Source of the DNA: Streptomyces sp. NBC_01268
GTDB lineage: Bacteria > Actinomycetota > Actinomycetes > Streptomycetales > Streptomycetaceae
Length of the DNA stretch: 64,000 bases
Direction of reading: 5' to 3'
Assembly (NCBI RefSeq): GCF_036240795.1
Contig: NZ_CP108454.1
Location: 6,632,001-6,696,000, forward strand
Below are positions 1-64,000 of this stretch, in pieces. The notes under the pieces were generated by a model. It saw only the letters and a program-made list of their open reading frames with translations, did not search any database and was not told the DNA's origin. Position numbers and translations under genes: made by a program. Numbering within the stretch: position 1 is the stretch's first letter; every line of letters starts with the position of its first letter.

Positions 1-241
1 TCTCCTTGAAGATGATCGCGCCGAAGACGACGGTGCCGACGCCGCCGATGCCGGTCCAGATGGTGTAGCCGACCGACACGTCCAGCTCCAGCAGGGCGTG
101 GGACAGCGTGTAGATGCCGCCGGCCGCGGCCAGCAGGGTCAGCACGCTGGGCCACAGCTTGGTGAAGCCCTGTGTGGCGTTGGTGCCGAGCGCGAAGAGG
201 ATCTCGAAGACGATGGCGATACCGAGGTAGACCCAGGTCAT
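1..241 (-). CDS. SMR family multidrug efflux subunit (partial, 3' end outside window)
   Basis: The first 80 codons are present, from ATG at 241; the gene runs off the left edge. SMR proteins are four-helix, proton-coupled exporters of cations that work as dimers in the inner membrane. The first helix carries the membrane-embedded acidic residue of the family at Glu13 (IVFEILFA), and the helix-3 segment VGYTIWTGIGGVGTVVFG is typical. It lies 46 nt downstream of a second SMR gene on the same strand, so the two form a paired SMR operon like YkkCD or EbrAB, which act as heterodimers. WTGIGGVG resembles guanidinium exporters (Gdx) more than EmrE, but substrate cannot be assigned from sequence alone. 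Confidence 0.85.
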   Translation of the reverse strand, partial: MTWVYLGIAIVFEILFALGTNATQGFTKLWPSVLTLLAAAGGIYTLSHALLELDVSVGYTIWTGIGGVGTVVFGAIIFKE

Positions 242-287
242 GGGAACGGCTCTCTCTACTGGAAGTGAGGTGGGGAGGGGGGGAGGG

Positions 288-701
288 TCAGACCGTGGCC
301 TTGGCGCGCTCTTCGGCGACGCGCTCCTCCGCGACCTTCTTGTTCGCGGCGATCTTGTCCGTGATGCGCAGGGTGGTGCCGCCGCCGATGATCAGGACGA
401 AGGCGAGCACCTTCCAGATCGTCATCGGCTCGTCGTAGATCAGGGTGCCGAAGATGACGGTGCCGACGCCGCCGATGCCGGCCCAGACGGTGTAGCCGAC
501 GCCGACGTCGACGTACTTGAGGGCCTGGGAGAGCGTGTAGATGCCGCACGAGGCCGCGGCGGCCGTGAGGAGCGAGGGGCCGAGGCGGGTGAAGGCGTGG
601 GTGGCCTCGGTGGAGAGGGCGAAGGTGATCTCGAACAGCGACGAGAACAGCAGCCAGGCCCAGCCGATGTTCTGGTTCTTCTGTGTCTGCTCGGCGGACA
701 C
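288..701 (-). CDS. SMR family efflux transporter, first gene of a paired operon
   Basis: This 137-aa protein is slightly longer than the usual 105-110 aa, with an extra N-terminal stretch and a charged Ala/Glu/Lys tail. Four hydrophobic helices are visible. Glu24 in SLFEITFA is the conserved proton/substrate-coupling acid of helix 1, and VGYTVWAGIGGVGTVIFG is the helix-3 signature. It is followed on the same strand by the second SMR gene and is divergent from a MarR regulator at 831, with an inverted repeat between them. The layout suggests MarR-repressed export of a cationic compound. Because a small biosynthetic cluster begins just past the MarR gene, export of its product is possible, but that is inference. 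Confidence 0.88.
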   Translation of the reverse strand: MSAEQTQKNQNIGWAWLLFSSLFEITFALSTEATHAFTRLGPSLLTAAAASCGIYTLSQALKYVDVGVGYTVWAGIGGVGTVIFGTLIYDEPMTIWKVLAFVLIIGGGTTLRITDKIAANKKVAEERVAEERAKATV

Positions 702-734
702 TATGCCTCCATAGTTGTTTGTGCGTGCAAGTTC

Positions 735-757
735 CTTAGGATCATGAAGCTCCTAAG
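735..757. promoter_or_regulatory. Inverted repeat between SMR and MarR genes, likely MarR operator
   Basis: Perfect 7-bp arms CTTAGGA (735-741) and TCCTAAG (751-757) flank a 9-nt spacer in the 129-bp divergent intergenic region. A further copy of the half-site TAGGATC lies at 775-781. MarR proteins usually bind 16-20 bp palindromes between themselves and a divergent target, which fits. Binding itself is inferred. Confidence 0.5.
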
Positions 758-830
758 TACGGCACGGAGTTAGCTAGGATCTTGCATGGTCATATAACCT
801 GTTGTCAAACCCCCTTTTGAGGAGAGGTAC

Positions 831-1286
831 ATGAACAACGCCAGCACCACGTCTCCCGCACCCACCTCGGACCAGGCCGTCTGGGACCGTGTGCTCACCC
901 TCCACGCGCGGGTCGAGCGGGAGCTCGCCAACGCGCTCCAGCGCCGGCACGGCATCGGCCTCTCGGAGTACCGGGCGCTCGAGAACCTGTCCTCCTCACC
1001 CACCAGCGAGCTGCGCATGCAGGAGCTCGCCGACAAGATCGGGCTCGGGCAGTCCTCGGTCACCCGCCTCGTCGAGCGGCTCAAAGGTGCTGGTTACGCG
1101 TTCAAGGACCTCTGTCCCTCGGACAAGCGCGGGGTCTACGCGGTGATCACGGACGAGGGTCGCAGCCGTTACGTGGCCGCCCGTGCGACCTACGCGGAAG
1201 TGCTCTCCGGCGCGCTCAACTCGCAGGGCGCCGACCCCGCGCTCGCGGCCACCGTGGCCTCGCTGCGCAGCGCCCGCCCGGCGTAA
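831..1286 (+). CDS. MarR family transcriptional regulator
   Basis: This 151-aa winged-helix regulator has the recognition-helix region ELRMQELADKIGLGQSSVTRLVERL and a wing PSDKRGVYAVITDEG corresponding to the family DxRG...LT motif. The ATG at 831 follows GAGGAG at a good distance. MarR proteins repress efflux or catabolic genes and release DNA on binding small phenolic or cationic ligands. It is divergent from the SMR pair and probably represses both that pair and itself through the 735-757 repeat. It also lies immediately upstream of the cluster starting at 1664, so a role there cannot be excluded. Confidence 0.85.
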   Translation: MNNASTTSPAPTSDQAVWDRVLTLHARVERELANALQRRHGIGLSEYRALENLSSSPTSELRMQELADKIGLGQSSVTRLVERLKGAGYAFKDLCPSDKRGVYAVITDEGRSRYVAARATYAEVLSGALNSQGADPALAATVASLRSARPA

Positions 1287-1663
1287 CCCCCTCTTCCAGG
1301 GCTCACCCCGAGCGCACCCCCGTCCCCCCGGGCTCGCCTCCGTCCCCTCCCCGCATCCCTCCCCCGACCGCTGGCCGTCGCCTCCCACCGTCTCCATCCG
1401 CCGGAGACGGAAGGGCGCGGCCTTTTTGCGTTCACACGTCCGCAGCACCGACTTAATGATCTTGACTTAGAGTATTAGTTGCATGCACAAGCGGTGACCT
1501 AGGTCACAACGCGACCGCTCGGTATATGCTTGACCGTGCATGGAAACTCGGTAGTGTCTGATCCCGGCGCAGATCGGTCCGAACGGAAGGCGTTCACTCG
1601 AACGAAGACCGGACGGACCGGACGGTGCTTGGCCCAGTCTTTTCCAGACCATGCGGGGGAAAC
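1287..1663. promoter_or_regulatory. Intergenic region upstream of the A-PCP cluster with a 14-bp palindrome
   Basis: This 377-bp gap holds no convincing gene. At 1494-1507 is a perfect 14-bp palindrome, GTGACCTAGGTCAC, overlapping a second imperfect pairing of GCGGT (1491-1495) with ACCGC (1514-1518). The AT-richer stretch 1455-1535 contains TTGACT and TATATGCT-like hexamers that could be promoter elements. The region is the only plausible promoter for the seven-gene cluster, so the palindrome is a candidate cluster operator. The first half (1287-1440) is GC-rich with nothing recognisable. Confidence 0.45.
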
Positions 1664-3121
1664 GTGCCATCGCCCAGCCTTGCCCAGAACATCGCCGCGC
1701 ACGCCGAGCGGCAGCCTTCCTCGACGGCGCTCGTGCTCAACGACGAGCGGGTGACCTACGGCGAACTCGCCGCCCTGGTGGCGCTCCTGTCGGAGCGGCT
1801 CGCGGCGGCGGACCTCCCGGCCGACAGGCCGGTGTGCGTACCGGCCCGCAAGGACCCGGCGACCGTCGCCCTGATGCTCGCCGCCTTCGGCCGGCCCCTG
1901 GTCGTCCTCGCGCCCTCCGCCGAACTCGGCGGGGACGCCCTCGACCGGATCTGCCGTCAGGCGCGGGTCTCGGCGCGCCTGACGGCCGCCGCCGACGGCA
2001 CCCTGACCGTCCGGCACCAGGAGGAGGACGAGGCCGCCGCGGACGGCTTCGCCCGGCCCGCCGCCGACGCGGCCCGGCTGCTCCTGACCACCTCCGGCTC
2101 CACCGGCACCCCCAAACTGGTGCCGATCGGGACCGGGGCCTTCGACGCCTTCGCCGCGTGGGCCGTCGAGGAGTTCCGCATCACCGCCGCGGACGGTTCG
2201 CTGTCCTACGCCCCGCTCAACTTCGACCTGGCCCTGCTCGACGTGTGGACCTTCCTCGGCGCCGGGGCGCGGGTCGTCCTGGTCGACCGCGAGAAGGCCA
2301 CCGACGCCCCGTACCTGCGGAGCCTCGTCGCGGACGGCACGGTCACCTTCGTCCAGGGGGTGCCGCTGCTCTACCGCCTCCTCACCGAGGGGGAGGGGGG
2401 CTTCGAGCGGGTGCGCGAGGTCGTCCTCACCGGGGACGCCGTACCGCAGGACCTCCTGAAACGTGCCGCAGAATCGTTTCCTCTCGCGCGGTTCCACAAC
2501 GTCTACGGCTGCACCGAGACCAACGACAGCTTCGTGCACCCCATCGACCCGCGCACCGCACACGGGAAGATCCCGATCGGCCGGCCGCTGCCCGGCGTCG
2601 AGGCCGCGGTCCTCGACGACGAGGGGCGGACGCTGACCGGACCCGGCAGCGGCGAACTCGTCGTCCGCACCCCCTTCCAGACCACCGGCTACCTCCAGGA
2701 ATCCCTGAACCCGGACGTGTTCGTCGTCCGCGAGGGCCGGGTCTTCTACCGCACCGGGGACATCGTCACCCGCAACGCCGACGGCCTCTACCAGCTCGAA
2801 GGCCGCTCCGACTGGCAGGTCAAGGTGCGCGGGGTGCGCACCAACCTCCAGGAGGTCGAGTCCGTCCTCGCCCGGCACCCCGACGTCGAGGAGGCGGCCG
2901 TCGTCGCCCTCCCCGACCCGGAAGCCGGGGTGAAACTGCACGCCCGCCTCACCAAGCGGGCCGGAGCCGGCCTCAACTCCCTCACGATCCGCTCGTACGC
3001 GGGAGCCAACCTGCCCCGCCACGCCATTCCGTCCAGCGTCCGCATCAGCGAGATCCCCCTGCCGCGCACCTCGACCGGCAAGCCGGACCGCAACAAGATC
3101 AAGGAGGAGATCAGCGCATGA
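1664..3121 (+). CDS. Stand-alone amino acid adenylation enzyme (NRPS A-domain type)
   Basis: Activates a carboxylic acid as the acyl-adenylate and loads it on a carrier protein. I place the start at GTG 1664, behind GGGGGA at 1655-1660, giving 485 aa. Core motifs are present: A3 SGSTGTPK (144-151), A4 FDLALLD with Asp188 (the residue that binds an alpha-amino group), A5 NVYGCTET (279-286), A7 YRTGD (362-366) and A10 TSTGK with Lys473. Hand alignment to GrsA gives pocket residues D-L-L near positions 235/236/239, L-G at 299/301 and V-D-S at 322/330/331. The first residues resemble prolyl activators such as PltF/RedM, but the polar Asp near 330 suggests a different amino acid. The stop overlaps the carrier-protein start (ATGA), indicating translational coupling. 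Confidence 0.88.
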   Translation: MPSPSLAQNIAAHAERQPSSTALVLNDERVTYGELAALVALLSERLAAADLPADRPVCVPARKDPATVALMLAAFGRPLVVLAPSAELGGDALDRICRQARVSARLTAAADGTLTVRHQEEDEAAADGFARPAADAARLLLTTSGSTGTPKLVPIGTGAFDAFAAWAVEEFRITAADGSLSYAPLNFDLALLDVWTFLGAGARVVLVDREKATDAPYLRSLVADGTVTFVQGVPLLYRLLTEGEGGFERVREVVLTGDAVPQDLLKRAAESFPLARFHNVYGCTETNDSFVHPIDPRTAHGKIPIGRPLPGVEAAVLDDEGRTLTGPGSGELVVRTPFQTTGYLQESLNPDVFVVREGRVFYRTGDIVTRNADGLYQLEGRSDWQVKVRGVRTNLQEVESVLARHPDVEEAAVVALPDPEAGVKLHARLTKRAGAGLNSLTIRSYAGANLPRHAIPSSVRISEIPLPRTSTGKPDRNKIKEEISA

Positions 3122-3387
3122 GCGCCCCCACCCGTGACATCGCCGGAGAGATCCGCGCCCACCTGCTCACGCAGTACCTGAAGGGCGAGGACATCACCGC
3201 CGAGGACCTGCCCGGCGACTACGAGCTGATCGAGTCGGGCGTCGTCGACTCGCTGGGCCTCGTGAAGCTCATCCAGCACATCGCCAACACCTACGGCGTC
3301 CCCATCGACGACATCGAGATCGGGCCGGACAACTTCCGCACGATCGACGCCATCACCAAGACGATCACGGACAACACCGCTCTCTGA
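3118..3387 (+). CDS. Free-standing peptidyl/acyl carrier protein
   Basis: This 89-aa acidic protein has the phosphopantetheine attachment motif GVVDSLGL, with Ser45 as the modified residue, and the expected four-helix hydrophobic pattern. Its ATG overlaps the adenylation-gene stop by 4 nt, so the pair is almost certainly A-domain plus cognate carrier. The acyl-CoA-dehydrogenase-like protein at 3903 makes this an A/PCP/dehydrogenase trio of the kind that oxidises carrier-bound proline in pyrrole pathways (PltF/PltL/PltE, RedM/RedO/RedW). The substrate here is likely an amino acid held as its thioester. Confidence 0.9.
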   Translation: MSAPTRDIAGEIRAHLLTQYLKGEDITAEDLPGDYELIESGVVDSLGLVKLIQHIANTYGVPIDDIEIGPDNFRTIDAITKTITDNTAL

Positions 3388-3441
3388 ACGACCCCCTCAG
3401 GCATCCGCCAGGTTTCCGCACATTCCGCAGAGGAGTCACGC

Positions 3442-3816
3442 ATGTTCACGCGCACGCTCGAGGACGTCACCCCGGTCGAGTGGGGCAACGGCACCAGCCA
3501 CCGGCTGCTGACCGACGCCGACAAGATGGGCTTCACCGTCTGCAAGACGCTGGTCCGCAAGGGCACCAACTCCGCCCTCCAGTACCGCAACCACCTGGAG
3601 GCCTGCTACTGCGTGGCCGGCTCCGGCGCGGTCGTGCACAAGGACGGCACCGTCTTCAAGATCAACCCGGGCACCATCTACGTCCTCGACGAGCACGACC
3701 CGCACTACCTCATAGCCTCCGAGCACGAGGACCTGCACCTCATCTCGGTCTTCAACCCGCCGCTCACGGGCGCGGAGCAGCACAGACTCTCCGAGGACGG
3801 CTTCTCCCAGTACTAG
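3442..3816 (+). CDS. Ectoine synthase-like cupin (EctC family) in a biosynthetic cluster
   Basis: This 124-aa protein aligns along nearly its whole length with EctC, the cupin that cyclises N-gamma-acetyl-diaminobutyrate to ectoine. Shared blocks are QYRNHLEACYC, GTIYVLDEHDPHYL and SVFNPPLTG. The residues matching the EctC metal ligands are present (Glu53, Tyr80, His88), as are Glu112 and His114 near the C-terminus. Positions for substrate contacts differ: the usual Cys before VF is Ser102, and the EctC Trp/Arg segment near residue 15-20 reads GNGTSHR. There is no ectA, ectB or ectD nearby, so this is not an ectoine operon. I infer a dehydrating cyclase acting on a related amino acid, possibly while carrier-bound. 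An RBS (GAGGAG) precedes ATG 3442. Confidence 0.85.
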   Translation: MFTRTLEDVTPVEWGNGTSHRLLTDADKMGFTVCKTLVRKGTNSALQYRNHLEACYCVAGSGAVVHKDGTVFKINPGTIYVLDEHDPHYLIASEHEDLHLISVFNPPLTGAEQHRLSEDGFSQY

Positions 3817-3902
3817 GCCGCCCCGCGTTCCCCGGCCGGGCCGTCGGCGCGACATGGCCCGGCCGGGGACGCACGCCCCGCCCGCATCCAGGAAGGAAGA
3901 CC

Positions 3903-5054
3903 GTGACCGCCGATGTACTGCCGCCCCTGACCGACCGGGACGGCCCGCTCACCGAACTCGTCGCCCCCTATGCCGACGTCCTGAACGCCGACCTCGCGGA
4001 GCTGGACGCAGGCGGCGTCTTCTCCCGCGCCAAGTGGCAGGCGATCAGGGACAGCGGCATCCTGCGCACCCCCTTCAAGGAGGAGCACGGCGGCAGCGGA
4101 CGCAGCTTCACCGAGACCATGAAGGCCCTCGAAGGCCTCGGCTACCACTGCCGCGACGCCGGCATCGCCTTCTCCACCTCGACGCAGATCGTCTCCCTCG
4201 CCACCCCGCTGGAGAAGTTCGGCTCCGCCGAGCTGAAGGCCCGGTACCTGCCCCGCATCCTGTCCGGCGAGGCGATCACCGCCCACGCCATCACCGAGGA
4301 GTCCGGCGGCTCCGACGCCATGAACATCAGCACCGTCGCCGTCCGCGAGGACGACCACTACGTCGTCGACGGCGGCAAGATGTTCATCACCAACGCCCCC
4401 GTCGCCGACCTCTTCCTGCTGTACGTGCGCACCGGCAAGCCCGGCCCCTTCGGCCTGACCTGCCTGCTCGTCGAACGCGACACCCCCGGTCTGGAGATCG
4501 GCGAACCCCTCGACAAGCTGGGCCTGCGCACCTCCCCCCTCGGCCGGCTGAGCTTCGACCGGCTGCGCGTCCCGGTGACCAACCGGGTCGGCGCCGAGGG
4601 CGGCGGCTTCCTCGTCCTGGACTACGTGATGAAGCGGGAGATCCTCTACGCCTTCTCGCTCTCCCTCGGCGAGATGCGCCACCGGCTCGACACCGTCATC
4701 CGGTTCGCCACCGAGCGCTCCCAGTTCGGGCGGCCCATCTCCGGCTACCAGGCCATCAGCCACAAGATCGTCGACATGCGGATCGCCGTCGAGACCGCCG
4801 CCAAGTGGCTCGCCGACACCGGCGCCAAGGCAGAACGCGGCGAGGACATCTCCCTCGACCTGGCCTCCACCAAGATCGTCGTCTCCGAGGCCAACGTGAA
4901 GACCGCCCTGGACGCCGTCCAGATCCACGGCGGCCGCGGCGTCCTCACCTCGTACGGCATCGAGCGCGACCTGCGCAACTCCGTCGCCGGAACCATCTAC
5001 TCGGGCAGCAGCGAGATCCAGCGCAACCGCATGGCCGCCCTCCTCGGACTCTGA
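3903..5054 (+). CDS. Acyl-CoA dehydrogenase-like flavoenzyme, probably acting on carrier-bound aminoacyl thioester
   Basis: The start is GTG 3903 after AGGAAGGAAGA, giving 383 aa, normal for the family. Signatures are TEESGGSD (131-138) in the FAD/substrate region, ERSQFGRPI (271-279) and the C-terminal IYSGSSEIQRNRM. The position usually held by the catalytic Glu (YEGT) is Ser367. In isovaleryl-CoA dehydrogenase and, as I recall, in prolyl-carrier dehydrogenases the base sits on helix G instead; Glu246 in MKREILYAF is the matching candidate here. With the upstream A-domain and PCP this suggests alpha,beta-oxidation of a tethered amino acid. The gene follows the cupin after 86 nt and precedes the transglutaminase-like gene by 18 nt. 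Confidence 0.85.
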   Translation: MTADVLPPLTDRDGPLTELVAPYADVLNADLAELDAGGVFSRAKWQAIRDSGILRTPFKEEHGGSGRSFTETMKALEGLGYHCRDAGIAFSTSTQIVSLATPLEKFGSAELKARYLPRILSGEAITAHAITEESGGSDAMNISTVAVREDDHYVVDGGKMFITNAPVADLFLLYVRTGKPGPFGLTCLLVERDTPGLEIGEPLDKLGLRTSPLGRLSFDRLRVPVTNRVGAEGGGFLVLDYVMKREILYAFSLSLGEMRHRLDTVIRFATERSQFGRPISGYQAISHKIVDMRIAVETAAKWLADTGAKAERGEDISLDLASTKIVVSEANVKTALDAVQIHGGRGVLTSYGIERDLRNSVAGTIYSGSSEIQRNRMAALLGL

Positions 5055-5072
5055 GCTAGGAGCTCTCCCGTC

Positions 5073-5783
5073 ATGAGCATCGCCCTCGACGAACTGCACG
5101 CACTGACCCGGCCCACGGACTTCCTCGACCACGAGTCCGACGAGGTCCAGAACTTCGTGGACTCCGTCGTCAAGGACCGTGCCGCCGACCGGCGCGAGAA
5201 CGCCGTGAAGCTCTACTACGCCGTCCGGGACGGCCTCGACTACGAGGTCTACGACACCGACCTCAGCCCCCGGGGCCTCAAGGCGTCCAGCGTCCTCACC
5301 GCCGGCCAGGGCTTCTGCCTGCACAAGTCGGTCGTCTACGCCGCCGCCGTCCGCGCCCTGGGCATCCCCTCCAAGCTGGTCTACGGCGACGTCCGCAACC
5401 ACCTCGCCAGCCCCCGGCTGATCGCCCACATCGGCGGTGACGTCTTCTTCCACGGCCTCACCCAGGTCTACCTGGACGGCCGCTGGGTCAAGGCCACCCC
5501 CGTCTTCAACAAGCTGCTCTGCCGCCTCTACGGCATGGAGGCGCTCGAGTTCGACGGCACCGGCGACTCCCTCTACCACCCGTACGCCGGCCAGGGAGGC
5601 AAGGGCTCCATGGAGTTCCTCAAGGACCACGGCTCCTTCGACGACGTCCCGTACGACTTCGTCATCTCCACCATGCGCGCCAAGCACCCCAACTTCCTGA
5701 GCAGCGAGGGCAGCGGCACCGTCAAGGGCGGCTCGCTCGCCGCCGAGGCCGACACCGCCGTCGACGCCACCGCCGGCAGATGA
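5073..5783 (+). CDS. Transglutaminase-like (cysteine protease fold) protein of the cluster
   Basis: This 236-aa protein has a transglutaminase-like core: Cys82 in TAGQGFCLHKS at the start of the core helix and His127 in FFHGLTQVYLDGRWVKATPVFN. The position usually held by the third catalytic residue (Asp in VDPT) is Thr142, although KATPxF(N/D) is seen in some family branches. In biosynthetic clusters this fold forms or exchanges amides from carrier-bound acyl groups (AdmF of andrimid) or cleaves amides or thioesters. Here I infer product release or transfer from the PCP, since no thioesterase is present. The last 20 residues are Ala-rich and look unstructured. RBS TAGGAG precedes ATG 5073. 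Confidence 0.78.
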   Translation: MSIALDELHALTRPTDFLDHESDEVQNFVDSVVKDRAADRRENAVKLYYAVRDGLDYEVYDTDLSPRGLKASSVLTAGQGFCLHKSVVYAAAVRALGIPSKLVYGDVRNHLASPRLIAHIGGDVFFHGLTQVYLDGRWVKATPVFNKLLCRLYGMEALEFDGTGDSLYHPYAGQGGKGSMEFLKDHGSFDDVPYDFVISTMRAKHPNFLSSEGSGTVKGGSLAAEADTAVDATAGR

Positions 5784-5797
5784 GGAGCCGAGAGAGC

Positions 5798-6607
5798 ATG
5801 AGCAGCGCCACCACCTCGCCGTCCGACGGCTGGGACGCCACCACCCGCATCGGCGTCGTCGTCCCCTCGGCCGACATCGGCCCGGAGGCCGAACTCCAGG
5901 CCGTCTCCCCGGACTCGGTGACGATCCACGCCTCGCGCATCGACTTCGGCGGGATGCTCCCCGGCGGGCACATGGTCGCGGAGAAGATCCCCCAGGACCC
6001 CATCACGGCGTTCGTCGAGCCCCCGGCCGTCGACAACGCCGTCAAGCTCCTGGCAGACTCGCCGCTGCACGCACTCGTGCTCGGCTTCACCAGCTCCTCG
6101 TACGTCCTTGGCGTTGACGGCGAGAACGCCCTCTACGAGCGCCTCGCCCCCGTCACCCGCGGCATCCCCGTCACCGGCACCGCCAGGGCGGCCGTCGCCG
6201 GCTTCCGCGCCCTCGGCGCCCGGCGGATCGCGATCGTCAACCCCCCCTGGTTCGACGACAAGCTCTCCACCCAGGGCCAGGAGTACTTCGAGGCCCAGGG
6301 CTTCACCGTGGTCCACCACGGACCCGTCGGCCTGCCGTCCGAGCAGACCGCGATCACCCCGCAGAACCTGTCGGAGTGGATCCGCACCACCGTCGCCGAC
6401 GCCCGCCCCGAGGCCATCCTCGTCGCCGGCAACGGCATCCGCGCCGTCGGCACCGTCCGCGGCCTGGAGGACGAGCTCGGCTTCCACGTCCTCACCGCCA
6501 ACCAGGCCGTCCTGTGGCACGCCCTGCACCTGGCCGGCGCCGCCGAGGCCGCCGCGCGGGTCACCGACTACGGGCGCCTCTTCCGCGCCGTACCGAAGGA
6601 AGCGTGA
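5798..6607 (+). CDS. Asp/Glu racemase-fold protein (maleate isomerase/arylmalonate decarboxylase-like) lacking catalytic cysteines
   Basis: I choose ATG 5798, preceded by GAGGAG at 5783-5788, over ATG 5780, which overlaps the previous stop; the product is 269 aa. The fold is recognisable from IGVVVPSADIGPEAE, the VLGFTSSSY loop (95-102), GTARAAVAGFRALGARRIAIVNP and the ILVAGNGIRAVG loop (207-218). In this superfamily two loops carry catalytic cysteines (maleate isomerase, racemases) or one (arylmalonate decarboxylase). Here those positions are Thr/Ser and Gly/Asn, and the whole protein contains no cysteine. Ordinary racemase or isomerase chemistry is therefore unlikely. It may be a lyase or decarboxylase with another mechanism, or a non-enzymatic partner. 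Confidence 0.75.
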   Translation: MSSATTSPSDGWDATTRIGVVVPSADIGPEAELQAVSPDSVTIHASRIDFGGMLPGGHMVAEKIPQDPITAFVEPPAVDNAVKLLADSPLHALVLGFTSSSYVLGVDGENALYERLAPVTRGIPVTGTARAAVAGFRALGARRIAIVNPPWFDDKLSTQGQEYFEAQGFTVVHHGPVGLPSEQTAITPQNLSEWIRTTVADARPEAILVAGNGIRAVGTVRGLEDELGFHVLTANQAVLWHALHLAGAAEAAARVTDYGRLFRAVPKEA

Positions 6608-6611
6608 GCGG

Positions 6612-6848
6612 ATGCTGCCCGCCGACGGCTACGTCGCCGTGTTCACCACCCCCGAGGGCGACGTCTACCGCACCCCCCTGGTCTGCTGGCGCACCGACGG
6701 ACCGAACGTGTACGGAGTGACCCTCCACAAGGGCGGGCTGCGCAGGGCCGAGGAACTCCCCGGCTTCACCCGCTACGCCGTCAAGCCCGACTGCTCCTGC
6801 GCGACCGCCGTCCCGGCGCCCGTCGCCAGGCAGCTCGCGAGCCGGTAG
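6612..6848 (+). CDS. Small hypothetical protein, last gene of the A-PCP cluster
   Basis: ATG 6612 follows the racemase-like stop by 4 nt, so the gene is very likely co-translated. The 78-aa product begins MLPADGYVAVFTTPEGDVYR and contains three cysteines, two of them in CSC near residues 61-63. I recognise no family. Its position before a strong terminator marks it as the end of the operon. It may be a small accessory or metal-binding protein, but that is only a guess. Confidence 0.6.
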   Translation: MLPADGYVAVFTTPEGDVYRTPLVCWRTDGPNVYGVTLHKGGLRRAEELPGFTRYAVKPDCSCATAVPAPVARQLASR

Positions 6849-6899
6849 GTACGGTCCCCGGACCCCCGGGGCAGTGCGAAGGCGCCGTACCCGCCACGA

Positions 6900-6943
6900 G
6901 GCCCGCCCCGCTCCGCCGGCGAACCGGGGGAGCGGGGCGGGCC
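6900..6943. terminator. Bidirectional hairpin between convergent genes
   Basis: Perfect 15-bp arms GGCCCGCCCCGCTCC (6900-6914) and its complement (6929-6943) are separated by a 14-nt loop. There is no U-tract, as is usual in Streptomyces. It separates the A-PCP cluster from the convergent secreted phytase-like gene and should end both transcripts. Confidence 0.8.
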
Positions 6944-6966
6944 CTCGGCACACGGAGCCGGGCGCG

Positions 6967-8307
6967 TCAGCGCAGCGGGCGGTCCAGCCGCACCTTCACC
7001 AGCCGGGTCTCGATGCCGCTGTCGACCAGGCGCCCGGCCGCGTCGAAGGCGCCGGTGCCGTCGGTCATGCCGAAGTCGTTGTCGTTGAGCAGCACCAGGG
7101 TCCGCTCGCCCTCGACCGCGACACCCTCGATCTTGCCGGGGACGCCCTCGACCGTGCCCAGGTCCACCACCAGGCGCTTGGCCGGCACCGGGACGCCCGC
7201 CGCCGCCGGGTCGTCGAGCTGCTCAAGGGCCGGGCTGGTGCCGGCCGCGTCCCAGGCGGAGCCGAGGATGTCCGAGCCGCGCCGGAGCCGGATCTCGTAC
7301 AGCCGTGCCGCCTTGTCGGTGCGCTCCTCGACGAGCAGCCGGTCGCCGCCCAGCGCGACGAGCGCGGAGATCTTCAGCTCGGAGGTCTTGGTCTGGCCGG
7401 GCTCGACGACGCCGACCGGGTCGAAGCGGTACGCGTACTCGGCGGTGACCTTCGCCTTGCGCGGCGAGAAGCGCAGCAGCCGGGTGGTGCGGGAGTTCTC
7501 CCCACTGTCCTTGTCGGGGTTGAGCAGCGGGCTCTGCAGCGCCATCACCAGGTCGCCGTCGGGCAGCAGCGCGAGCCCCTCGAAACCGCGGTTGATCTTG
7601 CGCTGGAGGTAGATCGACGGCAGCGACTCGATCACCGGGTAGTCGGCGCCGGTCAGACCGAGCCCCTTCGGCACGTGCCGGGCGAGCACCCGGCCGCGCG
7701 CGGAGACGTGCACGAGGGACGGGCCGTACTCGTCCACCAGCCAGAAGCTGCCGTCCCGGTCCCGCACCAGTCCCTCGGTGTCCAGACCGTTCGGGTCGTA
7801 GCGCAGCGGGGTCCTCGCGTCGTAGGTGTACGGCGCCTCGTCGCGGCCCGGCTGGTTCGGCAGACCGGTCACCGGGGCGCCGGAGGACGTGGTCAGCGGG
7901 ATGGCCTTCAGGACCTCGACGCGGTCGCCGACGGTACGGATCTTCACGATGGCCGGGTCGAAGCCGGGCACGGGGAAGGTGCGCCGCTTGTCCTTGCCGA
8001 CCGCTATCTGGCCGTTGGGCCCGCGGTCGGTGACGGTCCAGTACTCACCGCGCCGCCCGGCCGGGTAGAGGTCGCTGCCGATGCCGCCCAGGTCGACCCC
8101 GCGGTCGTCGGCGACGCTGCCCGGCAGCAGCCGGTTGCTGAACCCGGCCAGCGGGACGTCGGGCAGGACCGAGGCGGAGACGACCCGGGCGGGGGAGCCG
8201 TGCGGGGCCGGCGTGCCCTCGGCGGGCCAGGCGACCGCGGTCAGGGCGAGGGCGGCGGACAGCGGCAGTACGGCGGCGGCCGGCCGGCGCAGGCGGCGCG
8301 GATTCAT
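6967..8307 (-). CDS. Secreted esterase-like/phytase-like beta-propeller protein
   Basis: This 446-aa protein has a Sec signal peptide (about residues 1-32: an Arg-rich start, then PAAAVLPLSAALALTAVAWPA). The mature part matches the phytase-like family of PF13449, with blocks GIGSDLYPAGRRGEYWTVTDRG, GLDTEGLVRDRDGSFWLVDEYGPS, NRGFEGLALLPDG and KIEGVAVEGERTLVLLNDNDFG. The repeated acidic and aromatic blade motifs indicate a calcium-binding beta-propeller. The exact substrate is unknown; the family includes putative extracellular phosphodiesterases and phytases. It stands alone, with a second secreted protein gene 37 nt upstream on the same strand that may share a transcript. Confidence 0.8.
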   Translation of the reverse strand: MNPRRLRRPAAAVLPLSAALALTAVAWPAEGTPAPHGSPARVVSASVLPDVPLAGFSNRLLPGSVADDRGVDLGGIGSDLYPAGRRGEYWTVTDRGPNGQIAVGKDKRRTFPVPGFDPAIVKIRTVGDRVEVLKAIPLTTSSGAPVTGLPNQPGRDEAPYTYDARTPLRYDPNGLDTEGLVRDRDGSFWLVDEYGPSLVHVSARGRVLARHVPKGLGLTGADYPVIESLPSIYLQRKINRGFEGLALLPDGDLVMALQSPLLNPDKDSGENSRTTRLLRFSPRKAKVTAEYAYRFDPVGVVEPGQTKTSELKISALVALGGDRLLVEERTDKAARLYEIRLRRGSDILGSAWDAAGTSPALEQLDDPAAAGVPVPAKRLVVDLGTVEGVPGKIEGVAVEGERTLVLLNDNDFGMTDGTGAFDAAGRLVDSGIETRLVKVRLDRPLR

Positions 8308-8344
8308 GAGAACTCCTGCTGGGGAAGAGGAACGTGGGGGTGGA

Positions 8345-9211
8345 TCAGTAGCGGTCGAGGATCAGCTGCGTCTTCAGGATGTCGCCGTGGTAGAGCCAGC
8401 CGTGGGAGTCGGCGACGGCGACGGCGTCCTGGTGCAGCTCCGCGGCGTCCGCGTACGAGTCGGTCTTGAACGACAGCTCGATCACGTACTCCGTGCCGGT
8501 CCCGCCCGCGCCGACCACCGGCAGCACCTCGATGCTCGCGTCGTCCGAGGCGCCCCAGCTTCCGCCGTACACCTGGGAGCTGACGGGGCCGTGGGTCCGG
8601 GAGGCCTGGAGGGTGCTCTTGCCCCAGCCCGAGGAGCCCCAGTCGGTCAGCTTCCCGGGGATGTCGTCGACGAGCCAGCCGCGGCCGGTCGCGTCGGACG
8701 GCAGCGTGGTGCCCGAGTAGCCCTTGGCGCTGTGGCTCTTCTCGTTGCTGAAGCTGAGGGTCTGCTTGGCGTAGCCCCAGTCGACCTCGGCCTTGTAGTT
8801 GCTGTCCGAGCTGTCGAAGCCGGCCGCGTTGGCGGCGCTCAGGGCCGCGGCGATGTCCCCGCCCGTCACGGGGAAGCGCTTCTTGTAGGTCTCCTCGAAC
8901 GACGAGCCGTCCTTGTGGCGCAGCCGCACGCTCCAGCCCTCGGAGTCCAGGCCGAGCGCGGCGGTGTCGTAGTAGCCGTACGAGCGGGGCTTGGCCGCGC
9001 CGGTGATGCCGAAGGCCGACCGGACGGCGGCGCTCGGGTTGTGCGAGGCGTCCAGCGCCGCCGTGGTGAGGTTGATCTTCACCTCGTACGTGGGGACGGC
9101 GTCGGACGCGGCGAACGCGGGCGTGGCCGGGGCGAGGAGCGCGGCGGAGGCGGCGAGGGCGACGGCCGAGGCCGCGGCCGAACCGCGGAGCACACGAGAA
9201 GCGGTGGTCAT
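8345..9211 (-). CDS. Secreted protein, possibly CYTH-like
   Basis: The likely start is ATG 9211 (MTTASRV), giving 288 aa with a clear signal peptide ending near PAFAA (about residue 31). The mature protein is rich in alternating beta-strand patterns: TYEVKINL, WSVRLRHKDG, SSFEETYKKRFPV, YKAEVDWGYAKQTLSFS, SIEVLPV, EYVIELSFKTD. The arrangement recalls CYTH/triphosphate-tunnel domains, but the ExExK hallmark is reduced to YEVKINL, so this is a weak suggestion. No strong ribosome binding site is visible. The function is unknown. Confidence 0.65.
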   Translation of the reverse strand: MTTASRVLRGSAAASAVALAASAALLAPATPAFAASDAVPTYEVKINLTTAALDASHNPSAAVRSAFGITGAAKPRSYGYYDTAALGLDSEGWSVRLRHKDGSSFEETYKKRFPVTGGDIAAALSAANAAGFDSSDSNYKAEVDWGYAKQTLSFSNEKSHSAKGYSGTTLPSDATGRGWLVDDIPGKLTDWGSSGWGKSTLQASRTHGPVSSQVYGGSWGASDDASIEVLPVVGAGGTGTEYVIELSFKTDSYADAAELHQDAVAVADSHGWLYHGDILKTQLILDRY

Positions 9212-9352
9212 GGCGGGGATGGTCCAGACCGCGGGTGAGGACCGTGTGGCGCCCGGGGGTTGACCGGGTGAACCGGAGACGGCGGCTCGGCGCCCGGCCC
9301 CGCGAAGCGGCCGGTCGGCGGCCCGCACCGCCGCCCGGCCGCCCGCTGTCCG

Positions 9353-9568
9353 CTAGCGGAACTCCCCGGCGCGCACGCCCGCGCAGAAGGCCGCCCACTC
9401 GGCGGCGGTGAACCGCAGGTCCCCGCCCTCGGGATTCCGGGAGTCGCGCAGCGCGACGGCCCCGGCGCCCAGGCGGGTCACCTCGACACAGCCGTCGGTC
9501 GCGCTGTGACTGCTCTTCCGCCAGACGGCCTTGGTCAGGTTCTGCGAGTACAGCGGTTCCTTGTTCAT
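9353..9568 (-). CDS. DUF397 domain protein
   Basis: This 71-aa protein is a textbook DUF397 member: AVWRKSSHS near the N-terminus, GCVEVTRL, VALRDSRNPEG and FTAAEWAAFCAGVRAGEF. In Streptomyces these small proteins usually sit beside an XRE-family regulator (DUF5753) and an anti-sigma-like ATPase and affect antibiotic production or sporulation (BldB/WhiJ-type systems). No XRE partner lies next to it here; the nearest ATPase is at 10253. The ATG at 9568 follows a GAGGAG-type site. The 186 bp upstream (9569-9754) hold nothing I recognise. Confidence 0.88.
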   Translation of the reverse strand: MNKEPLYSQNLTKAVWRKSSHSATDGCVEVTRLGAGAVALRDSRNPEGGDLRFTAAEWAAFCAGVRAGEFR

Positions 9569-9754
9569 CTGGGTGCTCTCCTCTCACCCCCAGCGTCACG
9601 GGGTCCACGGAGGACCGCAAACGGGGTTCGGCCGCCCCGGTGGATGGGTACACCACGGACGGAACGGGCGCGTGCGGTGGGCGGCGCGCTCCTGGGTGCG
9701 TACGCGGCACGCCGGCGCCTCGGGTGAGGGCGCCGACGGGCGCGGCCGGGCCGC

Positions 9755-10120
9755 TCAGTCCAGGTCGGTCAGCTCGTCCGCGTAGATCTGCGACAGCGGC
9801 TGCGGCCCGACGTACTGCTGGCAGTTGCACTGCCCCGCCTCGTACCGCACCGGCTTCTTGTTCTCGTCCCAGGCGGTGGGCACCTCGACCCGCTCATGGC
9901 ACCGGCCCTGCCTGTCGTGCTTGGCCAGGTGGTGCGTGCACCCGCAGACCGGCTCCGGCGTCCTGTGCACGGCCTCCAGGGCGAGCCGCTCCTGCTTCGC
10001 CGCCTCCAGGACCTCCATCTTGCGCTCGTGCCGGTGCTTCAGCGCCGTCCTGACGTTGTCGGCCGCCCATGCGAAGCCGCCCGTCCAGAACAGGATGAGG
10101 ATCACCCATATCCAGTTCAC
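9755..10120 (-). CDS. Small single-pass membrane protein with Cys/His-rich tail
   Basis: The best start is GTG 10120 behind GGGAGGGAG, giving 121 aa. Residues 1-20 (MNWIWVILILFWTGGFAWAAD) form a membrane anchor. Then comes a charged helical segment (about 25-50), followed by a Cys/His-rich region with CGCTHHLAKHDRQGRCHE and QCNCQQYVGP, which could bind a metal. Conserved in streptomycetes as I recall, with no known function. Confidence 0.7.
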   Translation of the reverse strand: MNWIWVILILFWTGGFAWAADNVRTALKHRHERKMEVLEAAKQERLALEAVHRTPEPVCGCTHHLAKHDRQGRCHERVEVPTAWDENKKPVRYEAGQCNCQQYVGPQPLSQIYADELTDLD

Positions 10121-10252
10121 GCCGTGCTCCCTCCCCCCGCTTCCCCCGTGAAAGCCTCCGGGCATTTTAGGCCGGGCGGGTCAGGTTGTCGTCCGTCGGA
10201 TCGGCTGCCGCCGCGCCCGGGGCCGCTTCCCGGAGCGCCCCCCGTCCCCGCT

Positions 10253-10717
10253 CTAGGGCCGACCCGGGGGAGCGGCCTGGGGGAGTGTCCGCGGCAGCAC
10301 CTCCACCTCGAACCACACCGTCTTGCCCCGGGAGCCCCGCGGCACCGAGCCCCAGCGCGTCGAGAGCCGCTGGAGCAGGTAGAGGCCGTGTCCCGAGGAG
10401 CGGTTCGCGCGGTGTGGGCCGTGCGGGCGGGGCCGTACCGGGCTGGTGTCGCTGACCTGCACCCACACGGCCCCGCCCCGTCGGTCCATCCGCAGCTCGT
10501 ACGGGACGCCGCCGTGCGTGCACGCGTTGGTGACGACCTCGGAGACCAGGAGCAGCACGTCCTCGGTGTGCTCCCGGCCCGGCTCACCCGCGGCGCCGAA
10601 CCACGTGTCCAGCGCCGTCCGCGCGAGGTCGCGGCACTCCGCCACCACACCCGTCCCTCCCACGATGTCGTACCGCAGGGAGCGGTCGGTGGGCGAGGGC
10701 TCCTCGTGCATGACCAT
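10253..10717 (-). CDS. HATPase anti-sigma factor/serine kinase (RsbW-like)
   Basis: This 154-aa single-domain GHKL ATPase has an N-box LLVSEVVTNACTHGG (Glu60, Asn64), WVQVSDTSP (G1 region) and SSGHGLYLLQRLSTRWGS (G2 box). Such proteins bind SigB-type sigma factors and phosphorylate a STAS antagonist on Ser/Thr. It is divergent from the SigB-type gene at 10855, so the target is probably that factor. Two start codons, 10717 and 10711, are equally possible. A second HATPase lies at 11693, which makes the pairing ambiguous. Confidence 0.85.
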   Translation of the reverse strand: MVMHEEPSPTDRSLRYDIVGGTGVVAECRDLARTALDTWFGAAGEPGREHTEDVLLLVSEVVTNACTHGGVPYELRMDRRGGAVWVQVSDTSPVRPRPHGPHRANRSSGHGLYLLQRLSTRWGSVPRGSRGKTVWFEVEVLPRTLPQAAPPGRP

Positions 10718-10854
10718 ATAGGGCAGCTTTCCCTGTCATATCGTGTCAAACGGCCTGGAACGGGAATCCTTCTCTCAGGACGCTCGACCCGACGGACCCC
10801 CGCCGCACGCCCTACGGAGCGGCGCCGGCCCACCGCCACCGTCGAAGGAGCCCC

Positions 10855-11751
10855 ATGCCCTCCACCGAGATCCGCCCCCCGCTCGCCGGGGCCGCGACGC
10901 GCCGTGAGGCGCTGGCCGGCCTGCCGGAGATCGACCGGCCGACCCGGGCCTCCACGGACGACTCCCGGACCCTGTCCGCCGCGCTGTTCGTGCGGCTGGG
11001 CGAGCTGGAGGAGGGCACGCCGGAGTACGCGTACGTCCGCAACACCCTGGTCGAGCTCAATCTCAGCCTGGTGAAGTTCGCCGCCCGGCGCTTCCGGCAC
11101 CGGCCCGAGGACCGCGAGGACGTCGTCCAGGTCGGCACGATCGGCCTGATCAAGGCGATCGACCGCTTCGACCCCGAGCGGGGGACCGACTTCTCGGCCT
11201 TCGCGCTGCCGACCGTCGTCGGTGAGATGAAACGATTCTTCCGTGACACCAGCTGGGCCGTACGGGTACCCCGCCGGCTCCAGGAGCTACGCATCGAGCT
11301 GGCGAGGTCGTCCGACGGGCTGGAACAGCGGCTCGGCCACCGCCCCAGCCGCACCGAACTCGCCGCCCAGCTCCACACCACCGAGGAACGCGTCGAAGAG
11401 GGCGAACTCGCCTCCCACGCGTACACCGCCCGCTCCCTGGAAGCCACCTTCGGTGACGACACGGACGCCGCCCGGCCGGGCGCGCGCTACCTGGGCGTCA
11501 CGGAACCCTCGTACGAACTGATCGAGAACCTCGAAGCCCTGAAACCGCTCCTCGCCCGGCTCGACGAGCGCGACCGGCGCATCCTGTCGTTGCGCTTCGG
11601 CGAGGAGGAACTCACCCAGAGCGAGATCGGCGAGCGGGTCGGCCTCTCCCAGATGCACGTCTCCCGGCTGCTCACCCGGATCCTCGGCGAACTCAGGCAG
11701 GGTCTGCTCGACGAGGGCGGCGCCGCCACGGCGGCCGGGACGGCCGGCTGA
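10855..11751 (+). CDS. SigB/SigF-type stress sigma factor
   Basis: This 298-aa group 3 sigma factor has region 2 (RHRPEDREDVVQVGTIGLIKAIDRFDPERG, then FSAFALPTVVGEMKRFFRD), region 3 (VPRRLQELR, GHRPSRTELA) and a region 4 helix-turn-helix LTQSEIGERVGLSQMHVSRLL. Streptomyces has several paralogues controlled by partner switching that direct osmotic, oxidative and developmental responses. RBS AAGGAG precedes ATG 10855. Its neighbours are two HATPase kinases and two STAS proteins, giving all parts of such a switch. The 3' end overlaps the convergent kinase gene at 11693 by 59 bp, so transcripts could interfere. Confidence 0.92.
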   Translation: MPSTEIRPPLAGAATRREALAGLPEIDRPTRASTDDSRTLSAALFVRLGELEEGTPEYAYVRNTLVELNLSLVKFAARRFRHRPEDREDVVQVGTIGLIKAIDRFDPERGTDFSAFALPTVVGEMKRFFRDTSWAVRVPRRLQELRIELARSSDGLEQRLGHRPSRTELAAQLHTTEERVEEGELASHAYTARSLEATFGDDTDAARPGARYLGVTEPSYELIENLEALKPLLARLDERDRRILSLRFGEEELTQSEIGERVGLSQMHVSRLLTRILGELRQGLLDEGGAATAAGTAG

Positions 11752-12262
11752 CCTCCAACCACACCACCTTCCCCGGCGCACCGTCGGCCTTCGCCACGGA
11801 GCCCCAGGCGCCCGCGAGCCGGTCCAGCACCATCAGCCCGTGACCGCCCGGCAGCGCGGGCGACCGCGGGGCGCCCGCGTGAGGGGGCTCGGGGCTGGGG
11901 TCCGACACCTCCACGCGCAGCCACCCGTCGTCGTGCCGCAGCACCAGCTCCTCCGGGCCCCCCGCGTGCAGGCAGGCGTTGGTGACGACCTCCGACACCA
12001 TCAGCAGCACGTCGTCCGCCCGCTCCCGGCCCTCCGCCGTACGCGCCGGCAGCCAGCCCCAGTCGGCCAGCGCCGTCGCGGTGAAGTCCCTGCAGCGCGT
12101 CACGGCCCCGGAGGAACCGCCGAGGACGAGCCGCCGGATCTGGCCGCGCCCGCCGACGGGGCCGGGGGGCGAGCCCGCGTGCCCGGCCTCCGGGCCGGAG
12201 TGCCGCACGCCGTCCTGGACAGAGTCCTCGCCGGCGTCCCCGCCCGCGTCCTCGTTCGCCAT
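11693..12262 (-). CDS. HATPase anti-sigma factor/serine kinase (RsbW-like), second copy
   Basis: A 189-aa GHKL ATPase with N-box LMVSEVVTNACLHAGGPEE, LRVEVSDPSPEPP and GGHGLMVLDRLAGAWGS. The first 45 residues are Gly/Asp-rich and probably disordered. The gene is convergent with the sigma factor gene and overlaps its last 59 bp. Two STAS genes follow upstream on the same strand, so the likely operon order is STAS (13154), STAS (12695), kinase. It probably phosphorylates one STAS protein and sequesters the SigB-type factor; which pairs with which is not readable from sequence. Confidence 0.85.
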   Translation of the reverse strand: MANEDAGGDAGEDSVQDGVRHSGPEAGHAGSPPGPVGGRGQIRRLVLGGSSGAVTRCRDFTATALADWGWLPARTAEGRERADDVLLMVSEVVTNACLHAGGPEELVLRHDDGWLRVEVSDPSPEPPHAGAPRSPALPGGHGLMVLDRLAGAWGSVAKADGAPGKVVWLEVSRPSRPPWRRRPRRADPA

Positions 12263-12278
12263 GGTCCCTTCGCCCCCT

Positions 12279-12695
12279 CTACGCGTCCGAGCGTCCGTCG
12301 GCCGGGTCCGCCGTGTCGGCGAGCGCGTCGGCGGCGTCCCCGTACACGCGGAAGATGGAGCGCGCTCCGGTGATCTCGAACATCCGGTCCACCGGCGGCC
12401 GCAGCCCCGCCAGGTCCAGGCGGCCGCCGCTCTCGTTCAGCCGCAGCCGTGCCCTGAGCAGCACGTTGAGACCGGTCGAGTCGCAGAAACGCAGGCCCGA
12501 GCAGTCGACGACGACGCGTGCGGAGGCGTCCGTCCGTGCGAGGGCCTCCCGCAAGGGGGCCGCGGTGTCGTGGTCGAGTTCGCCGGCCACCGCCAGTACG
12601 ACCGGGCCGTTCCCCGGCCCGGGACGTGTCCGTACGGTGAGCCGAGCCGGCGGCCCGGCGCGTTCGGCGTGCTCCTCGCGATCCGTCGGTGCCAT
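12279..12695 (-). CDS. STAS domain anti-sigma factor antagonist (RsbV/SpoIIAA-like)
   Basis: The 138-aa protein has the STAS pattern VVLAVAGELDHDTAAPLREAL, then VVVDCSGLRFCDSTGLNVLL, where Ser73 in CDSTG is the kinase target. Unphosphorylated protein would bind the HATPase and free the sigma factor. The gene ends 16 nt before the kinase gene start on the same strand, so the two are co-transcribed. Confidence 0.9.
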   Translation of the reverse strand: MAPTDREEHAERAGPPARLTVRTRPGPGNGPVVLAVAGELDHDTAAPLREALARTDASARVVVDCSGLRFCDSTGLNVLLRARLRLNESGGRLDLAGLRPPVDRMFEITGARSIFRVYGDAADALADTADPADGRSDA

Positions 12696-12737
12696 GGCCA
12701 GGGCGCCTCCTTCCGTGCGGGACCGGCACTCCCATGA

Positions 12738-13154
12738 TCAGGCGAAGTCCGGACTGTGGCGATCGCTGACGAAGGTGAACAGCTGCAGCGTCCCCGTCAT
12801 CGTGAACAGCTGGCGCAGCTGGCGCGGGACCGGGCCCAGCAGGACGAACCGGTCCCCCGCGAAACGCGCGGTCACCAGCTCGTGCAGGAACGACGAGTCT
12901 CCGAAGCCGACCTGCGAGATGTCGAGGACCGTCCGGCGCGGACCGTCGTGCCGGGCCTCGGCGAGCGCCGCGCGCAGGCAGCCCACGGTGTCCACGTCGA
13001 ACTCACCCGTCGCCGACAACAGCACCGTGCCCGGCGCGGGCGACGGCTCGCGGACCACCCACGCGGTCCCCGACGGCGTTCGGTACGTCCGCCCCTCGCG
13101 GCGGTCGCGCGGGGCCTCCGCGGACTGCGTCGGGGGACGGTTCTTCCGGGCCAT
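12738..13154 (-). CDS. STAS domain anti-sigma factor antagonist, second copy
   Basis: Start taken at ATG 13154 (MARKNRPP) with AAAGAGG upstream, giving 138 aa. STAS motifs: TVLLSATGEFDVDTVGCLRAAL and TVLDISQVGFGDSSFLHELV, where Ser87 or Ser88 replaces the more usual D-S-T/S-G. It lies 42 nt upstream of the other STAS gene on the same strand. Two antagonists with one sigma factor could integrate two input signals, as RsbV/RsbS do in Bacillus. Confidence 0.85.
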   Translation of the reverse strand: MARKNRPPTQSAEAPRDRREGRTYRTPSGTAWVVREPSPAPGTVLLSATGEFDVDTVGCLRAALAEARHDGPRRTVLDISQVGFGDSSFLHELVTARFAGDRFVLLGPVPRQLRQLFTMTGTLQLFTFVSDRHSPDFA

Positions 13155-13362
13155 CACGGCGCCTCTTTCGTCACCCGCTGCCGACGGTACGGCTGTACCG
13201 GGAGGCACGTCAGCGCGTCTCCACCGGGCGACTGCCCCCATCCGGACCCGGCATGCCGTCCGCGCCGGGGGACGAGGACCGAACGGGGCGGAAGACAGGG
13301 CCGAACGGGGCGGAAGGAGGGGGCCGAACGGTGCCGCCGGGGCGGCGGGGAGGTGCTGCGGC

Positions 13363-14352
13363 TCAGTCCCGCGCGCCGCCCCCGAACGCCCCCAGGATCC
13401 GCTCCGCCGCCAGCGTCGCCGTCAGCTCGCCGTCCCGGACCAACCGCTCCACCTCCGGGGCGAGGGCCCGCACCGCCGGATCGGCGTGCAGCCGGCCGAG
13501 GAGCTCGTCGCGGACCATCGTCCAGGCCCAGTCGACCTGCTGCTCCCGGCGCCGGGCGGACAGCCGGCCGGTGGCGTCGAGGCGGGTCCGGTGCTGTTCG
13601 AGCCGGTCCCACACGGTGTCCAGGCCGGTCGACTCGCGGGCGCTGCAGCTGAGCACCGGCGGCGTCCACACCGCGTCCGTGCCGTGCATGAGCCGCAGCG
13701 CGCCCGACAGCTCGCGCGCCGCCGCGCGGGCGTCCGTGGTGTGCGGGCCGTCCGCCTTGTTCACGGCGACGACGTCCGCCAGCTCCAGGACGCCCTTCTT
13801 GATGCCCTGCAGCTGGTCGCCGGTGCGCGCGAGGGTCAGCAGCAGGAACGAGTCGACCATGTTCGCGACGGCCGTCTCCGACTGCCCGACGCCGACCGTC
13901 TCCACCAGGATCACGTCGTACCCGGCGGCCTCCATCACCACGATCGACTCGCGGGTCGCCTTGGCCACGCCGCCCAGCGTCCCCGCGCTCGGGGAGGGCC
14001 GGACGAACGCCGCCGGGTCCACCGCGAGCCGTTCCATCCGCGTCTTGTCGCCGAGGATCGAGCCGCCGGTACGCGTCGACGACGGATCCACGGCGAGGAC
14101 CGCGACCCGGTGCCCCAGGCCCGTCAGCATCGTGCCGAACGCGTCGATGAAGGTGGACTTGCCCACCCCCGGCACCCCGCTGATCCCGATCCGCCGCGCC
14201 CGGCCGCTGTGCGGCAGCAGCCGGGTCAGCAGCTCCTGGGCGAGCACCCGGTGGTCGGGCCGGGTGGACTCCACGAGGGTGATGGCGCGCGCCACGAGGG
14301 CGCGCCTGCCGTCCCGTACGCCCTTCGCGTACGTGTCGATGTCGATCGCCAT
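13363..14352 (-). CDS. meaB: Methylmalonyl-CoA mutase-associated GTPase MeaB
   Basis: This 329-aa G3E-family GTPase protects and gates cofactor loading of the B12-dependent mutase. Visible motifs: P-loop GISGVPGVGKST (56-67), the switch I region DPSSTRTGGSILGDKTRM, the G3-type VETVGVGQSE and the NKADG guanine-specificity motif. Length and order match MeaB/ArgK proteins. It is the last gene of the mutA-mutB-meaB operon, starting 4 nt after the mutB stop, so stoichiometric translation with the mutase is likely. The 208 bp after it (13155-13362) contain two copies of CCGAACGGGGCGGAAG (13279, 13301) and no gene. Confidence 0.95.
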   Translation of the reverse strand: MAIDIDTYAKGVRDGRRALVARAITLVESTRPDHRVLAQELLTRLLPHSGRARRIGISGVPGVGKSTFIDAFGTMLTGLGHRVAVLAVDPSSTRTGGSILGDKTRMERLAVDPAAFVRPSPSAGTLGGVAKATRESIVVMEAAGYDVILVETVGVGQSETAVANMVDSFLLLTLARTGDQLQGIKKGVLELADVVAVNKADGPHTTDARAAARELSGALRLMHGTDAVWTPPVLSCSARESTGLDTVWDRLEQHRTRLDATGRLSARRREQQVDWAWTMVRDELLGRLHADPAVRALAPEVERLVRDGELTATLAAERILGAFGGGARD

Positions 14353-14356
14353 GGGA

Positions 14357-16543
14357 TCAGAGGCCGTGCCCCGCGGGGTGCCCGAGCTCCGCCGACAGGC
14401 GCCGCACCAGGTCCGCCGCCGCGTCGGGGATCACGGTGCCGGGCGGGAAGACCGCCGCGGCGCCCATCTCCAGGAGGACCGGCACGTCCTGGGGCGGGAT
14501 GACCCCGCCGACCACGATCATGATGTCCTCGCGGCCCTCCGCGGCCAGCTCCTCCCGTAGCGCGGGCACGAGCGTGAGGTGGCCCGCCGCCAGCGACGAG
14601 ACACCCACGATGTGCACGTCCGCCTCGACGGCCTGCCGGGCGACCTCCGCGGGGGTCTGGAAGAGCGGGCCGACGTCGACGTCGAAGCCCAGGTCGGCGA
14701 AGGCGGTCGCGATCACCTTCTGGCCGCGGTCGTGGCCGTCCTGGCCCATCTTGGCCACCAGGATGCGCGGACGGCGGCCCTCGGCCTCCTCGAAGGCGTC
14801 GACCAGGGCGCGGGTGCCGTCCACGGACGGGGACTCGCCTGCTTCGTTGCGGTACACGCCGGAGATCGTACGGATCTGGCCCGCGTGCCGTCCGTACACC
14901 TTCTCCAGGGCGTCCGAGATCTCGCCGACCGTCGCCTTCGCACGGGCCGCGCGGACCGCGAGCTCCAGCAGGTTGCCCTCGCCGCCGGCGGCCCGGGTGA
15001 GGTCGTCCAGCGCGTCCCGGCAGGCCCGCTCGTCGCGCTCCTCGCGCAGCCGGCGCAGCTTCTCGATCTGCTGGGCCCGCACCGAGGAGTTGTCGACCTT
15101 CAGGACCTCGATCTGCTCGTCGCCGTCCACCCGGTACTTGTTCACGCCGATCACCGGCTGGCGGCCCGAGTCGATCCGCGCCTGGGTCCGGGCCGCGGCC
15201 TCCTCGACGCGCAGCTTCGGGATGCCCGCGTCGATGGCCTGCGCCATGCCGCCGGCCGCCTCGACCTCCTGGATGTGCTGCCAGGCCCGGCGCGCCAGGT
15301 CGTAGGTGAGCCGCTCCACGTACGCGCTGCCGCCCCACGGGTCGATGACCCGGGTGGTGCCCGACTCCTGCTGGAGCAGCAGCTGCGTGTTGCGGGCGAT
15401 GCGCGCCGAGAAGTCCGTCGGCAGCGCCAGCGCCTCGTCCAGGGCGTTGGTGTGCAGGGACTGGGTGTGCCCCTGGGTGGCCGCCATCGCCTCCACACAG
15501 GTGCGGGTGACGTTGTTGAAGACGTCCTGCGCGGTCAGCGACCAGCCGGAGGTCTGCGAATGGGTGCGGAGCGACAGCGACTTGGCGTTCTTCGGGTCGA
15601 ACTCCTTCACCAGCTTCGCCCACAGCAGGCGGGCCGCGCGCAGCTTGGCGACCTCCATGAAGAAGTTCATGCCGATCGCCCAGAAGAACGAGAGCCGCGG
15701 CGCGAACGCGTCCACGTCGAGCCCCGCCTCACGGCCCGCCCGCAGGTACTCGACGCCGTCCGCCAGCGTGTACGCCAGCTCCAGGTCGGCCGTCGCACCC
15801 GCCTCCTGGATGTGGTAGCCGGAGATCGAGATGGAGTTGTAGCGGGGCATGTTCCGGGACGTGAAGGCGAAGATGTCGGAGATGATCCGCATCGACGGCT
15901 TCGGCGGGTAGATGTAGGTGTTGCGGACCATGAACTCCTTGAGGATGTCGTTCTGGATGGTCCCCGTCAGCTTCTCGGCCGGCACCCCCTGCTCCTCGGC
16001 CGCCACGATGTACAGCGCCAGCACGGGCAGCACCGCGCCGTTCATCGTCATCGACACCGACATCCGGTCCAGCGGGATGCCGTCGAAGAGCTGTCGCATG
16101 TCGTAGATCGAGTCGATGGCCACGCCCGCCATGCCGACGTCGCCGGTGACCCGCGGGTGATCGCTGTCGTAGCCGCGGTGCGTCGGCAGGTCGAAGGCGA
16201 CCGACAGGCCCTTCTGCCCGGCGGCCAGGTTGCGCCGGTAGAAGGCGTTGGACTCCTCGGCGGTGGAGAAGCCCGCGTACTGCCGGATCGTCCACGGCTG
16301 GTTGACGTACATCGTCGGGTACGGGCCGCGCAGGTACGGCGCGACGCCCGGGTACGTGCCGAGGAAGTCGACGTCCGCCAGGTCACGCCCGGTGTACAGC
16401 GGCTTCACGCCGATGCCCTCGGGCGTCTCCCACAGCAGGTCGTCCCCGCCGGAGGCCCGCTTGAGGGCGGCGCGCCACTCCTCGGCGCTCCCGGCGGGCG
16501 AGGGGGATCCCAGGCCGATCCCGGTGAAGTCGGGGATTCCCAT
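14357..16543 (-). CDS. mutB: Methylmalonyl-CoA mutase large (alpha, catalytic) subunit
   Basis: Catalyses the adenosylcobalamin-dependent interconversion of succinyl-CoA and methylmalonyl-CoA, supplying precursors for polyketides or clearing propionate. The 728-aa protein has the TIM-barrel entry [28 protein letters not shown], the substrate-loop region and the C-terminal B12 domain with [11 protein letters not shown], whose His is the lower cobalt ligand, followed by GVSSLAAGH and [10 protein letters not shown]. The ATG at 16543 shares one base with the mutA stop (TGATG), preceded by GGAG. Length fits the family. Confidence 0.97.
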
Positions 16544-18381
16544 CAGGAGGACACTCCCATGCGGTCGAGGGTGGCGGAGAGCACGGCGACCGCGTCGCAC
16601 CCCGCGAAGACGAACGTGTCGACACCGGCGTACGCGCCGGGCCGCCCGGCCAGGGACACGTGCCCGGCACCGGCAGCGCGCAGCGCGGCGGCTTCGGACC
16701 CGGCCCGCTCCTCGTAGAGGGCGTCGCTGGAGCACAGGCAGGCCTCGGCGGCGCCGCTGTCCGCGAAGGAGCCCTCGGTGACGGGCTCGATGCCGCCCGC
16801 CTGGAACAGGTTCGCGGCGAACGTGAGCCGCGCGGTGTGCGCGGCGGCCGGCCCGAGCGCCGCCAGGAAGACCTTCGGCCGGGCCCCGGTCGCCGCGAGA
16901 TGCGCGTCGGACCGGGCCCGCAGCGCCTCGAACGCCTCGTCGCGCCGCACCCGCGGCAGGCCGCCGACCGGCTCGGCGGGGGCGGGCGCGCGCACCACGG
17001 GCTTCTCGCCGAGGTGCGGGAACTCGCTGACGCCGGTGACGGGTTCGCGGCGCTCGGCCAGCGCCCTGGAACGCTCGGCCCAGGTGGCGGCCAGGTCCCG
17101 GCTGAGCCGGCCCGAGCGCAGCACCGCCGCCTGGCCGCCGTCGCGCTCGATGCCCTGGAAGAACTCCCACGCCGCGTGCGCGAGTTCGTCGGTCAGCGAC
17201 TCCACGTACCAGGAGCCGCCCGCCGGGTCGATCACCCGGGCCAGGTGCGACTCCTCGATGAGGATCGTCGACGTGTTCCGCGCGATCCGGCGCGCGAAGG
17301 CGTCCGGCAGACCGAGGGCGTGGTCGAAGGGGAGCACCGTGACGGAGTCGGCGCCGCCGACGCCGGCCGCCAGGGTGGCGAGCGTCGTCCGCAGCATGTT
17401 CACCCACGGGTCGCGGCCCGTCATCATCACCGACGAGGTCACCGCGTGCTGCGGCTGCGCCCCGGCCGCCGGAGCCCCGCAGGCCTCCGCGACCCGCGCC
17501 CACAGCCGCCGCGCGGCGCGCAGCTTGGCGATCGTCAGGAACTGGTCGGCGGTGGCCGCGTAGCGGAACTCCAGCTGCCCGAGGGCCTGCTCGACCGTCA
17601 GCCCGCCCGCGGTGAGCGCCCGCAGATAGGCGACGCCGGTGGCGAGCGAGGCGCCCAGCTCCTGCGCGGCGGAGCCGCCGGCCTCGTGGTACGGCAGGGC
17701 GTCCACGGTCAGCGCGCGCAGCCCCGGGTAGGACTCGGCGCACAGCCGGGTGAGGGCGACCGTGGCGGGGAAGCCGTCGCCGTCGTACGCGGAGCCCGTG
17801 CGGGCCTCGGTGCCCAGCGGGTCGGCGCCCAGGTTGCCGAGGGCGGCCTCGGGCGCGATGCCGCGCCGCGCGTAGACGTCGAGGAGCTCGGCCGCGGCCG
17901 TCGGGGTCTCCGCCCCGGCGTCCAGGACGACGGGGGCGAGGTCGAGGTACACGTCCTTGAGGACCCGGTCGAGTTCGCCGGCCGGGATGCCGTCGGGGCC
18001 CACGGCCAGCCACAGCGAAGTGACGCCGTTCTCCAGGTCGGTGAGGACCGCCTCGGGGTCGGCCACGGTGTGCCGCTGGCGTACGTCCCAGCCGTTCGCC
18101 GTGTTGCCCTCGGCGCGGCCGGACCGGACGAAGGGAGCGAACCCGGGCAACCCGGCGTCGGGCGCGGAGGCGGAGCCGTCCGCCGGCCCGTCCGCCGTGT
18201 ACAGGGGGCGGGCCCGCAGGCCGTCCTCGAGCGCGGTGGACAGGACGTCCTCGGCCTCGGTGTCCGGAACGTCCTTGCCCGACCTGCTCAGTACGCCCGC
18301 CACGAGGCGCTGCCACTGCGCATGGGTCGCTGCGGGGAATTCGGCGGCCAGCGAAAGGCCGTCGTCAGGCAGCACAGTCAT
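16543..18381 (-). CDS. mutA: Methylmalonyl-CoA mutase small (beta) subunit
   Basis: This 612-aa protein is homologous to the large subunit across the barrel ([44 protein letters not shown]). As expected for the non-catalytic partner, the C-terminal half has lost the cobalamin DxHxxG motif; the equivalent region reads [14 protein letters not shown]. It heads the operon mutA-mutB-meaB. The 136 bp upstream show no cobalamin riboswitch elements that I can recognise. Confidence 0.95.
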
Positions 18382-18517
18382 GCTCGGATGCTAGGTCAGC
18401 TTCACAAAGGAGCGCAGGGTGATCCGCTGTGACCTTGACCTCCCCTGATCGGCCTTGAACGGCGGGCCGCATCCGTGCTGGCCACCCCGCGCACCGGCCC
18501 GCGGACCAGGGGTCACG

Positions 18518-20413
18518 TCACCCGCCGGCGTCGCGGTCGTCGTCCCCGTCGGTGCCTCCGGCGTCCCCGCCGGCGTGCCGGTCGCGCTTCCCGTCGAGCT
18601 CCTCGTCCAGGGCGATGGCCGCCGAGATCAACGCGAGGTGCGTGAACGCCTGCGGGAAGTTGCCCAGTTGCTCGCCCGACGGACCGATCTCCTCCGCGAA
18701 GAGCCCGACGTGGTTCGCGTACGTCAGCATCTTGTCGAAGGAGTACCGCGCCTCGTCGAGCCGCCCGGCCCGCGCGAGCGCCCCCACGTACAGGAAGCTG
18801 CACAGCGAGAAGGTGCCCTCGCTGCCGCGCAGCCCGTCGGGCGACGCGGCCGGGTCGTACCGGTAGACGAGGCTGTCGGTGACGAGCTCGGCCCCCATCG
18901 CGTCGAGCGTCGACAGCCAGCGCGGGTCCGACGGCCCGATGAACCCGACCGCCGGCATCAGCAGCAGCGAGGCGTCGAGGACCTCGCTCCCGTAGTGCTG
19001 CACGAAGGCACGCCGGTCCGGGCTCCAGCCGCGCTCCATCACCTGACGCAGGATGGCGTCGCGGGACGCCGTCCATCCCGCCAGGTCGGCGGGCCGGGCG
19101 AAACGGGTGGCCAGCCGGATGCCCCGGTCGAAGGCGGTCCAGCACATCACCCGGCTGTACGTGAAGTCCTGCCGCCCGCCACGGGTCTCCCAGATGCCCT
19201 CGTCGGGCCGGTCCCAGTGGGCGGCCAGCCAGTCCAGCACCCCCGACACCGCGACCCAGCCGTCCCAGCCGATCCGCCGCGCCGCGGACCCGCCCTCGCG
19301 GGCCAGGCCGAAGACCGCCTCGCCGTAGATGTCGAGCTGGAGCTGACCGGCCGCCCCGTTGCCCCGGCGCACCGGGGCGGAGCCGCGATAGCCCTCCAGG
19401 TGGTCGAGGGTCTCCTCGGTGAGGTACGGATCCCCGTCGACCCGGTACATGATCTGCAAGGGCTCGCCGGTCACCGTCCGCTGCTCGCTCAGCCGCGCGC
19501 CGAGCCACAGCCGGAACGCGTCCGCCTCCTCCTCGAAACCCAGATCGAGCAGCGCGTGCACCGACAGCGAGCCGTCCCGCACCCAGGTGTAGCGGTAGTC
19601 CCAGTTCCGCTCGCCGCCGACCTGCTCCGGCAGGCCCATGGTGGCCGCCGCGACCGGGGCGCCCGTCGGCGCGTACGTGAGCAGCTTGAGCGTGATCGCC
19701 GACCGGTTGACGGCCGCCTGCCACCGCCCCCGGTAGCGGCTGCGCCGGATCCAGCGGTGCCAGAAGTCGCGGGTCCGCCGGAACTCCGCCGTCAGCGACG
19801 CCCGGTCGACCGGCGCCGGAGCCGCGCCGCCCGCCTCGTCCACGGTCAGCACCACCGCCGCCGCCTGCCCCTGCTCCAGCTCCACCTCCGCGCGCACGTC
19901 CCGCCCGTCGCGCCGCAGCTCGACCGGACCCGCGCCCTGGAGCACCGCCTGGAGCCCCGCCCCCACGAAGGTGGCCGTGTCCGAGCCGTCGAGGCTCAGC
20001 TCGTGCTCGGCCCGGCCGTAGTCGAACCGGGGCCGGCACTCCACGGAGAACCGGACCCGGCCCCGTGCCACCCTCAGCACCCGGACCAGCCGGTGCCGGC
20101 CCGTCGCCGTCTCCGGCCGGTCCAGCGGCATGAAGTCGGCGACCTCGCCGACGCCGTCGGCGGTGAGGAAACGGGTCACGAGGATCGCGGTGTCGGCGAA
20201 GTACAGCTGCCGCGTGGTGACGTCGGGGGCGTCGACGGTCACCGCGAAGTATCCGCCGCGCTCGTGGTCGAGGAGGGCGGCGAACACGCTCGGCGCGTCG
20301 AAGCGCGGCGAGCAGAACCAGTCGACCACCCCGTCGGAGGAGACCAGGGCCGCGGTCTGGAGGTCACCGACGAGTCCGTGGTCGGCGATGGGTGGATAGC
20401 GGCGCACCGGGCA
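18518..20413 (-). CDS. Glycoside hydrolase family 15 protein (glucoamylase/trehalase-like)
   Basis: GTG 20413 follows GAGGAGGT with 5-nt spacing and gives 631 aa starting MCPVRRYPPIADHGLVGDL, the normal beginning of this family. An N-terminal beta-sandwich is followed by the (alpha/alpha)6 barrel: RNWDYRYTWVRDGSLSVHALL, PDEGIWETRGG (general acid Glu) and, near the C-terminus, GLFAEEIGPSGEQLGNFPQAFTHLALI (base Glu). Cytoplasmic actinobacterial members include trehalases and glucan hydrolases; sequence alone does not separate these. The C-terminal 25 residues are an Asp/Gly/Arg-rich tail. Confidence 0.9.
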   Translation of the reverse strand, partial: CPVRRYPPIADHGLVGDLQTAALVSSDGVVDWFCSPRFDAPSVFAALLDHERGGYFAVTVDAPDVTTRQLYFADTAILVTRFLTADGVGEVADFMPLDRPETATGRHRLVRVLRVARGRVRFSVECRPRFDYGRAEHELSLDGSDTATFVGAGLQAVLQGAGPVELRRDGRDVRAEVELEQGQAAAVVLTVDEAGGAAPAPVDRASLTAEFRRTRDFWHRWIRRSRYRGRWQAAVNRSAITLKLLTYAPTGAPVAAATMGLPEQVGGERNWDYRYTWVRDGSLSVHALLDLGFEEEADAFRLWLGARLSEQRTVTGEPLQIMYRVDGDPYLTEETLDHLEGYRGSAPVRRGNGAAGQLQLDIYGEAVFGLAREGGSAARRIGWDGWVAVSGVLDWLAAHWDRPDEGIWETRGGRQDFTYSRVMCWTAFDRGIRLATRFARPADLAGWTASRDAILRQVMERGWSPDRRAFVQHYGSEVLDASLLLMPAVGFIGPSDPRWLSTLDAMGAELVTDSLVYRYDPAASPDGLRGSEGTFSLCSFLYVGALARAGRLDEARYSFDKMLTYANHVGLFAEEIGPSGEQLGNFPQAFTHLALISAAIALDEELDGKRDRHAGGDAGGTDGDDDRDAGG

Positions 20414-20560
20414 CACGGGACCTCCTCGGCCGGGAACGGACGCCGGTGCGGACCCCGCTCCGACGACCCCGACGTTGCCCCGAGCCTCGTGGCGATCCGC
20501 GGGCACGACCACGCGGGGTCGGCCGAACGGGTGAAGCCGCCCCGGCCCGCCGCCCCGCCC

Positions 20561-21571
20561 CTAGCCCAGCGGCTCGCTCAACTCGATCGCACGCAGGGCC
20601 GCCGCCAGGGCCTGCGCGTCGCCGACGTCGAGGGCCGTGTCCGTCAGCTTGACGACGTGCTCGTCGCCGTGGGCCAGGGCACGTTCCATGACCTCCTCGG
20701 CGGTGAGGGTGCCCGGTGGGACGTACGCGACGGGGGCGTCCGGCGCGTACATGGCGGTCACCGCCGCCGAGGCGGTCCAGGCGGCCCGCAGGCTCGGCAC
20801 CCACAGCGTGCGGGGGAGGGCCGGCAGGGCGCGCAGCACCGCGTTGGGTGCCGTCGCCGCGTGGACCAGCATCGTCTCCTCGCCGTGGCCGTGGGTGGCG
20901 TACCGGTGGGTGGCCGCCCGCACGAGCTCGGCGAGCAGCGCCCGCGCCTCCTCCGGGTCCGTCACCCCGGCCGCCCACACCGGCAGGCCCGTGACCCGGC
21001 CGAGCCGGTCGGGGAAGCCGCCGTCCCGCTCCGCGACCGGCCCGACCGCGTCGAGGGCCGCCGCCGCCCGCTCGGCGCCGGGCAGCGGCACGAGCCCCTC
21101 GACGGGGCGGTGCCGGGCGGCCCAGTAGCCGAGGCCGTGCGCGAGCTCGGCGAGCCGCGGCCCGGTGGCCTCGCCCGCGAGCAGGGTGCGCACGGCGTGC
21201 CCGACCCGGATCACGGGGTGCGTGGAGCCTCCGTACATCCCCGGCAGCAGCCGCGGCCACCACACGGCGAGCACCTCGCGCCAGGGACGCTCGGCGATCG
21301 CGCGCTCGAAGTACCCGATCCAGTCGGCCGCGCGCCGCGGATCCCCCAGCGCGCCCCGCCAGTCGGCGTCCGTGACCGCCGCGACGCCGGCCGGGAACTC
21401 CTCCAGCTTGGCCGCGTACCGGTCGAGCCAGCGGTGCACCGCGCCCGCCTGCCCACGCGCGGCGAGCGCCTCCACGGCCATCGGCGCGTGGTTGGTGAGC
21501 CGCCCGAGCCGCTCGGGCCCGCAGGAGTGCAGTCGCCGGAGGGCCTCGTCGAGCGTGCCTGTCGCATCCAT
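20561..21571 (-). CDS. Questin oxidase-like (DUF4243) family protein
   Basis: ATG 21571 gives 336 aa; GTG 21580 would add three residues. The pattern TNHAPMAVEALAA, then RYAAKLEEFPAG, WRGALGDPRRAADWIGYFERAI, WWPRLLPGMYGGSTHPVIRVGHAVR and a late HGDEHVVKLTDTAL matches the family named for fungal questin oxidase, a Baeyer-Villiger-like anthraquinone ring-cleaving enzyme. The conserved His residues (THPVIRVGHA, GHGEETMLVHA, HGDEHVVK) are present. Bacterial members have no established substrate, and no aromatic polyketide genes are nearby. Confidence 0.75.
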   Translation of the reverse strand: MDATGTLDEALRRLHSCGPERLGRLTNHAPMAVEALAARGQAGAVHRWLDRYAAKLEEFPAGVAAVTDADWRGALGDPRRAADWIGYFERAIAERPWREVLAVWWPRLLPGMYGGSTHPVIRVGHAVRTLLAGEATGPRLAELAHGLGYWAARHRPVEGLVPLPGAERAAAALDAVGPVAERDGGFPDRLGRVTGLPVWAAGVTDPEEARALLAELVRAATHRYATHGHGEETMLVHAATAPNAVLRALPALPRTLWVPSLRAAWTASAAVTAMYAPDAPVAYVPPGTLTAEEVMERALAHGDEHVVKLTDTALDVGDAQALAAALRAIELSEPLG

Positions 21572-21759
21572 GAGGGGCACGGTAGGCGGCCGGGCGCGGC
21601 CCGCGTATCGGGCTGGGGAGGAGGACCGGACCTAGGGCGCGTCTTAGGACCGGGGGTGGTCCGCACCGCGTCCTCCCGGTCGACTCCGGTGGGACGCCGG
21701 GTGGCGCGTCAGTACGATGGGCGGCCGGGTCGGGGAGCGGTGAGGCGGAGGTCGGCAGG

Positions 21760-22140
21760 ATGGCGGGTGTGCCGCGGAGGCGTGGGCAGGGCGAGCTGGA
21801 GACGCTGGTGCTCGCCGCGCTGAGGGCCGCGGACGGGCCGGTCACCGCGGGCTGGGTGCAGGAGCGGCTCGGCGGCGGCCTCGCGTACACCACCGTGATC
21901 ACGATCCTGACGCGCCTGCACGCGAAGGGCGCCGTCGCGCGGGAGCGGGCGGGCCGGTCGTTCGAGTGGACGCCGGTCGCGGACGAGGCGGGTCTCGCCG
22001 CGCTGCGGATGCGCCGGGTCCTGGACGGCGAGTCCGACCGCGAGGCGGTGCTCGCCCGTTTCGTGACGGGCCTGTCGTCGGCGGAGGAGCAGCTGGTGCG
22101 GGACCTCCTGGCGCAGGCCGGGGAGGACGGGGAGGACTGA
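21760..22140 (+). CDS. BlaI/MecI/CopY family transcriptional repressor
   Basis: 126 aa with the winged-helix core GELETLVLAALRAADGPVTAGWVQERL, LAYTTVITILTRLHAKGAVARERAGRSFEWTPV and a C-terminal dimerisation helix LSSAEEQLVRDLLAQ. In Staphylococcus these repressors are cleaved after signalling by a BlaR1/MecR1 metalloprotease. Here the next gene, 4 nt downstream, encodes an M56 peptidase, so the two likely form a sensor-repressor operon. I saw no clear dyad in the 21581-21759 intergenic region. Confidence 0.92.
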   Translation: MAGVPRRRGQGELETLVLAALRAADGPVTAGWVQERLGGGLAYTTVITILTRLHAKGAVARERAGRSFEWTPVADEAGLAALRMRRVLDGESDREAVLARFVTGLSSAEEQLVRDLLAQAGEDGED

Positions 22141-22144
22141 CGCC

Positions 22145-23077
22145 ATGGGGGTCTTCGTCTTCCTGCCGCTCGTCCTCCCGCTGACCGCGTGGCCGGTCGC
22201 GCGGCTCGCCGAACAGCACCTGCACCCGCGCACCGCGACCCGGATGCTGACCGCCGTCGCCGCGGTCCTCGCGCTGTGCAGCACGCTGTGCCTGGGGCTC
22301 CTCATGGTCGTCGGCACGGCCCAGCTGCCGGGCAACCCGCTGCCGGACGCCTGGTCCGATCCGGAGGTGCGGGCGGCGGTGCCGTACGACGAGGTGGCCG
22401 GCCGGCTCGCGATCCCGGCACTCCTCGCCGTGCTCGGTGCCTGCGGCTGGACGCTGCTGCGGCACCGGCGGGTACGGCGGCGGGCGGAACGCGCCCTCGC
22501 CCCGCTGCCCGCCCGCGCCGTCGCGGTGCTGCCGGACGACGTCCCGTACGCGTACGCGCTGCCGGGCGGGCGCCGGGACCGGGTGGTCGTCAGCCGGGGG
22601 ATGCTGGCGCGGCTGACGTCACGGGAGCGCCGGGCGCTCTTCGCCCACGAGCGGGCCCATCTGGAGGGCCGCCACCACCGTTTCCTCCTCGTCGTCCGGG
22701 TGGCGGCGCGGGCCAACCCGTTCCTGCGGCCGCTGTGCACGGCCGTCGGTTACACCGCCGAGCGGTGGGCCGACGAGGAGGCCGCGGCGCGGGTCGGCAG
22801 CCGCCGGGTGGTCGCCCGCGCCATCGGCAAGTCCGCCCTGGTGTCGGCGGGGACGCCGGTGCCGACCCTCGCCGGCTTCGCCGCCGCGGGCCCGGTCCCG
22901 CGGCGGGTGGCCGCGCTGCTCGCCCCGGCGCCGGTCGCCCGGGCCTGGCCGCGGGTGGGCACGGCGACGGGGATGGCGACCTGGGGCGCGGCCGTGGGGA
23001 CCGCCGCGTCCGCCGTCTCGTCGGCGAACTCGGCCGTCACGCTCTACGCGATCCTCCACACGGCCGCACCGCTCTGA
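22145..23077 (+). CDS. M56 family membrane metallopeptidase (BlaR1/MecR1-like without sensor domain)
   Basis: 310 aa with hydrophobic segments near 1-20, 35-58, 88-104 and at the C-terminus. The zinc motif is HERAH (168-172) in LFAHERAHLEGRHHRFL, with the downstream acidic ligand probably in YTAERWADEEAA. Unlike BlaR1 there is no penicillin-binding sensor domain. It follows the BlaI-type repressor by 4 nt and probably cleaves or regulates it. The signal could be envelope stress rather than beta-lactam. Confidence 0.9.
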   Translation: MGVFVFLPLVLPLTAWPVARLAEQHLHPRTATRMLTAVAAVLALCSTLCLGLLMVVGTAQLPGNPLPDAWSDPEVRAAVPYDEVAGRLAIPALLAVLGACGWTLLRHRRVRRRAERALAPLPARAVAVLPDDVPYAYALPGGRRDRVVVSRGMLARLTSRERRALFAHERAHLEGRHHRFLLVVRVAARANPFLRPLCTAVGYTAERWADEEAAARVGSRRVVARAIGKSALVSAGTPVPTLAGFAAAGPVPRRVAALLAPAPVARAWPRVGTATGMATWGAAVGTAASAVSSANSAVTLYAILHTAAPL

Positions 23078-23095
23078 CCGTCCGCGAGGGCTCCG

Positions 23096-24313
23096 TCAGC
23101 TGATCGCCAGCGGGATCCCCGGGGCGAGTGCGGCCGCGATGCGCTCGGCGACGACCTCGGCCTGGTTGCCGTCCGGCGTGGTCGCCGTCTTCGTCGCGGA
23201 CACGGCGAGCGCGAGCCGTTTGGACGGCAGGTACGCCTGGATCGCCGCGTACCCCGAGAACGACGGGTTCTGCAGGATCCACCCGTTGACGACGATGACG
23301 CCGAGGCCGAAGTGCTTGGCCTGCGTCTGCTTCAGGCAGATGGTGGCCGGGCAGCGGGCGGTGCCGCCGCCGAGGCCGACCGTGCCCGGGTTCAGCAGGG
23401 TGCGGTACGCGCGGGGCGAGAGCAGCTCGCCGCTGCCGATGCCCTCGGCGGAACGGGCCAGGTCGCAGATGTGGGTGGTGATGACCGCGCCGGGCGCCGT
23501 GGTCCACGACGGGTTCCAGAAGGTGGACTCCTCGTAGAAGCCGCGGTCGGAGGTGAAGGCGTGCAGCACCCGCTGCGGGATGTCGGGCGTGAAGCCGGGC
23601 CGGGTGTCGCGCAGCCCCAGCGGGCCGGTGACCCGCTGCTTCACGAAGTCCTGGATCGGCATGCCGGTGATCTTCTCCAGGGCGGAGACGAGCAGCAGGT
23701 AGTTGGCGTGCGAGTAGCTCCAGTTGGTACCCGGCTCGTACCAGAAGGAGTGGCTGTACGGGTAGGCGAGCAGCTGCTCCGGGGTCCACTGGCGGAACGG
23801 GTGCGGCACCAACTCCTTGAGGAAGGCCGGGTCGGTGACGTAGTCGTGCAGTCCGGAGGTGTTGTTCGCGAGCATCCGCAGGGTGATCTCGTGCGCCTTG
23901 GGCACGTCGGGAAGCCACCGGTCCACGGTGTCGTCCAGGCTCACCCTGTGTTCCTGGACCAGCTGGAGCAGGGCCGTGCCGATGTGCGCGAAGGCGACCG
24001 AGCCGGCCCGGAAGTGCATGTCCGGCTCGGCGGGCACGCCGGTCATCGACTCGCCGAGCGCGTCGGTGAGGACCTCGCGCCCGTCGCGGGTGACCTTCAC
24101 CTCCACGGAGTTCAGCCGCAGGTCCGCCTTGGCCTTGCGGGTGATGTCGAGGACCCGCCGGGCCTGCGCGTCGAGCGGCCGCTGGGTCCGCACGCACGAC
24201 CGGTCCCCGTGGCCCCCCGCCCCGCGGGCGGAGGCGGGCACGGCGGCGGAGGTCTGGGACACGACGGCGAGGAGCGCGGCGCAGAGGGCCGCGCGAAGGG
24301 TGGTGCGTCTCAT
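23096..24313 (-). CDS. Secreted serine hydrolase (class C beta-lactamase/esterase family) with a degenerate active site
   Basis: Start chosen at ATG 24313, giving 405 aa with a signal peptide (MRRTTLRAALCAALLAVVSQ). The fold is clear: FRAGSVAFAHIGTALLQLVQE at the nucleophile helix, LLANNTSGL-type loop, WSYSHANYLLLVSALEKITG and a late GLGVIVVNGW. The catalytic SxxK reads S105-V-A-F108, so the general-base Lys is Phe, and the YxN motif reads Y200-S-H202. Family enzymes (beta-lactamase, D-Ala-D-Ala peptidase, esterase EstB) need both. I infer a catalytically impaired binding protein or a decaying gene. It is convergent with the M56 gene, leaving only 18 bp between them. Confidence 0.82.
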   Translation of the reverse strand: MRRTTLRAALCAALLAVVSQTSAAVPASARGAGGHGDRSCVRTQRPLDAQARRVLDITRKAKADLRLNSVEVKVTRDGREVLTDALGESMTGVPAEPDMHFRAGSVAFAHIGTALLQLVQEHRVSLDDTVDRWLPDVPKAHEITLRMLANNTSGLHDYVTDPAFLKELVPHPFRQWTPEQLLAYPYSHSFWYEPGTNWSYSHANYLLLVSALEKITGMPIQDFVKQRVTGPLGLRDTRPGFTPDIPQRVLHAFTSDRGFYEESTFWNPSWTTAPGAVITTHICDLARSAEGIGSGELLSPRAYRTLLNPGTVGLGGGTARCPATICLKQTQAKHFGLGVIVVNGWILQNPSFSGYAAIQAYLPSKRLALAVSATKTATTPDGNQAEVVAERIAAALAPGIPLAIS

Positions 24314-24453
24314 GCCCGCACTATCTCCGCGCCCACGCGCCCGCCCCGTCCGCAACTCCGGCGGACACTCCGCACGGGGGGTGGGGACGCGCCCGTGTGG
24401 GGCAAGGCGGGCAAGGGAGGCAAGGGGGCGGCCGTGGACCCGGTCCTCGTTCG

Positions 24454-24499
24454 GGGGTCGGCTCCGCCCCTCACGCGGGGTCGGCTCCGCCCCTCACGC
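24454..24499. repeat. Two perfect tandem 23-bp repeats
   Basis: The unit beginning GGGGTCGGCTCCGCCCC occurs at 24454-24476 and again at 24477-24499 without a mismatch. The second copy runs into the last codons of the aldo/keto reductase gene. The most likely origin is slippage in GC-rich DNA. No function is apparent. Confidence 0.8.
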
Positions 24500-25498
24500 C
24501 CCCGCGGCGTCCAGGCGTGCGAGCTGCTCGGCCGAGAGGCCGAGGTCCAGGGCCGGGAGGGACGCCTCGAACTGGGCCAGGGTGCGGGGGCCGATCAGCG
24601 GGATCGCCCGGGGCGAGGTCTGGTGCAGGAGCCAGGACAGGACCAGCTGGTTGGGGGTCACGCCCGTCTCGGCGGCCAGGCCGGCGAGCGCTTCGAGCCT
24701 CGCGTCGGCGTCGGGACCGGCGTACCGCTCCATCATCCAGTGGTCCCGGCGCTTGGCCGGGTCGTCGTAGATGCCGCGCAGGATCGGCGAGTACGCGACG
24801 AGGCTCAGCTCCTCGTGGGCGCGCAGGTAGTCCAGCTGCTCGTGGTCGACGACCGAGGCGACGTCGAGGCCGGTGCGGGGCCGCAGGTAGGAGTGCTGCT
24901 GCTGGAGGGCGACCGGGGCGGGCCAGCCGTGGCGTTCGCACAGGCCGCGGATGCGCTCCATGCGCCAGGTCCGGACGTTGGACCAGCCGATGTAGCGCGC
25001 CTTGCCGGACCGTACGATCCCGGCCAGCGCCTCCAGGGTCTCCTCCAGCGGCGTCGCCCGGTCGTCCACGTGGACGTAGAGCAGGTCCACGTGGTCGGTG
25101 CGCAGGCGGCGCAGGCTGTCGTCGATCGAGGTGTTCAGGGTCGTCGCCCCGGCGCCGTCGAAGCGGGCCCGGCTCCAGTCCGCCCCGCCCCCCGGGAGCC
25201 GTGCCTCGTCCGCGTTGAGGACGAGCCCCGCCGCCTTCGTCGCCAGGAACACCCGGTCCCGGCGCCCGCCGCGGGCCGACCAGCGCCCGAGGAGCTCCTC
25301 GCTCTCGCCCCCGTTGCTGCCCGGACGGTCCCACCAGCAGTAGCAGTTGGCGGTGTCGAGGAAGGTGCCGCCCGCCTCGGTGAACCGGTCGAGCATGGCG
25401 ACCGACGTCGCCTCGTCCGTCGTCGTGCCCATCAGCATGCAGCCGAGGCCGACCTGGCTGACGCGTTCCCCGGTGCGGCCCAGTTCGACGTGCTTCAT
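24494..25498 (-). CDS. Aldo/keto reductase
   Basis: ATG 25498 follows GGGGGAG and gives 334 aa. The catalytic tetrad is intact: Asp48 and Tyr53 (FLDTANCYCW), Lys88 (FLATKAAG), His143 (LLYVHVDD). The (beta/alpha)8 motifs ARYIGWSNVRTWRMERI and SYSP-type AYSPILRG are also visible. It reduces aldehydes or ketones with NADPH, and its substrate is unknown. The conserved length and tetrad argue for function. No operon partner is apparent. Confidence 0.92.
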   Translation of the reverse strand: MKHVELGRTGERVSQVGLGCMLMGTTTDEATSVAMLDRFTEAGGTFLDTANCYCWWDRPGSNGGESEELLGRWSARGGRRDRVFLATKAAGLVLNADEARLPGGGADWSRARFDGAGATTLNTSIDDSLRRLRTDHVDLLYVHVDDRATPLEETLEALAGIVRSGKARYIGWSNVRTWRMERIRGLCERHGWPAPVALQQQHSYLRPRTGLDVASVVDHEQLDYLRAHEELSLVAYSPILRGIYDDPAKRRDHWMMERYAGPDADARLEALAGLAAETGVTPNQLVLSWLLHQTSPRAIPLIGPRTLAQFEASLPALDLGLSAEQLARLDAAGA

Positions 25499-25590
25499 GG
25501 AACTCCCCCTCGTGATCGGCCCGTTCGCCGGTCGCACACGCTAGGCGTTGGAGTGCACGCGAAGGCAAGCCGTGCCGCGCGGGGGTGTTC

Positions 25591-26070
25591 TCAGTCCGTC
25601 GGGCCGGACAGCGGGGCCAGGTCCGGCTCGACCCAGGAGGTCCTCGCGGTGTCGCCGGCCAGCGTCTCCCGCCGGTAGTGGCGGTGGAGCAGGGCCGCGT
25701 CGAACAGCTCGGGGTGGCGGACGGCGAAGGGGTCGAAGCCGTCGGCGGCGTCCGCCTCCCCGTCGGCGGCCGCCCGCAGGCCCACCAGCTCGACCCACGC
25801 CCGGGTCATCGTCACGTGGAACTTCTGCGGCGCCCCCGCAGCGGTCGCCGTGCGGTCGATGCCCGTGCCGACCAGGTCCACGGCCGCGGCGGTGCCGTAC
25901 GCCCGTGCCGCCCGCCAGGCCAGCTCGACGTGCTGCCGGTGCCCGAAGCGGTCGGCCCCGGCCATGACCTCCCGCATCAGCGCGGCGAAGGCCTCGGCGG
26001 GGAGGGGCCCGGCGGGGGTGCCGGTGCGGTCGGCGGGGGTGCCGGCGGGGTCGGCGGCGGGGGTGCTCAT
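25591..26070 (-). CDS. Conserved actinobacterial protein of unknown function
   Basis: ATG 26070 gives 159 aa. The first 24 residues are a Pro/Ala/Thr-rich repeat (AGTPADRTGTPAG). The rest contains FAALMREVMAGADRFGHRQHVELAWRAARAYG, GAPQKFHVTMTRAWVELVGL and FDPFAVRHPELFD...LLHRHYRRETL, ending ARTSWVEPDLAPL. The conserved His and Trp residues suggest a small helical enzyme or ligand-binding protein, but I can name no function. A ribosome binding site, GGAGG, is at a workable distance. Confidence 0.65.
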   Translation of the reverse strand: MSTPAADPAGTPADRTGTPAGPLPAEAFAALMREVMAGADRFGHRQHVELAWRAARAYGTAAAVDLVGTGIDRTATAAGAPQKFHVTMTRAWVELVGLRAAADGEADAADGFDPFAVRHPELFDAALLHRHYRRETLAGDTARTSWVEPDLAPLSGPTD

Positions 26071-26242
26071 GCGGGAGGCCTTCGGGGGAGGGGAGGCGGG
26101 GAGGGGGGCAGCGGACGCTGCGGCTCCGCATCGTACGTATCGGGCGCATCCGGCGGCAAAGGGGGCCCGTGGGCAGCGGGCGGCACCCGTCCGCCGGCCA
26201 CGGGCCGCCGTGCACGTGGGTGAAGAGGCGGCCCGGCTGGGT

Positions 26243-26392
26243 CCGGTGATCGGGTGGCGCCGTATCGCCCACGAGCGCGGCCACGACGTGCGGTTGAAGG
26301 AGTTGACGCTCCTCGGCGTCCTCACCGTCCCCGCCGCGTTGAGCGCCGCCACCGTGGCGCTCTGGGGCTCGCTGGCGCTGCTCGGCCCGTAG
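26243..26392 (+). pseudogene. C-terminal remnant of an ArsB/SLC13-type permease
   Basis: In one frame the last 50 codons read GPVIGWRRIAHERGHDVRLK, then a hydrophobic segment LLGVLTVPAALSAATVALWG, ending in a stop at 26390-26392. This resembles the end of ion-transporter-superfamily permeases, where WRR...RG precedes the final membrane helix. Nothing upstream in that frame looks like the missing ten or so helices, and no start or RBS is seen. I therefore call it a 3' relic left by a deletion. Confidence 0.45.
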
Positions 26393-26462
26393 CCGGTCCG
26401 CGGCGGGGTCCGGCGGGCCGGGACGGTCGGCGGCCTTGTCAGGGGTCGGCGGCGGGAGGAGC

Positions 26463-27248
26463 CTAGACCCGCCGGACGTCGACGCCCTGGTCGGAGAGCG
26501 CCTCGACGACGGGGTCGGGGGCGTCGTGGTCGGTGACGAGGATGTCGATGTCGGAGATGGCGCAGACGCGGGCGAAGGCCCGCCTGCCCAGCTTGGTGGA
26601 GTCGGTCACGACGATGAGGGTGGCCGCCCGCTCCGCCATGGAGCGGTTGGCGCTCGCCTCGCCCTCGTCGTGCGTGGAGGCGCCGAAGTCGGGGTCGACC
26701 GCGTCGATGCCGAGGATCGCGTAGTCCAGCGAGAGGCCCTGGAGCGTCGCCGCCGCGAGCGGACCGGTGAGCTCGTAGGACTGCGGGCGGGCGACCCCGC
26801 CGGTCACGACCGTCTTCACGTACGGGCGGACGGCGAGCTCGTTGGCGATGTTCACGGCGTTGGTGACGATGGTCAGCGCCGGGCCGCCGGAGTGCGCCGC
26901 GAGGTCGCCGCGGGTCGCCAGTTCGCGCGCGACCTCCGAGGTGGTCGTGCCGCCGTTGAGCCCGACGATCGCGCCCGGCGGGACGAGCGCCGCGGCCGCG
27001 CGGGCGATGCGCTGTTTCTCGTCGGCCTTGCGGGCGGTCTTGTAGCGCAGCGGGAGGTCGTAGGTGACCCCGCTGAGGACGGCGCCGCCCCGGGTACGGG
27101 TGAGCAACTGCTGGCGCGCGAGCTCCTCCAGGTCGCGGCGGACCGTGGCGGGGGAGACGCCGAGCAGTTCGGCCGCCTCGCCGACCTCGATGCTGCCCTT
27201 CTCGCCCAGCGCGTCGAGCAGCCGCGTCCAGCGCTCGTGCGTGCTCAT
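26463..27248 (-). CDS. DeoR family transcriptional regulator of sugar metabolism
   Basis: ATG 27248 follows GAGGAGAACGGTG and gives 261 aa. The N-terminal helix-turn-helix is VGEAAELLGVSPATVRRDLEELARQQLLTRTRGG. The C-terminal DeoRC sugar-phosphate domain has VGLNGGTTTSEVARELA, TIVTNAVNIANELA and a late VVTDSTKLGRRAFARV. It is divergent from the SIS isomerase at 27399 and, by analogy with AgaR/GatR, should repress that gene and the aldolase until a sugar phosphate binds. The intergenic stretch contains GCACGTGC at 27318, a possible half of an operator. Confidence 0.93.
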   Translation of the reverse strand: MSTHERWTRLLDALGEKGSIEVGEAAELLGVSPATVRRDLEELARQQLLTRTRGGAVLSGVTYDLPLRYKTARKADEKQRIARAAAALVPPGAIVGLNGGTTTSEVARELATRGDLAAHSGGPALTIVTNAVNIANELAVRPYVKTVVTGGVARPQSYELTGPLAAATLQGLSLDYAILGIDAVDPDFGASTHDEGEASANRSMAERAATLIVVTDSTKLGRRAFARVCAISDIDILVTDHDAPDPVVEALSDQGVDVRRV

Positions 27249-27398
27249 CACCGTTCTCCTCGCCTCGTGACCTCGGGGGCCGAGCGTAACGCCCCTTCGC
27301 CTCCACATGAGCATTCCTTGCACGTGCTTGCTCAAAGTTGCGCGCAGACTCTATAAAGGAGCCAACTTCAATCATCATCGGTTCGGGGAGGCGCCGCC

Positions 27399-28274
27399 AT
27401 GAGTCATGTCGACACGGAGATAGCCAGCCAGCCCGCCTGTTGGCGCCGCGCACTGGACACCAAGCCCGCCGGTCTGCCCGCCGACGGCGAGCGCGTCGCC
27501 GTCGTCGGCTGCGGCACCTCCCTCTACATCGCCCAGGCGTACGCCGTGCTGCGCGAAGCCGCCGGCCTCGGCGAGACCGACGCCTTCGCCGCCTCCGAGT
27601 ACCCGGCGCACCGTGCCTACGACCGGGTCGTCGCCATCACCCGCTCCGGCACCACGACCGAGGTCCTCGCCGCCCTGGCCCGGGTCCCCGAGGGCACCCC
27701 GACCGTCGCGCTCACCGGAGACCTCGACACCCCCGTCGTCCGGGCCGCCGGCACCGTCGTCGACCTGTCCTTCGCCGACGAGCGGTCGGTCGTGCAGACC
27801 CGCTTCGCCACCACCGCCCTCGTCCTGCTGCGTGCCGCCCTCGGCCTCGTACCGGACGACCTCGTCGAGCAGGCCGAACGGGCCGTCGCCGAACCGCTGC
27901 CCGAAGCCGCCGTGGAATCGGGGCAGTTCACCTTCCTCGGCACCGGCTGGACCATCGGCCTCGCCAACGAGGCCGCGCTGAAGCTGCGCGAGGCCGCCGG
28001 GGCCTGGACCGAGTCGTACGCGGCGATGGAGTACCGGCACGGCCCGATCAGCGTCACCGGACCCACCAGCACCGTCTGGTTCTTCGGCGCGCCGCCCGCC
28101 GGGCTCCTCGGCCAGATCGCCCCGACCGGCGCGTACGCCTCCGTCTCCGACGCCGACCCCCTCGCCGACCTCATCCGCGCCCAGCGTCTCGCCGTCACCC
28201 TCGCGACCCGCCGCGGCCTCGACCCCGACCAGCCCGAGGGCCTGACCCGCTCGATCGTGCTGGCCGACTCCTGA
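27399..28274 (+). CDS. SIS domain sugar isomerase/deaminase (AgaS/GlmS C-terminal-like)
   Basis: 291 aa with two SIS repeats: VVGCGTSLYIAQAYAVL, ITRSGTTTEVLAAL (phosphosugar loop), then FLGTGWTIGLANEAALKLREAA and SYAAMEYRHGPISV. The last motif and the absence of a glutaminase domain point to an AgaS-type ketose/aldose-phosphate isomerase or amino-sugar deaminase. It lies between the DeoR regulator and a class II aldolase, a standard arrangement for galactosamine/tagatose-type catabolism. No transporter or kinase is adjacent. Confidence 0.88.
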   Translation: MSHVDTEIASQPACWRRALDTKPAGLPADGERVAVVGCGTSLYIAQAYAVLREAAGLGETDAFAASEYPAHRAYDRVVAITRSGTTTEVLAALARVPEGTPTVALTGDLDTPVVRAAGTVVDLSFADERSVVQTRFATTALVLLRAALGLVPDDLVEQAERAVAEPLPEAAVESGQFTFLGTGWTIGLANEAALKLREAAGAWTESYAAMEYRHGPISVTGPTSTVWFFGAPPAGLLGQIAPTGAYASVSDADPLADLIRAQRLAVTLATRRGLDPDQPEGLTRSIVLADS

Positions 28275-28340
28275 GCGGGACCGGCCGACCCCTGACCCCG
28301 GCCGGGCGGTCCCTGACCCCGCCCGGCCGGTGACCCGGCT

Positions 28341-28370
28341 CCCCGCCGCCGGCCCCTTCCGGCGGCGGGG
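28341..28370. terminator. 12-bp hairpin between SIS isomerase and aldolase genes
   Basis: CCCCGCCGCCGG (28341-28352) pairs perfectly with 28359-28370 across a 6-nt loop, without a U-tract. It sits in the 183-bp gap between two co-directional genes and may give partial termination or protect the 3' end of the upstream transcript. Just after it are short CCGCCCTCC repeats (28386-28415). Confidence 0.55.
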
Positions 28371-28457
28371 ACGCACGGCCCGCATCCGCCCTCCGCCCTC
28401 CGCGCTCCGCCCTCCGTACGCGCACCCGCATCCAGCCGACCAAGGAGCAGAACCGTC

Positions 28458-29309
28458 ATGCCCCTCGTAGGAACCGGCGACGTCGTCGGACCGGCCGCGG
28501 CCGCCGGTCGTGGCGTCGGCGCCTTCAACGTCATCCAGCTCGAACACGCCCAGGCGATCGTGGCCGGTGCGGAAGCCGCCGGCACCCCGGTGATCCTCCA
28601 GGTCAGCGAGAACACCGCCCGCTACCACGGCGCCCTCGCCGCGATCGGCACCGCGACCCTGGCCGTCGCCCGGGCCGCCGGGGTCCCCGTCGCCGTCCAC
28701 CTCGACCACGCGACCTCCGCCGGACTCGTCGAGGAGGCCGTCGCGCTCGGCTTCTCCTCCGTCATGTACGACGCCTCCACGCTGCCGTACGAGGAGAACC
28801 TCGCCGCCACCGAGCGGGTGCGGGCCCTGTGCCACGCCGCCGGGGTGTGGGTCGAGGCCGAACTCGGCGAGGTCGGCGGCAAGGACGGCGTCCACGCCCC
28901 GGGCGCCCGCACCGACCCGGCCGAGGCCGCGGACTTCGTCGCCGCCACCGGTGTGGACGCCCTCGCGGTGGCCGTCGGCACCTCGCACGCCATGGCCACC
29001 CGGGACGCCGCCCTCGACTTCGACCTCATCGCGGCCCTGCGCGCGCGGCTGCCCGTGCCGCTGGTGCTGCACGGCTCGTCGGGCGTCGGCGACGAGGACC
29101 TGGCCACCGCCGTCGCCCACGGCATGACGAAGGTCAACATCGCCACCCACCTGAACCGCGTCTTCACCCGCGCCGCCCGCGAAGTCCTCGACGCGGACCG
29201 GGCGCTGGCCGACACCCGCCGCTACCTCGGCGCGGGGCGGACGGCGATGACCCACGAGGTCACCAGGCTGCTGGGGATCCTCGACGCGCGGGCGGGGAGC
29301 ATCGCCTGA
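28458..29309 (+). CDS. Class II fructose/tagatose-bisphosphate aldolase
   Basis: 283 aa with zinc-enzyme motifs: VHLDHATSAGLV (metal His), EAELGEVGGKDG, VAVGTSHA and LVLHGSSGVGDEDL, and TKVNIATHLNRVFTRA near the C-terminus. Length and motifs fit KbaY/GatY and bacterial class II aldolases, which cleave ketose-1,6-bisphosphates to dihydroxyacetone phosphate and glyceraldehyde-3-phosphate. The AAGGAG site precedes ATG 28458. It is the likely last step of the pathway begun by the SIS isomerase and controlled by the DeoR regulator. Confidence 0.92.
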   Translation: MPLVGTGDVVGPAAAAGRGVGAFNVIQLEHAQAIVAGAEAAGTPVILQVSENTARYHGALAAIGTATLAVARAAGVPVAVHLDHATSAGLVEEAVALGFSSVMYDASTLPYEENLAATERVRALCHAAGVWVEAELGEVGGKDGVHAPGARTDPAEAADFVAATGVDALAVAVGTSHAMATRDAALDFDLIAALRARLPVPLVLHGSSGVGDEDLATAVAHGMTKVNIATHLNRVFTRAAREVLDADRALADTRRYLGAGRTAMTHEVTRLLGILDARAGSIA

Positions 29310-29499
29310 CGGCACGGCACGGCACGGCATGCACGGCACGGGCAAGGCGGCGGGCCGTCGCCGGGGGCGGCTTCGGCTCCCGCCGCCGGTGGCGAGCTCG
29401 ACCTCGACCGCGTACCGGACGCCGATGGCTGCCTCCGGTCAGGCGCCGGTGGGGTCCTTCGGCCTCGGCCGCGTGCCCGACACCGGTGGCGGCCTCCCG

Positions 29500-33070
<3,571 letters not shown>

Positions 33071-33244
33071 GGCGTACCCGCCGGTGACCCTTCCCGCAGG
33101 GTCCGGCCCGCCAGGCACGCACGCTCGGCCCGGGGGCCCTCCGCCGGCCGTCAACCGGCGGCCGCCCGGTCACCTGCCGCTGACCTGCGGCTTTCCGCGG
33201 CGGACGGGTGCGACGCCGCACGGCTGCGCTAGATACAAGCCTCC

Positions 33245-34630
33245 ATGAAGGCTTCCCCCTCGATCCCCTCGATCCCCTCGATCCCCACGAGCGCCTCGAT
33301 TCCGACCGCTCCCCGCGCGCTGCCCCTCGTCGGGCACGTCGTGCCGCTGCTGCGGGATCCGCTGGCGTTCCTGAAGTCCCTGCCCGCCCTCGGCGAGTTG
33401 GTCCGCATCCGGCTCGGCCCGCTCGGCGTCGTCGTGATCTGCGACTTGGAACTCACCCGGCAGGCCCTGCTCGACGACCGGATCTTCGACAAGGGCGGAC
33501 CGCTCTACGACCGCCTGCGCGAAGTCATCGGCGAGGGCGTGGTCTCCTGCCCGCACCAGGCGCACCGGCGGCTGCGGCGCCTGTCCCAGCCGGCCTTCCA
33601 CCAGGCGCGGCTGCCGGAGTACGCGCGCGCCATGACCGCCTGCGTCCAGGAGACGACGCGGTCCTGGAACCCCGGCCAAGTCCTCGACGTGCCCGCCGAG
33701 ATGATGAAGGCCAGCGCCAGGATCATCACCGCCACGCTGTTCTCCGACACGCTGCCCGCGCTCGCGCACGGCCGGCTCACCGACGACGTCACCACCGTCG
33801 TCAAGAGCCTCTACCAGCGCATGTTCCTCGTCCCGCCGCTGGACCGGCTGCCCACCCCCGGCAACCGCGCCCACCTCGCCGCCCGCGCCCGCCTCCATGC
33901 CACCGTCGAGCGCGTCATCGCCCGGCGCCGCGCCGACGGCACCGACCGCGGCGACCTGCTCTCGGCCCTGGTCGCGGCGCACGACCCCGAGGACGACCGC
34001 CCCGGTATGAGCGGCGCCGAGATCAGCGACACCGTCGTCTCCTTCGTCCTCGCCGGCATCGAGAGCACCGCCGCCGCGCTGTCCTCGGCCCTGGACCTGC
34101 TGGCCCGTCACCCCGAGGTCGAGAGGCGGCTGCACGCCGAGCTCGACACCGTCCTGGGCGGCGCGCCGCCCACCTACGCCGACCTGCACCGCCTGCCGCT
34201 GACCGAGCACGTCGTCACCGAGACCCTCCGGCTGCGCCCGCCGGGCTGGTTCTTCACCCGCGTGGTCACCGCCGACACGTCCCTCGGCGGACACCTCCTG
34301 CCGGCCGGGACCAGCGTCGCCTACAGCCCCTACCTCATCCACCACCGGCCCGACCTCTACGCCGACCCCGAGGTCTTCGCCCCCGACCGCTGGGCCGACC
34401 CGCACTCCCGGCCGCCCCGCCACGCCTTCCTGCCGTTCGCCGCGGGCGCCCGCAAATGCATCGGCGACGCGTTCAGCATGGTCGAGGCCACCCTGGCCCT
34501 CGCGACCATCGCCGCCCGGTGGCGCCTGGAACCCGTGGCGGGCCACCGGGGCCGCCTCGCGGCGGCGGTGACGCTGGAGCTCCGCGACCTGCGCATGCGG
34601 GCCCACCCGCGCGTCGCGACGCCGGTGTGA
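33245..34630 (+). CDS. Cytochrome P450 (terpene-oxygenase type, CYP170/CYP183-like)
   Basis: 461 aa. Motifs: I-helix LAGIESTAAAL, K-helix ETLRLRP and heme loop FLPFAAGARKCIGDAF, with Cys405 as the iron ligand. The N-terminal half (LVGHVVPLLRDPLAFLKSLPALGELVRIRLGP, then HRRLRRLSQPAFHQARLPEYA) is most like CYP170A1 and pentalenene oxygenases that act on sesquiterpenes. No terpene cyclase, ferredoxin or reductase is nearby, so substrate and redox partner are unknown. The first 22 residues are Ser/Ile/Pro repeats encoded by a tandem 9-bp repeat at 33256-33284. No clear ribosome binding site precedes ATG 33245. Confidence 0.9.
   Translation: MKASPSIPSIPSIPTSASIPTAPRALPLVGHVVPLLRDPLAFLKSLPALGELVRIRLGPLGVVVICDLELTRQALLDDRIFDKGGPLYDRLREVIGEGVVSCPHQAHRRLRRLSQPAFHQARLPEYARAMTACVQETTRSWNPGQVLDVPAEMMKASARIITATLFSDTLPALAHGRLTDDVTTVVKSLYQRMFLVPPLDRLPTPGNRAHLAARARLHATVERVIARRRADGTDRGDLLSALVAAHDPEDDRPGMSGAEISDTVVSFVLAGIESTAAALSSALDLLARHPEVERRLHAELDTVLGGAPPTYADLHRLPLTEHVVTETLRLRPPGWFFTRVVTADTSLGGHLLPAGTSVAYSPYLIHHRPDLYADPEVFAPDRWADPHSRPPRHAFLPFAAGARKCIGDAFSMVEATLALATIAARWRLEPVAGHRGRLAAAVTLELRDLRMRAHPRVATPV
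33256..33284. repeat. Tandem 9-bp repeat in the P450 N-terminus
   Basis: CCCTCGATC is repeated three times head to tail, encoding the Pro-Ser-Ile units of the N-terminal extension. A slippage-prone tract such as this may vary in copy number between strains. Each 9-bp change keeps the frame. Confidence 0.8.
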
Positions 34631-34661
34631 CGGGGGAGCCGTCCGCGGTGTCCCGGAGGGC

Positions 34662-34704
34662 AGGCCCCTGCGCGCCGAACACCGCGGACGGCGCGCAGGG
34701 GCCT
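34662..34704. terminator. Bidirectional hairpin between P450 and modA
   Basis: A perfect 15-bp stem AGGCCCCTGCGCGCC (34662-34676) pairs with 34690-34704 around a 13-nt loop. The P450 and modA genes converge on it, so it should terminate both. Confidence 0.82.
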
Positions 34705-34762
34705 TCCCGACCGGTGCTCCCCGCGCGGCGAGAGCCACTCCAGCGCGCGGGACCGGTGGCCG

Positions 34763-35560
34763 TCACGGCTTCTGGAAGCCGGCGTCCTGGAGGATCTTCT
34801 GGGCCTCGGGGGTGCTGAGCCAGGCGACGAAGGCGGCGGCGGCCTCGGCGTTCCCGGAGCCCTTGAGCGTGGCCGCGGGGTACTCGGCGACGGCGTTCTG
34901 GGCGTCGGGGATCTCGACGGCGTCGACCTTGTCCTTGGCGCTCTCGGCGTCGGTCTTGTAGACGAGTCCGGCGTCGGCCTCGCCCAGCTCGACCTTGCTG
35001 AGGACGGCGCGGACGTTCGGCTCCTGCGAGACCGGCTTCACGGTGATCCTCTGGGCGTCGAGGATCTTCTTGCTGTACTTCCCGGCGGGGACCTCGGGGG
35101 CGGCCAGGACGACCTTGAGCCCGGGGTCGGCGAGGTCCCTGAGCTCGTCGACCTTGTGCGGGTTTCCCTCGCCGGTGGCGATGACGAGCCGGTTCCTGGC
35201 GATCACGGTCGGGGTGCCGGTGTCGTTCTTCGCCTTGGCCATGGACTTGGTGTCGGCGGTGACGAGGGCGTCGGCGGGCGCACCCTGGGCGACCTGGGCG
35301 ACGAGCTCCTGGGAGCCCGCGAAGGAGAAGGTGATCCTGGTGCCGGGGTGGGACTTCTCGTAGGCGGCGCCGGCGGTCTTGAAGACGTCGGTGAGCGAGG
35401 CGGCGGCCAGGACGGTGAGCTTGGTGTCGGCGGTGGCGGACCCGCCGGTGGCCTTGCCCTTGGCGCCGTCGGTGTCGCTGGAGCAGGCCGCGAGCGGTAC
35501 GAGCAGCGCGGCGGTGATGACGGCGGCGGCGGTACGGCGTCCGGTGAGCGTGCGGGACAT
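34763..35560 (-). CDS. modA: Molybdate ABC transporter substrate-binding lipoprotein
   Basis: 265 aa with a lipoprotein signal (VITAALLVPLAACSS; lipidated Cys about residue 26). Family blocks: TKLTVLAAASLTDVFKTAGAAYEK, ITFSFAGSQELVAQVAQGAPADALVTAD, LVIATGEGNP, VPAGKYSKKIL and GEADAGLVYKTDA, all typical of ModA. It delivers molybdate or tungstate to a ModBC transporter. No modB or modC is adjacent: the gene downstream is a convergent P450. The permease and ATPase must be elsewhere or lost. The RBS AAGGAG lies before ATG 35560. Confidence 0.93.
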   Translation of the reverse strand: MSRTLTGRRTAAAVITAALLVPLAACSSDTDGAKGKATGGSATADTKLTVLAAASLTDVFKTAGAAYEKSHPGTRITFSFAGSQELVAQVAQGAPADALVTADTKSMAKAKNDTGTPTVIARNRLVIATGEGNPHKVDELRDLADPGLKVVLAAPEVPAGKYSKKILDAQRITVKPVSQEPNVRAVLSKVELGEADAGLVYKTDAESAKDKVDAVEIPDAQNAVAEYPAATLKGSGNAEAAAAFVAWLSTPEAQKILQDAGFQKP

Positions 35561-35911
35561 GAGGCTGAACTCCTTCGGGACGGAGGGAAGTACTGCATGA
35601 GGGCTCAGGCGTCAGGTGCGGCCGACTTCCACTCCCGGCAGGACTGCATGTGCGACACGGTAGGGCTGTTCTGCTCTCATCTGCAACAAGACTGGAGGAC
35701 TCTCCATCGCGAATGAGAGGAAGCTCGGAGGAACGGCCAACAGGCGCCTTGGGGTTTCCCGGAAACTCCGGAGCCGGCCGTCGGGCCCAGTGCGTTCGGA
35801 CGAGAGGCGTTTTCGCGGCCTGGCATGGCATCTACGATGGATCGTCTCGTATTCACCTTGCGCATGTGAGGTGGGAGACGCGTGCATTCACCAGGGGGCA
35901 AGGAGTTCCGC
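35561..35911. promoter_or_regulatory. Divergent region between modA and the PucR-type gene
   Basis: This 351-bp gap has no convincing gene. It contains two small palindromes: GTTTCCCGGAAAC at 35754-35766 and ACGATGGATCGT at 35834-35845. Either could be an operator for the PucR-type regulator or for molybdate control of modA. I saw no molybdenum-cofactor riboswitch. Confidence 0.4.
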
Positions 35912-37525
35912 ATGCAGGTCGACCATCTTCTCCGCCTCGACCGTCTCGACCTCTCCCTGGTCTGGGGGGACCGGGCCCTGCTCGGCCAGGAGGTCGGCGG
36001 CGTCACGGCCACGGACCTGGAGGACCCGGCACGGTTCCTGGAGACCGGGGAGATCGTGCTCAGCGGACTGGTCTGGTGGAGCCGGGAGGACGACCCGGCC
36101 AAGGCCGACCGCTTCGTGTCGGCGCTCAGCGGGGCGGGCGCGGTGGCCCTGCTGGCCGGGGAGGAGACCCACGGTGGGGTGCCGGAAGAGGTCGTCGACG
36201 CCTGCCGCCGCCATCGCGTCGCCCTGCTCGCCGTACCCGCGCACACCAGCTTCCGGGCGGTCACCGAGGCCGTCTACCTGCGCCAGTGGGGCGAGCTGAG
36301 CCGCCGCCCCACCGACCTGTACGCCCTGCCGGAGAGCGTCCGCGCCGACCTCGACCGCGCCCTCGAACACGACGTCCCGGTGGCCGAGTTGACGGATCGG
36401 GCCTTCGCCCACCTCGGCACCCCCGACTGCCACCTGCTCACCGGCAGCGGCCGTACGGTCGCCCGGACCGGCGGCGCCGTCCCGCTGCCGCCCCGGCGGG
36501 CCGCGGAGCTCCTGCGCGCCGCGCGGGGCACCACCGTCCGGGTCGAGGGAGACGACGACACCGCCTTCGACGCCTGGCACCTGTACCTGCCCGAGGAGGG
36601 GCAGGTCCCGCCCCGGGTCCTCCAGGAGATCGCCGAACTCCTCGGCCGCCACCGGCGCCGCGAGGACCGCCGGCGGGCGACGCGCGCGACGGCCTCGGCC
36701 GAGCTCATGGCCGCGGTGGGCGCCGCGTACCCCGACGCGCACCGGGTGCGGGGCGCGCTCGCCGCCTGCGGCCTGGGCGACGGACGCGCCTACACGGTGG
36801 TCGTGGCGAGCGCGGAGCCGGGCGGGGGGCCCGACGGGGGCCCGGGCCGGGGGCGGGACGGGAACGAGGGCAGGGACGGGGCAGGGGGAGCCCGGAAGGC
36901 CGCTGCCCCCGAGGCCGCCGCCGCCCTCGCGGAGGCGCTGAACCACCTCCCCTCCGCCGCCTTCGCCTCCGTCGTCGGCAAGCGCCCCGGCGGCGAGGCC
37001 ATGGCGGTCCTCGCCCACGACGCGGACGCCGCGGCGGAGCTGCGGGCGGTGCTCGGTGAGGCGTGGCCGCTGGTGCACGCCTGCCGGCCCGGGACCGCCC
37101 TGCACGCCGGGTTCGGCGAGCCCGTCACCGGCCCGGCCGAGCTGAACGCGGCGCTCGCGCAGGCCCGTTACGCGCTGGCCGCGGCCCGCGCCGCCGCGCC
37201 CTCGGCGCAGTGCGTCGCCGGTCTCGACGACCTGCGGGGCCTGGACTCCCTGGTGGCCGGCATCCCCGCCGCCGTACGCGAGGTGTACCGCACGACGGTC
37301 CTCGGCCCGCTCCTCGGACCCGGCCGGGCGTCGCACGCGACGCTCCTGAAGACCCTGGAGGTCTTCCTCGCGCACAACTGTTCCTGGGCCAGGACCGCCG
37401 AGGCCCTGCACCTGCACGTGAACACGGTCCACTACCGCATCGAGCGCGTCGAGGCCCTCACCGGACGCGACCTGTCCCGGCTCGACCACAAACTCGACCT
37501 GCGCGCCGCCCTGTTGTGCCGCTGA
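35912..37525 (+). CDS. PucR/CdaR family transcriptional regulator
   Basis: ATG 35912 is preceded by AAGGAG six bases upstream and is preferred to GTG 35882; the product is 537 aa. An N-terminal PucR purine-catabolism-type domain (VDHLLRLDRLDLSLVWGDRALLGQEVGGVTATDLEDPARFLETGEIVLSGL) is followed by a GGDEF-like middle and a C-terminal helix-turn-helix TLEVFLAHNCSWARTAEALHLHVNTVHYRIERVEALTGRDL. Family members control purine degradation, including the molybdoenzyme xanthine dehydrogenase. That fits its place between modA and a Mop-domain protein, though the link is inferred. A Gly/Asp/Arg-rich linker lies near residues 310-335. Confidence 0.85.
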   Translation: MQVDHLLRLDRLDLSLVWGDRALLGQEVGGVTATDLEDPARFLETGEIVLSGLVWWSREDDPAKADRFVSALSGAGAVALLAGEETHGGVPEEVVDACRRHRVALLAVPAHTSFRAVTEAVYLRQWGELSRRPTDLYALPESVRADLDRALEHDVPVAELTDRAFAHLGTPDCHLLTGSGRTVARTGGAVPLPPRRAAELLRAARGTTVRVEGDDDTAFDAWHLYLPEEGQVPPRVLQEIAELLGRHRRREDRRRATRATASAELMAAVGAAYPDAHRVRGALAACGLGDGRAYTVVVASAEPGGGPDGGPGRGRDGNEGRDGAGGARKAAAPEAAAALAEALNHLPSAAFASVVGKRPGGEAMAVLAHDADAAAELRAVLGEAWPLVHACRPGTALHAGFGEPVTGPAELNAALAQARYALAAARAAAPSAQCVAGLDDLRGLDSLVAGIPAAVREVYRTTVLGPLLGPGRASHATLLKTLEVFLAHNCSWARTAEALHLHVNTVHYRIERVEALTGRDLSRLDHKLDLRAALLCR

Positions 37526-37548
37526 GACGGCGCGGGAGGCCGGCCGCG

Positions 37549-37947
37549 TCAGGGCAGGTCGACGTGGACGCTGGTCGACTTCACCCGCGCGGTGACCGTC
37601 ACCCCGACGGCGAGACCCAGCTCCTCCACCGCCTCCCGCGTCACCAGCGACACGAGCCGGTGCGGACCGGACTGCACCTCGACCTGCGCGGCCACGTCGT
37701 CGACCCGTACCGCCGTCACGATCCCCACGAACGCGTTCCGCACCGACGTCGGCACGTCGTCCTCGGGCACCGCGTGCGGTCCGGCCCCCCGCTCCACGGC
37801 GAAGCGGGCCAGGTCCGCGCCCTCGACGACCCGGGCGCCCGCGCCGTCCCGTGCGACGCGGAGCCGCCCGCCGTCCGCCCAGCGGCGCACGGTCTCCGCA
37901 CTCACGCCGAGCAGCCTCGCGGCCTGTCCCATGCTGTACGAAGGCAC
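37549..37947 (-). CDS. Molybdenum-binding (Mop/TOBE) protein with MerR-like helix-turn-helix
   Basis: 132 aa from GTG 37947. Residues 1-52 are an excisionase/MerR-like DNA-binding head (YSMGQAARLLGVSAETVRRWADGGRLRVARDG). Residues 68-130 form a TOBE/Mop domain: SVRNAFVGIVTAVRVDDVAAQVEVQSGPHRLVSLVTREAVEELGLAVGVTVTARVKSTSVHV, which binds molybdate or tungstate. This architecture is a compact ModE-like sensor. It is convergent with the PucR-type gene and likely reports molybdate levels to modA or to molybdoenzymes. Confidence 0.9.
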   Translation of the reverse strand: MPSYSMGQAARLLGVSAETVRRWADGGRLRVARDGAGARVVEGADLARFAVERGAGPHAVPEDDVPTSVRNAFVGIVTAVRVDDVAAQVEVQSGPHRLVSLVTREAVEELGLAVGVTVTARVKSTSVHVDLP

Positions 37948-38039
37948 TGCGGCACCCCCCTCACTCGATGGTGTGGAAAGCGGCCCCGGGGCCCTTGTGG
38001 GCGTCTTTGGCCGATGATCGAAGCCTAGACTTCCCGCAC

Positions 38040-38879
38040 ATGTCGCTCTGGCTGCTCAATCATTTCAGCACCTTCACCCTGACCGTGGTCACCGTCGGCG
38101 GGACCGTCCTCCTGGCCGTCGCGGGCAGCGTGCTGGCCCGCCGCAGGTACCCCTCGCTGGCCGAGGGCGAGCACAACGACATGGTGGGCGTGACGCTGGG
38201 GATGTTCGGCGCGATCTACGGGATCATCCTCGCCTTCGTCATCGTCACGCTCTGGACGCAGCTGGACAACACGCAGACCATCGTGGCCACCGAGGCCACC
38301 GACGTCGCGCTCATCGCCCGGGACGCCGCCGCCTTCCCCGCCCCGGTCCGCGCCGACGTCGACGCCGCGCTCAGCGGCTACGTCCACGCGGTCGTGGAGG
38401 ACCAGTGGCCCCGGATGCGTGCGGGGGAGCCGAGTTACGGCGCCACGGGCGAGAAGCTGCAGACCGTCTTCGACGCGCTCCAGGCGTACGAGCCGAAGAC
38501 CGCCCGCGAGGAGGTCTTCTACGAGGAGGCCGTCGGCCGCCTCAACGACGTCGCCGGGCAGCGCCGGGCCCGCCTGACCATGGCCGAGCAGGAACTCCCC
38601 CCGCTGCTCCAGGTCCTGGCCTTCGGCGGCGCGATCGTCCTCATCCCCCTCACCTTCCTGTACGGCATGCGCCGTCTGCGCATCCAGCTGCTCTTCGTCT
38701 CCGCCGTGGCCGGTCTCGTCGGCTTCAGCCTGCTGCTGGTCTTCGTCCTCGACCGCCCCTTCGCCGGCGAGCTCAGCGTGAGCCCGGCACCGTACAAGGA
38801 GGGAGCGCTCGCCCCGTACTGGAGCCGGCCCGCCGTGGGGGACCCGGCCGCCCGGGCCGGTGGCCGGGGCAGCCCGTAG
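38040..38879 (+). CDS. DUF4239 (bestrophin-like) membrane protein
   Basis: ATG 38040 gives 279 aa. Four hydrophobic segments are visible: residues 10-32, 55-78, and a C-terminal pair (LLQVLAFGGAIVLIPLTFLYGM and LLFVSAVAGLVGFSLLLVFVLDRPF). GVTLGMFGAIYGIILAFVIVTLWTQ and FVLDRPFAGELSVSP are hallmarks of DUF4239. The central part is a soluble helical region. The family has no established function but is related to bestrophin-like channels. It is transcribed away from the Mop gene and convergent with the MFS gene. Confidence 0.85.
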   Translation: MSLWLLNHFSTFTLTVVTVGGTVLLAVAGSVLARRRYPSLAEGEHNDMVGVTLGMFGAIYGIILAFVIVTLWTQLDNTQTIVATEATDVALIARDAAAFPAPVRADVDAALSGYVHAVVEDQWPRMRAGEPSYGATGEKLQTVFDALQAYEPKTAREEVFYEEAVGRLNDVAGQRRARLTMAEQELPPLLQVLAFGGAIVLIPLTFLYGMRRLRIQLLFVSAVAGLVGFSLLLVFVLDRPFAGELSVSPAPYKEGALAPYWSRPAVGDPAARAGGRGSP

Positions 38880-38919
38880 CCGGCGACGGCCGCGCGGATC
38901 ACCTCGGCCGTCACCCCCG

Positions 38920-40305
38920 TCAGGCCACCCCGCGGATCCGGGTGACGAGGACGCCGCCGAGGAGGATGACCAGGGCCGCGGCGACGTACAGGCCCGTGTA
39001 GCCGCCGAGATGGGCGATGACCGGCGCGGCGAGCGCCGGCGCGAGGACCTGGGGGCCCGAGTTGGCGATGTTGATGACGCCGAGGTCCTTGGCGCGGTCG
39101 GCGGCCCGGGGCAGCACCTGCGTCACCAGGGCCTGGTCGACGGCGAGGTAGATCCCGTACCCGGCGCCGAGGACGGCCGCGGCCACCAGGGCGGACGACC
39201 AGGTGTGGAGCAGGGCGAGCAGCAGTGCGGCGGCGGTCATGACGACGGAGCACAGCACGACGAAGGCCTTGCGGCGCCCGACACGGTCGGAGAAGGCGCC
39301 GACGGGGATGGCGGTGGCCGCGGCGCTGAGCGTGTAGACCCCGGTGAGGATCAGCACGCCGGTGCCCGGATCGCCGTAGTGGACGGCGTCGGCGAGGAAG
39401 TAGAACAGGTAGAGGGTGCCGAGGGCGTTGCCGAGGTTGATCAGGAAGCGGCTCAGCCAGGCCCACCCGAAGTCCGGGTGCCGCCGGGGGCTGACCCAGA
39501 AGGACCTCGCGAACGCGCGGGCGTCGAAGGCGGGGCGCAGCTCCCGGGGCAGCGCCGGTTCGCCGTGGCGCAGCACGAACGGCAGGGCGAGGGCCACGGT
39601 CAGCACCGCGAGGGTGACGTAGCCCGACCCGACTCCGGTGACGAGCAGGGCGGTGATCAGCGCGCCGAGGACGAGGCCGATGGACTGCATGAGGCCGGTC
39701 CAGCCGGACACCTGCGCGCGCTGGGCGAGCGGCACGCGGTCGGCGATCGGGGTGGTGACCCCGGCCAGCATCGCGTTCAGGCCCGCCTGCGCCAGGCACC
39801 AGCCCACGGCGACCCCGGCGACCGTGTGCTGACCGGCGGTGAACACGAGCCCCGCCGCCCCGGCGAGCGCGCCGCCCAGCGTCCAGGGGCGGCGGCGGCC
39901 GAACCGGCTCGTGGTGCGGTCCGACCAGGCGCCGGCGATCGGGTTGGCGAGGACGGCGACGAGGGCGCCGAGCCCGGTCACGAGCGAGAGCGCGGTGTTC
40001 TTGTCCTGCGGGTCGATGCGCTCCAGCTGGAGCGGCAGCAGGATCTGGATCGGGGTCATGAAGGCCATGAAGACGGCGAGGGTGGCCAAGGACAGGCCCA
40101 CCGTCCACCCGGCCCCGACGGGGACGGTGGGTTCCCCGAAGAGCGCGGAGCCGCCGTCCCCGGCCCCCGCGTCCCGCCCTGCCTCCGGGCCCGCGTCCGC
40201 TGCCTCGTCCCGCCCTGCTCGCGGGCCCGCTTCCGCTGTCGCGTCCCTCATGCCTCCGGGGCCTCTCGGGCCCCCCGCGTCGGCCATCCCGGCTCCTCCG
40301 CTCAT
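38920..40305 (-). CDS. MFS sugar transporter, translationally coupled to GH1
   Basis: The ATG at 40305 overlaps the GH1 stop by 4 nt (ATGA), giving 461 aa. After a disordered Gly/Ala/Asp-rich N-terminus of about 65 residues come twelve predicted membrane helices, including LVTGLGALVAVLANPIAGAWSDRTTSRFGRRRPW, where GAWSDRTTSRFGRRRP is the MFS loop 2-3 motif, and GVYTLSAAATAIPVGAFSDRVGRRKAFVV. It resembles the glycoside-pentoside-hexuronide/maltose-type MFS branch. Coupling to a beta-glucosidase suggests uptake of a beta-glucoside or disaccharide. Confidence 0.88.
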   Translation of the reverse strand: MSGGAGMADAGGPRGPGGMRDATAEAGPRAGRDEAADAGPEAGRDAGAGDGGSALFGEPTVPVGAGWTVGLSLATLAVFMAFMTPIQILLPLQLERIDPQDKNTALSLVTGLGALVAVLANPIAGAWSDRTTSRFGRRRPWTLGGALAGAAGLVFTAGQHTVAGVAVGWCLAQAGLNAMLAGVTTPIADRVPLAQRAQVSGWTGLMQSIGLVLGALITALLVTGVGSGYVTLAVLTVALALPFVLRHGEPALPRELRPAFDARAFARSFWVSPRRHPDFGWAWLSRFLINLGNALGTLYLFYFLADAVHYGDPGTGVLILTGVYTLSAAATAIPVGAFSDRVGRRKAFVVLCSVVMTAAALLLALLHTWSSALVAAAVLGAGYGIYLAVDQALVTQVLPRAADRAKDLGVINIANSGPQVLAPALAAPVIAHLGGYTGLYVAAALVILLGGVLVTRIRGVA

Positions 40306-41669
40306 GCGCGTTGGGCGGCTATCAGGGCGCGGTACCACTCGAAACTCGCGCGCGGCGTGCGGAGTTGGGTGGCGAAGTCGACCTCGACCAGGCCGAAGCG
40401 CTGGTGGTAGCCCTCGGCCCACTCGAAGTTGTCGAGCAGGGACCAGGTGAAGTAGCCGCGCACGTCGACCCCCTGGTCCATGGCCCCGGCGATCGCGGCG
40501 AGGTGTCCGGCGAGGTAGTCGACGCGCGCCCGGTCGTCCGTCCCGGCCGGCTGCGAGCAGCCGTTCTCGGTGATCCACACCGGGGGCAGGGCCTCGCCGT
40601 AGCGGGCCTTCAGACCGGTGAGCAGCTCGGTGAGCCCGTCGGGGACGACCGGCCAGCCGAACGAGGTCCGCTCGTACGCCTCCTCGGGCTCGGCCAGGTC
40701 GAAGGGCAGCCCGAGCGACGGGTCCACGGGGGCGGTGATCCAGCTCGGGTTGTAGTAGTTGACGCCGAGGCCGTCGAGCGGGGCGGCGATCGTGGCGAGA
40801 TCGCCGTCGCGCACCAGGCCGCCCCAGGCCGGGTCGGGCATGCCGTACGCCGAGAGGTCGGGGTAGGTGCCGCGCAGGACCGGGTCGTTGAAGAGGCGGT
40901 TGTGCAGGTTGTCGTAGGCCTCGACGGCCGCGGCGTCCGCGTCCGAGCGGGCGTCGGAACGCAGCCGGACCGGGGTGCAGTTGTTGGCGACGAGCACCTG
41001 CGCGTCCGGGACGGCGGCCCGCAGCGCGGCGGTCGCGAGACCGTGGCCGAGGAGCTGGTGGTGGGCGACGGGCAGGGCGTCGAGCATGAGGGTGCGGCCG
41101 GGGGCGTGCACGCCGAAGGCGTAGCCGAACGACATGTGCACGAAGGGCTCGTTGAGGGTGATCCACCGCTTGACCCGGTCGCCGAGCCGCTCCGCGACGA
41201 CGGCCGCGTACGCGCCGAAGTGGTGGGCCGTGTCCCGGTTCAGCCAGCCGCCCTCGTCCTCCAGGGCCTGGGGCAGGTCCCAGTGGAACAGGGTCGGGGT
41301 GGGCTCGATCCCGGCGTCGAGCAGGGCGTCGACCAGCCGGTCGTAGAAGTCGAGACCGCGCGGCTCCACCTTTCCCGCGCCGGCCGGCAGGATCCGCGGC
41401 CAGGAGAGCGAGAAGCGGTACGCGTCGAGGCCGAGCCGGCGCATCAGCGCGACGTCCTCCCCGAACCGGTGGTAGTGGTCGCAGGCCACCTCGCCGGAGT
41501 GCCCGTCGCGGACCGCGCCGGGGCGGCGCACGAACGTGTCCCAGATCGAGGCGCCCTTGCCGTCCTCGTCCGCCGCACCCTCGATCTGGTAGGCGGCGGT
41601 CGACGCCCCCCACACGAAGTCCGCCGGGAACGAGGGGAGTCGGGTGGGGTCGGTGGAGCTCGGAGTCAC
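40302..41669 (-). CDS. Glycoside hydrolase family 1 beta-glucosidase
   Basis: GTG 41669 gives 455 aa, the usual GH1 length. The acid/base Glu174 is in TLNEPF and the nucleophile Glu368 in ITENG; FPADFVWGASTAAYQIEGA at the start and YFTWSLLDNFEWAEGYHQRFGLV at the end are family signatures. It hydrolyses cellobiose-type or aryl beta-glucosides in the cytoplasm. The gene is followed by the coupled MFS transporter and preceded by a 22-bp palindrome. No CebR box (TGGGAGCGCTCCCA) was seen, so control differs from the usual cellobiose regulon. Confidence 0.95.
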   Translation of the reverse strand: MTPSSTDPTRLPSFPADFVWGASTAAYQIEGAADEDGKGASIWDTFVRRPGAVRDGHSGEVACDHYHRFGEDVALMRRLGLDAYRFSLSWPRILPAGAGKVEPRGLDFYDRLVDALLDAGIEPTPTLFHWDLPQALEDEGGWLNRDTAHHFGAYAAVVAERLGDRVKRWITLNEPFVHMSFGYAFGVHAPGRTLMLDALPVAHHQLLGHGLATAALRAAVPDAQVLVANNCTPVRLRSDARSDADAAAVEAYDNLHNRLFNDPVLRGTYPDLSAYGMPDPAWGGLVRDGDLATIAAPLDGLGVNYYNPSWITAPVDPSLGLPFDLAEPEEAYERTSFGWPVVPDGLTELLTGLKARYGEALPPVWITENGCSQPAGTDDRARVDYLAGHLAAIAGAMDQGVDVRGYFTWSLLDNFEWAEGYHQRFGLVEVDFATQLRTPRASFEWYRALIAAQRA

Positions 41670-41742
41670 GGGCACCTGCCTTCGTCGCACTGATGCGGAG
41701 TCGCACGTTCGGGGCCGCAGGGTGCACGGCGGGCCGCAACAT

Positions 41743-41764
41743 AACATGAACCCTTGTTCATGTT
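41743..41764. promoter_or_regulatory. Strong palindrome upstream of GH1-MFS, likely TetR operator
   Basis: Arms AACATGAAC (41743-41751) and GTTCATGTT (41756-41764) are perfect complements with a 4-nt spacer, in unusually AT-rich surroundings. It lies between the TetR gene and the GH1 gene and is the right size for a TetR dimer pair. Confidence 0.65.
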
Positions 41765-41834
41765 CTATGGATGTGCGCGCGACGAGGAGACGGACCGCCT
41801 CGGGGCGGCCCCCCTCGGGACCGGGCGGCCCTCC

Positions 41835-42479
41835 TCAGGGCCGGGCGGCCTCCGACAGGCGTCCGCGCAGGTCCGCCCAGTAGACGTTCAGCATCCGCTT
41901 CAGCTCGTCCACGGTCTCGCGGTCCGGCTCGCCGTCGCCCTTGAACACCTCGTGCAGCACGGCGTTGGCCGCCCACACCACCATGCGGGTCGCGCGCCGC
42001 GCCGGCTCCCCGCCGGGGCCTCCGGTCAGGTGCTCCACGATGCGCTGGAGCCCCGCGGCGACCAGCGTGTTGCTCGCCTCGTCCGCCCGTGCGAGCTCGG
42101 GGCTGAGGTGCCGTCCGGCCCAGAGGGCCATGCCGCCCGGCTGGGCGCGGAAGAGGTCGGCGTAGACGTCGACCATCGTGCCGACCAGGTCCGTCAGCTC
42201 GTCCGCCAGCGCCCGCTCGACGAGGTCGTCGATCGCCCGCTCGAACCCCTCCAGGTAGCGCCGCCCGAGCGCGTCCACGACGGCGCTCTTGTCGGAGTAG
42301 AACTGGTAGATGCTGCCGACCGGTGCGCCCGACTCCTCGGCGATCCGGCGCATGGTCAGGGCCTCGTACCCCTCCTGGGAGAGGATCCGGTCGGCCGCGG
42401 CGAGGATGGCCTCGACCCGCGCCCGGCTGCGTGCCTGCCGCGGCTGTCTGCGCAGGCCCGGCTCCGATGGTTCCGTCAT
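41835..42479 (-). CDS. TetR family transcriptional regulator
   Basis: 214 aa. DNA-binding domain: RVEAILAAADRILSQEGYEALTMRRIAEESGAPVGSIYQFYSDKSAVVDALGRRY. The C-terminal ligand domain contains AGRHLSPELARADEASNTLVAAGLQRIVEHL. The ATG shares one base with the LacI-type stop (TGATG), so the two regulators are co-translated. The 9-4-9 palindrome at 41743 just downstream is its likely operator, controlling the GH1-MFS pair. Its ligand is unknown. Confidence 0.92.
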   Translation of the reverse strand: MTEPSEPGLRRQPRQARSRARVEAILAAADRILSQEGYEALTMRRIAEESGAPVGSIYQFYSDKSAVVDALGRRYLEGFERAIDDLVERALADELTDLVGTMVDVYADLFRAQPGGMALWAGRHLSPELARADEASNTLVAAGLQRIVEHLTGGPGGEPARRATRMVVWAANAVLHEVFKGDGEPDRETVDELKRMLNVYWADLRGRLSEAARP

Positions 42480-43525
42480 CACGTGCTTCCGGTCGTCCGA
42501 TGGGGCGGCGGCGCCGTGCTCGCGCGCACGACGAGGCGGGGTTCGATGGAGCGCGGCTCGGGGAGCGAGCCGGGGGCGGCGATGCGGCGCAGGAGATGGG
42601 TGACCGCCTGGGCGCCGATCTCCTCGAAGGGCTGGGCGACGGTGGTCAGCGACGGCGAGCAGTACGCGGCGAGTTCGATGTCGTCGAAGCCGATCACGGA
42701 GACGTCGCCGGGCACCCGCCGGCCGGCCTCGTGCAGGGCGCGGACCACGCCGAAGGCCATCTCGTCGCTGGCCACGAACACGGCCGTGACGTCGGGGATC
42801 CGCGCGAGCACGAGGCCGTTGCGGTAGCCCGAGGCGGGCGTCCAGTCGCCTTCGAGCGGCGGCGGTACGGAGCGTCCCGCGGCCTCCAGGGCGGACCGCC
42901 AGCCGTCCCGGCGCAGGCCCGCCTCCAGCCACTCGTCGGGACCCGCGATGTGCCAGACCGTCTCGTGTCCGAGGTCCAGCAGGTGCCGGGTGGCCATCCG
43001 GGCGGCCTCGGCCTGGTCGAGGGCGACCACGGCGGTGGCGTCGGTGCGCGAGCCGTCGGTGGTGAGGGTGGGGGTGCCGCGGGTGAGCTGCTCGATCCGG
43101 GGGCTGCTGTGGATCAGCGGCACCGAGAGGATGATCCCCTCGACGCCCTGCTCGGCCAGCCGGGACAGCGCGTTCTCGATGGCGAAGGTGTCGAGCGAGG
43201 TCGTGGTGGCGGTGCTGACGGCGTAGCCCGCCGCGTGGGCCGCGTTCTCGATGCCCGACGTGACGGCTGCCCTGGAGTAGAAGTTGGTCTGCAGCGTCAC
43301 CACGCCGAGGGTGCGGCTGCGCCCCGAGGAGAGCGCGCGGGCGGCGTTGTTGCGCCGGTAGCCGAGCTGCTCGACGGCGGCCAGCACCTTCGCGCGGGTC
43401 CGCTCCTGCACGTTCGGGTGCCCGGCGAGCGCGCGCGAGACGGTCTGCGCCGAGACCCCGGCGACCCGGGCCACGTCCGCCATCCCCGGTTGGCGCGCGC
43501 CTTCCACCGTGCTCCGTCTGCCCAT
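42479..43525 (-). CDS. LacI family transcriptional regulator
   Basis: ATG 43525 follows GGGAGGGG and gives 348 aa. The headpiece GMADVARVAGVSAQTVSRALAGHPNVQERTRAKVLAAVEQLGYRRNNAARALSSG is canonical, including the hinge helix NNAARAL. The periplasmic-binding-like core has GVVTLQTNFY, VFVASDEMAFGVVRALHEAG and VSVIGFDDIELAAYCSPSLTTVAQP. It is divergent from the secreted ricin-domain gene at 43780, with two copies of TTGGCATCGATAACA between them as probable operators. It may also control the TetR/GH1/MFS genes. Confidence 0.94.
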   Translation of the reverse strand: MGRRSTVEGARQPGMADVARVAGVSAQTVSRALAGHPNVQERTRAKVLAAVEQLGYRRNNAARALSSGRSRTLGVVTLQTNFYSRAAVTSGIENAAHAAGYAVSTATTTSLDTFAIENALSRLAEQGVEGIILSVPLIHSSPRIEQLTRGTPTLTTDGSRTDATAVVALDQAEAARMATRHLLDLGHETVWHIAGPDEWLEAGLRRDGWRSALEAAGRSVPPPLEGDWTPASGYRNGLVLARIPDVTAVFVASDEMAFGVVRALHEAGRRVPGDVSVIGFDDIELAAYCSPSLTTVAQPFEEIGAQAVTHLLRRIAAPGSLPEPRSIEPRLVVRASTAPPPHRTTGST

Positions 43526-43596
43526 CGTTCCCCTCCCGCCGTCCGCCGCCGATGGTAGCGCCCCGCGGTTTGGGCACCCAGGCTTGGCGCCGACGG

Positions 43597-43611
43597 TTGG
43601 CATCGATAACA
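43597..43611. promoter_or_regulatory. LacI-type operator candidate, copy 1
   Basis: TTGGCATCGATAACA contains the palindromic ATCGAT core common in LacI-family operators. It lies 72 bp from the LacI start, so autoregulation is likely. An identical copy is at 43705. Confidence 0.6.
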
Positions 43612-43704
43612 GTCTCTGCCATAGTTTCGGCCATCGCCGGGAGCCTTAACGGCCTTGTGCAGCAATGCTGTTGTCGAGCAGCGCGACCGATACGCTCCAG
43701 TCCT

Positions 43705-43719
43705 TTGGCATCGATAACA
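43705..43719. promoter_or_regulatory. LacI-type operator candidate, copy 2
   Basis: A second identical TTGGCATCGATAACA lies 108 bp from the first copy, start to start, and 61 bp before the GTG of the ricin-domain gene. Two spaced sites would allow cooperative or looping repression of both divergent genes. Confidence 0.6.
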
Positions 43720-43779
43720 TCCCGGCTTCAGCACCGCGAGTCGCGTCACCGACCTGACCTCTTCACCCGAGGAGTACTC

Positions 43780-46122
43780 GTGAAAGCTCCGCGCAGCAGA
43801 CTGGTGAGCGTGCTCGCCACGGCGGCCCTGGCCGTCGCCGGCGGCGGCTCGCTCGCGGCGGCGCCGGCCGCCTCGGCGGTCCCCCCGGCCTCGTCAGCCC
43901 CTTCAGTCGGTTCAGCCCCTTCAGCCGCCTCGGCCCCGGGTGCCCAGGCGGCGGCCCCGGCGGTCCCGTCGGGGCCGGCCGGCCCCTCGGCGGCCACGTA
44001 CACCGTCACCGTCGGCGCGAAGGGCTCGTGGACCCGCCCGGACGACACCCCGGCGAGCCCGTACCTCGACAAGGACGGCACCTTCTACTACCAGCAGGCC
44101 CACGCGCTCTACGGCGCGAACGAGGGGCGCAGCTGGACCTTCTACACCGGCACCGACTTCGACACCGCCAACCGCTCCGGCGCCCTCAGTGACGCGGTCA
44201 ACCCCGCCAACGCCAACGACCGCAACAACGACACCACATGGCGCTGCAACAACAGCCCCACCGGCGTCGAGTCCACCCAGGCCCCCGCCGGCAGCGGCTA
44301 CGCCCACCGCAACTACTGCGACCTCACCGGCCTGTGGGTCGACCCCGACACCGGCGACTGGTACGGGCTCGTGCACAACGAGTTCACCCCGCAGCCCTTC
44401 GGCGACGGCATCCACTACGACGGCATCGACTACGCCGTCTCCAAGGACCAGGGGAAGACCTGGACCGTGAAGGACCACGTCATCACCTCGCCGTACAGCA
44501 CCAGGCGCGGCGACACCACGGCCTTCCCGCAGCAGACCTACCACTACGGCACCGGTGACCCGCGGCTCTTCGTCGACACCGCGTCCGGCTACTTCTACGT
44601 CTTCTACGGCTCCCGGATCGTGGACAAGGGCGGCAGCTGGCGCGCCTTCTACGGGCACGTCGCCCGGGCGCCCATCGCCGGCAAGATGGCGCCGGACTCC
44701 TGGAAGAAGTGGTACGGCGGCGCCTGGACCGAGGCCGGCGTGGGCGGGCGCGAGAGCACCATGGTCCCGGTCGGCGCGGGCAGCACCACCGGATACGTGC
44801 CGACGGACAAGGAGTACGCGCCGTCCACCAGCGGCACGGTCGGCCAGCAGATCGCCGCGGGCCGGACGCCCGCCACCTCCCCGCTGTTCGTCATGGACAT
44901 CACCTACAACGCGTACCTCGGGCTCTACGTCGGCGAGCCGCAGGCCGTCGACCAGAGCGGCAACGCCCCGCAGGAGCTGTACGCCACCGACGACCTGACC
45001 ACCCAGAAGTGGTTCCGGCTCGGCGACACCGGCGGGTACAGGACCGCGTCCTGGTACCGCTGGTTCCTCGACAGCGGCAGCAGGACCGGCTCGGGGACCG
45101 TCGGCAAGGACTTCCGCGCGTACTGCTCCTTCGGCTGCTCCGGCGGCGCGAGCAGCGAGTACGTCAACCTGAGCATCGGTACGAGCGCGCCCGCCGCCCC
45201 CGTCGACACCACCAGGACGTACAGGATCGGCAGCGCCGCCGGGCGGGTCCTCGCCCAGGTCCAGGGCGGCTCCGCCACCACCTCGGTGGCCGCCGCCACG
45301 GGCTCCGCGCTCGAGTCGTGGACCTTCGCCGCGAAGGGCGACGGCTCCTACCGCATCGCCAACGCCTCCACCGGGCAGCTCCTCGGCGTCCCCGCCACCG
45401 CTCCGACGGGCCGCGCCTGGGGCACCAGGCCCACGGTCACCCCGGCCGGCCCCGGCGGCTCCACCACCGGGCAGGAGTGGTTCGTCATCCGTGGCGCGGG
45501 CGCCGCGGACAACGCCCCCACCGGCACGTACAAGCTCGTCAACCGCTACAGCGGGCTCGTCCTCGGCCTGTCCGGCGCCGCCGGCCGCACCGCCGAGACC
45601 ACACCCGTCCGCGCCTGGACCGACACCACCGGCGGCCCGGTCGGCGGCGGCCGCACGGCCGGCGAGCAGACCCTGACGCTCGCCGCCACCGGCGACGTCC
45701 CGGGCGGCGGCTCCCTCGACGGGGTCCACACCCTCACCACCGGCGGCAAGGCCCTCGACGACCCGGACCACAGCACCGCGAACGGCACCCAGCTCATCAC
45801 CTGGACCGCGAACGGCGGCGCCAACCAGAAGTGGACCTTCACCCGCCGGACCGACGGGAGTTACGAGCTGAGGAACGGGCACTCCGGCAAGTGCGCCGAC
45901 GTCGAGAGCGGATCCGCCGGCGCGGGCGCCAAGGTCATCCAGTGGACCTGCCACGGCGGCCCCAACCAGGGCTGGACCGCCACCCGCCTCGCCAACGGCG
46001 CGTACACGCTCGCCTCGGTCGGCAGCGGACTGCTCCTGACCACGGCGACCACGGCCGACGGCTCGCCGGTCACGCAGCAGGCGGACGGCGGGAGTGCGCG
46101 CCAGCAGTGGACGATCGGCTGA
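43780..46122 (+). CDS. Secreted protein: unassigned catalytic-like domain plus C-terminal ricin-B lectin region
   Basis: GTG 43780 follows GAGGAG and gives 780 aa. A signal peptide (LVSVLATAALAVAGGGSLAAAPAASA) is followed by an Ala/Ser/Pro linker to about residue 70. Residues 72-470 form a beta-rich domain (YLDKDGTFYYQQAHALY, GLWVDPDTGDWYGLVHNEFTPQPF, DPRLFVDTASGYFYVFYGSRI) with the repeated DG/W pattern of five-bladed propeller glycosidases such as GH43-like enzymes; I cannot fix the family. The rest has ricin-type QxW repeats (GQEWFV, NQKWTF, NQGWTA, RQQWTI), which bind sugars. Divergence from a LacI regulator supports an extracellular polysaccharide-degrading role. Confidence 0.8.
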   Translation: MKAPRSRLVSVLATAALAVAGGGSLAAAPAASAVPPASSAPSVGSAPSAASAPGAQAAAPAVPSGPAGPSAATYTVTVGAKGSWTRPDDTPASPYLDKDGTFYYQQAHALYGANEGRSWTFYTGTDFDTANRSGALSDAVNPANANDRNNDTTWRCNNSPTGVESTQAPAGSGYAHRNYCDLTGLWVDPDTGDWYGLVHNEFTPQPFGDGIHYDGIDYAVSKDQGKTWTVKDHVITSPYSTRRGDTTAFPQQTYHYGTGDPRLFVDTASGYFYVFYGSRIVDKGGSWRAFYGHVARAPIAGKMAPDSWKKWYGGAWTEAGVGGRESTMVPVGAGSTTGYVPTDKEYAPSTSGTVGQQIAAGRTPATSPLFVMDITYNAYLGLYVGEPQAVDQSGNAPQELYATDDLTTQKWFRLGDTGGYRTASWYRWFLDSGSRTGSGTVGKDFRAYCSFGCSGGASSEYVNLSIGTSAPAAPVDTTRTYRIGSAAGRVLAQVQGGSATTSVAAATGSALESWTFAAKGDGSYRIANASTGQLLGVPATAPTGRAWGTRPTVTPAGPGGSTTGQEWFVIRGAGAADNAPTGTYKLVNRYSGLVLGLSGAAGRTAETTPVRAWTDTTGGPVGGGRTAGEQTLTLAATGDVPGGGSLDGVHTLTTGGKALDDPDHSTANGTQLITWTANGGANQKWTFTRRTDGSYELRNGHSGKCADVESGSAGAGAKVIQWTCHGGPNQGWTATRLANGAYTLASVGSGLLLTTATTADGSPVTQQADGGSARQQWTIG

Positions 46123-46271
46123 GGCGATGACGCGCGGCGCGTCGACCGCCGGGGGCACGGGGCGCACCCCCGGGGCCCGCGGTGATCGGCGCGCCGCGCG
46201 CGCCCGCCCCGCCCCCGTCACCCCCCCGACTCCCCGCCCCCTCCCTATAGTTGGGCATGTGCCTGACAGTC

Positions 46272-46286
46272 GTGGCACTGTGCCAC
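46272..46286. promoter_or_regulatory. 15-bp palindrome upstream of the flavoenzyme gene
   Basis: GTGGCAC-T-GTGCCAC is a perfect dyad 41 bp before ATG 46328. A TATAGT hexamer about 25 bp upstream could be a -10 element, so a bound repressor would block the promoter. The regulator is unknown. Confidence 0.5.
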
Positions 46287-46327
46287 TCCCATGAACGGCA
46301 CCACACCCCGAAGGGAGCGATCAGCGC

Positions 46328-47635
46328 ATGACCAGCCCTGAGAGCGCGGGACACGCCTACGACGTCGTCATCAGCGGAGCCAGCCTCGCCGGAAGCGCCG
46401 CCGCCATCCTGCTCGCCCGCCGCGGCGCCCGCGTCGCCCTGCTGGAGCGCCGCTCGGACCCCGCGGCGTACAAGGTGCTCTGCACCCACTCCATCACCGC
46501 CAACGCCTTCCCCGTCCTGGACGAGATCGGTCTTGTCCCCGCCCTGGAGAAGGCCGGAGCCGTCCGCAACGAGGCGCGCTGGTACACCCGTTGGGGATGG
46601 ATCGAGCCCCGGGCCGCACCCGGCGGGCCCGAGCTGCCGTACGCGTACAACGTCCGGCGCAGCGTCCTCGACCCGATGATCCGGGCCCGGGCGGCCGAGA
46701 CCCCCGGTGTCGACCTGCTCCTCGGGCACCAGGTGACCGGGCTGCTGCGGGAGGACGGGCGCACCGCGGGGGTGCGCGCGTCGACCCCCGACGGCGAGCG
46801 CGAGATCCGGGCCCGTCTGGTGGTCGGCGCCGACGGCAAGGACTCGGCCGTGGCGAAGTTCGCCGGGATACCCGCCCGGCAGCACGAGAACGGCCGGTTC
46901 GGCTACCTCGCGCACTTCCGCAACCTGCCGCTGGAGGGCGGGATAGGCCAGACGTGGTTCCTCGAGCCCGACATGGCGTACGCCTTCCCGAACGACGACG
47001 GGGTGACCGTCCTCGCCGTCCTGCCGGACAAGAAGCGGATGTCGGCCTTCCGGGAGGACCTGGAGGGCAGCTTCCTCTCCTTCGTCCGCGCCCTGCCCGA
47101 GGCGCCGCCGATCGACTCCGCCGAGCGCGTCTCGAAGATCATCGGCACCGTGAACTACCCGCTGCACAGCCGCAGGCCGGCCGCGCCGGGCGTCGCGCTC
47201 ATCGGCGACGCCGCGCTGACCGGCGACCCCCTGTGGGGCGTGGGCTGCGGGTGGGCCCTGCAGTCCGCGCGCTGGCTGACGGACGCGATCGCTCCGGCCG
47301 TGGCGGGCGCGGGTGCGGCCGGAGCGGGTGCGGGCCCGGGCGGGGGTTCCCCCGACGCCCTCGACAAGGCCCTGGAGGCCTACGCCCGAGGACACCAGCG
47401 GCGGCTCCGCGGCCACCAGCAGATCGCCGCCGACTTCGCCACGTCCCGGCCGTTCAACCCCGTGGAGCGCCTGGTCTTCTCGGCGGCGGCCCGCGACGAG
47501 GCGATGGCCCGGCACATGTACCTGTTCGCCTCCCGCCTGATCGGCCCGCTGCGCTTCCTGAACCCCGCGATCGTGGCGAAGGCCGCCGCGATCAACCTCA
47601 GGCACCGGCGGGCGGTCGCGCGGGCGGCGGCATGA
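46328..47635 (+). CDS. FAD-dependent oxidoreductase (geranylgeranyl reductase/halogenase-like group)
   Basis: 435 aa. N-terminal dinucleotide fold YDVVISGASLAGSAAAILLARRGARVALLERR, then VVGADGKDSAVAKFAG (DG motif) and VALIGDAALTGDPLWGVGCGWALQSARWL (GD motif). The last parts of the protein are helical. It resembles the geranylgeranyl-reductase/flavin-halogenase-like oxidoreductases common in Streptomyces. The halogenase WxWxIP motif is absent. A Gly/Ala insertion lies at about residues 325-345. The gene stands alone with its own palindrome; its substrate is unknown. Confidence 0.85.
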   Translation: MTSPESAGHAYDVVISGASLAGSAAAILLARRGARVALLERRSDPAAYKVLCTHSITANAFPVLDEIGLVPALEKAGAVRNEARWYTRWGWIEPRAAPGGPELPYAYNVRRSVLDPMIRARAAETPGVDLLLGHQVTGLLREDGRTAGVRASTPDGEREIRARLVVGADGKDSAVAKFAGIPARQHENGRFGYLAHFRNLPLEGGIGQTWFLEPDMAYAFPNDDGVTVLAVLPDKKRMSAFREDLEGSFLSFVRALPEAPPIDSAERVSKIIGTVNYPLHSRRPAAPGVALIGDAALTGDPLWGVGCGWALQSARWLTDAIAPAVAGAGAAGAGAGPGGGSPDALDKALEAYARGHQRRLRGHQQIAADFATSRPFNPVERLVFSAAARDEAMARHMYLFASRLIGPLRFLNPAIVAKAAAINLRHRRAVARAAA

Positions 47636-47672
47636 CACCCGCCGCCCGTCGCCCGCCGCCCGCGGCCCCGGC

Positions 47673-49214
47673 CTACTCGGTGATCTCGATGACCCCGTTG
47701 CCGGCCGGCGCCGCCGTCGGCACCGGGGCCGCCTGAGCCGGTACCGCCTTCTGCCGGGTGACGCCCTGCAGGAGCGAGGCGAGGTCGACGCCGGTGGTGG
47801 AGGACAGCAGCTCCATGCCCTGGGCGACGTTGTCCGTGACCGTACGGGTCAGGCTGCCGGCGCCGTCGGTCGAGATCACGGTCAGCTTGTCCACGGCGGA
47901 CAGCGGCTCGGACGCCTTGGCGACGATCTGCGGCAGCGCCTCCACCAGCATCTGGAGCATCGCCGCGTCCCCGTACCGGTCGAACGCCTCCGCCTGCTTC
48001 TGCATGGCCTCGGCCTGGGCCGTGCCCTTCGCCGCGATGGCCGCGGCCTCCGCGTCGCCCTCCAGGCGGACGGCGTCGGCGATGGCGGCACGGCGGGCGC
48101 GCTCGGCCTCACCGCGCTTGGCGCCCTCGATGGCCTCTGCCTCGGCCAGCGCCTGACGGCGCTGCTTCTCGCCCTCACCGGTCAGCCGGGACCGCGCGGC
48201 CTCCGCCTCGGCCGCCGCGATCGCGGCCAGCCGCTCGGCCTCGGCCTGCTTGACCCGGGCCACCCGCTGCGCCTCGGCCTGCTGCTCCGCCTCGTACCGC
48301 TTGGCGTCGGCCGGCTTGCGGACCTCGGTGTCGAGCTGCCGGTCCGTCAGGGCGGCCTGCCGCTCGGCGACCTTCTCCTGCTCGGTCAGGATCTGCTGCT
48401 GCCGGGCCGCGTCCGCCAGCGGTCCCGCGGCGTTGGCCTGGGCGGCCGCCGCGTCCGTCTCGGCCTTGATCTCGGCCTGCCGCAGGTACAGCGTGCGCTG
48501 GGCGACCGCGATCTCCTCCTCCGCCTTCAGCCGGGCCTGCTCGGCCGCCCGCCGGGCGCTCGCCTCCGCGATGTCGGCCTCCTGCTTGGCGCGGGCGGCC
48601 TCCGGCCTGCCGAGGTCCTCCAGGTAGGAGCCCTCGGTGGTGATGTCCTGGATCTGGAAGGCGTCGAGCACCAGGCCCTGCCCGGACAGGCTCGCCTCCG
48701 CCTCCTCGGCGACCTGCCCGGCGAACGCGGCCCGGTCGCGGATGATGTCCTCGACCGACATGCGGCCGACGATCGAGCGCAGCGCGCCGGACAGCACCTC
48801 CTGGGTGAAGCCGACGATGCCGTCCTGCTGCATCAGGAAACGCTGGGCCGCGGCGCGGATGGAGTCCTCGGTGCCGCCGACCTTGACGATGGCGACACCG
48901 TCCAGGTTGGCCTTGACGCCGCGCAGCGTGACGGCGCCGCGCACGGCGACCGGGATGTGCCGGCTGGACAGGTCGAGGCTGAACTTCTGCTGCACGAAGG
49001 GGATGACGAAGACGCCGCCGCCGACCACGACCTTCTGGCCGCTGTTGTCGGTGAACACCTGCCCGGTGGCCGGGTCGGTGGACTTCTTGCCGCGGCGGCC
49101 CGTGACGATGAACGCCTCGCTGGGACCGGCGACCTTGTACCGGGTGATGACGACGAGACCGAGCAGCACGAGCAGCACGACGATGCCGACGACGGCCAAG
49201 AGGACAGGGCTCAT
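47673..49214 (-). CDS. Flotillin-like SPFH/band 7 protein (YuaG/FloT-like)
   Basis: 513 aa. A membrane anchor at residues 4-22 (VLLAVVGIVVLLVLLGLVV) is followed by the SPFH domain (GPSEAFIVTGRRGKK, GGGVFVIPFVQQKFSLDLSSRHIPV). Then comes a long Ala/Glu/Arg/Gln coiled coil (about 210-410) and a C-terminal SADA-like domain. Flotillins scaffold ordered membrane microdomains. The upstream gene encodes an NfeD-like membrane protein, the standard partner (YuaF-YuaG), so the two are an operon. Confidence 0.94.
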   Translation of the reverse strand: MSPVLLAVVGIVVLLVLLGLVVITRYKVAGPSEAFIVTGRRGKKSTDPATGQVFTDNSGQKVVVGGGVFVIPFVQQKFSLDLSSRHIPVAVRGAVTLRGVKANLDGVAIVKVGGTEDSIRAAAQRFLMQQDGIVGFTQEVLSGALRSIVGRMSVEDIIRDRAAFAGQVAEEAEASLSGQGLVLDAFQIQDITTEGSYLEDLGRPEAARAKQEADIAEASARRAAEQARLKAEEEIAVAQRTLYLRQAEIKAETDAAAAQANAAGPLADAARQQQILTEQEKVAERQAALTDRQLDTEVRKPADAKRYEAEQQAEAQRVARVKQAEAERLAAIAAAEAEAARSRLTGEGEKQRRQALAEAEAIEGAKRGEAERARRAAIADAVRLEGDAEAAAIAAKGTAQAEAMQKQAEAFDRYGDAAMLQMLVEALPQIVAKASEPLSAVDKLTVISTDGAGSLTRTVTDNVAQGMELLSSTTGVDLASLLQGVTRQKAVPAQAAPVPTAAPAGNGVIEITE

Positions 49215-49239
49215 GACGGGAGACCCCCTTCGAGCGGAA

Positions 49240-49304
49240 CGGAACGGAACTGGCGGGGGGAGGGAGGCGGGGCGGAACGGAACTGGCGGGGGAGGGAGGC
49301 GGGG
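49240..49304. repeat. Two tandem 32-33 bp repeats between the NfeD-like and flotillin genes
   Basis: The unit starting CGGAACGGAACTGGCGGGGG occurs at 49240-49272 and 49273-49304, differing by one G. It lies in the 105-bp spacer just ahead of the flotillin start and might affect its translation or just reflect slippage. Confidence 0.75.
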
Positions 49305-49319
49305 CGGGCCCGGCAGCCG

Positions 49320-49847
49320 TCAGCGTTCGACGGGGCGGACCGCGACGGACGTCGGCGAGAGCACGCCCTCGACCCAGACCTCGGCGCCGCGCGCGACGGG
49401 CGCGTCGGCCTTCGCGGCGTACTTCACCGGCTGGCCGGCGAGCCGGAGCAGCACCTCGCCGTAGCCGCCGGCCGGAATGGCGGTGACGACCGACCCGGAA
49501 CTTCCGGTGAGGTCCTCGCCCCTCGGCGCGGGCGCGCCGCCGTCGCGCATCAGCATCCGGCCGAACCGGCCCACTCCCCAGGCGACACCGGCCCCCGCGA
49601 CGGCCCCCGCCCCGGCGGCCCCGCCGGCCCCCAGGCCGGTGGTCCCGAGGACGATCGCCCCCGTGAAACCGAGCGCCGACACGAACCCGGCGATCGCCGG
49701 CAACGACAGAAACCCGTCGAGCCCTCCGCCGAGTCCGTCCAGCGCCCCGCCGAAGCCGTCGAGGACGCTCTCCAGCACTCCGTCGAGGAGCAGGCTCAGG
49801 ACGAGCAGCACGAGACCGCCGATGCCGAGACCGAGAAACCACGCCAT
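49320..49847 (-). CDS. NfeD-like membrane protein, flotillin partner
   Basis: 175 aa. The N-terminus is hydrophobic (GLGIGGLVLLVLSLLLDGVLESVLDG, then two more segments to about residue 95), and the C-terminal 60 residues form an OB-fold typical of NfeD (GSSGSVVTAIPAGGYGEVLLRLAGQPVKYAAKADAPVARGAEVWVEGVLSPTSVAVRPV). It precedes the flotillin gene on the same strand, matching YuaF-YuaG of Bacillus, where the pair maintains membrane fluidity. Confidence 0.85.
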   Translation of the reverse strand: MAWFLGLGIGGLVLLVLSLLLDGVLESVLDGFGGALDGLGGGLDGFLSLPAIAGFVSALGFTGAIVLGTTGLGAGGAAGAGAVAGAGVAWGVGRFGRMLMRDGGAPAPRGEDLTGSSGSVVTAIPAGGYGEVLLRLAGQPVKYAAKADAPVARGAEVWVEGVLSPTSVAVRPVER

Positions 49848-49962
49848 GTCCCTGCCCCCTCCGGCCGCGGTGCGCTGTCTGCCGTCGGGTGGATCGTTTC
49901 ATCGACCCGGGGGAGGATTCATTGCCGGACTCCGGCAATCTTTACGCGTTCTTGATGCCGCC

Positions 49963-51027
49963 TCACAGCTCCCGTTCCGGCCAGCCCAGCAGGCGGGAGC
50001 CGATGACGGCGGTCTGGAGCGTGTACCGCTGCGTGGGGTCGGCGGGGTCGACCCCCGTCAGACGGTGGATGCGGTCGAGCCGGTACGTGACGGCGCGCAC
50101 GCTCAGCGACAGGCGGCGGGCCGCTTCGGTGGTGACGCACCCGCTGTCGAAGTACGCGGTCAGGGTGTCGAGGAGCGGCCGGGCACCGCCCCGGGCCTGC
50201 CGGACGGGCCCGAGCACGGTGCTCACCAGGTCGGCCATCGCCTGCCGGTCGCGCGTCAGGACCGGATAGACCAACAGGTCCGCGGCGTGCAGCACCGGCC
50301 CTTCGAGCTCCATGCGCGCGGCCAGGTCCAGGGCGTTGAGCGCCTCCTCGTACGAGTGGACGACCCCGCCCGGCCCCGGATGCGCCCGCCCGACGGCGAC
50401 CAGCCCCCCTCCCCCGGTCGCCGCGTACGCCTGCTCGGCGAAGTATCCGAGCACATCGGGCTCGTCGGCGGGCGCGACGCAGATCAGCCGCCCGTCCTTC
50501 GTGGTCAGCAGGATGCGCCGGTCACCGAACCGGGCGAACAGCGAGGACTCGACGCCCCGGGAGACCGGGAACCCGTCGGCGTACGGCTCCGGCCCCTGGG
50601 CGACGGCCACCGCGTGCGCGTGCGACAGCAGCAGCCCGAACCGCTCCGCCCGCTCCGCGAGACGCCCCAGATCGCTCCGCCCGTACAGCAGGTCGTCGAT
50701 GAACTCGCGCCGCGCGGCCTCCTCCTGCCGTACGGCCAGGGTCTGCGCCCGCTCGTGCCCCTCCGCGAACGCGTCGACCGCCTGCTCGACGGCGGCGAGC
50801 AGGCGGCCGTCGTCGGCCCGCGCACCGCCCGGCCGCACCTGCCGCGCGGCGGACAGATGGGCCCGTACGAGGGACCGCAGCCCGTGCCCCGCCTCCGCGG
50901 CCCGCTCCCCGCGCGCCCGCAGCGCCTCCAGCTCCTCGCGGGTCAGCCGCCTGCCCGTGGCGCAGACACCGGCCAGCACCTCGACGTACCCCTCCAGGTA
51001 CTCCTCCACCGGCATCGGTTCCCCCAT
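49963..51027 (-). CDS. PucR/CdaR-type helix-turn-helix regulator
   Basis: ATG 51027 after ACGGGGAGGGG gives 354 aa. The C-terminal HTH_30-type domain is LLDTLTAYFDSGCVTTEAARRLSLSVRAVTYRLDRIHRLTGVDPADPTQRYTLQTAV. The N-terminal region is helical (EEYLEGYVEVLAGVCATGRRL), and the middle GGDEF-like part contains GLVAVGRAHPGPGGVVHSYEEALNALDLA. This is a common Streptomyces regulator type without known target. It is monocistronic; the flanking flotillin operon could be a target, but no evidence shows it. Confidence 0.85.
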   Translation of the reverse strand: MGEPMPVEEYLEGYVEVLAGVCATGRRLTREELEALRARGERAAEAGHGLRSLVRAHLSAARQVRPGGARADDGRLLAAVEQAVDAFAEGHERAQTLAVRQEEAARREFIDDLLYGRSDLGRLAERAERFGLLLSHAHAVAVAQGPEPYADGFPVSRGVESSLFARFGDRRILLTTKDGRLICVAPADEPDVLGYFAEQAYAATGGGGLVAVGRAHPGPGGVVHSYEEALNALDLAARMELEGPVLHAADLLVYPVLTRDRQAMADLVSTVLGPVRQARGGARPLLDTLTAYFDSGCVTTEAARRLSLSVRAVTYRLDRIHRLTGVDPADPTQRYTLQTAVIGSRLLGWPEREL

Positions 51028-51152
51028 GACCCCTCCCCGTGACCCCGTCCGCGCCCCGCGACGGTTCTCCGACGCGCGGTGATCAAGGGTGGCACGGGAC
51101 CGCCCGCCGCCCGCCGAGGGGTGTGCGGCCGGCGCCCCGCGGCCGGGTCCCG

Positions 51153-53267
51153 CTAACCGCTCTCCGGCGGCCGGAGGTCCAGCTCGGCCCACACCGTCTT
51201 GCCGTCCTCCCGGTACCGCACGCCCCAGCCGGCGGCGAGCGCCGCGGTGATGTGCAGGCCGCGTCCGCCCTCGTCCACGGCCTTGGCGTGACGGAGGTGG
51301 GGGGCGGTCAGGGCGGCGTCGTCGACCTCGCACACGAGGGTCGCCTCACCGCGGATCAGGCGCAGGGCGATCGGTGCGGTGCCGTAGCGGACGGCGTTGG
51401 TGACGAGTTCGCTGACGACCAGCTCGGCGGGGAACGTGTCGGCGTCCGGCCACCACTCCCGCACCCGCCGCTCCGCCTGCCGTCTCGTGGGGCCGACGGA
51501 CCGCAGCTCGGCGGGCACCGGCCAGACCGCGAGGTCCCGGGCCGGCAGTCGCCGGGTCCGGGCGACGAGCAGGACCCGGTCGGGGGAGAGCAGCGGGGCC
51601 ACGTCGTCCGCCATCGCCCCCGGGGCGCGGTGGGGCTCGGCGAGCGCGGCGACGACCTCGCCGGGGGCCGGGCCCTCCTCCCGCGACGTGGCCGGGGAGG
51701 CGAGGCAGATCGTGCTGCCCTCGGGCAGGACCAGGCCGACGCTGGCGAACGGCGGCCCCTCCTCGCCGAGCAGCGGCCCCTCCGGGAGCGGCGCGGTGTC
51801 GACCGAGCCGTCCGGGCGGACGATCGTGAGCAGCGAGGCCCCGGCCCGCGCGATGTCGAGCCGCCCGTGGACGGGGTCGTGCACGGCGAAGGTGCAGTGC
51901 GCCGTGGGTTCGTCCGTGCTCCGCGGATCGCCCAGCACGTCGCCCTGCTCGCGGGCCAGCCGCAGGACCGTCGCGTGCAGGCGGGCCAGCAGCTCGTGCG
52001 GGTCGAGGTCGAGCGTGGTGAGGCTGTGGACGGCGGTCCGCAGCCGGCTCATGGTGGCGACCGCGCTCGGCCCCGGGTGCTCGACCCGCCCCACCACCAG
52101 GGCCACCCGGGCCCCGGGGAGCGGCAGCGCGTCGCACCACGACCCGGCACCGGTGCCGCCGGCCCGGCGGCGCTGGGCGATCTCGGCGGCGCGCTGGGTC
52201 TCCCGCTCCTGGCGCAGGGGCCAGCTCTGCAGGGCCGTCATGACGACGTGCTCGCGGGTGAACCGCAGCGCGTTCTCCAGCGCCGTCGCGGCCCGGGTCA
52301 CGATGCCGTGCGCGAGGTCGAGATCGGCGCGCAGAAACGGCTCGGTGCCCGGCAGCCGCTCGAAGGCCACCGCCCCGAAGACCTGCCCCCGTACGGTCAG
52401 CGGCGCCACCAGCCGTACGGACTCCTCGCCGGGCACCAGAGCCGGAGCGACCGGGAACGGGTCGCCGAACAGCCCCGGCACCAGCACGCACCCCGCGGCC
52501 GGCACCGCCCCGCCCGCGTCCCTGGCCCCGACGGCGGCACAGCGCATCAACATGCCCTCCGTGCCGGCGAGTTCCGGATCCTGGCCCTGCAGGACGGCGT
52601 CGGTCAGGGCCACGACCACCACGTCCGCGAAACCCCCGTCGAGCGCGACGTCGACCAGCTCGCGGGCGGTCCGCTCGACGTCCAGGGTGCGCCCGATCCG
52701 CTCGCGCGCCTCGTGCAGCAGTCGCAGCCGGGCGTTGGCCCGCTCCCGCTCGGTCACGTCCACCGAGGTGGCGACCAGCCCCACGACCCGGCCCGCGTCG
52801 TCGTGGAGCCGGTAGACCGACACGGACACGACGTGCTCGCGCCCGGGATCGGAGGGCGGCCGGCTCCGGACCAGCGCGTCACGCAGGGGCGTCCCCGTCG
52901 CCAGCACGTCGAGCAGTGCGCCCTCGTCGACGGTCACCCCCAGGGACGCGTACGCCTCGGTGGCCGAACGCCCGACGACGCTCTCCTCGGGCACCCCGCG
53001 CATCCCGATGGACACCGGGTTGACCCGCACGACCCGCAGCTCGGTGTCGAGCACGTGCAGACCCACGGCCGACTGGGTGAACACGGCATCGAGAACAGCC
53101 TCCCCGAGGTCCCCGGCGGCCCCGGCCCGACTCCCCGCCCCGTCTCCGGCCCCGGCCCGACTCCCCGCCCCGTCTCCGGCCCCGACCCGATTCCCCGCCC
53201 CGTCTCCGGCCCCGACCCGCTCCTTCTCCGCCCCCGCCTCCCACGCGCTCTCGCCCGCCCGCTCCAT
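51153..53267 (-). CDS. PAS-GAF-SpoIIE-like-HATPase regulator with degenerate phosphatase centre
   Basis: ATG 53267 with AGGAG upstream gives 704 aa. Order: Gly/Ala/Asp-rich repeat (15-48), PAS (about 56-175), GAF (about 185-340), PP2C/SpoIIE-like (about 370-560), HATPase (about 585-700; N-box ELVVSELVTNAVRYG, then DEGGRGLHITAALAAGWGV). In active relatives the metal-binding motifs read GGDWYD and GDVMGHG. Here they are GSWCD (375-379) and GRVEHPG (393-399), so two metal-ligand Asp residues are lost. The kinase-like end looks intact. I infer a sensor that acts as a kinase or scaffold rather than a phosphatase. Confidence 0.85.
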   Translation of the reverse strand: MERAGESAWEAGAEKERVGAGDGAGNRVGAGDGAGSRAGAGDGAGSRAGAAGDLGEAVLDAVFTQSAVGLHVLDTELRVVRVNPVSIGMRGVPEESVVGRSATEAYASLGVTVDEGALLDVLATGTPLRDALVRSRPPSDPGREHVVSVSVYRLHDDAGRVVGLVATSVDVTERERANARLRLLHEARERIGRTLDVERTARELVDVALDGGFADVVVVALTDAVLQGQDPELAGTEGMLMRCAAVGARDAGGAVPAAGCVLVPGLFGDPFPVAPALVPGEESVRLVAPLTVRGQVFGAVAFERLPGTEPFLRADLDLAHGIVTRAATALENALRFTREHVVMTALQSWPLRQERETQRAAEIAQRRRAGGTGAGSWCDALPLPGARVALVVGRVEHPGPSAVATMSRLRTAVHSLTTLDLDPHELLARLHATVLRLAREQGDVLGDPRSTDEPTAHCTFAVHDPVHGRLDIARAGASLLTIVRPDGSVDTAPLPEGPLLGEEGPPFASVGLVLPEGSTICLASPATSREEGPAPGEVVAALAEPHRAPGAMADDVAPLLSPDRVLLVARTRRLPARDLAVWPVPAELRSVGPTRRQAERRVREWWPDADTFPAELVVSELVTNAVRYGTAPIALRLIRGEATLVCEVDDAALTAPHLRHAKAVDEGGRGLHITAALAAGWGVRYREDGKTVWAELDLRPPESG
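53131..53220. repeat. Three 30-bp tandem repeats in the SpoIIE-like gene
   Basis: Units at 53131-53160, 53161-53190 and 53191-53220 differ at only a few positions and encode the 10-residue unit GAGDGAG(S/N)R(A/V). The coding frame is kept, so copy number could vary without loss of function. Confidence 0.85.
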
Positions 53268-53427
53268 CCACCCCGCTCCTCGCCCCGGTGTCGTCAGCTC
53301 ACCACCCATCCTGCGACGTGCCGCGGAGATCGGCACGGCGAGACGAGGGCCGTGCCCGGGCGGACCGTCCACACCGGCCCGCTGCCGACGCCGGGCAGGG
53401 CGCCGCGCTGGCCACCACGCGCACAGA

Positions 53428-53464
53428 GCAGGGCCCGGACCGCCACGCGCGGTCCGGGCCCTGC
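53428..53464. terminator. Hairpin downstream of the DUF6243 gene
   Basis: GCAGGGCCCGGACCG (53428-53442) pairs perfectly with 53450-53464 across a 7-nt loop. It lies 35 bp past the stop of the minus-strand gene ending at 53499 and upstream of the SpoIIE-like gene start. Confidence 0.8.
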
Positions 53465-53498
53465 CCTGTTGGGGTGCCGCCCCTGCGGCGGCGGTGCG

Positions 53499-53714
53499 TC
53501 AGCTCTGCGCGGCGCCCTCGCCGGCCTGCTCGGCGTCCTCGGCCGCGCGCACCTTCTCCCGCATCTTGCGCACCAGCTCCGCCTTCTGGTCGGCGGCGCC
53601 CCGGCGGTCCAGGTTGCGGTGCGGACCGTTGTTCTGCCGCTCGGCACGGGACTGCCGCTTGCGCTGGCCGCCGCCCTGGCCCACGGGGTTGTTGATGTTC
53701 TTGCTGTCGGTCAC
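53499..53714 (-). CDS. Small DUF6243 family protein
   Basis: 71 aa, highly charged: SKNINNPVGQGGGQRKRQSRAERQNNGPHRNLDRRGAADQKAELVRKMREK. This matches the small Streptomyces family DUF6243, of unknown function, probably largely disordered with a C-terminal helix. RBS GGGAGAA precedes ATG 53714. It is monocistronic, with a strong terminator after it. The 210 bp upstream (53715-53924) show no further gene. Confidence 0.82.
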   Translation of the reverse strand: MTDSKNINNPVGQGGGQRKRQSRAERQNNGPHRNLDRRGAADQKAELVRKMREKVRAAEDAEQAGEGAAQS

Positions 53715-53924
53715 GGGTTCTCCCGGTGGTGATGTGAAGTGATCTACGGATTCGACGGTGGGGGACGGGCGCGGCGACGCCGAGGGGCGTCAGCGGGGGC
53801 CCGTCACGCTCTCACTCGTAAATCGGTGTCTGGAAGAACATGACCACGACGGTACCCGGTCCCACCGCCCCCGCGCGCCAGGGTTTCCGCCGCCCCGAGG
53901 TCGGCCGGACACCGGGGGCGGCGT

Positions 53925-54764
53925 TCACGGGGTCCCTCCGCCGCTCTCCGCCCCGTCGTGGGTGCGTCGGCGCGGGGGCAGCGGGAGGAATCCGCTGGTC
54001 CGCGCGGCGTACGCGGCGTAGCCGGGACGCCCGGCCATGTGCTTCTCCAAGAGGCGCTTGCCACTGCCGACGGTGAGCAACAGGGTCATCAGGACCGGGG
54101 AGACCAGGACGGCGAGGGCCGGCTGCCAGGCCGTGCAGGCCACTAGGTACAGGCCCCACCAGACGAGGCTGTCACCGAAGTAGTTGGGGTGCCGTGTCCA
54201 GGCCCAGAGGCCCTCGTCCATGATCCGGCCGCGGTGGGCCGGATCTTCCTTGAAGCGTGCCAGCTGACGGTCGCCGACGGCCTCGAACGTGAGCCCGAGC
54301 GCCCACACCGCCACACCGCACAGGGCCAGGAGCCCCAAGGGCGCGGAGCTGTAGGAGGCCGCCTGGACGGACAGGGAGACCAGCCAGACGAGGGCCGCCT
54401 GGCCCAGGTAGACGGTACGCAGCGCGTAGAGGGTCCGGTTGCCGGGGGCCTTGTCGAGGAGGGCCGTGTAGCGCGGGTCCTCGCCGTGGCCGCGGGAGCG
54501 GCGAGCGATGTGCGCGGAGAGCCTCAGCCCCCAGACGAGCGTCATCGCGGCGACGAGAAGACGCCGGCCGTCGTCGCCGTGCCCGGCGGAGAGGAGCCAG
54601 GTGACGGCGGCGACGGCACTGAAGGCCAGGCCCCAGGCGATGTCGACGATCCGGTGCAGCCCGCGGCGCACGGCGACCGCGAAGGCGGTGAGGAGCACCG
54701 CTCCCGCGGTGGCCGCGCAGACGGCGAGGTTGAGGGCGAGGGCGCCCCAGTCGGTGCCGGTCAT
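53925..54764 (-). CDS. DUF1295 membrane protein (steroid 5-alpha-reductase-like)
   Basis: 279 aa with six or seven membrane segments. DUF1295 signature near the C-terminus: RIMDEGLWAWTRHPNYFGDSLVWWGLYLV, plus LVWGLRLSAHIARRSRGHGEDPRY. Such proteins resemble NADPH-dependent double-bond reductases and isoprenylcysteine methyltransferases. As the last gene of the FAD/DUF1365/cyclopropane-synthase operon, it may reduce or tailor a modified fatty acyl chain. Its ATG overlaps the stop of the 36-codon remnant by 4 nt. Confidence 0.88.
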   Translation of the reverse strand: MTGTDWGALALNLAVCAATAGAVLLTAFAVAVRRGLHRIVDIAWGLAFSAVAAVTWLLSAGHGDDGRRLLVAAMTLVWGLRLSAHIARRSRGHGEDPRYTALLDKAPGNRTLYALRTVYLGQAALVWLVSLSVQAASYSSAPLGLLALCGVAVWALGLTFEAVGDRQLARFKEDPAHRGRIMDEGLWAWTRHPNYFGDSLVWWGLYLVACTAWQPALAVLVSPVLMTLLLTVGSGKRLLEKHMAGRPGYAAYAARTSGFLPLPPRRRTHDGAESGGGTP

Positions 54765-54871
54765 GCCAGGGCGTCCAGCGACGCGGTGGAACGGGCCTCC
54801 AGGCCCGCGGTCTCCAGCAGGTCCACGGTGCGGCCGACGGGGCGCACGTGCAGGTCGGCGGCGTGCCTCAT
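54761..54871 (-). pseudogene. 36-codon remnant, probably of a second cyclopropane/SAM methyltransferase gene
   Basis: The ORF has an ATGA overlap with the cyclopropane-synthase stop and another with the DUF1295 start, as a full gene in this operon would. Its product, MRHAADLHVRPVG...LLETAGLEARSTASLDALA, resembles only the end of a CFA-type methyltransferase (DGxLxPVG...VDLLExAGLEVRDVxxL). I infer that an internal deletion removed most of a gene while keeping both coupled ends. A genuine 36-aa peptide cannot be excluded. Confidence 0.5.
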
Positions 54872-56205
54872 CGGGGGGTCCCTTCGGTGAGGAGCAGTTG
54901 GCGTACGTCGAGGTAGCGGGAGCGGAATCCGGCCTCCGAGTAGGCGAGGTAGAACTCCCACATGCGCTGGAAGACGGCGTCGAACCCCAGCGCGGTGACG
55001 GCGCTGCGGTGGGCGGTGAACCTGTCCCGCCACAGCCGGAGGGTCTCCGCGTAGTGCGCGCCGTAGCCGTGGTCGGCGACGGTGCGCAGGCCCGCGGCCC
55101 TGGCGTGGTCGGCGAGGGCCCGGCGGGAGGGGATCAGTCCGCCGGGGAAGACGTACTTGCTGATGAAGGTGTGGGTGGCGGCGGTGTGGAGCATCTGCCG
55201 GTGGCCCATGGTGATGGACTGCAGGGCGATCCGGCCGCCGGGGGCGAGCGCGTGGCGCAGGGCCGTGAAGTAGGAGGGCCAGTACTCCGCGCCGACCGCT
55301 TCGATCATCTCGACGCTGATCACGGCGTCGTGGCGTCCTTCGATGTCGCGGTAGTCGCGCAGCTGGACCTCGACCCTGTCGGCGAGTCCGGCGCTCGTGA
55401 CGCGCTCGCGGGCCAGGGCGGCCTGCTCGGCGGAGAGGGTCAGCGTGGTGACCCGGGCGCCGCGCGCGGCGGCCCGCAGGGCGAGCTCGCCCCAGCCCGT
55501 GCCGATCTCCAGCAGCCGTGTGCCCTCGCCGACGTCGGCGAGGTCCAGGAGCCGGTCGATCTTGCGGTGCTGTGCGGAGGCGAGGGACTCGAAGTCGGCG
55601 GGGAAGGCGGTGAAGACCGCGGAGGAGTAGGTGAGGGTGGGGTCGAGGAACGCCGCGAACAGGTCGTTGGACAGGTCGTAGTGCCGCTGGATGTTGTCGC
55701 GGGCCCCGGTGGGGGTGTTCCGGTCGGCGGCGGGGCGGGTGGCCGCCCACAGGCCGCGGAGCCGGCGCAGCGGAGCGGGGACCAGCTCGTCGGCGTGGCC
55801 CGCGAGGACGGTCAGGACGCCGACCAGGTCGTCGCTGTCCCATTCGCCGGCCATGTACGACTCGCCGAAGCCGATCAGTCCGTGGCGGCCGATGCGCCGG
55901 TGGAAGGCGTCCGGGTCGTGGAGCGTCAGCCGCGGGCCGGCGGCCGGCTGCCGGGCGCCGGCGGACGGCCCGGTCAGGGCCAGCCGGTCCAGGGCCCGGC
56001 TCACCAGGTGACGGGCGACGGCGGTCCGGGCGGGCCCCGCCGACGGGAGCCGGGCCACGTCCGGCCAGCGGCCGGCGTCGACGTCCGCACGGCTGAAGGC
56101 GGGCGCGGCGGCCGAGGGATCCCTGCCCGGCGGCTGCGGGGGAACCCCGACGGTTCGGCCGGCGGGCTGGGAGCGGCCCTGGGACGTGAGGGCGGGACGG
56201 GTCAC
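54868..56205 (-). CDS. Cyclopropane-fatty-acyl-phospholipid synthase family methyltransferase
   Basis: GTG 56205 overlaps the DUF1365 stop (GTGA), giving 445 aa. SAM motif LLEIGTGWGELALRAAARGARVTTLTLS; family blocks DNIQRHYDLSNDLFAAFLDPTLTYSSAVF, IGFGESYMAGEWDSDDLVGVL, ISVEMIEAVGAEYWPSYF and RMWEFYLAYSEAGFRSRYLDVRQLLL. It adds a methylene or methyl group from SAM to unsaturated acyl chains of phospholipids. The set with FAD oxidoreductase and DUF1365 parallels mycobacterial Rv0447c-Rv0449c (ufaA1 locus). The N-terminal 60 residues are Pro/Ala/Arg-rich. Confidence 0.94.
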   Translation of the reverse strand: MTRPALTSQGRSQPAGRTVGVPPQPPGRDPSAAAPAFSRADVDAGRWPDVARLPSAGPARTAVARHLVSRALDRLALTGPSAGARQPAAGPRLTLHDPDAFHRRIGRHGLIGFGESYMAGEWDSDDLVGVLTVLAGHADELVPAPLRRLRGLWAATRPAADRNTPTGARDNIQRHYDLSNDLFAAFLDPTLTYSSAVFTAFPADFESLASAQHRKIDRLLDLADVGEGTRLLEIGTGWGELALRAAARGARVTTLTLSAEQAALARERVTSAGLADRVEVQLRDYRDIEGRHDAVISVEMIEAVGAEYWPSYFTALRHALAPGGRIALQSITMGHRQMLHTAATHTFISKYVFPGGLIPSRRALADHARAAGLRTVADHGYGAHYAETLRLWRDRFTAHRSAVTALGFDAVFQRMWEFYLAYSEAGFRSRYLDVRQLLLTEGTPR

Positions 56206-56981
56206 GGCAGCATGCCTTTCTGCGGGGTGCGACGGGGGCGGGGGTGCACGGGCAGACCGCGCAACAGCAGGTGGACGCCGTGGCGTCGGATACCGACCCA
56301 GACCGCGGCGGTGGACCAGGGCCTGCGCACGGCCTCGGACAGCAGGGCGGGCACGGTGGCGGGCCGGCGGCGGCCCCGGACGACCGCGGTGAACGCCCTG
56401 CCGCTGTCGTTCTCCAAGTGGACGGTCAGGTGCAGGAGTTCGCCGGGCAGCGGCAGGCGCATCCGGTAGCGGCCCTCGACCGCGAAGAACGGCGAGACGT
56501 AGAACGCCTTGTCCACCTCGGCCTCGTCGCCTCCGTCCGTCCGCAGCAGGTAGCAGTGGCGCTGCCCGTAGGTGTTGTGGACCTCCGCCACCACGCACAC
56601 CAGGGCGCCGGAGGAGTCGTGGCACCAGAACACGCTGAGCGGGTTGAAGACGAACCCGAACACCCGGGCGTGCGCCAGCATCACCACCCGCCCGCCCTCC
56701 AGGTCGACGCCGTGGGCGGCGAGGAAGGCGTCGAGTCCGCCACGGATGGACCCGGCGGCTCCGTCGAAGTGGTCGCGGGCGTCGAAACGGGCGAGCGGAC
56801 GCAGCGGCCCGGGCGGCACCGGCAGCCGGTCGAGGTCCACGCACCACAGGTAGGTACGGTGCCGCAGGACATGGCGCAAGGGCGTACGGCGGACGTGCGT
56901 GATCACGCACTCGTACAGCGCCGCGGTGGGTTCCGCGCCCAGGGGGACGGCGGTCAGGACGCCTCCTCCGGCGCGGATCAC
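56202..56981 (-). CDS. DUF1365 family protein
   Basis: 259 aa from GTG 56981, which overlaps the upstream FAD gene stop. Signatures: ALYECVITHVRRTPLRHVLRHRTYLWCVDLDRLP, ARVFGFVFNPLSVFWCHDSSGALVCVVAEVHNTYGQRHCYLL and DKAFYVSPFFAVEGRYRMRL. DUF1365 always travels with CFA synthases and the FAD oxidoreductase in fatty-acid modification loci; its reaction is not established. Overlapping stops and starts on both sides imply coupled expression. Confidence 0.92.
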   Translation of the reverse strand: MIRAGGGVLTAVPLGAEPTAALYECVITHVRRTPLRHVLRHRTYLWCVDLDRLPVPPGPLRPLARFDARDHFDGAAGSIRGGLDAFLAAHGVDLEGGRVVMLAHARVFGFVFNPLSVFWCHDSSGALVCVVAEVHNTYGQRHCYLLRTDGGDEAEVDKAFYVSPFFAVEGRYRMRLPLPGELLHLTVHLENDSGRAFTAVVRGRRRPATVPALLSEAVRRPWSTAAVWVGIRRHGVHLLLRGLPVHPRPRRTPQKGMLP

Positions 56982-58240
56982 CAGCTCACCCCCAGGGACC
57001 GGGCGGCCGCCACGCCGGAGCGGCAGCCGTCCTCGTGGAAGCCCCAGCCGTGCCAGGCCCCCGCGTACGCGGTCACGCCCGTGGAGAGGCGGGGCAGCTC
57101 CCTCCGCGCCGCGACCGAGACGGGGGTGTACACCGGGTGCTCGTAGACCATCCGCTCCACCACCCGGTCCGCGGCGACGCCGTCGTCACCGCCCAGGGTG
57201 ACGACATATCCGGAGCCGGCCGGCAGACGCTGCAGACGCTCCATGTCGTAACTGACGCGCACGGGCGCTGCCGAAGGGGCGCAGCCGGTCATGCGGTAGT
57301 TCCAGGAGGCGCGTGCGCGTGGCGAGCGGGGCAGGAGCGAGGCGTCGGTGTGCAGCACGGTCGGGTTGCGCTCGTACCTGAAGGCGCCCAGGAGCCGCGT
57401 CTCGTCCGCGGTGGGGTCCGCGAGCATCCGCAGGGCCTGATCGGGGTGCGTGGCGACGACCACGGCGTCGTACGCCTCGGCGGCGCCGTCACGGGTCGTG
57501 ATCAGCGCGCCCCGCCCCGTACGCCGGACGGTGTCGACCGGGCTGGCGGTCCGGACGCGCTGGACGTGTCGGGAGACGGCCGCGACGTACGCGGAGGAGC
57601 CGCCGGTGACGGTCTTCCACTGCGGCGAGCCGGTGACGGACAACAGGCCGTGGTGGCGCAGGAACGTGAACAGGTAGGCGGCCGGATAGGCCAGGACCGT
57701 GCGCGCGGGGCAGGACCAGACCGCGGCGACCAGGGGAAGGGCGAAGTGGCTGACGAAGTACGGGGAGAACCCGCCCTCCCGCAGGAAGTCCCCGAAGGTG
57801 AGCCCCGAACGGCCCCCGCGGTCCAGCAGGCGCCGGGCACGCCGGTGGAAGACGGGCACCTCCGCCAGGAGCCGCAGGTAGCGTGCCCGCAGTGCGGCAC
57901 GGGAGGCGAACAACCCCGCCACGCCCCGGGCGCCCGCGTACTCCAGGCCGCAGCCGTCGCACCGCACCGACATGCTCATCTCGGCGTCCTGCGTGCCGAT
58001 CCCCAGCTCCCGGAACAGACGCAGCAGCGTGGGGTAGGTGCGCTCGTTGTGGACGATGAACCCCGAGTCCACGGCGATCGCCCGCCCGCCGGGCCCGGCC
58101 AGCTCGCGGGTGTGGGCGTGGCCACCGAGCCGTCCGTCCGCTTCGTACAGCGTGACCCGGCACGCCGCCGCCAGAACGTAGGCGGCGGTGAGCCCCGCCA
58201 CCCCCGCCCCGACCACCGCCACCTTCCGGCCTTCCACCAT
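56978..58240 (-). CDS. FAD-dependent amine oxidase-like protein of the lipid operon
   Basis: ATG 58240 with GGGAGCGG upstream gives 420 aa. Motifs: KVAVVGAGVAGLTAAYVLAAACRVTLYEADGRLGGHAHT (FAD Rossmann), VDSGFIVHNERTYPTLLRLFRELG and a C-terminal GVTAYAGAWHGWGFHEDGCRSG. This is the COG2907-type enzyme first in operons with DUF1365 and CFA synthase. It probably oxidises or desaturates an acyl chain before or after methylation. It is the promoter-proximal gene. Confidence 0.92.
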   Translation of the reverse strand: MVEGRKVAVVGAGVAGLTAAYVLAAACRVTLYEADGRLGGHAHTRELAGPGGRAIAVDSGFIVHNERTYPTLLRLFRELGIGTQDAEMSMSVRCDGCGLEYAGARGVAGLFASRAALRARYLRLLAEVPVFHRRARRLLDRGGRSGLTFGDFLREGGFSPYFVSHFALPLVAAVWSCPARTVLAYPAAYLFTFLRHHGLLSVTGSPQWKTVTGGSSAYVAAVSRHVQRVRTASPVDTVRRTGRGALITTRDGAAEAYDAVVVATHPDQALRMLADPTADETRLLGAFRYERNPTVLHTDASLLPRSPRARASWNYRMTGCAPSAAPVRVSYDMERLQRLPAGSGYVVTLGGDDGVAADRVVERMVYEHPVYTPVSVAARRELPRLSTGVTAYAGAWHGWGFHEDGCRSGVAAARSLGVSW

Positions 58241-58546
58241 GTCCGCTCCCGCCCTCGCACTCCGCACGCCTGATGCCTCTCACCCGTACTTCGGAGCGGC
58301 CGGGCTGTCGGATGCGGGTCGATTTCTGGCGGTGGGGGCGGGCGGTGCGGGGTGGCGGTCGCGGTGGGTGGTGGCGGTGCGCGGTGGCGTGCCGGTTCGG
58401 ACGTCAGGTGGACCGGGCACGCGCGAAGGGGAGGGCGCTTCGGTGCCGCACCGCCGGGGTGGCTGCCGGCCATGGCAGTGGAGACTCGCTCGCCGTTCAG
58501 ACGCGGGACCAGCGCTCGGCTGGGTGATTGCTCGTGCCCGGGCCGC
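58241..58546. other. G-rich intergenic region upstream of the lipid operon
   Basis: No gene is supported in this 306-bp stretch. From 58325 to 58390 the plus strand has runs of G separated by short spacers (GGTGGGGGCGGGCGG...GGGTGGTGG), a composition that could form G-quadruplexes. The lipid operon promoter should lie near 58241-58320. Confidence 0.45.
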
Positions 58547-58705
58547 TCAACGCGCCTGGGGTGCGTCCTGTTGGAACTCGCCGAGGTCGCGTACGACGGC
58601 GGCGAAGGCGCGGATCATGTCGGTCTCGGTCGCGCCGCGCCAAACGGGCCCATGGGTCAGGGAGTACATGTCGGGGACGGGCAGCCAGGCGACGTCCGGG
58701 CGGGC
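58547..58705 (-). pseudogene. C-terminal remnant of a LysR family regulator
   Basis: The minus-strand frame reads FWARPDVAWLPVPDMYSLTHGPVWRGATETDMIRAFAAVVRDLGEF and ends in a stop at 58547. This is the usual end of a LysR effector-binding domain (V.W.PV.D...L.WR..ET..IRAF). Homology stops abruptly near 58705. Upstream sequence in the frame has no helix-turn-helix, so about 250 residues are missing. Confidence 0.6.
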
Positions 58706-58709
58706 CCAG

Positions 58710-58970
58710 AACGGCCGCGACGACGCCGCCCCGGACATCCTGCTACGGCAGCGCGACCTCGAACTGCCGCCCGGCCGCGGGCCGGTCGGGGTGCTGGTGT
58801 CCTTCGCCGTCACCGATGTCGCCGCCGAGTACGCGCGAGTGCAGCGGGAAGGCGCCAACATCACCACCCCCCTGCACCACGAGTCTTGGGGCGAACAGCT
58901 GCTGGAGCTCACCGACCCCGACGGCGTCGTGGTCCAGCTCGCGGAGTGGATTCCTCCCGCCGGGACCTGA
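58710..58970 (+). pseudogene. C-terminal remnant of a VOC (glyoxalase-like) protein
   Basis: Plus-strand codons from 58710 read APDILLRQRDLELPPGRGPV, VLVSFAVTDVAAEYARVQREG, then ESWGEQLLELTDPDGVVVQLAEWI, ending at 58970. This is the second beta-alpha-beta-beta-beta unit of a VOC-fold protein. The first unit is absent, and no start codon with RBS exists. The breakpoint coincides with that of the LysR remnant, pointing to a single deletion across a divergent gene pair. Confidence 0.65.
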
Positions 58971-59084
58971 CCCCGCGTCACGCCCGTCAGGCCGTGCCAC
59001 CGACATGAACAGCCCCAGGCGCGCCACGGATGTCGAGGGTCCACGTGCGGCCCGCGTTCCCGCGCGGAATCCACCGCCGGGTCG

Positions 59085-59816
59085 TCACGTGCCGCCTGAG
59101 GCCGCTTCGGCATTCGCGCGGAGGATCTCGCGGGCCTGCATCGCGGTCCGGCTGAGGCTCTCGGAGACGAAGTCGAGGACGTGGGCGATGTCCCCAAGAC
59201 GCGCGGCGGCCCGGCTGTGGGAACCGAGGACACCGACGCCTTGCCGTGCGGCTTCGACGAGCCGGGCGGTGGAACGGGCGCTCGCCATCATCGTCCGGTA
59301 CCAGACCTCGTCGTCGACGGTGTAGCGCTCGTGGCGGCGTTCACCACGTTCCCGGCGGATGAGGCCCTGGCCGTCGAGGAACGCGACCGCCTTGGAGACG
59401 GATGCCGGGCTGACCTGGAGGTGCCGGGCGAGTTCGGCCGCGGTGAGGCTGCCGGCCTCGGCGAGGGTGAGGCAGGCCATGACGCGGGCCATCATCGAGG
59501 GCAGGCCCGCGGCCACGAGGACGTCGGTGAACGTCCCCTCGTACTCCCGCACGGCTTCTATGTGGCGTCCGCGGACGGGCGGGCGCGCTTGCGTTCCTCG
59601 GGGCGTGCCCTGCCTTCGGCGGCGGGCCCGGCGTTCGGTGGCGCGGTGGGCCAGGTCGGCGCGGTAGGCGGTGGGACCACCGTTGCGCATCACCTCGCGC
59701 GTGATGGTCGAGGCCGGACGGTCGAGGCGCCTGGCGATCTCCGCGTAGGCGAGGCCGTCGGCCAGCCCCAGTGCGATCCGCCGACGTTCCTGCTGAGTGA
59801 GCCTGCCTCCCGGCAT
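59085..59816 (-). CDS. Transcriptional regulator: IS30-type DNA-binding head fused to MarR/GbsR winged helix
   Basis: 243 aa. Residues 1-68 (LTQQERRRIALGLADGLAYAEIARRLDRPASTITREVMRNGG, then YRADLAHRATERRARRRR) match the N-terminal helix-turn-helix of IS30 transposases. Residues 95-240 are a GbsR/MarR-like winged helix (AGSLTAAELARHLQVSPASVSKAVAFLDGQGLIRRERGERRHERYTVDDEVWY) with a helical tail. There is no transposase catalytic domain. The upstream divergent region carries repeated TGCAACG motifs, probably its operators, shared with the DUF4097 gene. The IS30-like part may give a second DNA contact. Confidence 0.85.
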   Translation of the reverse strand: MPGGRLTQQERRRIALGLADGLAYAEIARRLDRPASTITREVMRNGGPTAYRADLAHRATERRARRRRQGTPRGTQARPPVRGRHIEAVREYEGTFTDVLVAAGLPSMMARVMACLTLAEAGSLTAAELARHLQVSPASVSKAVAFLDGQGLIRRERGERRHERYTVDDEVWYRTMMASARSTARLVEAARQGVGVLGSHSRAAARLGDIAHVLDFVSESLSRTAMQAREILRANAEAASGGT

Positions 59817-59874
59817 CGCGGTCTCCCTTCACGTTTCCCTGAGGCGCCGAACCTAGCGTTCACCGTCCGCTCAA

Positions 59875-59976
59875 TGCAACGACCATGAGGCTCTCGTTGC
59901 ATTGAATTCTATTCCATTGCAACGATTAGTTCGCTTGACCTGGATGGATAGGCGCAATCTGCAACTTGCATGTTGC
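59875..59976. promoter_or_regulatory. Cluster of TGCAAC(G) operator-like repeats in the divergent region
   Basis: TGCAACG occurs at 59875-59881 and 59918-59924 and inverted (CGTTGCA) at 59895-59901. A related dyad, GCAACTTGCATGTTGC, is at 59961-59976. The 59895-59924 pair extends to 10-bp arms with one mismatch. The region is AT-rich and lies between the fusion regulator (starts 59816) and the DUF4097 gene (60040), so it probably holds both promoters. Confidence 0.65.
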
Positions 59977-60039
59977 GTAACACTCGAAGGCAACGTAGCG
60001 TTTCTGATATCGGAAACAGCGGAACACGGGAGAGCGCCA

Positions 60040-60690
60040 TGCAGGAGTTCGACACCCCCGCCCCGGTCTCCGTCGTCCTCGACATCCCCGCCGGGCGGAT
60101 CCGGACCATCGCCGCCGACCGCACCGACACCACGGTCGAGGTCCTGCCCCTGGATGCCTCGAAGGGCCGCGACGTGAAGGCGGCGGAGCAGACCGAGATC
60201 GCCTACGTCGACGGCGTCCTGCGGATCGAGGCGTCGGAGGCGAAGAACCGGGTCCTCGGCAGCGCCGGGTCGGTCGAGGTGACCGTCCGGCTGCCCACCG
60301 GCTCCCGCGTCCAGGTGACGTCGGCGAACGCCGAACTCCTCGGCGACGGACGGCTCGGCGACGTCACCTTCGAAGGCTCGAACGGCGCCGTCAAGCTTGA
60401 CGAGACCGCGAGCGCCCGGCCTCGCCCTCGTCGCTGGTGACATCACGGTCGGCCGCCTCGGCGCCCCCGGCGAGATCGACACCGAGAAGGGCGACATCCA
60501 CATCACCGAAGCTGTGCACGGCGTGGTGTCGCTGCGCACCGTGTCCGGCGACCTGGCCATCGGCGCCGCCCACGGAGTCTCCGCCAGCCTCGATGCCGGC
60601 ACCACGGTGTGCCGGATCCACAACGCCCTCCAGAACACCGACGGCACCCCCGCCCTGACCATCCGCGCCACCACCGCCCGCAGCCTCTGA
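60040..60690 (+). pseudogene. Frameshifted DUF4097 beta-strand-repeat protein gene
   Basis: The first frame (60040 to the stop at 60438-60440) encodes MQEFDTPAPVSVVLDIPAGRIRTIA...RLPTGSRVQVTSANAELLGDGRLGDVTFEGSNGAVKLDETASAR, then turns into PRPRRW and a stop. The next frame continues perfectly: LALVAGDITVGRLGAPGEIDTEKGDIHITEAVHGVVSL...ATTARSL to 60690. Removing one C near 60420 (in CCCGGCCTCG) restores one ORF of 216 aa. DUF4097 proteins are beta-solenoid-like and often sit beside this type of regulator. The break is either a true frameshift or a sequencing error in a GC run. Confidence 0.8.
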
Positions 60691-60825
60691 CGCAGCATCA
60701 CGTCACCCTGCTCGCGAGACGGCCAGAGTCATCCATCGAGCCTCCCAGGCCCTCACCACCCCCGCGGCGCCGACACCACCGTGGCGTCGCCATGCCCGGA
60801 TGCGGCACCCAGGAAGCACGGAACA

Positions 60826-61731
60826 ATGAGCACCATGCAGGACTACCAGGCCGCGGAGCAGCTCCTGCGGCGGCCCGCCCGCCCCGGCGAGCTCGTCGTC
60901 GGCGACAAGGTCAGGCCGCAGTGGATCGACGGCGGCGACCGGTTCTGGTACGCGGTGGGCAACGGCGTCGGCTGGCGGTTCGTGCTGGTCGACCCGGCGG
61001 CGGGTACCCGCGGGCCGGCCTTCGGCCGTGCCCGGCTCGCCGCCGCGCTGGCCGCCGCCTCCGGACAACAGGTCGACCCCGAGGCCCTGCCGTTCCCGGC
61101 CATCCAACCGGCTGGGAACGTCGTGGAGTTCGGTGCACTCGGCGCGTACTGGCGCTGGGTGCTGGTCGAGTGGGAGCGCGCCGACATCGGCAAGCTCACC
61201 GCCACCGGCTGGACGCCGCCCGAACGGTTCCGCGTCAAGGCAGCCGACGGGGTGACCGACATCTACGGCGTGCTGTACCGGCCGCGCGGGTTCGACCCCA
61301 CCCAGCGCTACGCCGTGGTGGACAACGTCTACCCCGGCCCGCAGGTCAACCGGGTCGCCCCGTGCTTCGACCCCGGCGGGATGGGCATGGACGCCGAACC
61401 CCTCGCGGTGCTGGGCTTCGTGGTGGTGGCGCTGGACGGGCGCGGCACTCCGGGGCGGAGCAAGGCATTTCACGACGCCTCCTACGGCCGGCCGGCCGAC
61501 GCGGGCTGCCTGGCCGACCACGTCGCGGCGCTGCGGCAACTGGCCGAGACCCGGCCGTGGACGGACCCGGACCGGATCGGCGTGTTCGGCCACTCCGGCG
61601 GCGGGTTCGCCGCGGCGCGGGCGATGCTGGACTTCCCTGAGGTGTTCAAAGCCGGCGTCGCCCTCTCCGGCTCGCACGACGCCCCCCCCATCGCCCTCGG
61701 TCCCGAGCTGCTCGCCGAGCTGTTCGCCTGA
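60826..61731 (+). pseudogene. Internally deleted S9 family prolyl oligopeptidase/DPP4-like gene
   Basis: The ORF from ATG 60826 is open for 301 codons but is a composite. The start (QDYQAAEQLLRRPARPGELVVGDKVRPQWIDGGDRFWYAV) is the beginning of a DPP4-type beta-propeller. Near residue 110 (VVEFGALGAYWRWVLVEWERADIGKL) it jumps to the propeller exit and the alpha/beta-hydrolase domain with GVLYRPRGFDPTQRYAVVDNVYPGPQ and the nucleophile GHSGGGFAAARA. The end, ALSGSHDAPPIALGPELLAELFA, stops before the catalytic Asp and His. Full-length relatives are about 700 residues. A functional peptidase is very unlikely. Confidence 0.75.
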
Positions 61732-61755
61732 GTGCCGCGCCATTGAACCCTCTCA

Positions 61756-61809
61756 ACCCCGGCCGACGGCCCGGCACCCCTCACGGGGCGGCGGGCCGTC
61801 GGCCGGGGT
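61756..61809. terminator. 18-bp hairpin between two convergent broken genes
   Basis: 61756-61773 (starting ACCCCGGCCGACGG) pairs perfectly with 61792-61809 across an 18-nt loop. It is one of the strongest hairpins in the window and probably served both convergent genes. Confidence 0.82.
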
Positions 61810-61816
61810 GGCCGAT

Positions 61817-62221
61817 TCAGACGGACGCGACGTGCTCGGCGAACGCCTGCGGGTTGTCGAGCACGATGTTGTGTCCGGCGTCAGGGACGGTGACGCCCCG
61901 GACGCCGACGGCTTCCAGCTCCGCCGTACCCGCCGGCGGCTGCGAGAGCGCCCCGACGAGGAGCGTGCGCGGGATCGTCAGGGCGTCGGCGTGGTCCTCC
62001 AACCGGTAGCCGAGGTCCGCGGGCCGGTCGCTGAGCCCGGACCCCAGGAGATCCGCCATCAGCGTGCGCCGGCCGGCCAACGGCGGCCGGGTCACCACGT
62101 GGGTGAAGTACGCCGCCGCCTGTCCGCCGGCGCCGTGGACCGACACCCGGGCCGGTTCCCTCCCGGCGATCTCCACCCGACGGATCCGGGCATCGCCCGG
62201 TCCGGCTATCGCCTCTCTCAC
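61817..62221 (-). pseudogene. Internally deleted alpha/beta hydrolase
   Basis: The 134-codon ORF from GTG 62221 joins the first third of an alpha/beta hydrolase (VSVHGAGGQAAAYFTHVVTRPPLAGRRTLMADLLGSGLSDRP...LEDHADAL) directly to the last strand and His region (TIPRTLLVGALSQPPAG...GVTVPDAGHNIVLDNPQAFAEHVASV). The nucleophile elbow GxSxG and the cap, about 120-140 residues, are missing. The fusion point is near 61978 and is in frame. The product would have the oxyanion-loop HGAGG and the catalytic His but no nucleophile. Confidence 0.7.
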
Positions 62222-62317
62222 GCTTGCTCACAGTCGGTCGGATCTTCTTCGGAGCGTCTTCTTCGAAGCGGAGCGACGACGCTCGCGCTGTCCGGCCTCG
62301 GTGGCGGGTGGTTCGAG

Positions 62318-62863
62318 TCAGGCCGGCTGGTAGGTGAGGTCCAGCACGCCGGTGGCGAAGGTGGCCGAACGGGCGAGCCGGAGCGGCACCCGGGCAGTAC
62401 CTTCCGGGAACAGGCGCAGCCCGGTGCCCAGCGCGATCGGGTGGACCAGCAGCCGCAGTTCGTCGACGAGCCCGGCCACCAGCAGGGTGCGGGTCAGGGC
62501 GATGCTGCCGGTCAGGTTGATGGTTCCGCCCGGCTGCTGCTTGAGGTCCTTGACCGCGGTGATGACATCGCCCTCGATGAGGGTGGAGTTGTTCCAGTCG
62601 GTCCCGGTCAGGGTGGTGGACGCGACCAGCTTGCGGATGCCGTTGATGCCGTCGGCCATCTCGCCGCTCCGCTGCGGCCAGGCAGCGGCGAACGACTCGT
62701 AGGTCTTCCGGCCCAGCAGCAGCGTGTCCGCCCCGGCGAACATCTCGCCGACGGCGGCTTCCATCTCGTCGTTCAGGTACGGGAAGTGCCAGGTGTCCGG
62801 CGCCTCCACGACGCCGTCCAGCGAGATGAACAGCCCGGCCGTGATCTTGCGCTGTGCGGTCAT
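62318..62863 (-). CDS. Dihydrofolate reductase/RibD C-terminal family protein
   Basis: 181 aa: ITAGLFISLDGVVEAPDTWHFPYLNDEM, DTLLLGRKTYESFAAAWPQ, GIRKLVASTTLTGTDWNNSTLIEGDVITAVKDLKQQPGGTINLTGSIALTRTLLVAGLVDELRLLVHPIALGTGLRLF. This is the RibD_C/YyaP-like fold that binds NADPH; members are reductases of unknown substrate, not true folate enzymes. It is intact and full length. A GAGGAGAAATCGC site precedes ATG 62863. Confidence 0.9.
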   Translation of the reverse strand: MTAQRKITAGLFISLDGVVEAPDTWHFPYLNDEMEAAVGEMFAGADTLLLGRKTYESFAAAWPQRSGEMADGINGIRKLVASTTLTGTDWNNSTLIEGDVITAVKDLKQQPGGTINLTGSIALTRTLLVAGLVDELRLLVHPIALGTGLRLFPEGTARVPLRLARSATFATGVLDLTYQPA

Positions 62864-62918
62864 GCGATTTCTCCTCGGTAGCAGTCTCGGGGTCTTCGTC
62901 GTGCTGTGGTCGTCCGCC

Positions 62919-63800
62919 TCAGCGGAACTCGTGCCGGTCGGCCCAGGCGGCGATGGCGGCGCCGATCGTTCGGGGCTGGTCCTCCGGGGTGTGGTGGCCG
63001 GCGACCGCGTCGTGGTGCTCGATCTCCAGGCCGGCGATGTTCGCCGCGCACCAGTCGACGATCGCCGGGCCCATCATGGCTCCAGGGCCGGCCGCGAAGG
63101 TGAGGAGCAGTTTGGGCACGTCCGCGCTGGCCGCCAGCCACGTGTCGTAGGCCTGGATCCTGGCCACGACGTCGGCGGGTTCGCCTCCCAGTGGCATCGA
63201 GCGCGGCCACTGCAGCAGTGGGCGGCGGCTCTCCCGGGTGGGGTACGGGCGACGGTAGACGTCCAGGTCGGCCGGGTTGAGCGGGGTGGCGACGGTGCCA
63301 GGCAGTGCCTGCTCGATGAAGGCGTTGTCGTCCAGGATCAAGGCCTCGCCGACCCCGGGCGTCTTGATCGCCTCGAACAGCGGGCGACCGCCTTCGGGGA
63401 ACTCCTCCCAGGCCATCGGCTTGATGATGGTCTCGGTGAACGCGATGCCACGTACGCGTCCGGGATGCCGGGCGGCCCAGTCGAAGGCGAGGGCGCCGCC
63501 CCAGTCGTGTCCGACCAGGACCACCTCGTCGAGGCCAAGCGCGTCGAACCAGGCGTCCAGATAGCGGGCCTGGTCGGCGAAGGTGTAGGCGATGTCGGGC
63601 TTGCCCGACTCGCCCATGCCGATCAGGTCCGGGGCCAGCAGGCGGCCCGGTTCGCCGACGGCGGGGAGGACGTCCCGCCACAGGTGGGAGGAGGTGGGGT
63701 TGCCGTGCAGGAAGACCATCGGCGCTCCGGCGCCGAGCTCCCGGTGGAACATGGTGGAGTCGAGTACGGGCTGAACGGGCAAGACGACGGAGCCTTTCAA
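62919..63800 (-). CDS. Haloalkane dehalogenase (LinB/DhaA-like alpha/beta hydrolase)
   Basis: The ORF from TTG 63800 is 293 aa; the true start could be TTG 63782 with AAAGG upstream. Hydrolyses carbon-halogen bonds of haloalkanes. All active-site residues can be placed: nucleophile Asp99 in VGHDWGG, halide-binding Asn34 (HGNP) and Trp100, acid Glu123 (FTETI) and base His270 (AGHHTPED). DLIGMGESGKPDIAYTF and SMPLGGEPADVV match LinB-type enzymes closely. It precedes the RibD-type gene by 55 nt on the same strand and may share its transcript. The native substrate is unknown. Confidence 0.9.
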   Translation of the reverse strand: MKGSVVLPVQPVLDSTMFHRELGAGAPMVFLHGNPTSSHLWRDVLPAVGEPGRLLAPDLIGMGESGKPDIAYTFADQARYLDAWFDALGLDEVVLVGHDWGGALAFDWAARHPGRVRGIAFTETIIKPMAWEEFPEGGRPLFEAIKTPGVGEALILDDNAFIEQALPGTVATPLNPADLDVYRRPYPTRESRRPLLQWPRSMPLGGEPADVVARIQAYDTWLAASADVPKLLLTFAAGPGAMMGPAIVDWCAANIAGLEIEHHDAVAGHHTPEDQPRTIGAAIAAWADRHEFR

Positions 63801-63822
63801 GTGTGCGGCTGGTAGCGCTAGT

Positions 63823-64000
63823 TCACCGGAATGCGGGGGCGGCGCGTGCGGCCCAGTCGGCGAAGGTGCGCGGCGCCCGGCCGAGGATGCGCTCGACGGC
63901 GGAGCTCGTCTCCTGTTCGGCGGGCAGCGGCTCGCCGAGGATGGCGAGGGTTCCCTCCACCACCGGTTCGGGCATGAAGGACAGCATCTGCGCGCGGGCC
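63823..64000 (-). CDS. NAD(P)H-binding (NmrA-like) protein, C-terminal part, runs off the window
   Basis: Only the last 58 codons are present, ending at 63823. The frame reads AQMLSFMPEPVVEGTLAILG, then ERILGRAPRTFADWAARAAPAFR. PEPVV..TLAILGEP followed by VERILGRAPRTFADWA is the typical end of atypical SDR/NmrA-like NAD(P)H-binding proteins in actinobacteria, which act as quinone or nitroreductase-like enzymes or redox sensors. The 22-nt gap to the dehalogenase start suggests one operon. Confidence 0.7.
   Translation of the reverse strand, partial: ARAQMLSFMPEPVVEGTLAILGEPLPAEQETSSAVERILGRAPRTFADWAARAAPAFR

Follow-up and report, generated by a model that had tools for sequence, protein, structure and literature searches.

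Seven adjoining open reading frames occupy positions 1664..6848 of the window (the whole 64 kb stretch of DNA that was analysed). They are placed as the initial annotation claimed, and Pfam agrees on the families. A MarR-family regulator and two SMR transporter genes lie before them.

1..241, minus strand: SMR transporter subunit 1, truncated at the start of the window; matches in composite and class II clusters (see below)
288..701, minus strand: SMR transporter subunit 2, probable export; Multi_Drug_Res, SugE/Qac-like
719..730, plus strand: putative MarR operator TTGTGCGTGCAA, from a pattern search
831..1286, plus strand: MarR-family regulator, by domain match; homologue in class II loci
1479..1490, minus strand: second putative MarR operator, ahead of the A gene, from a pattern search
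1664..3121, plus strand: stand-alone adenylation (A) enzyme, SdmC-like by description; AMP-binding (Pfam); pocket DLLQVTVDS
3118..3387, plus strand: peptidyl carrier protein (PCP), SdmD-like by description; PP-binding (Pfam); DSL motif in the sequence
3442..3816, plus strand: EctC-like cupin cyclase, SdmE-like by description; Ectoine_synth 1.9e-34
3903..5054, plus strand: aminoacyl-PCP dehydrogenase (ACAD), kin of RedW, PigA and prolyl-ACP dehydrogenases; Acyl-CoA_dh (Pfam)
5073..5783, plus strand: transglutaminase/NAT-fold protein (TG), probable release enzyme; Transglut_core 1e-16
5798..6607, plus strand: EutA1, AMDase/EutA-like, without the catalytic cysteines; Amdase (Pfam)
6612..6848, plus strand: DUF6253 small protein; DUF6253 1.4e-35

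The PCP gene start overlaps the end of the A gene through an ATGA (3118 versus 3121). An alternative longer start of EutA1, at 5780, would overlap the TG stop codon.

The cluster is not a chance assembly, since dN/dS values against the sister species are 0.06-0.36 (15 of the 16 cluster genes, with SMR1 left out), other genera keep the gene order, and the TG neighbourhoods differ: cupin and ACAD genes were found within about 1.5 kb in all five family TG loci, as opposed to none of 14 unrelated transglutaminase loci having another query gene within about that distance. Conservation of order in relatives was the check named in advance, and the locus passed it.

The cluster beyond the window and its relation to showdomycin

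The cluster continues outside the window and comprises 16 genes in about 12.05 kb, its boundaries having been drawn after the published count of 16 was known; the window holds ten of these genes, or about 57% of the length. The missing part, located 1.5-5.2 kb ahead of the window on the same genome, encodes a PsuG/AlnA-type C-glycosidase, an HAD phosphatase, an exporter of the MFS type and another AMDase-like protein (EutA2). These genes, together with those of a DsbA-like protein and a deaminase, are situated within 20 kb upstream (L026 14798-19915), and a trpF-like gene adjoins the cluster (L026 11111). Two of them precede the A gene by about 3 kb:

L026 17690-18544: PsuG/YeiN-like C-glycosidase; AlnA match 2.2e-65
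L026 17013-17693: HAD phosphatase, SdmB-like by description; 48% identity to an L025 protein matching HAD_2

The PsuG-like protein matches both AlnA and the E. coli pseudouridine-5'-phosphate glycosidase and retains the CAGAKS and GGVHR motifs. The sister species (G342) retains the cluster at 91-100% amino acid identity (best match per query).

The showdomycin cluster has been described as 16 genes in 12.2 kb, encoding among others a cyclase, an NRPS A enzyme, a PCP, a C-glycosynthase and a phosphatase (PMC8724604). This sdm cluster of Streptomyces showdoensis ATCC 15227 is MIBiG BGC0001778, according to an excerpt of PMC8782336. Compared by the review's description, both clusters have an A enzyme, a PCP, a cyclase, an oxidation step, a YeiN-like C-glycosynthase and a phosphatase, with 16 genes in about 12 kb. 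The trpF gene, reported close to the showdomycin cluster (PMC13055916), is near the cluster in both. Judging from the review's descriptions of the sdm genes, the A enzyme, PCP and cupin may be equivalent to SdmC-E; the dissociated A enzyme and PCP, accompanied by a cyclase and a dehydrogenase, are the arrangement of the showdomycin type. We consider it very probable that this is a showdomycin-type C-nucleoside cluster, cut by the window, with the steps proposed below.

The initial annotation, which could draw only on the part of the cluster inside the window, had matched the genes to no known product. The kinds of enzymes and the upstream C-glycosidase and phosphatase point instead to the showdomycin type as reviewed, and the cassette also occurs in the kosinostatin producer. 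Identity with a characterised cluster, named beforehand as a ground for refutation, was largely found, at the level of the gene kinds that the review describes. With the PsuG half located upstream, a genuinely unassigned product is rejected, and an unassigned cluster is resolved to a known antibiotic type.

A maleimycin-like cluster has been reported in S. showdoensis, and LysW would be expected from it. Neither the window genome (G000) nor the sister species G342 yielded LysW; thus the strain is probably not S. showdoensis but another species. The minimycin/indigoidine and alnumycin systems (IndA/AlnA-AlnB) share a PsuG-fold C-glycosidase and an HAD phosphatase with this cluster, but their base comes from other chemistry, and to our knowledge they have no EctC-like cyclase.

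The core enzymes and a proposed pathway

Homologues were compared at the best 80 of 449 matches to the window TG, which are not a random sample. Locus counts rest on tblastn, as a simple GC-frame gene finder missed genes in lower-GC loci; residue counts for the A enzyme, cupin and EutA1 rest on the genes that this finder did call. All five genes A-PCP-EctC-ACAD-TG lie on one strand within 9 kb in 68 of the 80 loci. By sequence comparison, they are a portable cassette found in many bacteria.

Stand-alone A, PCP and ACAD proteins also make up the proline-to-pyrrole trios (RedM/RedO/RedW, PigA), and the ACAD is closest to prolyl-PCP dehydrogenases. One possibility is that a prolyl-PCP is oxidised to a pyrrole-2-carboxyl unit, as for prodigiosin and pyoluteorin, with the cupin and TG as extras. 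This is very improbable: unlike the present cluster, the trios have no cyclase, no TG-fold release enzyme and another A pocket (DLLQVTVDS does not resemble the proline codes known to us), and the cyclase, which would have no job on proline, accompanies the other four genes in the same 68 of the best 80 of 449 TG matches. Across 70 A enzymes the pocket hardly varies (DLLQxTxDS). This speaks for a single amino-acid substrate and against the loading of nicotinate in kosinostatin biosynthesis.

Ectoine synthases bind iron through Glu, Tyr and His, and these ligands are kept in 70 (one gap), 71 and 71 of the 71 aligned EctC-like cupins. The positions that we take to be the substrate-pocket residues of ectoine synthase, 38 and 104 of 5onn (Asn, Cys), are Cys34 and Ser102 in the window protein; in the family the first is Ala, Cys or Thr, and the second is Ser in 56 of 71 members and Cys in 15. 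Three paralogues with 37% identity, taken as ordinary EctC, carry His and Cys there. An ectoine-like compatible solute pathway, to which the EctC and EutA homology might point, is hardly credible and was rejected, as the pocket is changed and none of the scanned cluster genes is EctA or EctB; moreover, the presence of an A enzyme and a PCP indicates carrier-bound chemistry.

The TG protein has the transglutaminase core, and all 45 sequences compared keep C82 and H127. Its structure model matches transglutaminases, NATs and GdmF; the best phmmer hit to PDB sequences reached only E 0.39. By eye, Thr142 stands where the canonical third residue, Asp, is expected, and other acids could serve.

Asp/Glu racemases, maleate isomerases and arylmalonate decarboxylases use one or two catalytic cysteines. 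EutA1 has Phe and Gly at these two positions, and therefore the racemase role that its fold had suggested is unlikely and was discarded. In EutA2 a Cys immediately precedes the first catalytic position.

The five-enzyme core probably converts glutamine to a small reactive aminopyrrole. L-glutamine, or a cyclised form of it, would be activated by the A enzyme and loaded on the PCP (step 1); the cupin would join the side-chain amide and alpha-amine into a cyclic amidine, 2-amino-pyrroline-5-carboxylate (step 2); the ACAD would take two electrons, giving a 2-aminopyrrole (step 3); and the TG-fold enzyme would free 2-aminopyrrole-5-carboxylate (step 4). The PsuG/AlnA-type enzyme would then attach ribose 5-phosphate to the aminopyrrole; removal of the phosphate would fall to the HAD phosphatase (step 5). 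The maleimide would arise by oxidation, decarboxylation and deamination, to which the EutA-like and DsbA-like proteins and the deaminase may contribute (step 6), and the product may be exported by the SMR pair and the MFS protein under MarR control (step 7). The showdomycin outline is that of the review, in which cyclisation precedes loading, rather than following it as proposed here, and the late steps are called nonenzymatic (PMC8724604). The analysis itself establishes gene content, homology, synteny and conserved pockets; the enzyme steps, above all which proteins carry out steps 4 and 6, as well as export and regulation, are inferred. The families, the A/PCP/dehydrogenase logic, the cyclase role and release by TG, all suggested initially, are plausible and fit this outline.

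Partner genes of the cassette

Depending on the locus, the partner of the cassette is PsuG, a TrpB-like enzyme, a tryptophan-like set (TrpD/F/C/A), or a group of MarR, SMR, DsbA and deaminase genes without PsuG (class II). The core occurs with PsuG, HAD, MFS and EutA2 together in 19 of the best 80 of 449 matches and in three of 60 relatives. In 12 of the 80, one or more core genes are missing from the locus, some loci being short contigs; at L092 the EctC and ACAD genes are 47 kb away.

Class II comprises 16 of these best 80 loci, with MarR, core genes and EutA1 but no sdm-type PsuG; SMR, DsbA and deaminase genes at 40% identity or more are present in 14 of the 16, and an OYE-family flavin oxidoreductase in eight. 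In 12 class II genomes searched whole, PsuG was matched at only 38-43% in ten and not at all in two. As such clusters share the flank genes, the genes in the window may by themselves lead to another product, namely a non-nucleoside aminopyrrole or maleimide electrophile from a separate pathway; the upstream PsuG set would then be an adjacent one, used independently or in common. However, the two sets are fused (composite) in the window genome, G342 and S. triticisoli (L031), and partly so at L136, where the composite flanks were found but the fetched 20 kb contained no EctC, ACAD or TG. Besides, only one TG of the family was found in the window genome, hence one core for both sets. We regard the separate pathway as unlikely and retain a single showdomycin-type cluster. 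DUF6253, at 40% identity or more, was seen in ten of the best 80 loci, nine class II and one composite. The class split is imperfect: class I relatives L023 and L025, outside the 80, carry genes for MarR and SMR proteins some 5 kb upstream.

The putative operator pattern, picked after both sites were seen, occurs twice in 64 kb against 0.09 expected, and two occurrences were reached in one of 100 shuffles. A MarR homologue is present in all 16 class II loci among the best 80 (tblastn). With one mismatch allowed, the pattern was matched in three of them, and in neither the remaining 13 nor the other two composites (L031, L136); the sister species (L135) has no counterpart of the second site (1479..1490) at that tolerance.

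The kosinostatin (kst) cluster of Micromonospora okii TP-A0468 contains homologues of A, PCP, EctC, ACAD and TG at 40-57% identity, with the same A pocket. It differs in being joined to TrpD/TrpA/TrpF/TrpC and UbiD-like genes, with no PsuG match in the stretches searched. According to the literature, the kstB genes load nicotinic acid.

Tentatively, and with slightly less than even confidence, the cassette can be read as a portable module making 2-aminopyrrole-5-carboxylate, a five-ring anthranilate analogue, from glutamine. Actinomycetota and some Pseudomonadota would have plugged it repeatedly (the number of swaps is only indicative, the family tree being a quick LG+G4 one with long branches joined) into several tails: C-ribosylation (showdomycin), tryptophan-like TrpD-F-C-A-(B) to pyrrolopyrroles, direct serine coupling by a TrpB-like enzyme, and the PsuG-less electrophile pathway. 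No family EctC-like cupin was found genome-wide for L090, L091 and L093, which have tryptophan-like or partial clusters (best match 37%, the level of ordinary ectoine synthase), so that cyclisation there must go otherwise; this lowered our confidence in the module from even. Six alphaproteobacterial class IV loci have TrpD matches of only 30-36%.

In the open-licence literature we found no report of the exact gene combination or of an ectoine synthase linked with anthelvencin, none by title of an aminopyrrole with tryptophan synthase and ectoine synthase, and nothing relevant on a pyrrolopyrrole with a tryptophan analogue or aminopyrrole. If the module reading is true, showdomycin, kosinostatin and several pathway types not matched to products share one building block, and TG, the EctC-like cupin and the DLLQxTxDS pocket form a search key for new aminopyrrole products. 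The kosinostatin pyrrole would come from glutamine rather than nicotinate, and its origin becomes directly testable. The cysteine-less EutA-like proteins would perform enzymatically a late step now called spontaneous, perhaps the decarboxylation; in some tryptophan-like clusters UbiD would carry out that reaction.

Gene content of the cluster and comparison with showdomycin

The seven open reading frames described in the initial annotation are all present where it placed them, Pfam agrees with each family assignment, and the A and PCP genes indeed overlap by ATGA. NCBIfam matches are likewise in agreement, with none for the transglutaminase-fold protein (TG) and DUF6253. The genome of Streptomyces sp. 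NBC_01268 is a single contig of 8.5 Mb, with the window at C1:6632001-6696000.

In three of 60 relatives (L023-L025), TG is followed by genes for PsuG/indigoidine-A-like, HAD, MFS and AMDase-like proteins. Such genes also occur in the fetched 20-kb locus L026, whose position 20000 is the base preceding window position 1:

L026 14798-18544, -, PsuG-, HAD-, MFS- and AMDase-like genes, directly upstream of the window
L026 11111-11761, PRAI-domain gene near the cluster, also kept in the sister species

The interval between the four upstream genes and the A gene is occupied by genes for a DsbA-like protein and a cytidine-deaminase-fold protein, an SMR pair and marR. Counted from the second AMDase-like gene (EutA2) to DUF6253, the cluster comprises 16 genes and about 12.05 kb. 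Hits of the PsuG-like protein include AlnA (2.2e-65) and the E. coli pseudouridine-5'-phosphate glycosidase, and it retains the catalytic lysine of CAGAKS and histidine of GGVHR.

According to a review (PMC8724604), the showdomycin cluster of S. showdoensis has 16 genes in 12.2 kb; the pathway starts with the cyclase SdmE working on L-glutamine, the A enzyme SdmC and the PCP SdmD, and continues with oxidation and hydrolysis, the C-glycosynthase SdmA, the phosphatase SdmB and steps termed nonenzymatic. By gene kinds compared with this description, the window cluster is of the showdomycin type. Another paper reports trpF near the showdomycin cluster (PMC13055916), similarly to the PRAI-domain gene here. 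Strain QL37 has a cluster with a LysW orthologue that resembles the putative maleimycin cluster of S. showdoensis (PMC12022981). LysW was not found in the window genome or its sister species, so the window genome probably belongs to a relative and not to the S. showdoensis strain itself.

The sister species keeps the entire cluster at 91-100% amino acid identity (best match per query). Between the two genomes dN/dS is 0.06-0.36 for 15 cluster genes (SMR1 left out) and 0.13 for one flank gene; the cluster genes tested, including DUF6253, look to be under selection. A perfect inverted repeat CTTAGGA-N9-TCCTAAG at window 735-757, between the SMR and MarR genes, is identical in the sister species.

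Core enzymes and a candidate portable cassette

The wider cassette family is a more interesting outcome than the window cluster itself. With few exceptions, the pocket of 70 A enzymes from all classes reads DLLQ(V/L/I/M)T(V/I/L)DS at nine positions, anchored by eye to the GrsA numbering; seven of the nine columns have one residue in 94-100% of enzymes, against 58% for the mean column. The conserved Asp holds the alpha-amine of the substrate, which argues for an amino acid as the probable substrate. The EctC-like family retains three iron ligands in 71 aligned members (one gap), and the ectoine pocket is not retained. The acyl-CoA-dehydrogenase-like protein (ACAD) is nearest to prolyl-carrier-protein dehydrogenases and retains a Glu aligned with MEWERG (read by eye).

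One possibility is that A-PCP-EctC-ACAD-TG forms a portable cassette converting glutamine to 2-aminopyrrole-5-carboxylate, with swapped tails; with its corollaries, this reading falls a little short of an even chance. It is made less probable by genomes lacking the EctC-like gene, which is not universal: in those of L090, L091 and L093 the best match is only 37%.

Distribution of the cassette and its tails

Scanning genome contigs with a TG alignment yielded 449 relatives; the analysis used the 80 best. In 68 of these loci the complete five-gene core shares a strand and fits within 9 kb; the window's order occurs in 53, PCP-EctC-A-ACAD-TG in nine and TG-EctC-ACAD-A-PCP in six.

Classes of loci by neighbouring genes (best 80 of 449)
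I, PsuG: 19
II, EutA1/MarR, PsuG-less: 16
I+II, composite: 1
III, TrpB-like: 23
IV, tryptophan-like (TrpD and TrpC): 9
IV with TrpB-like: 3
Other: 9

Within these 80, all 19 class I loci have PsuG, HAD, MFS and EutA2, and none contains a MarR, SMR, DsbA or deaminase match reaching 40% identity. Two further class I relatives that are not among the 80, L023 and L025, do carry MarR and SMR genes, some 5 kb upstream. All 16 class II loci carry MarR and EutA1, and 14 of them SMR, DsbA and deaminase. A whole-genome PsuG search of 12 class II genomes found only a copy of 38-43% identity in ten, the range of most PsuG matches listed among 392 genus genomes, and none in two. The composite type is seen in the window genome, the sister species, S. 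triticisoli (L031) and, partly, L136. The latter has composite-type flanks (PsuG, HAD, MFS, MarR, SMR, DsbA, deaminase) with A and PCP; EctC, ACAD and TG were not found within the 20 kb fetched.

A quick tree was built from the concatenated A, EctC, ACAD and TG sequences of 74 cores; it places the window, with support, in a group of 22 rows (14 class II, six class I, one composite and the window). All class labels require 15 changes on this tree, versus 41.7 in shuffles. Tails have been exchanged several times, the number being uncertain because of long branches.

An OYE-family flavin oxidoreductase gene (e.g. L043 17688-18803) occurs in eight of the 16 class II loci of the best 80 and in composite L031. 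N-ethylmaleimide reductases belong to this family, so the gene would fit a maleimide-like product. A gammaproteobacterial MAG contig (L105, 56.5% GC) bears the class II set. Class II clusters contain EctC-like and AfsA genes; an "ectoine, butyrolactone" region of another strain, listed as 47% similar to showdomycin BGC0001778 (PMC8782336), could, at a guess, be such a cluster.

In some class III clusters the cassette is flanked by a gene for a pterin-binding protein similar to dihydropteroate synthase, or by genes for methylaspartate mutase (L058 5475-6332; L094 13983-16168). These neighbours may point to an antifolate target or to a methylaspartate unit.

Tryptophan-like clusters and the kosinostatin producer

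Six class IV loci of the best 80 come from alphaproteobacterial records. The L087, L089 and L093 clusters, with A, PCP, TrpD, TrpA, ACAD, TG, TrpB-like, TrpF, TrpC and a UbiD-family gene, represent a tryptophan-like route that builds on the cassette. The UbiD-family gene is UbiX-like in L089 and L093, and the L093 cluster lacks the EctC-like gene.

In the kosinostatin producer the genes are divided between two places on one contig, A-PCP-TrpD-TrpA-EctC-ACAD-TrpF-TrpC lying together and MT-TG-UbiD-like 47 kb from them:

G061:C12, L133 4022-10622 and L134 12320-15308, cassette of the kosinostatin producer

In the literature, kstB is assigned to loading of nicotinic acid and its conversion to pyrrole (PMC7918784, citing Ma 2013), and a second source gives the kosinostatin precursors the same origin (PMC5321127). 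However, the A-enzyme pocket, DLLQVTLDS, is that of the showdomycin-type clusters, which suggests that this enzyme may load the substrate of the showdomycin enzyme, in conflict with the published nicotinic acid loading.
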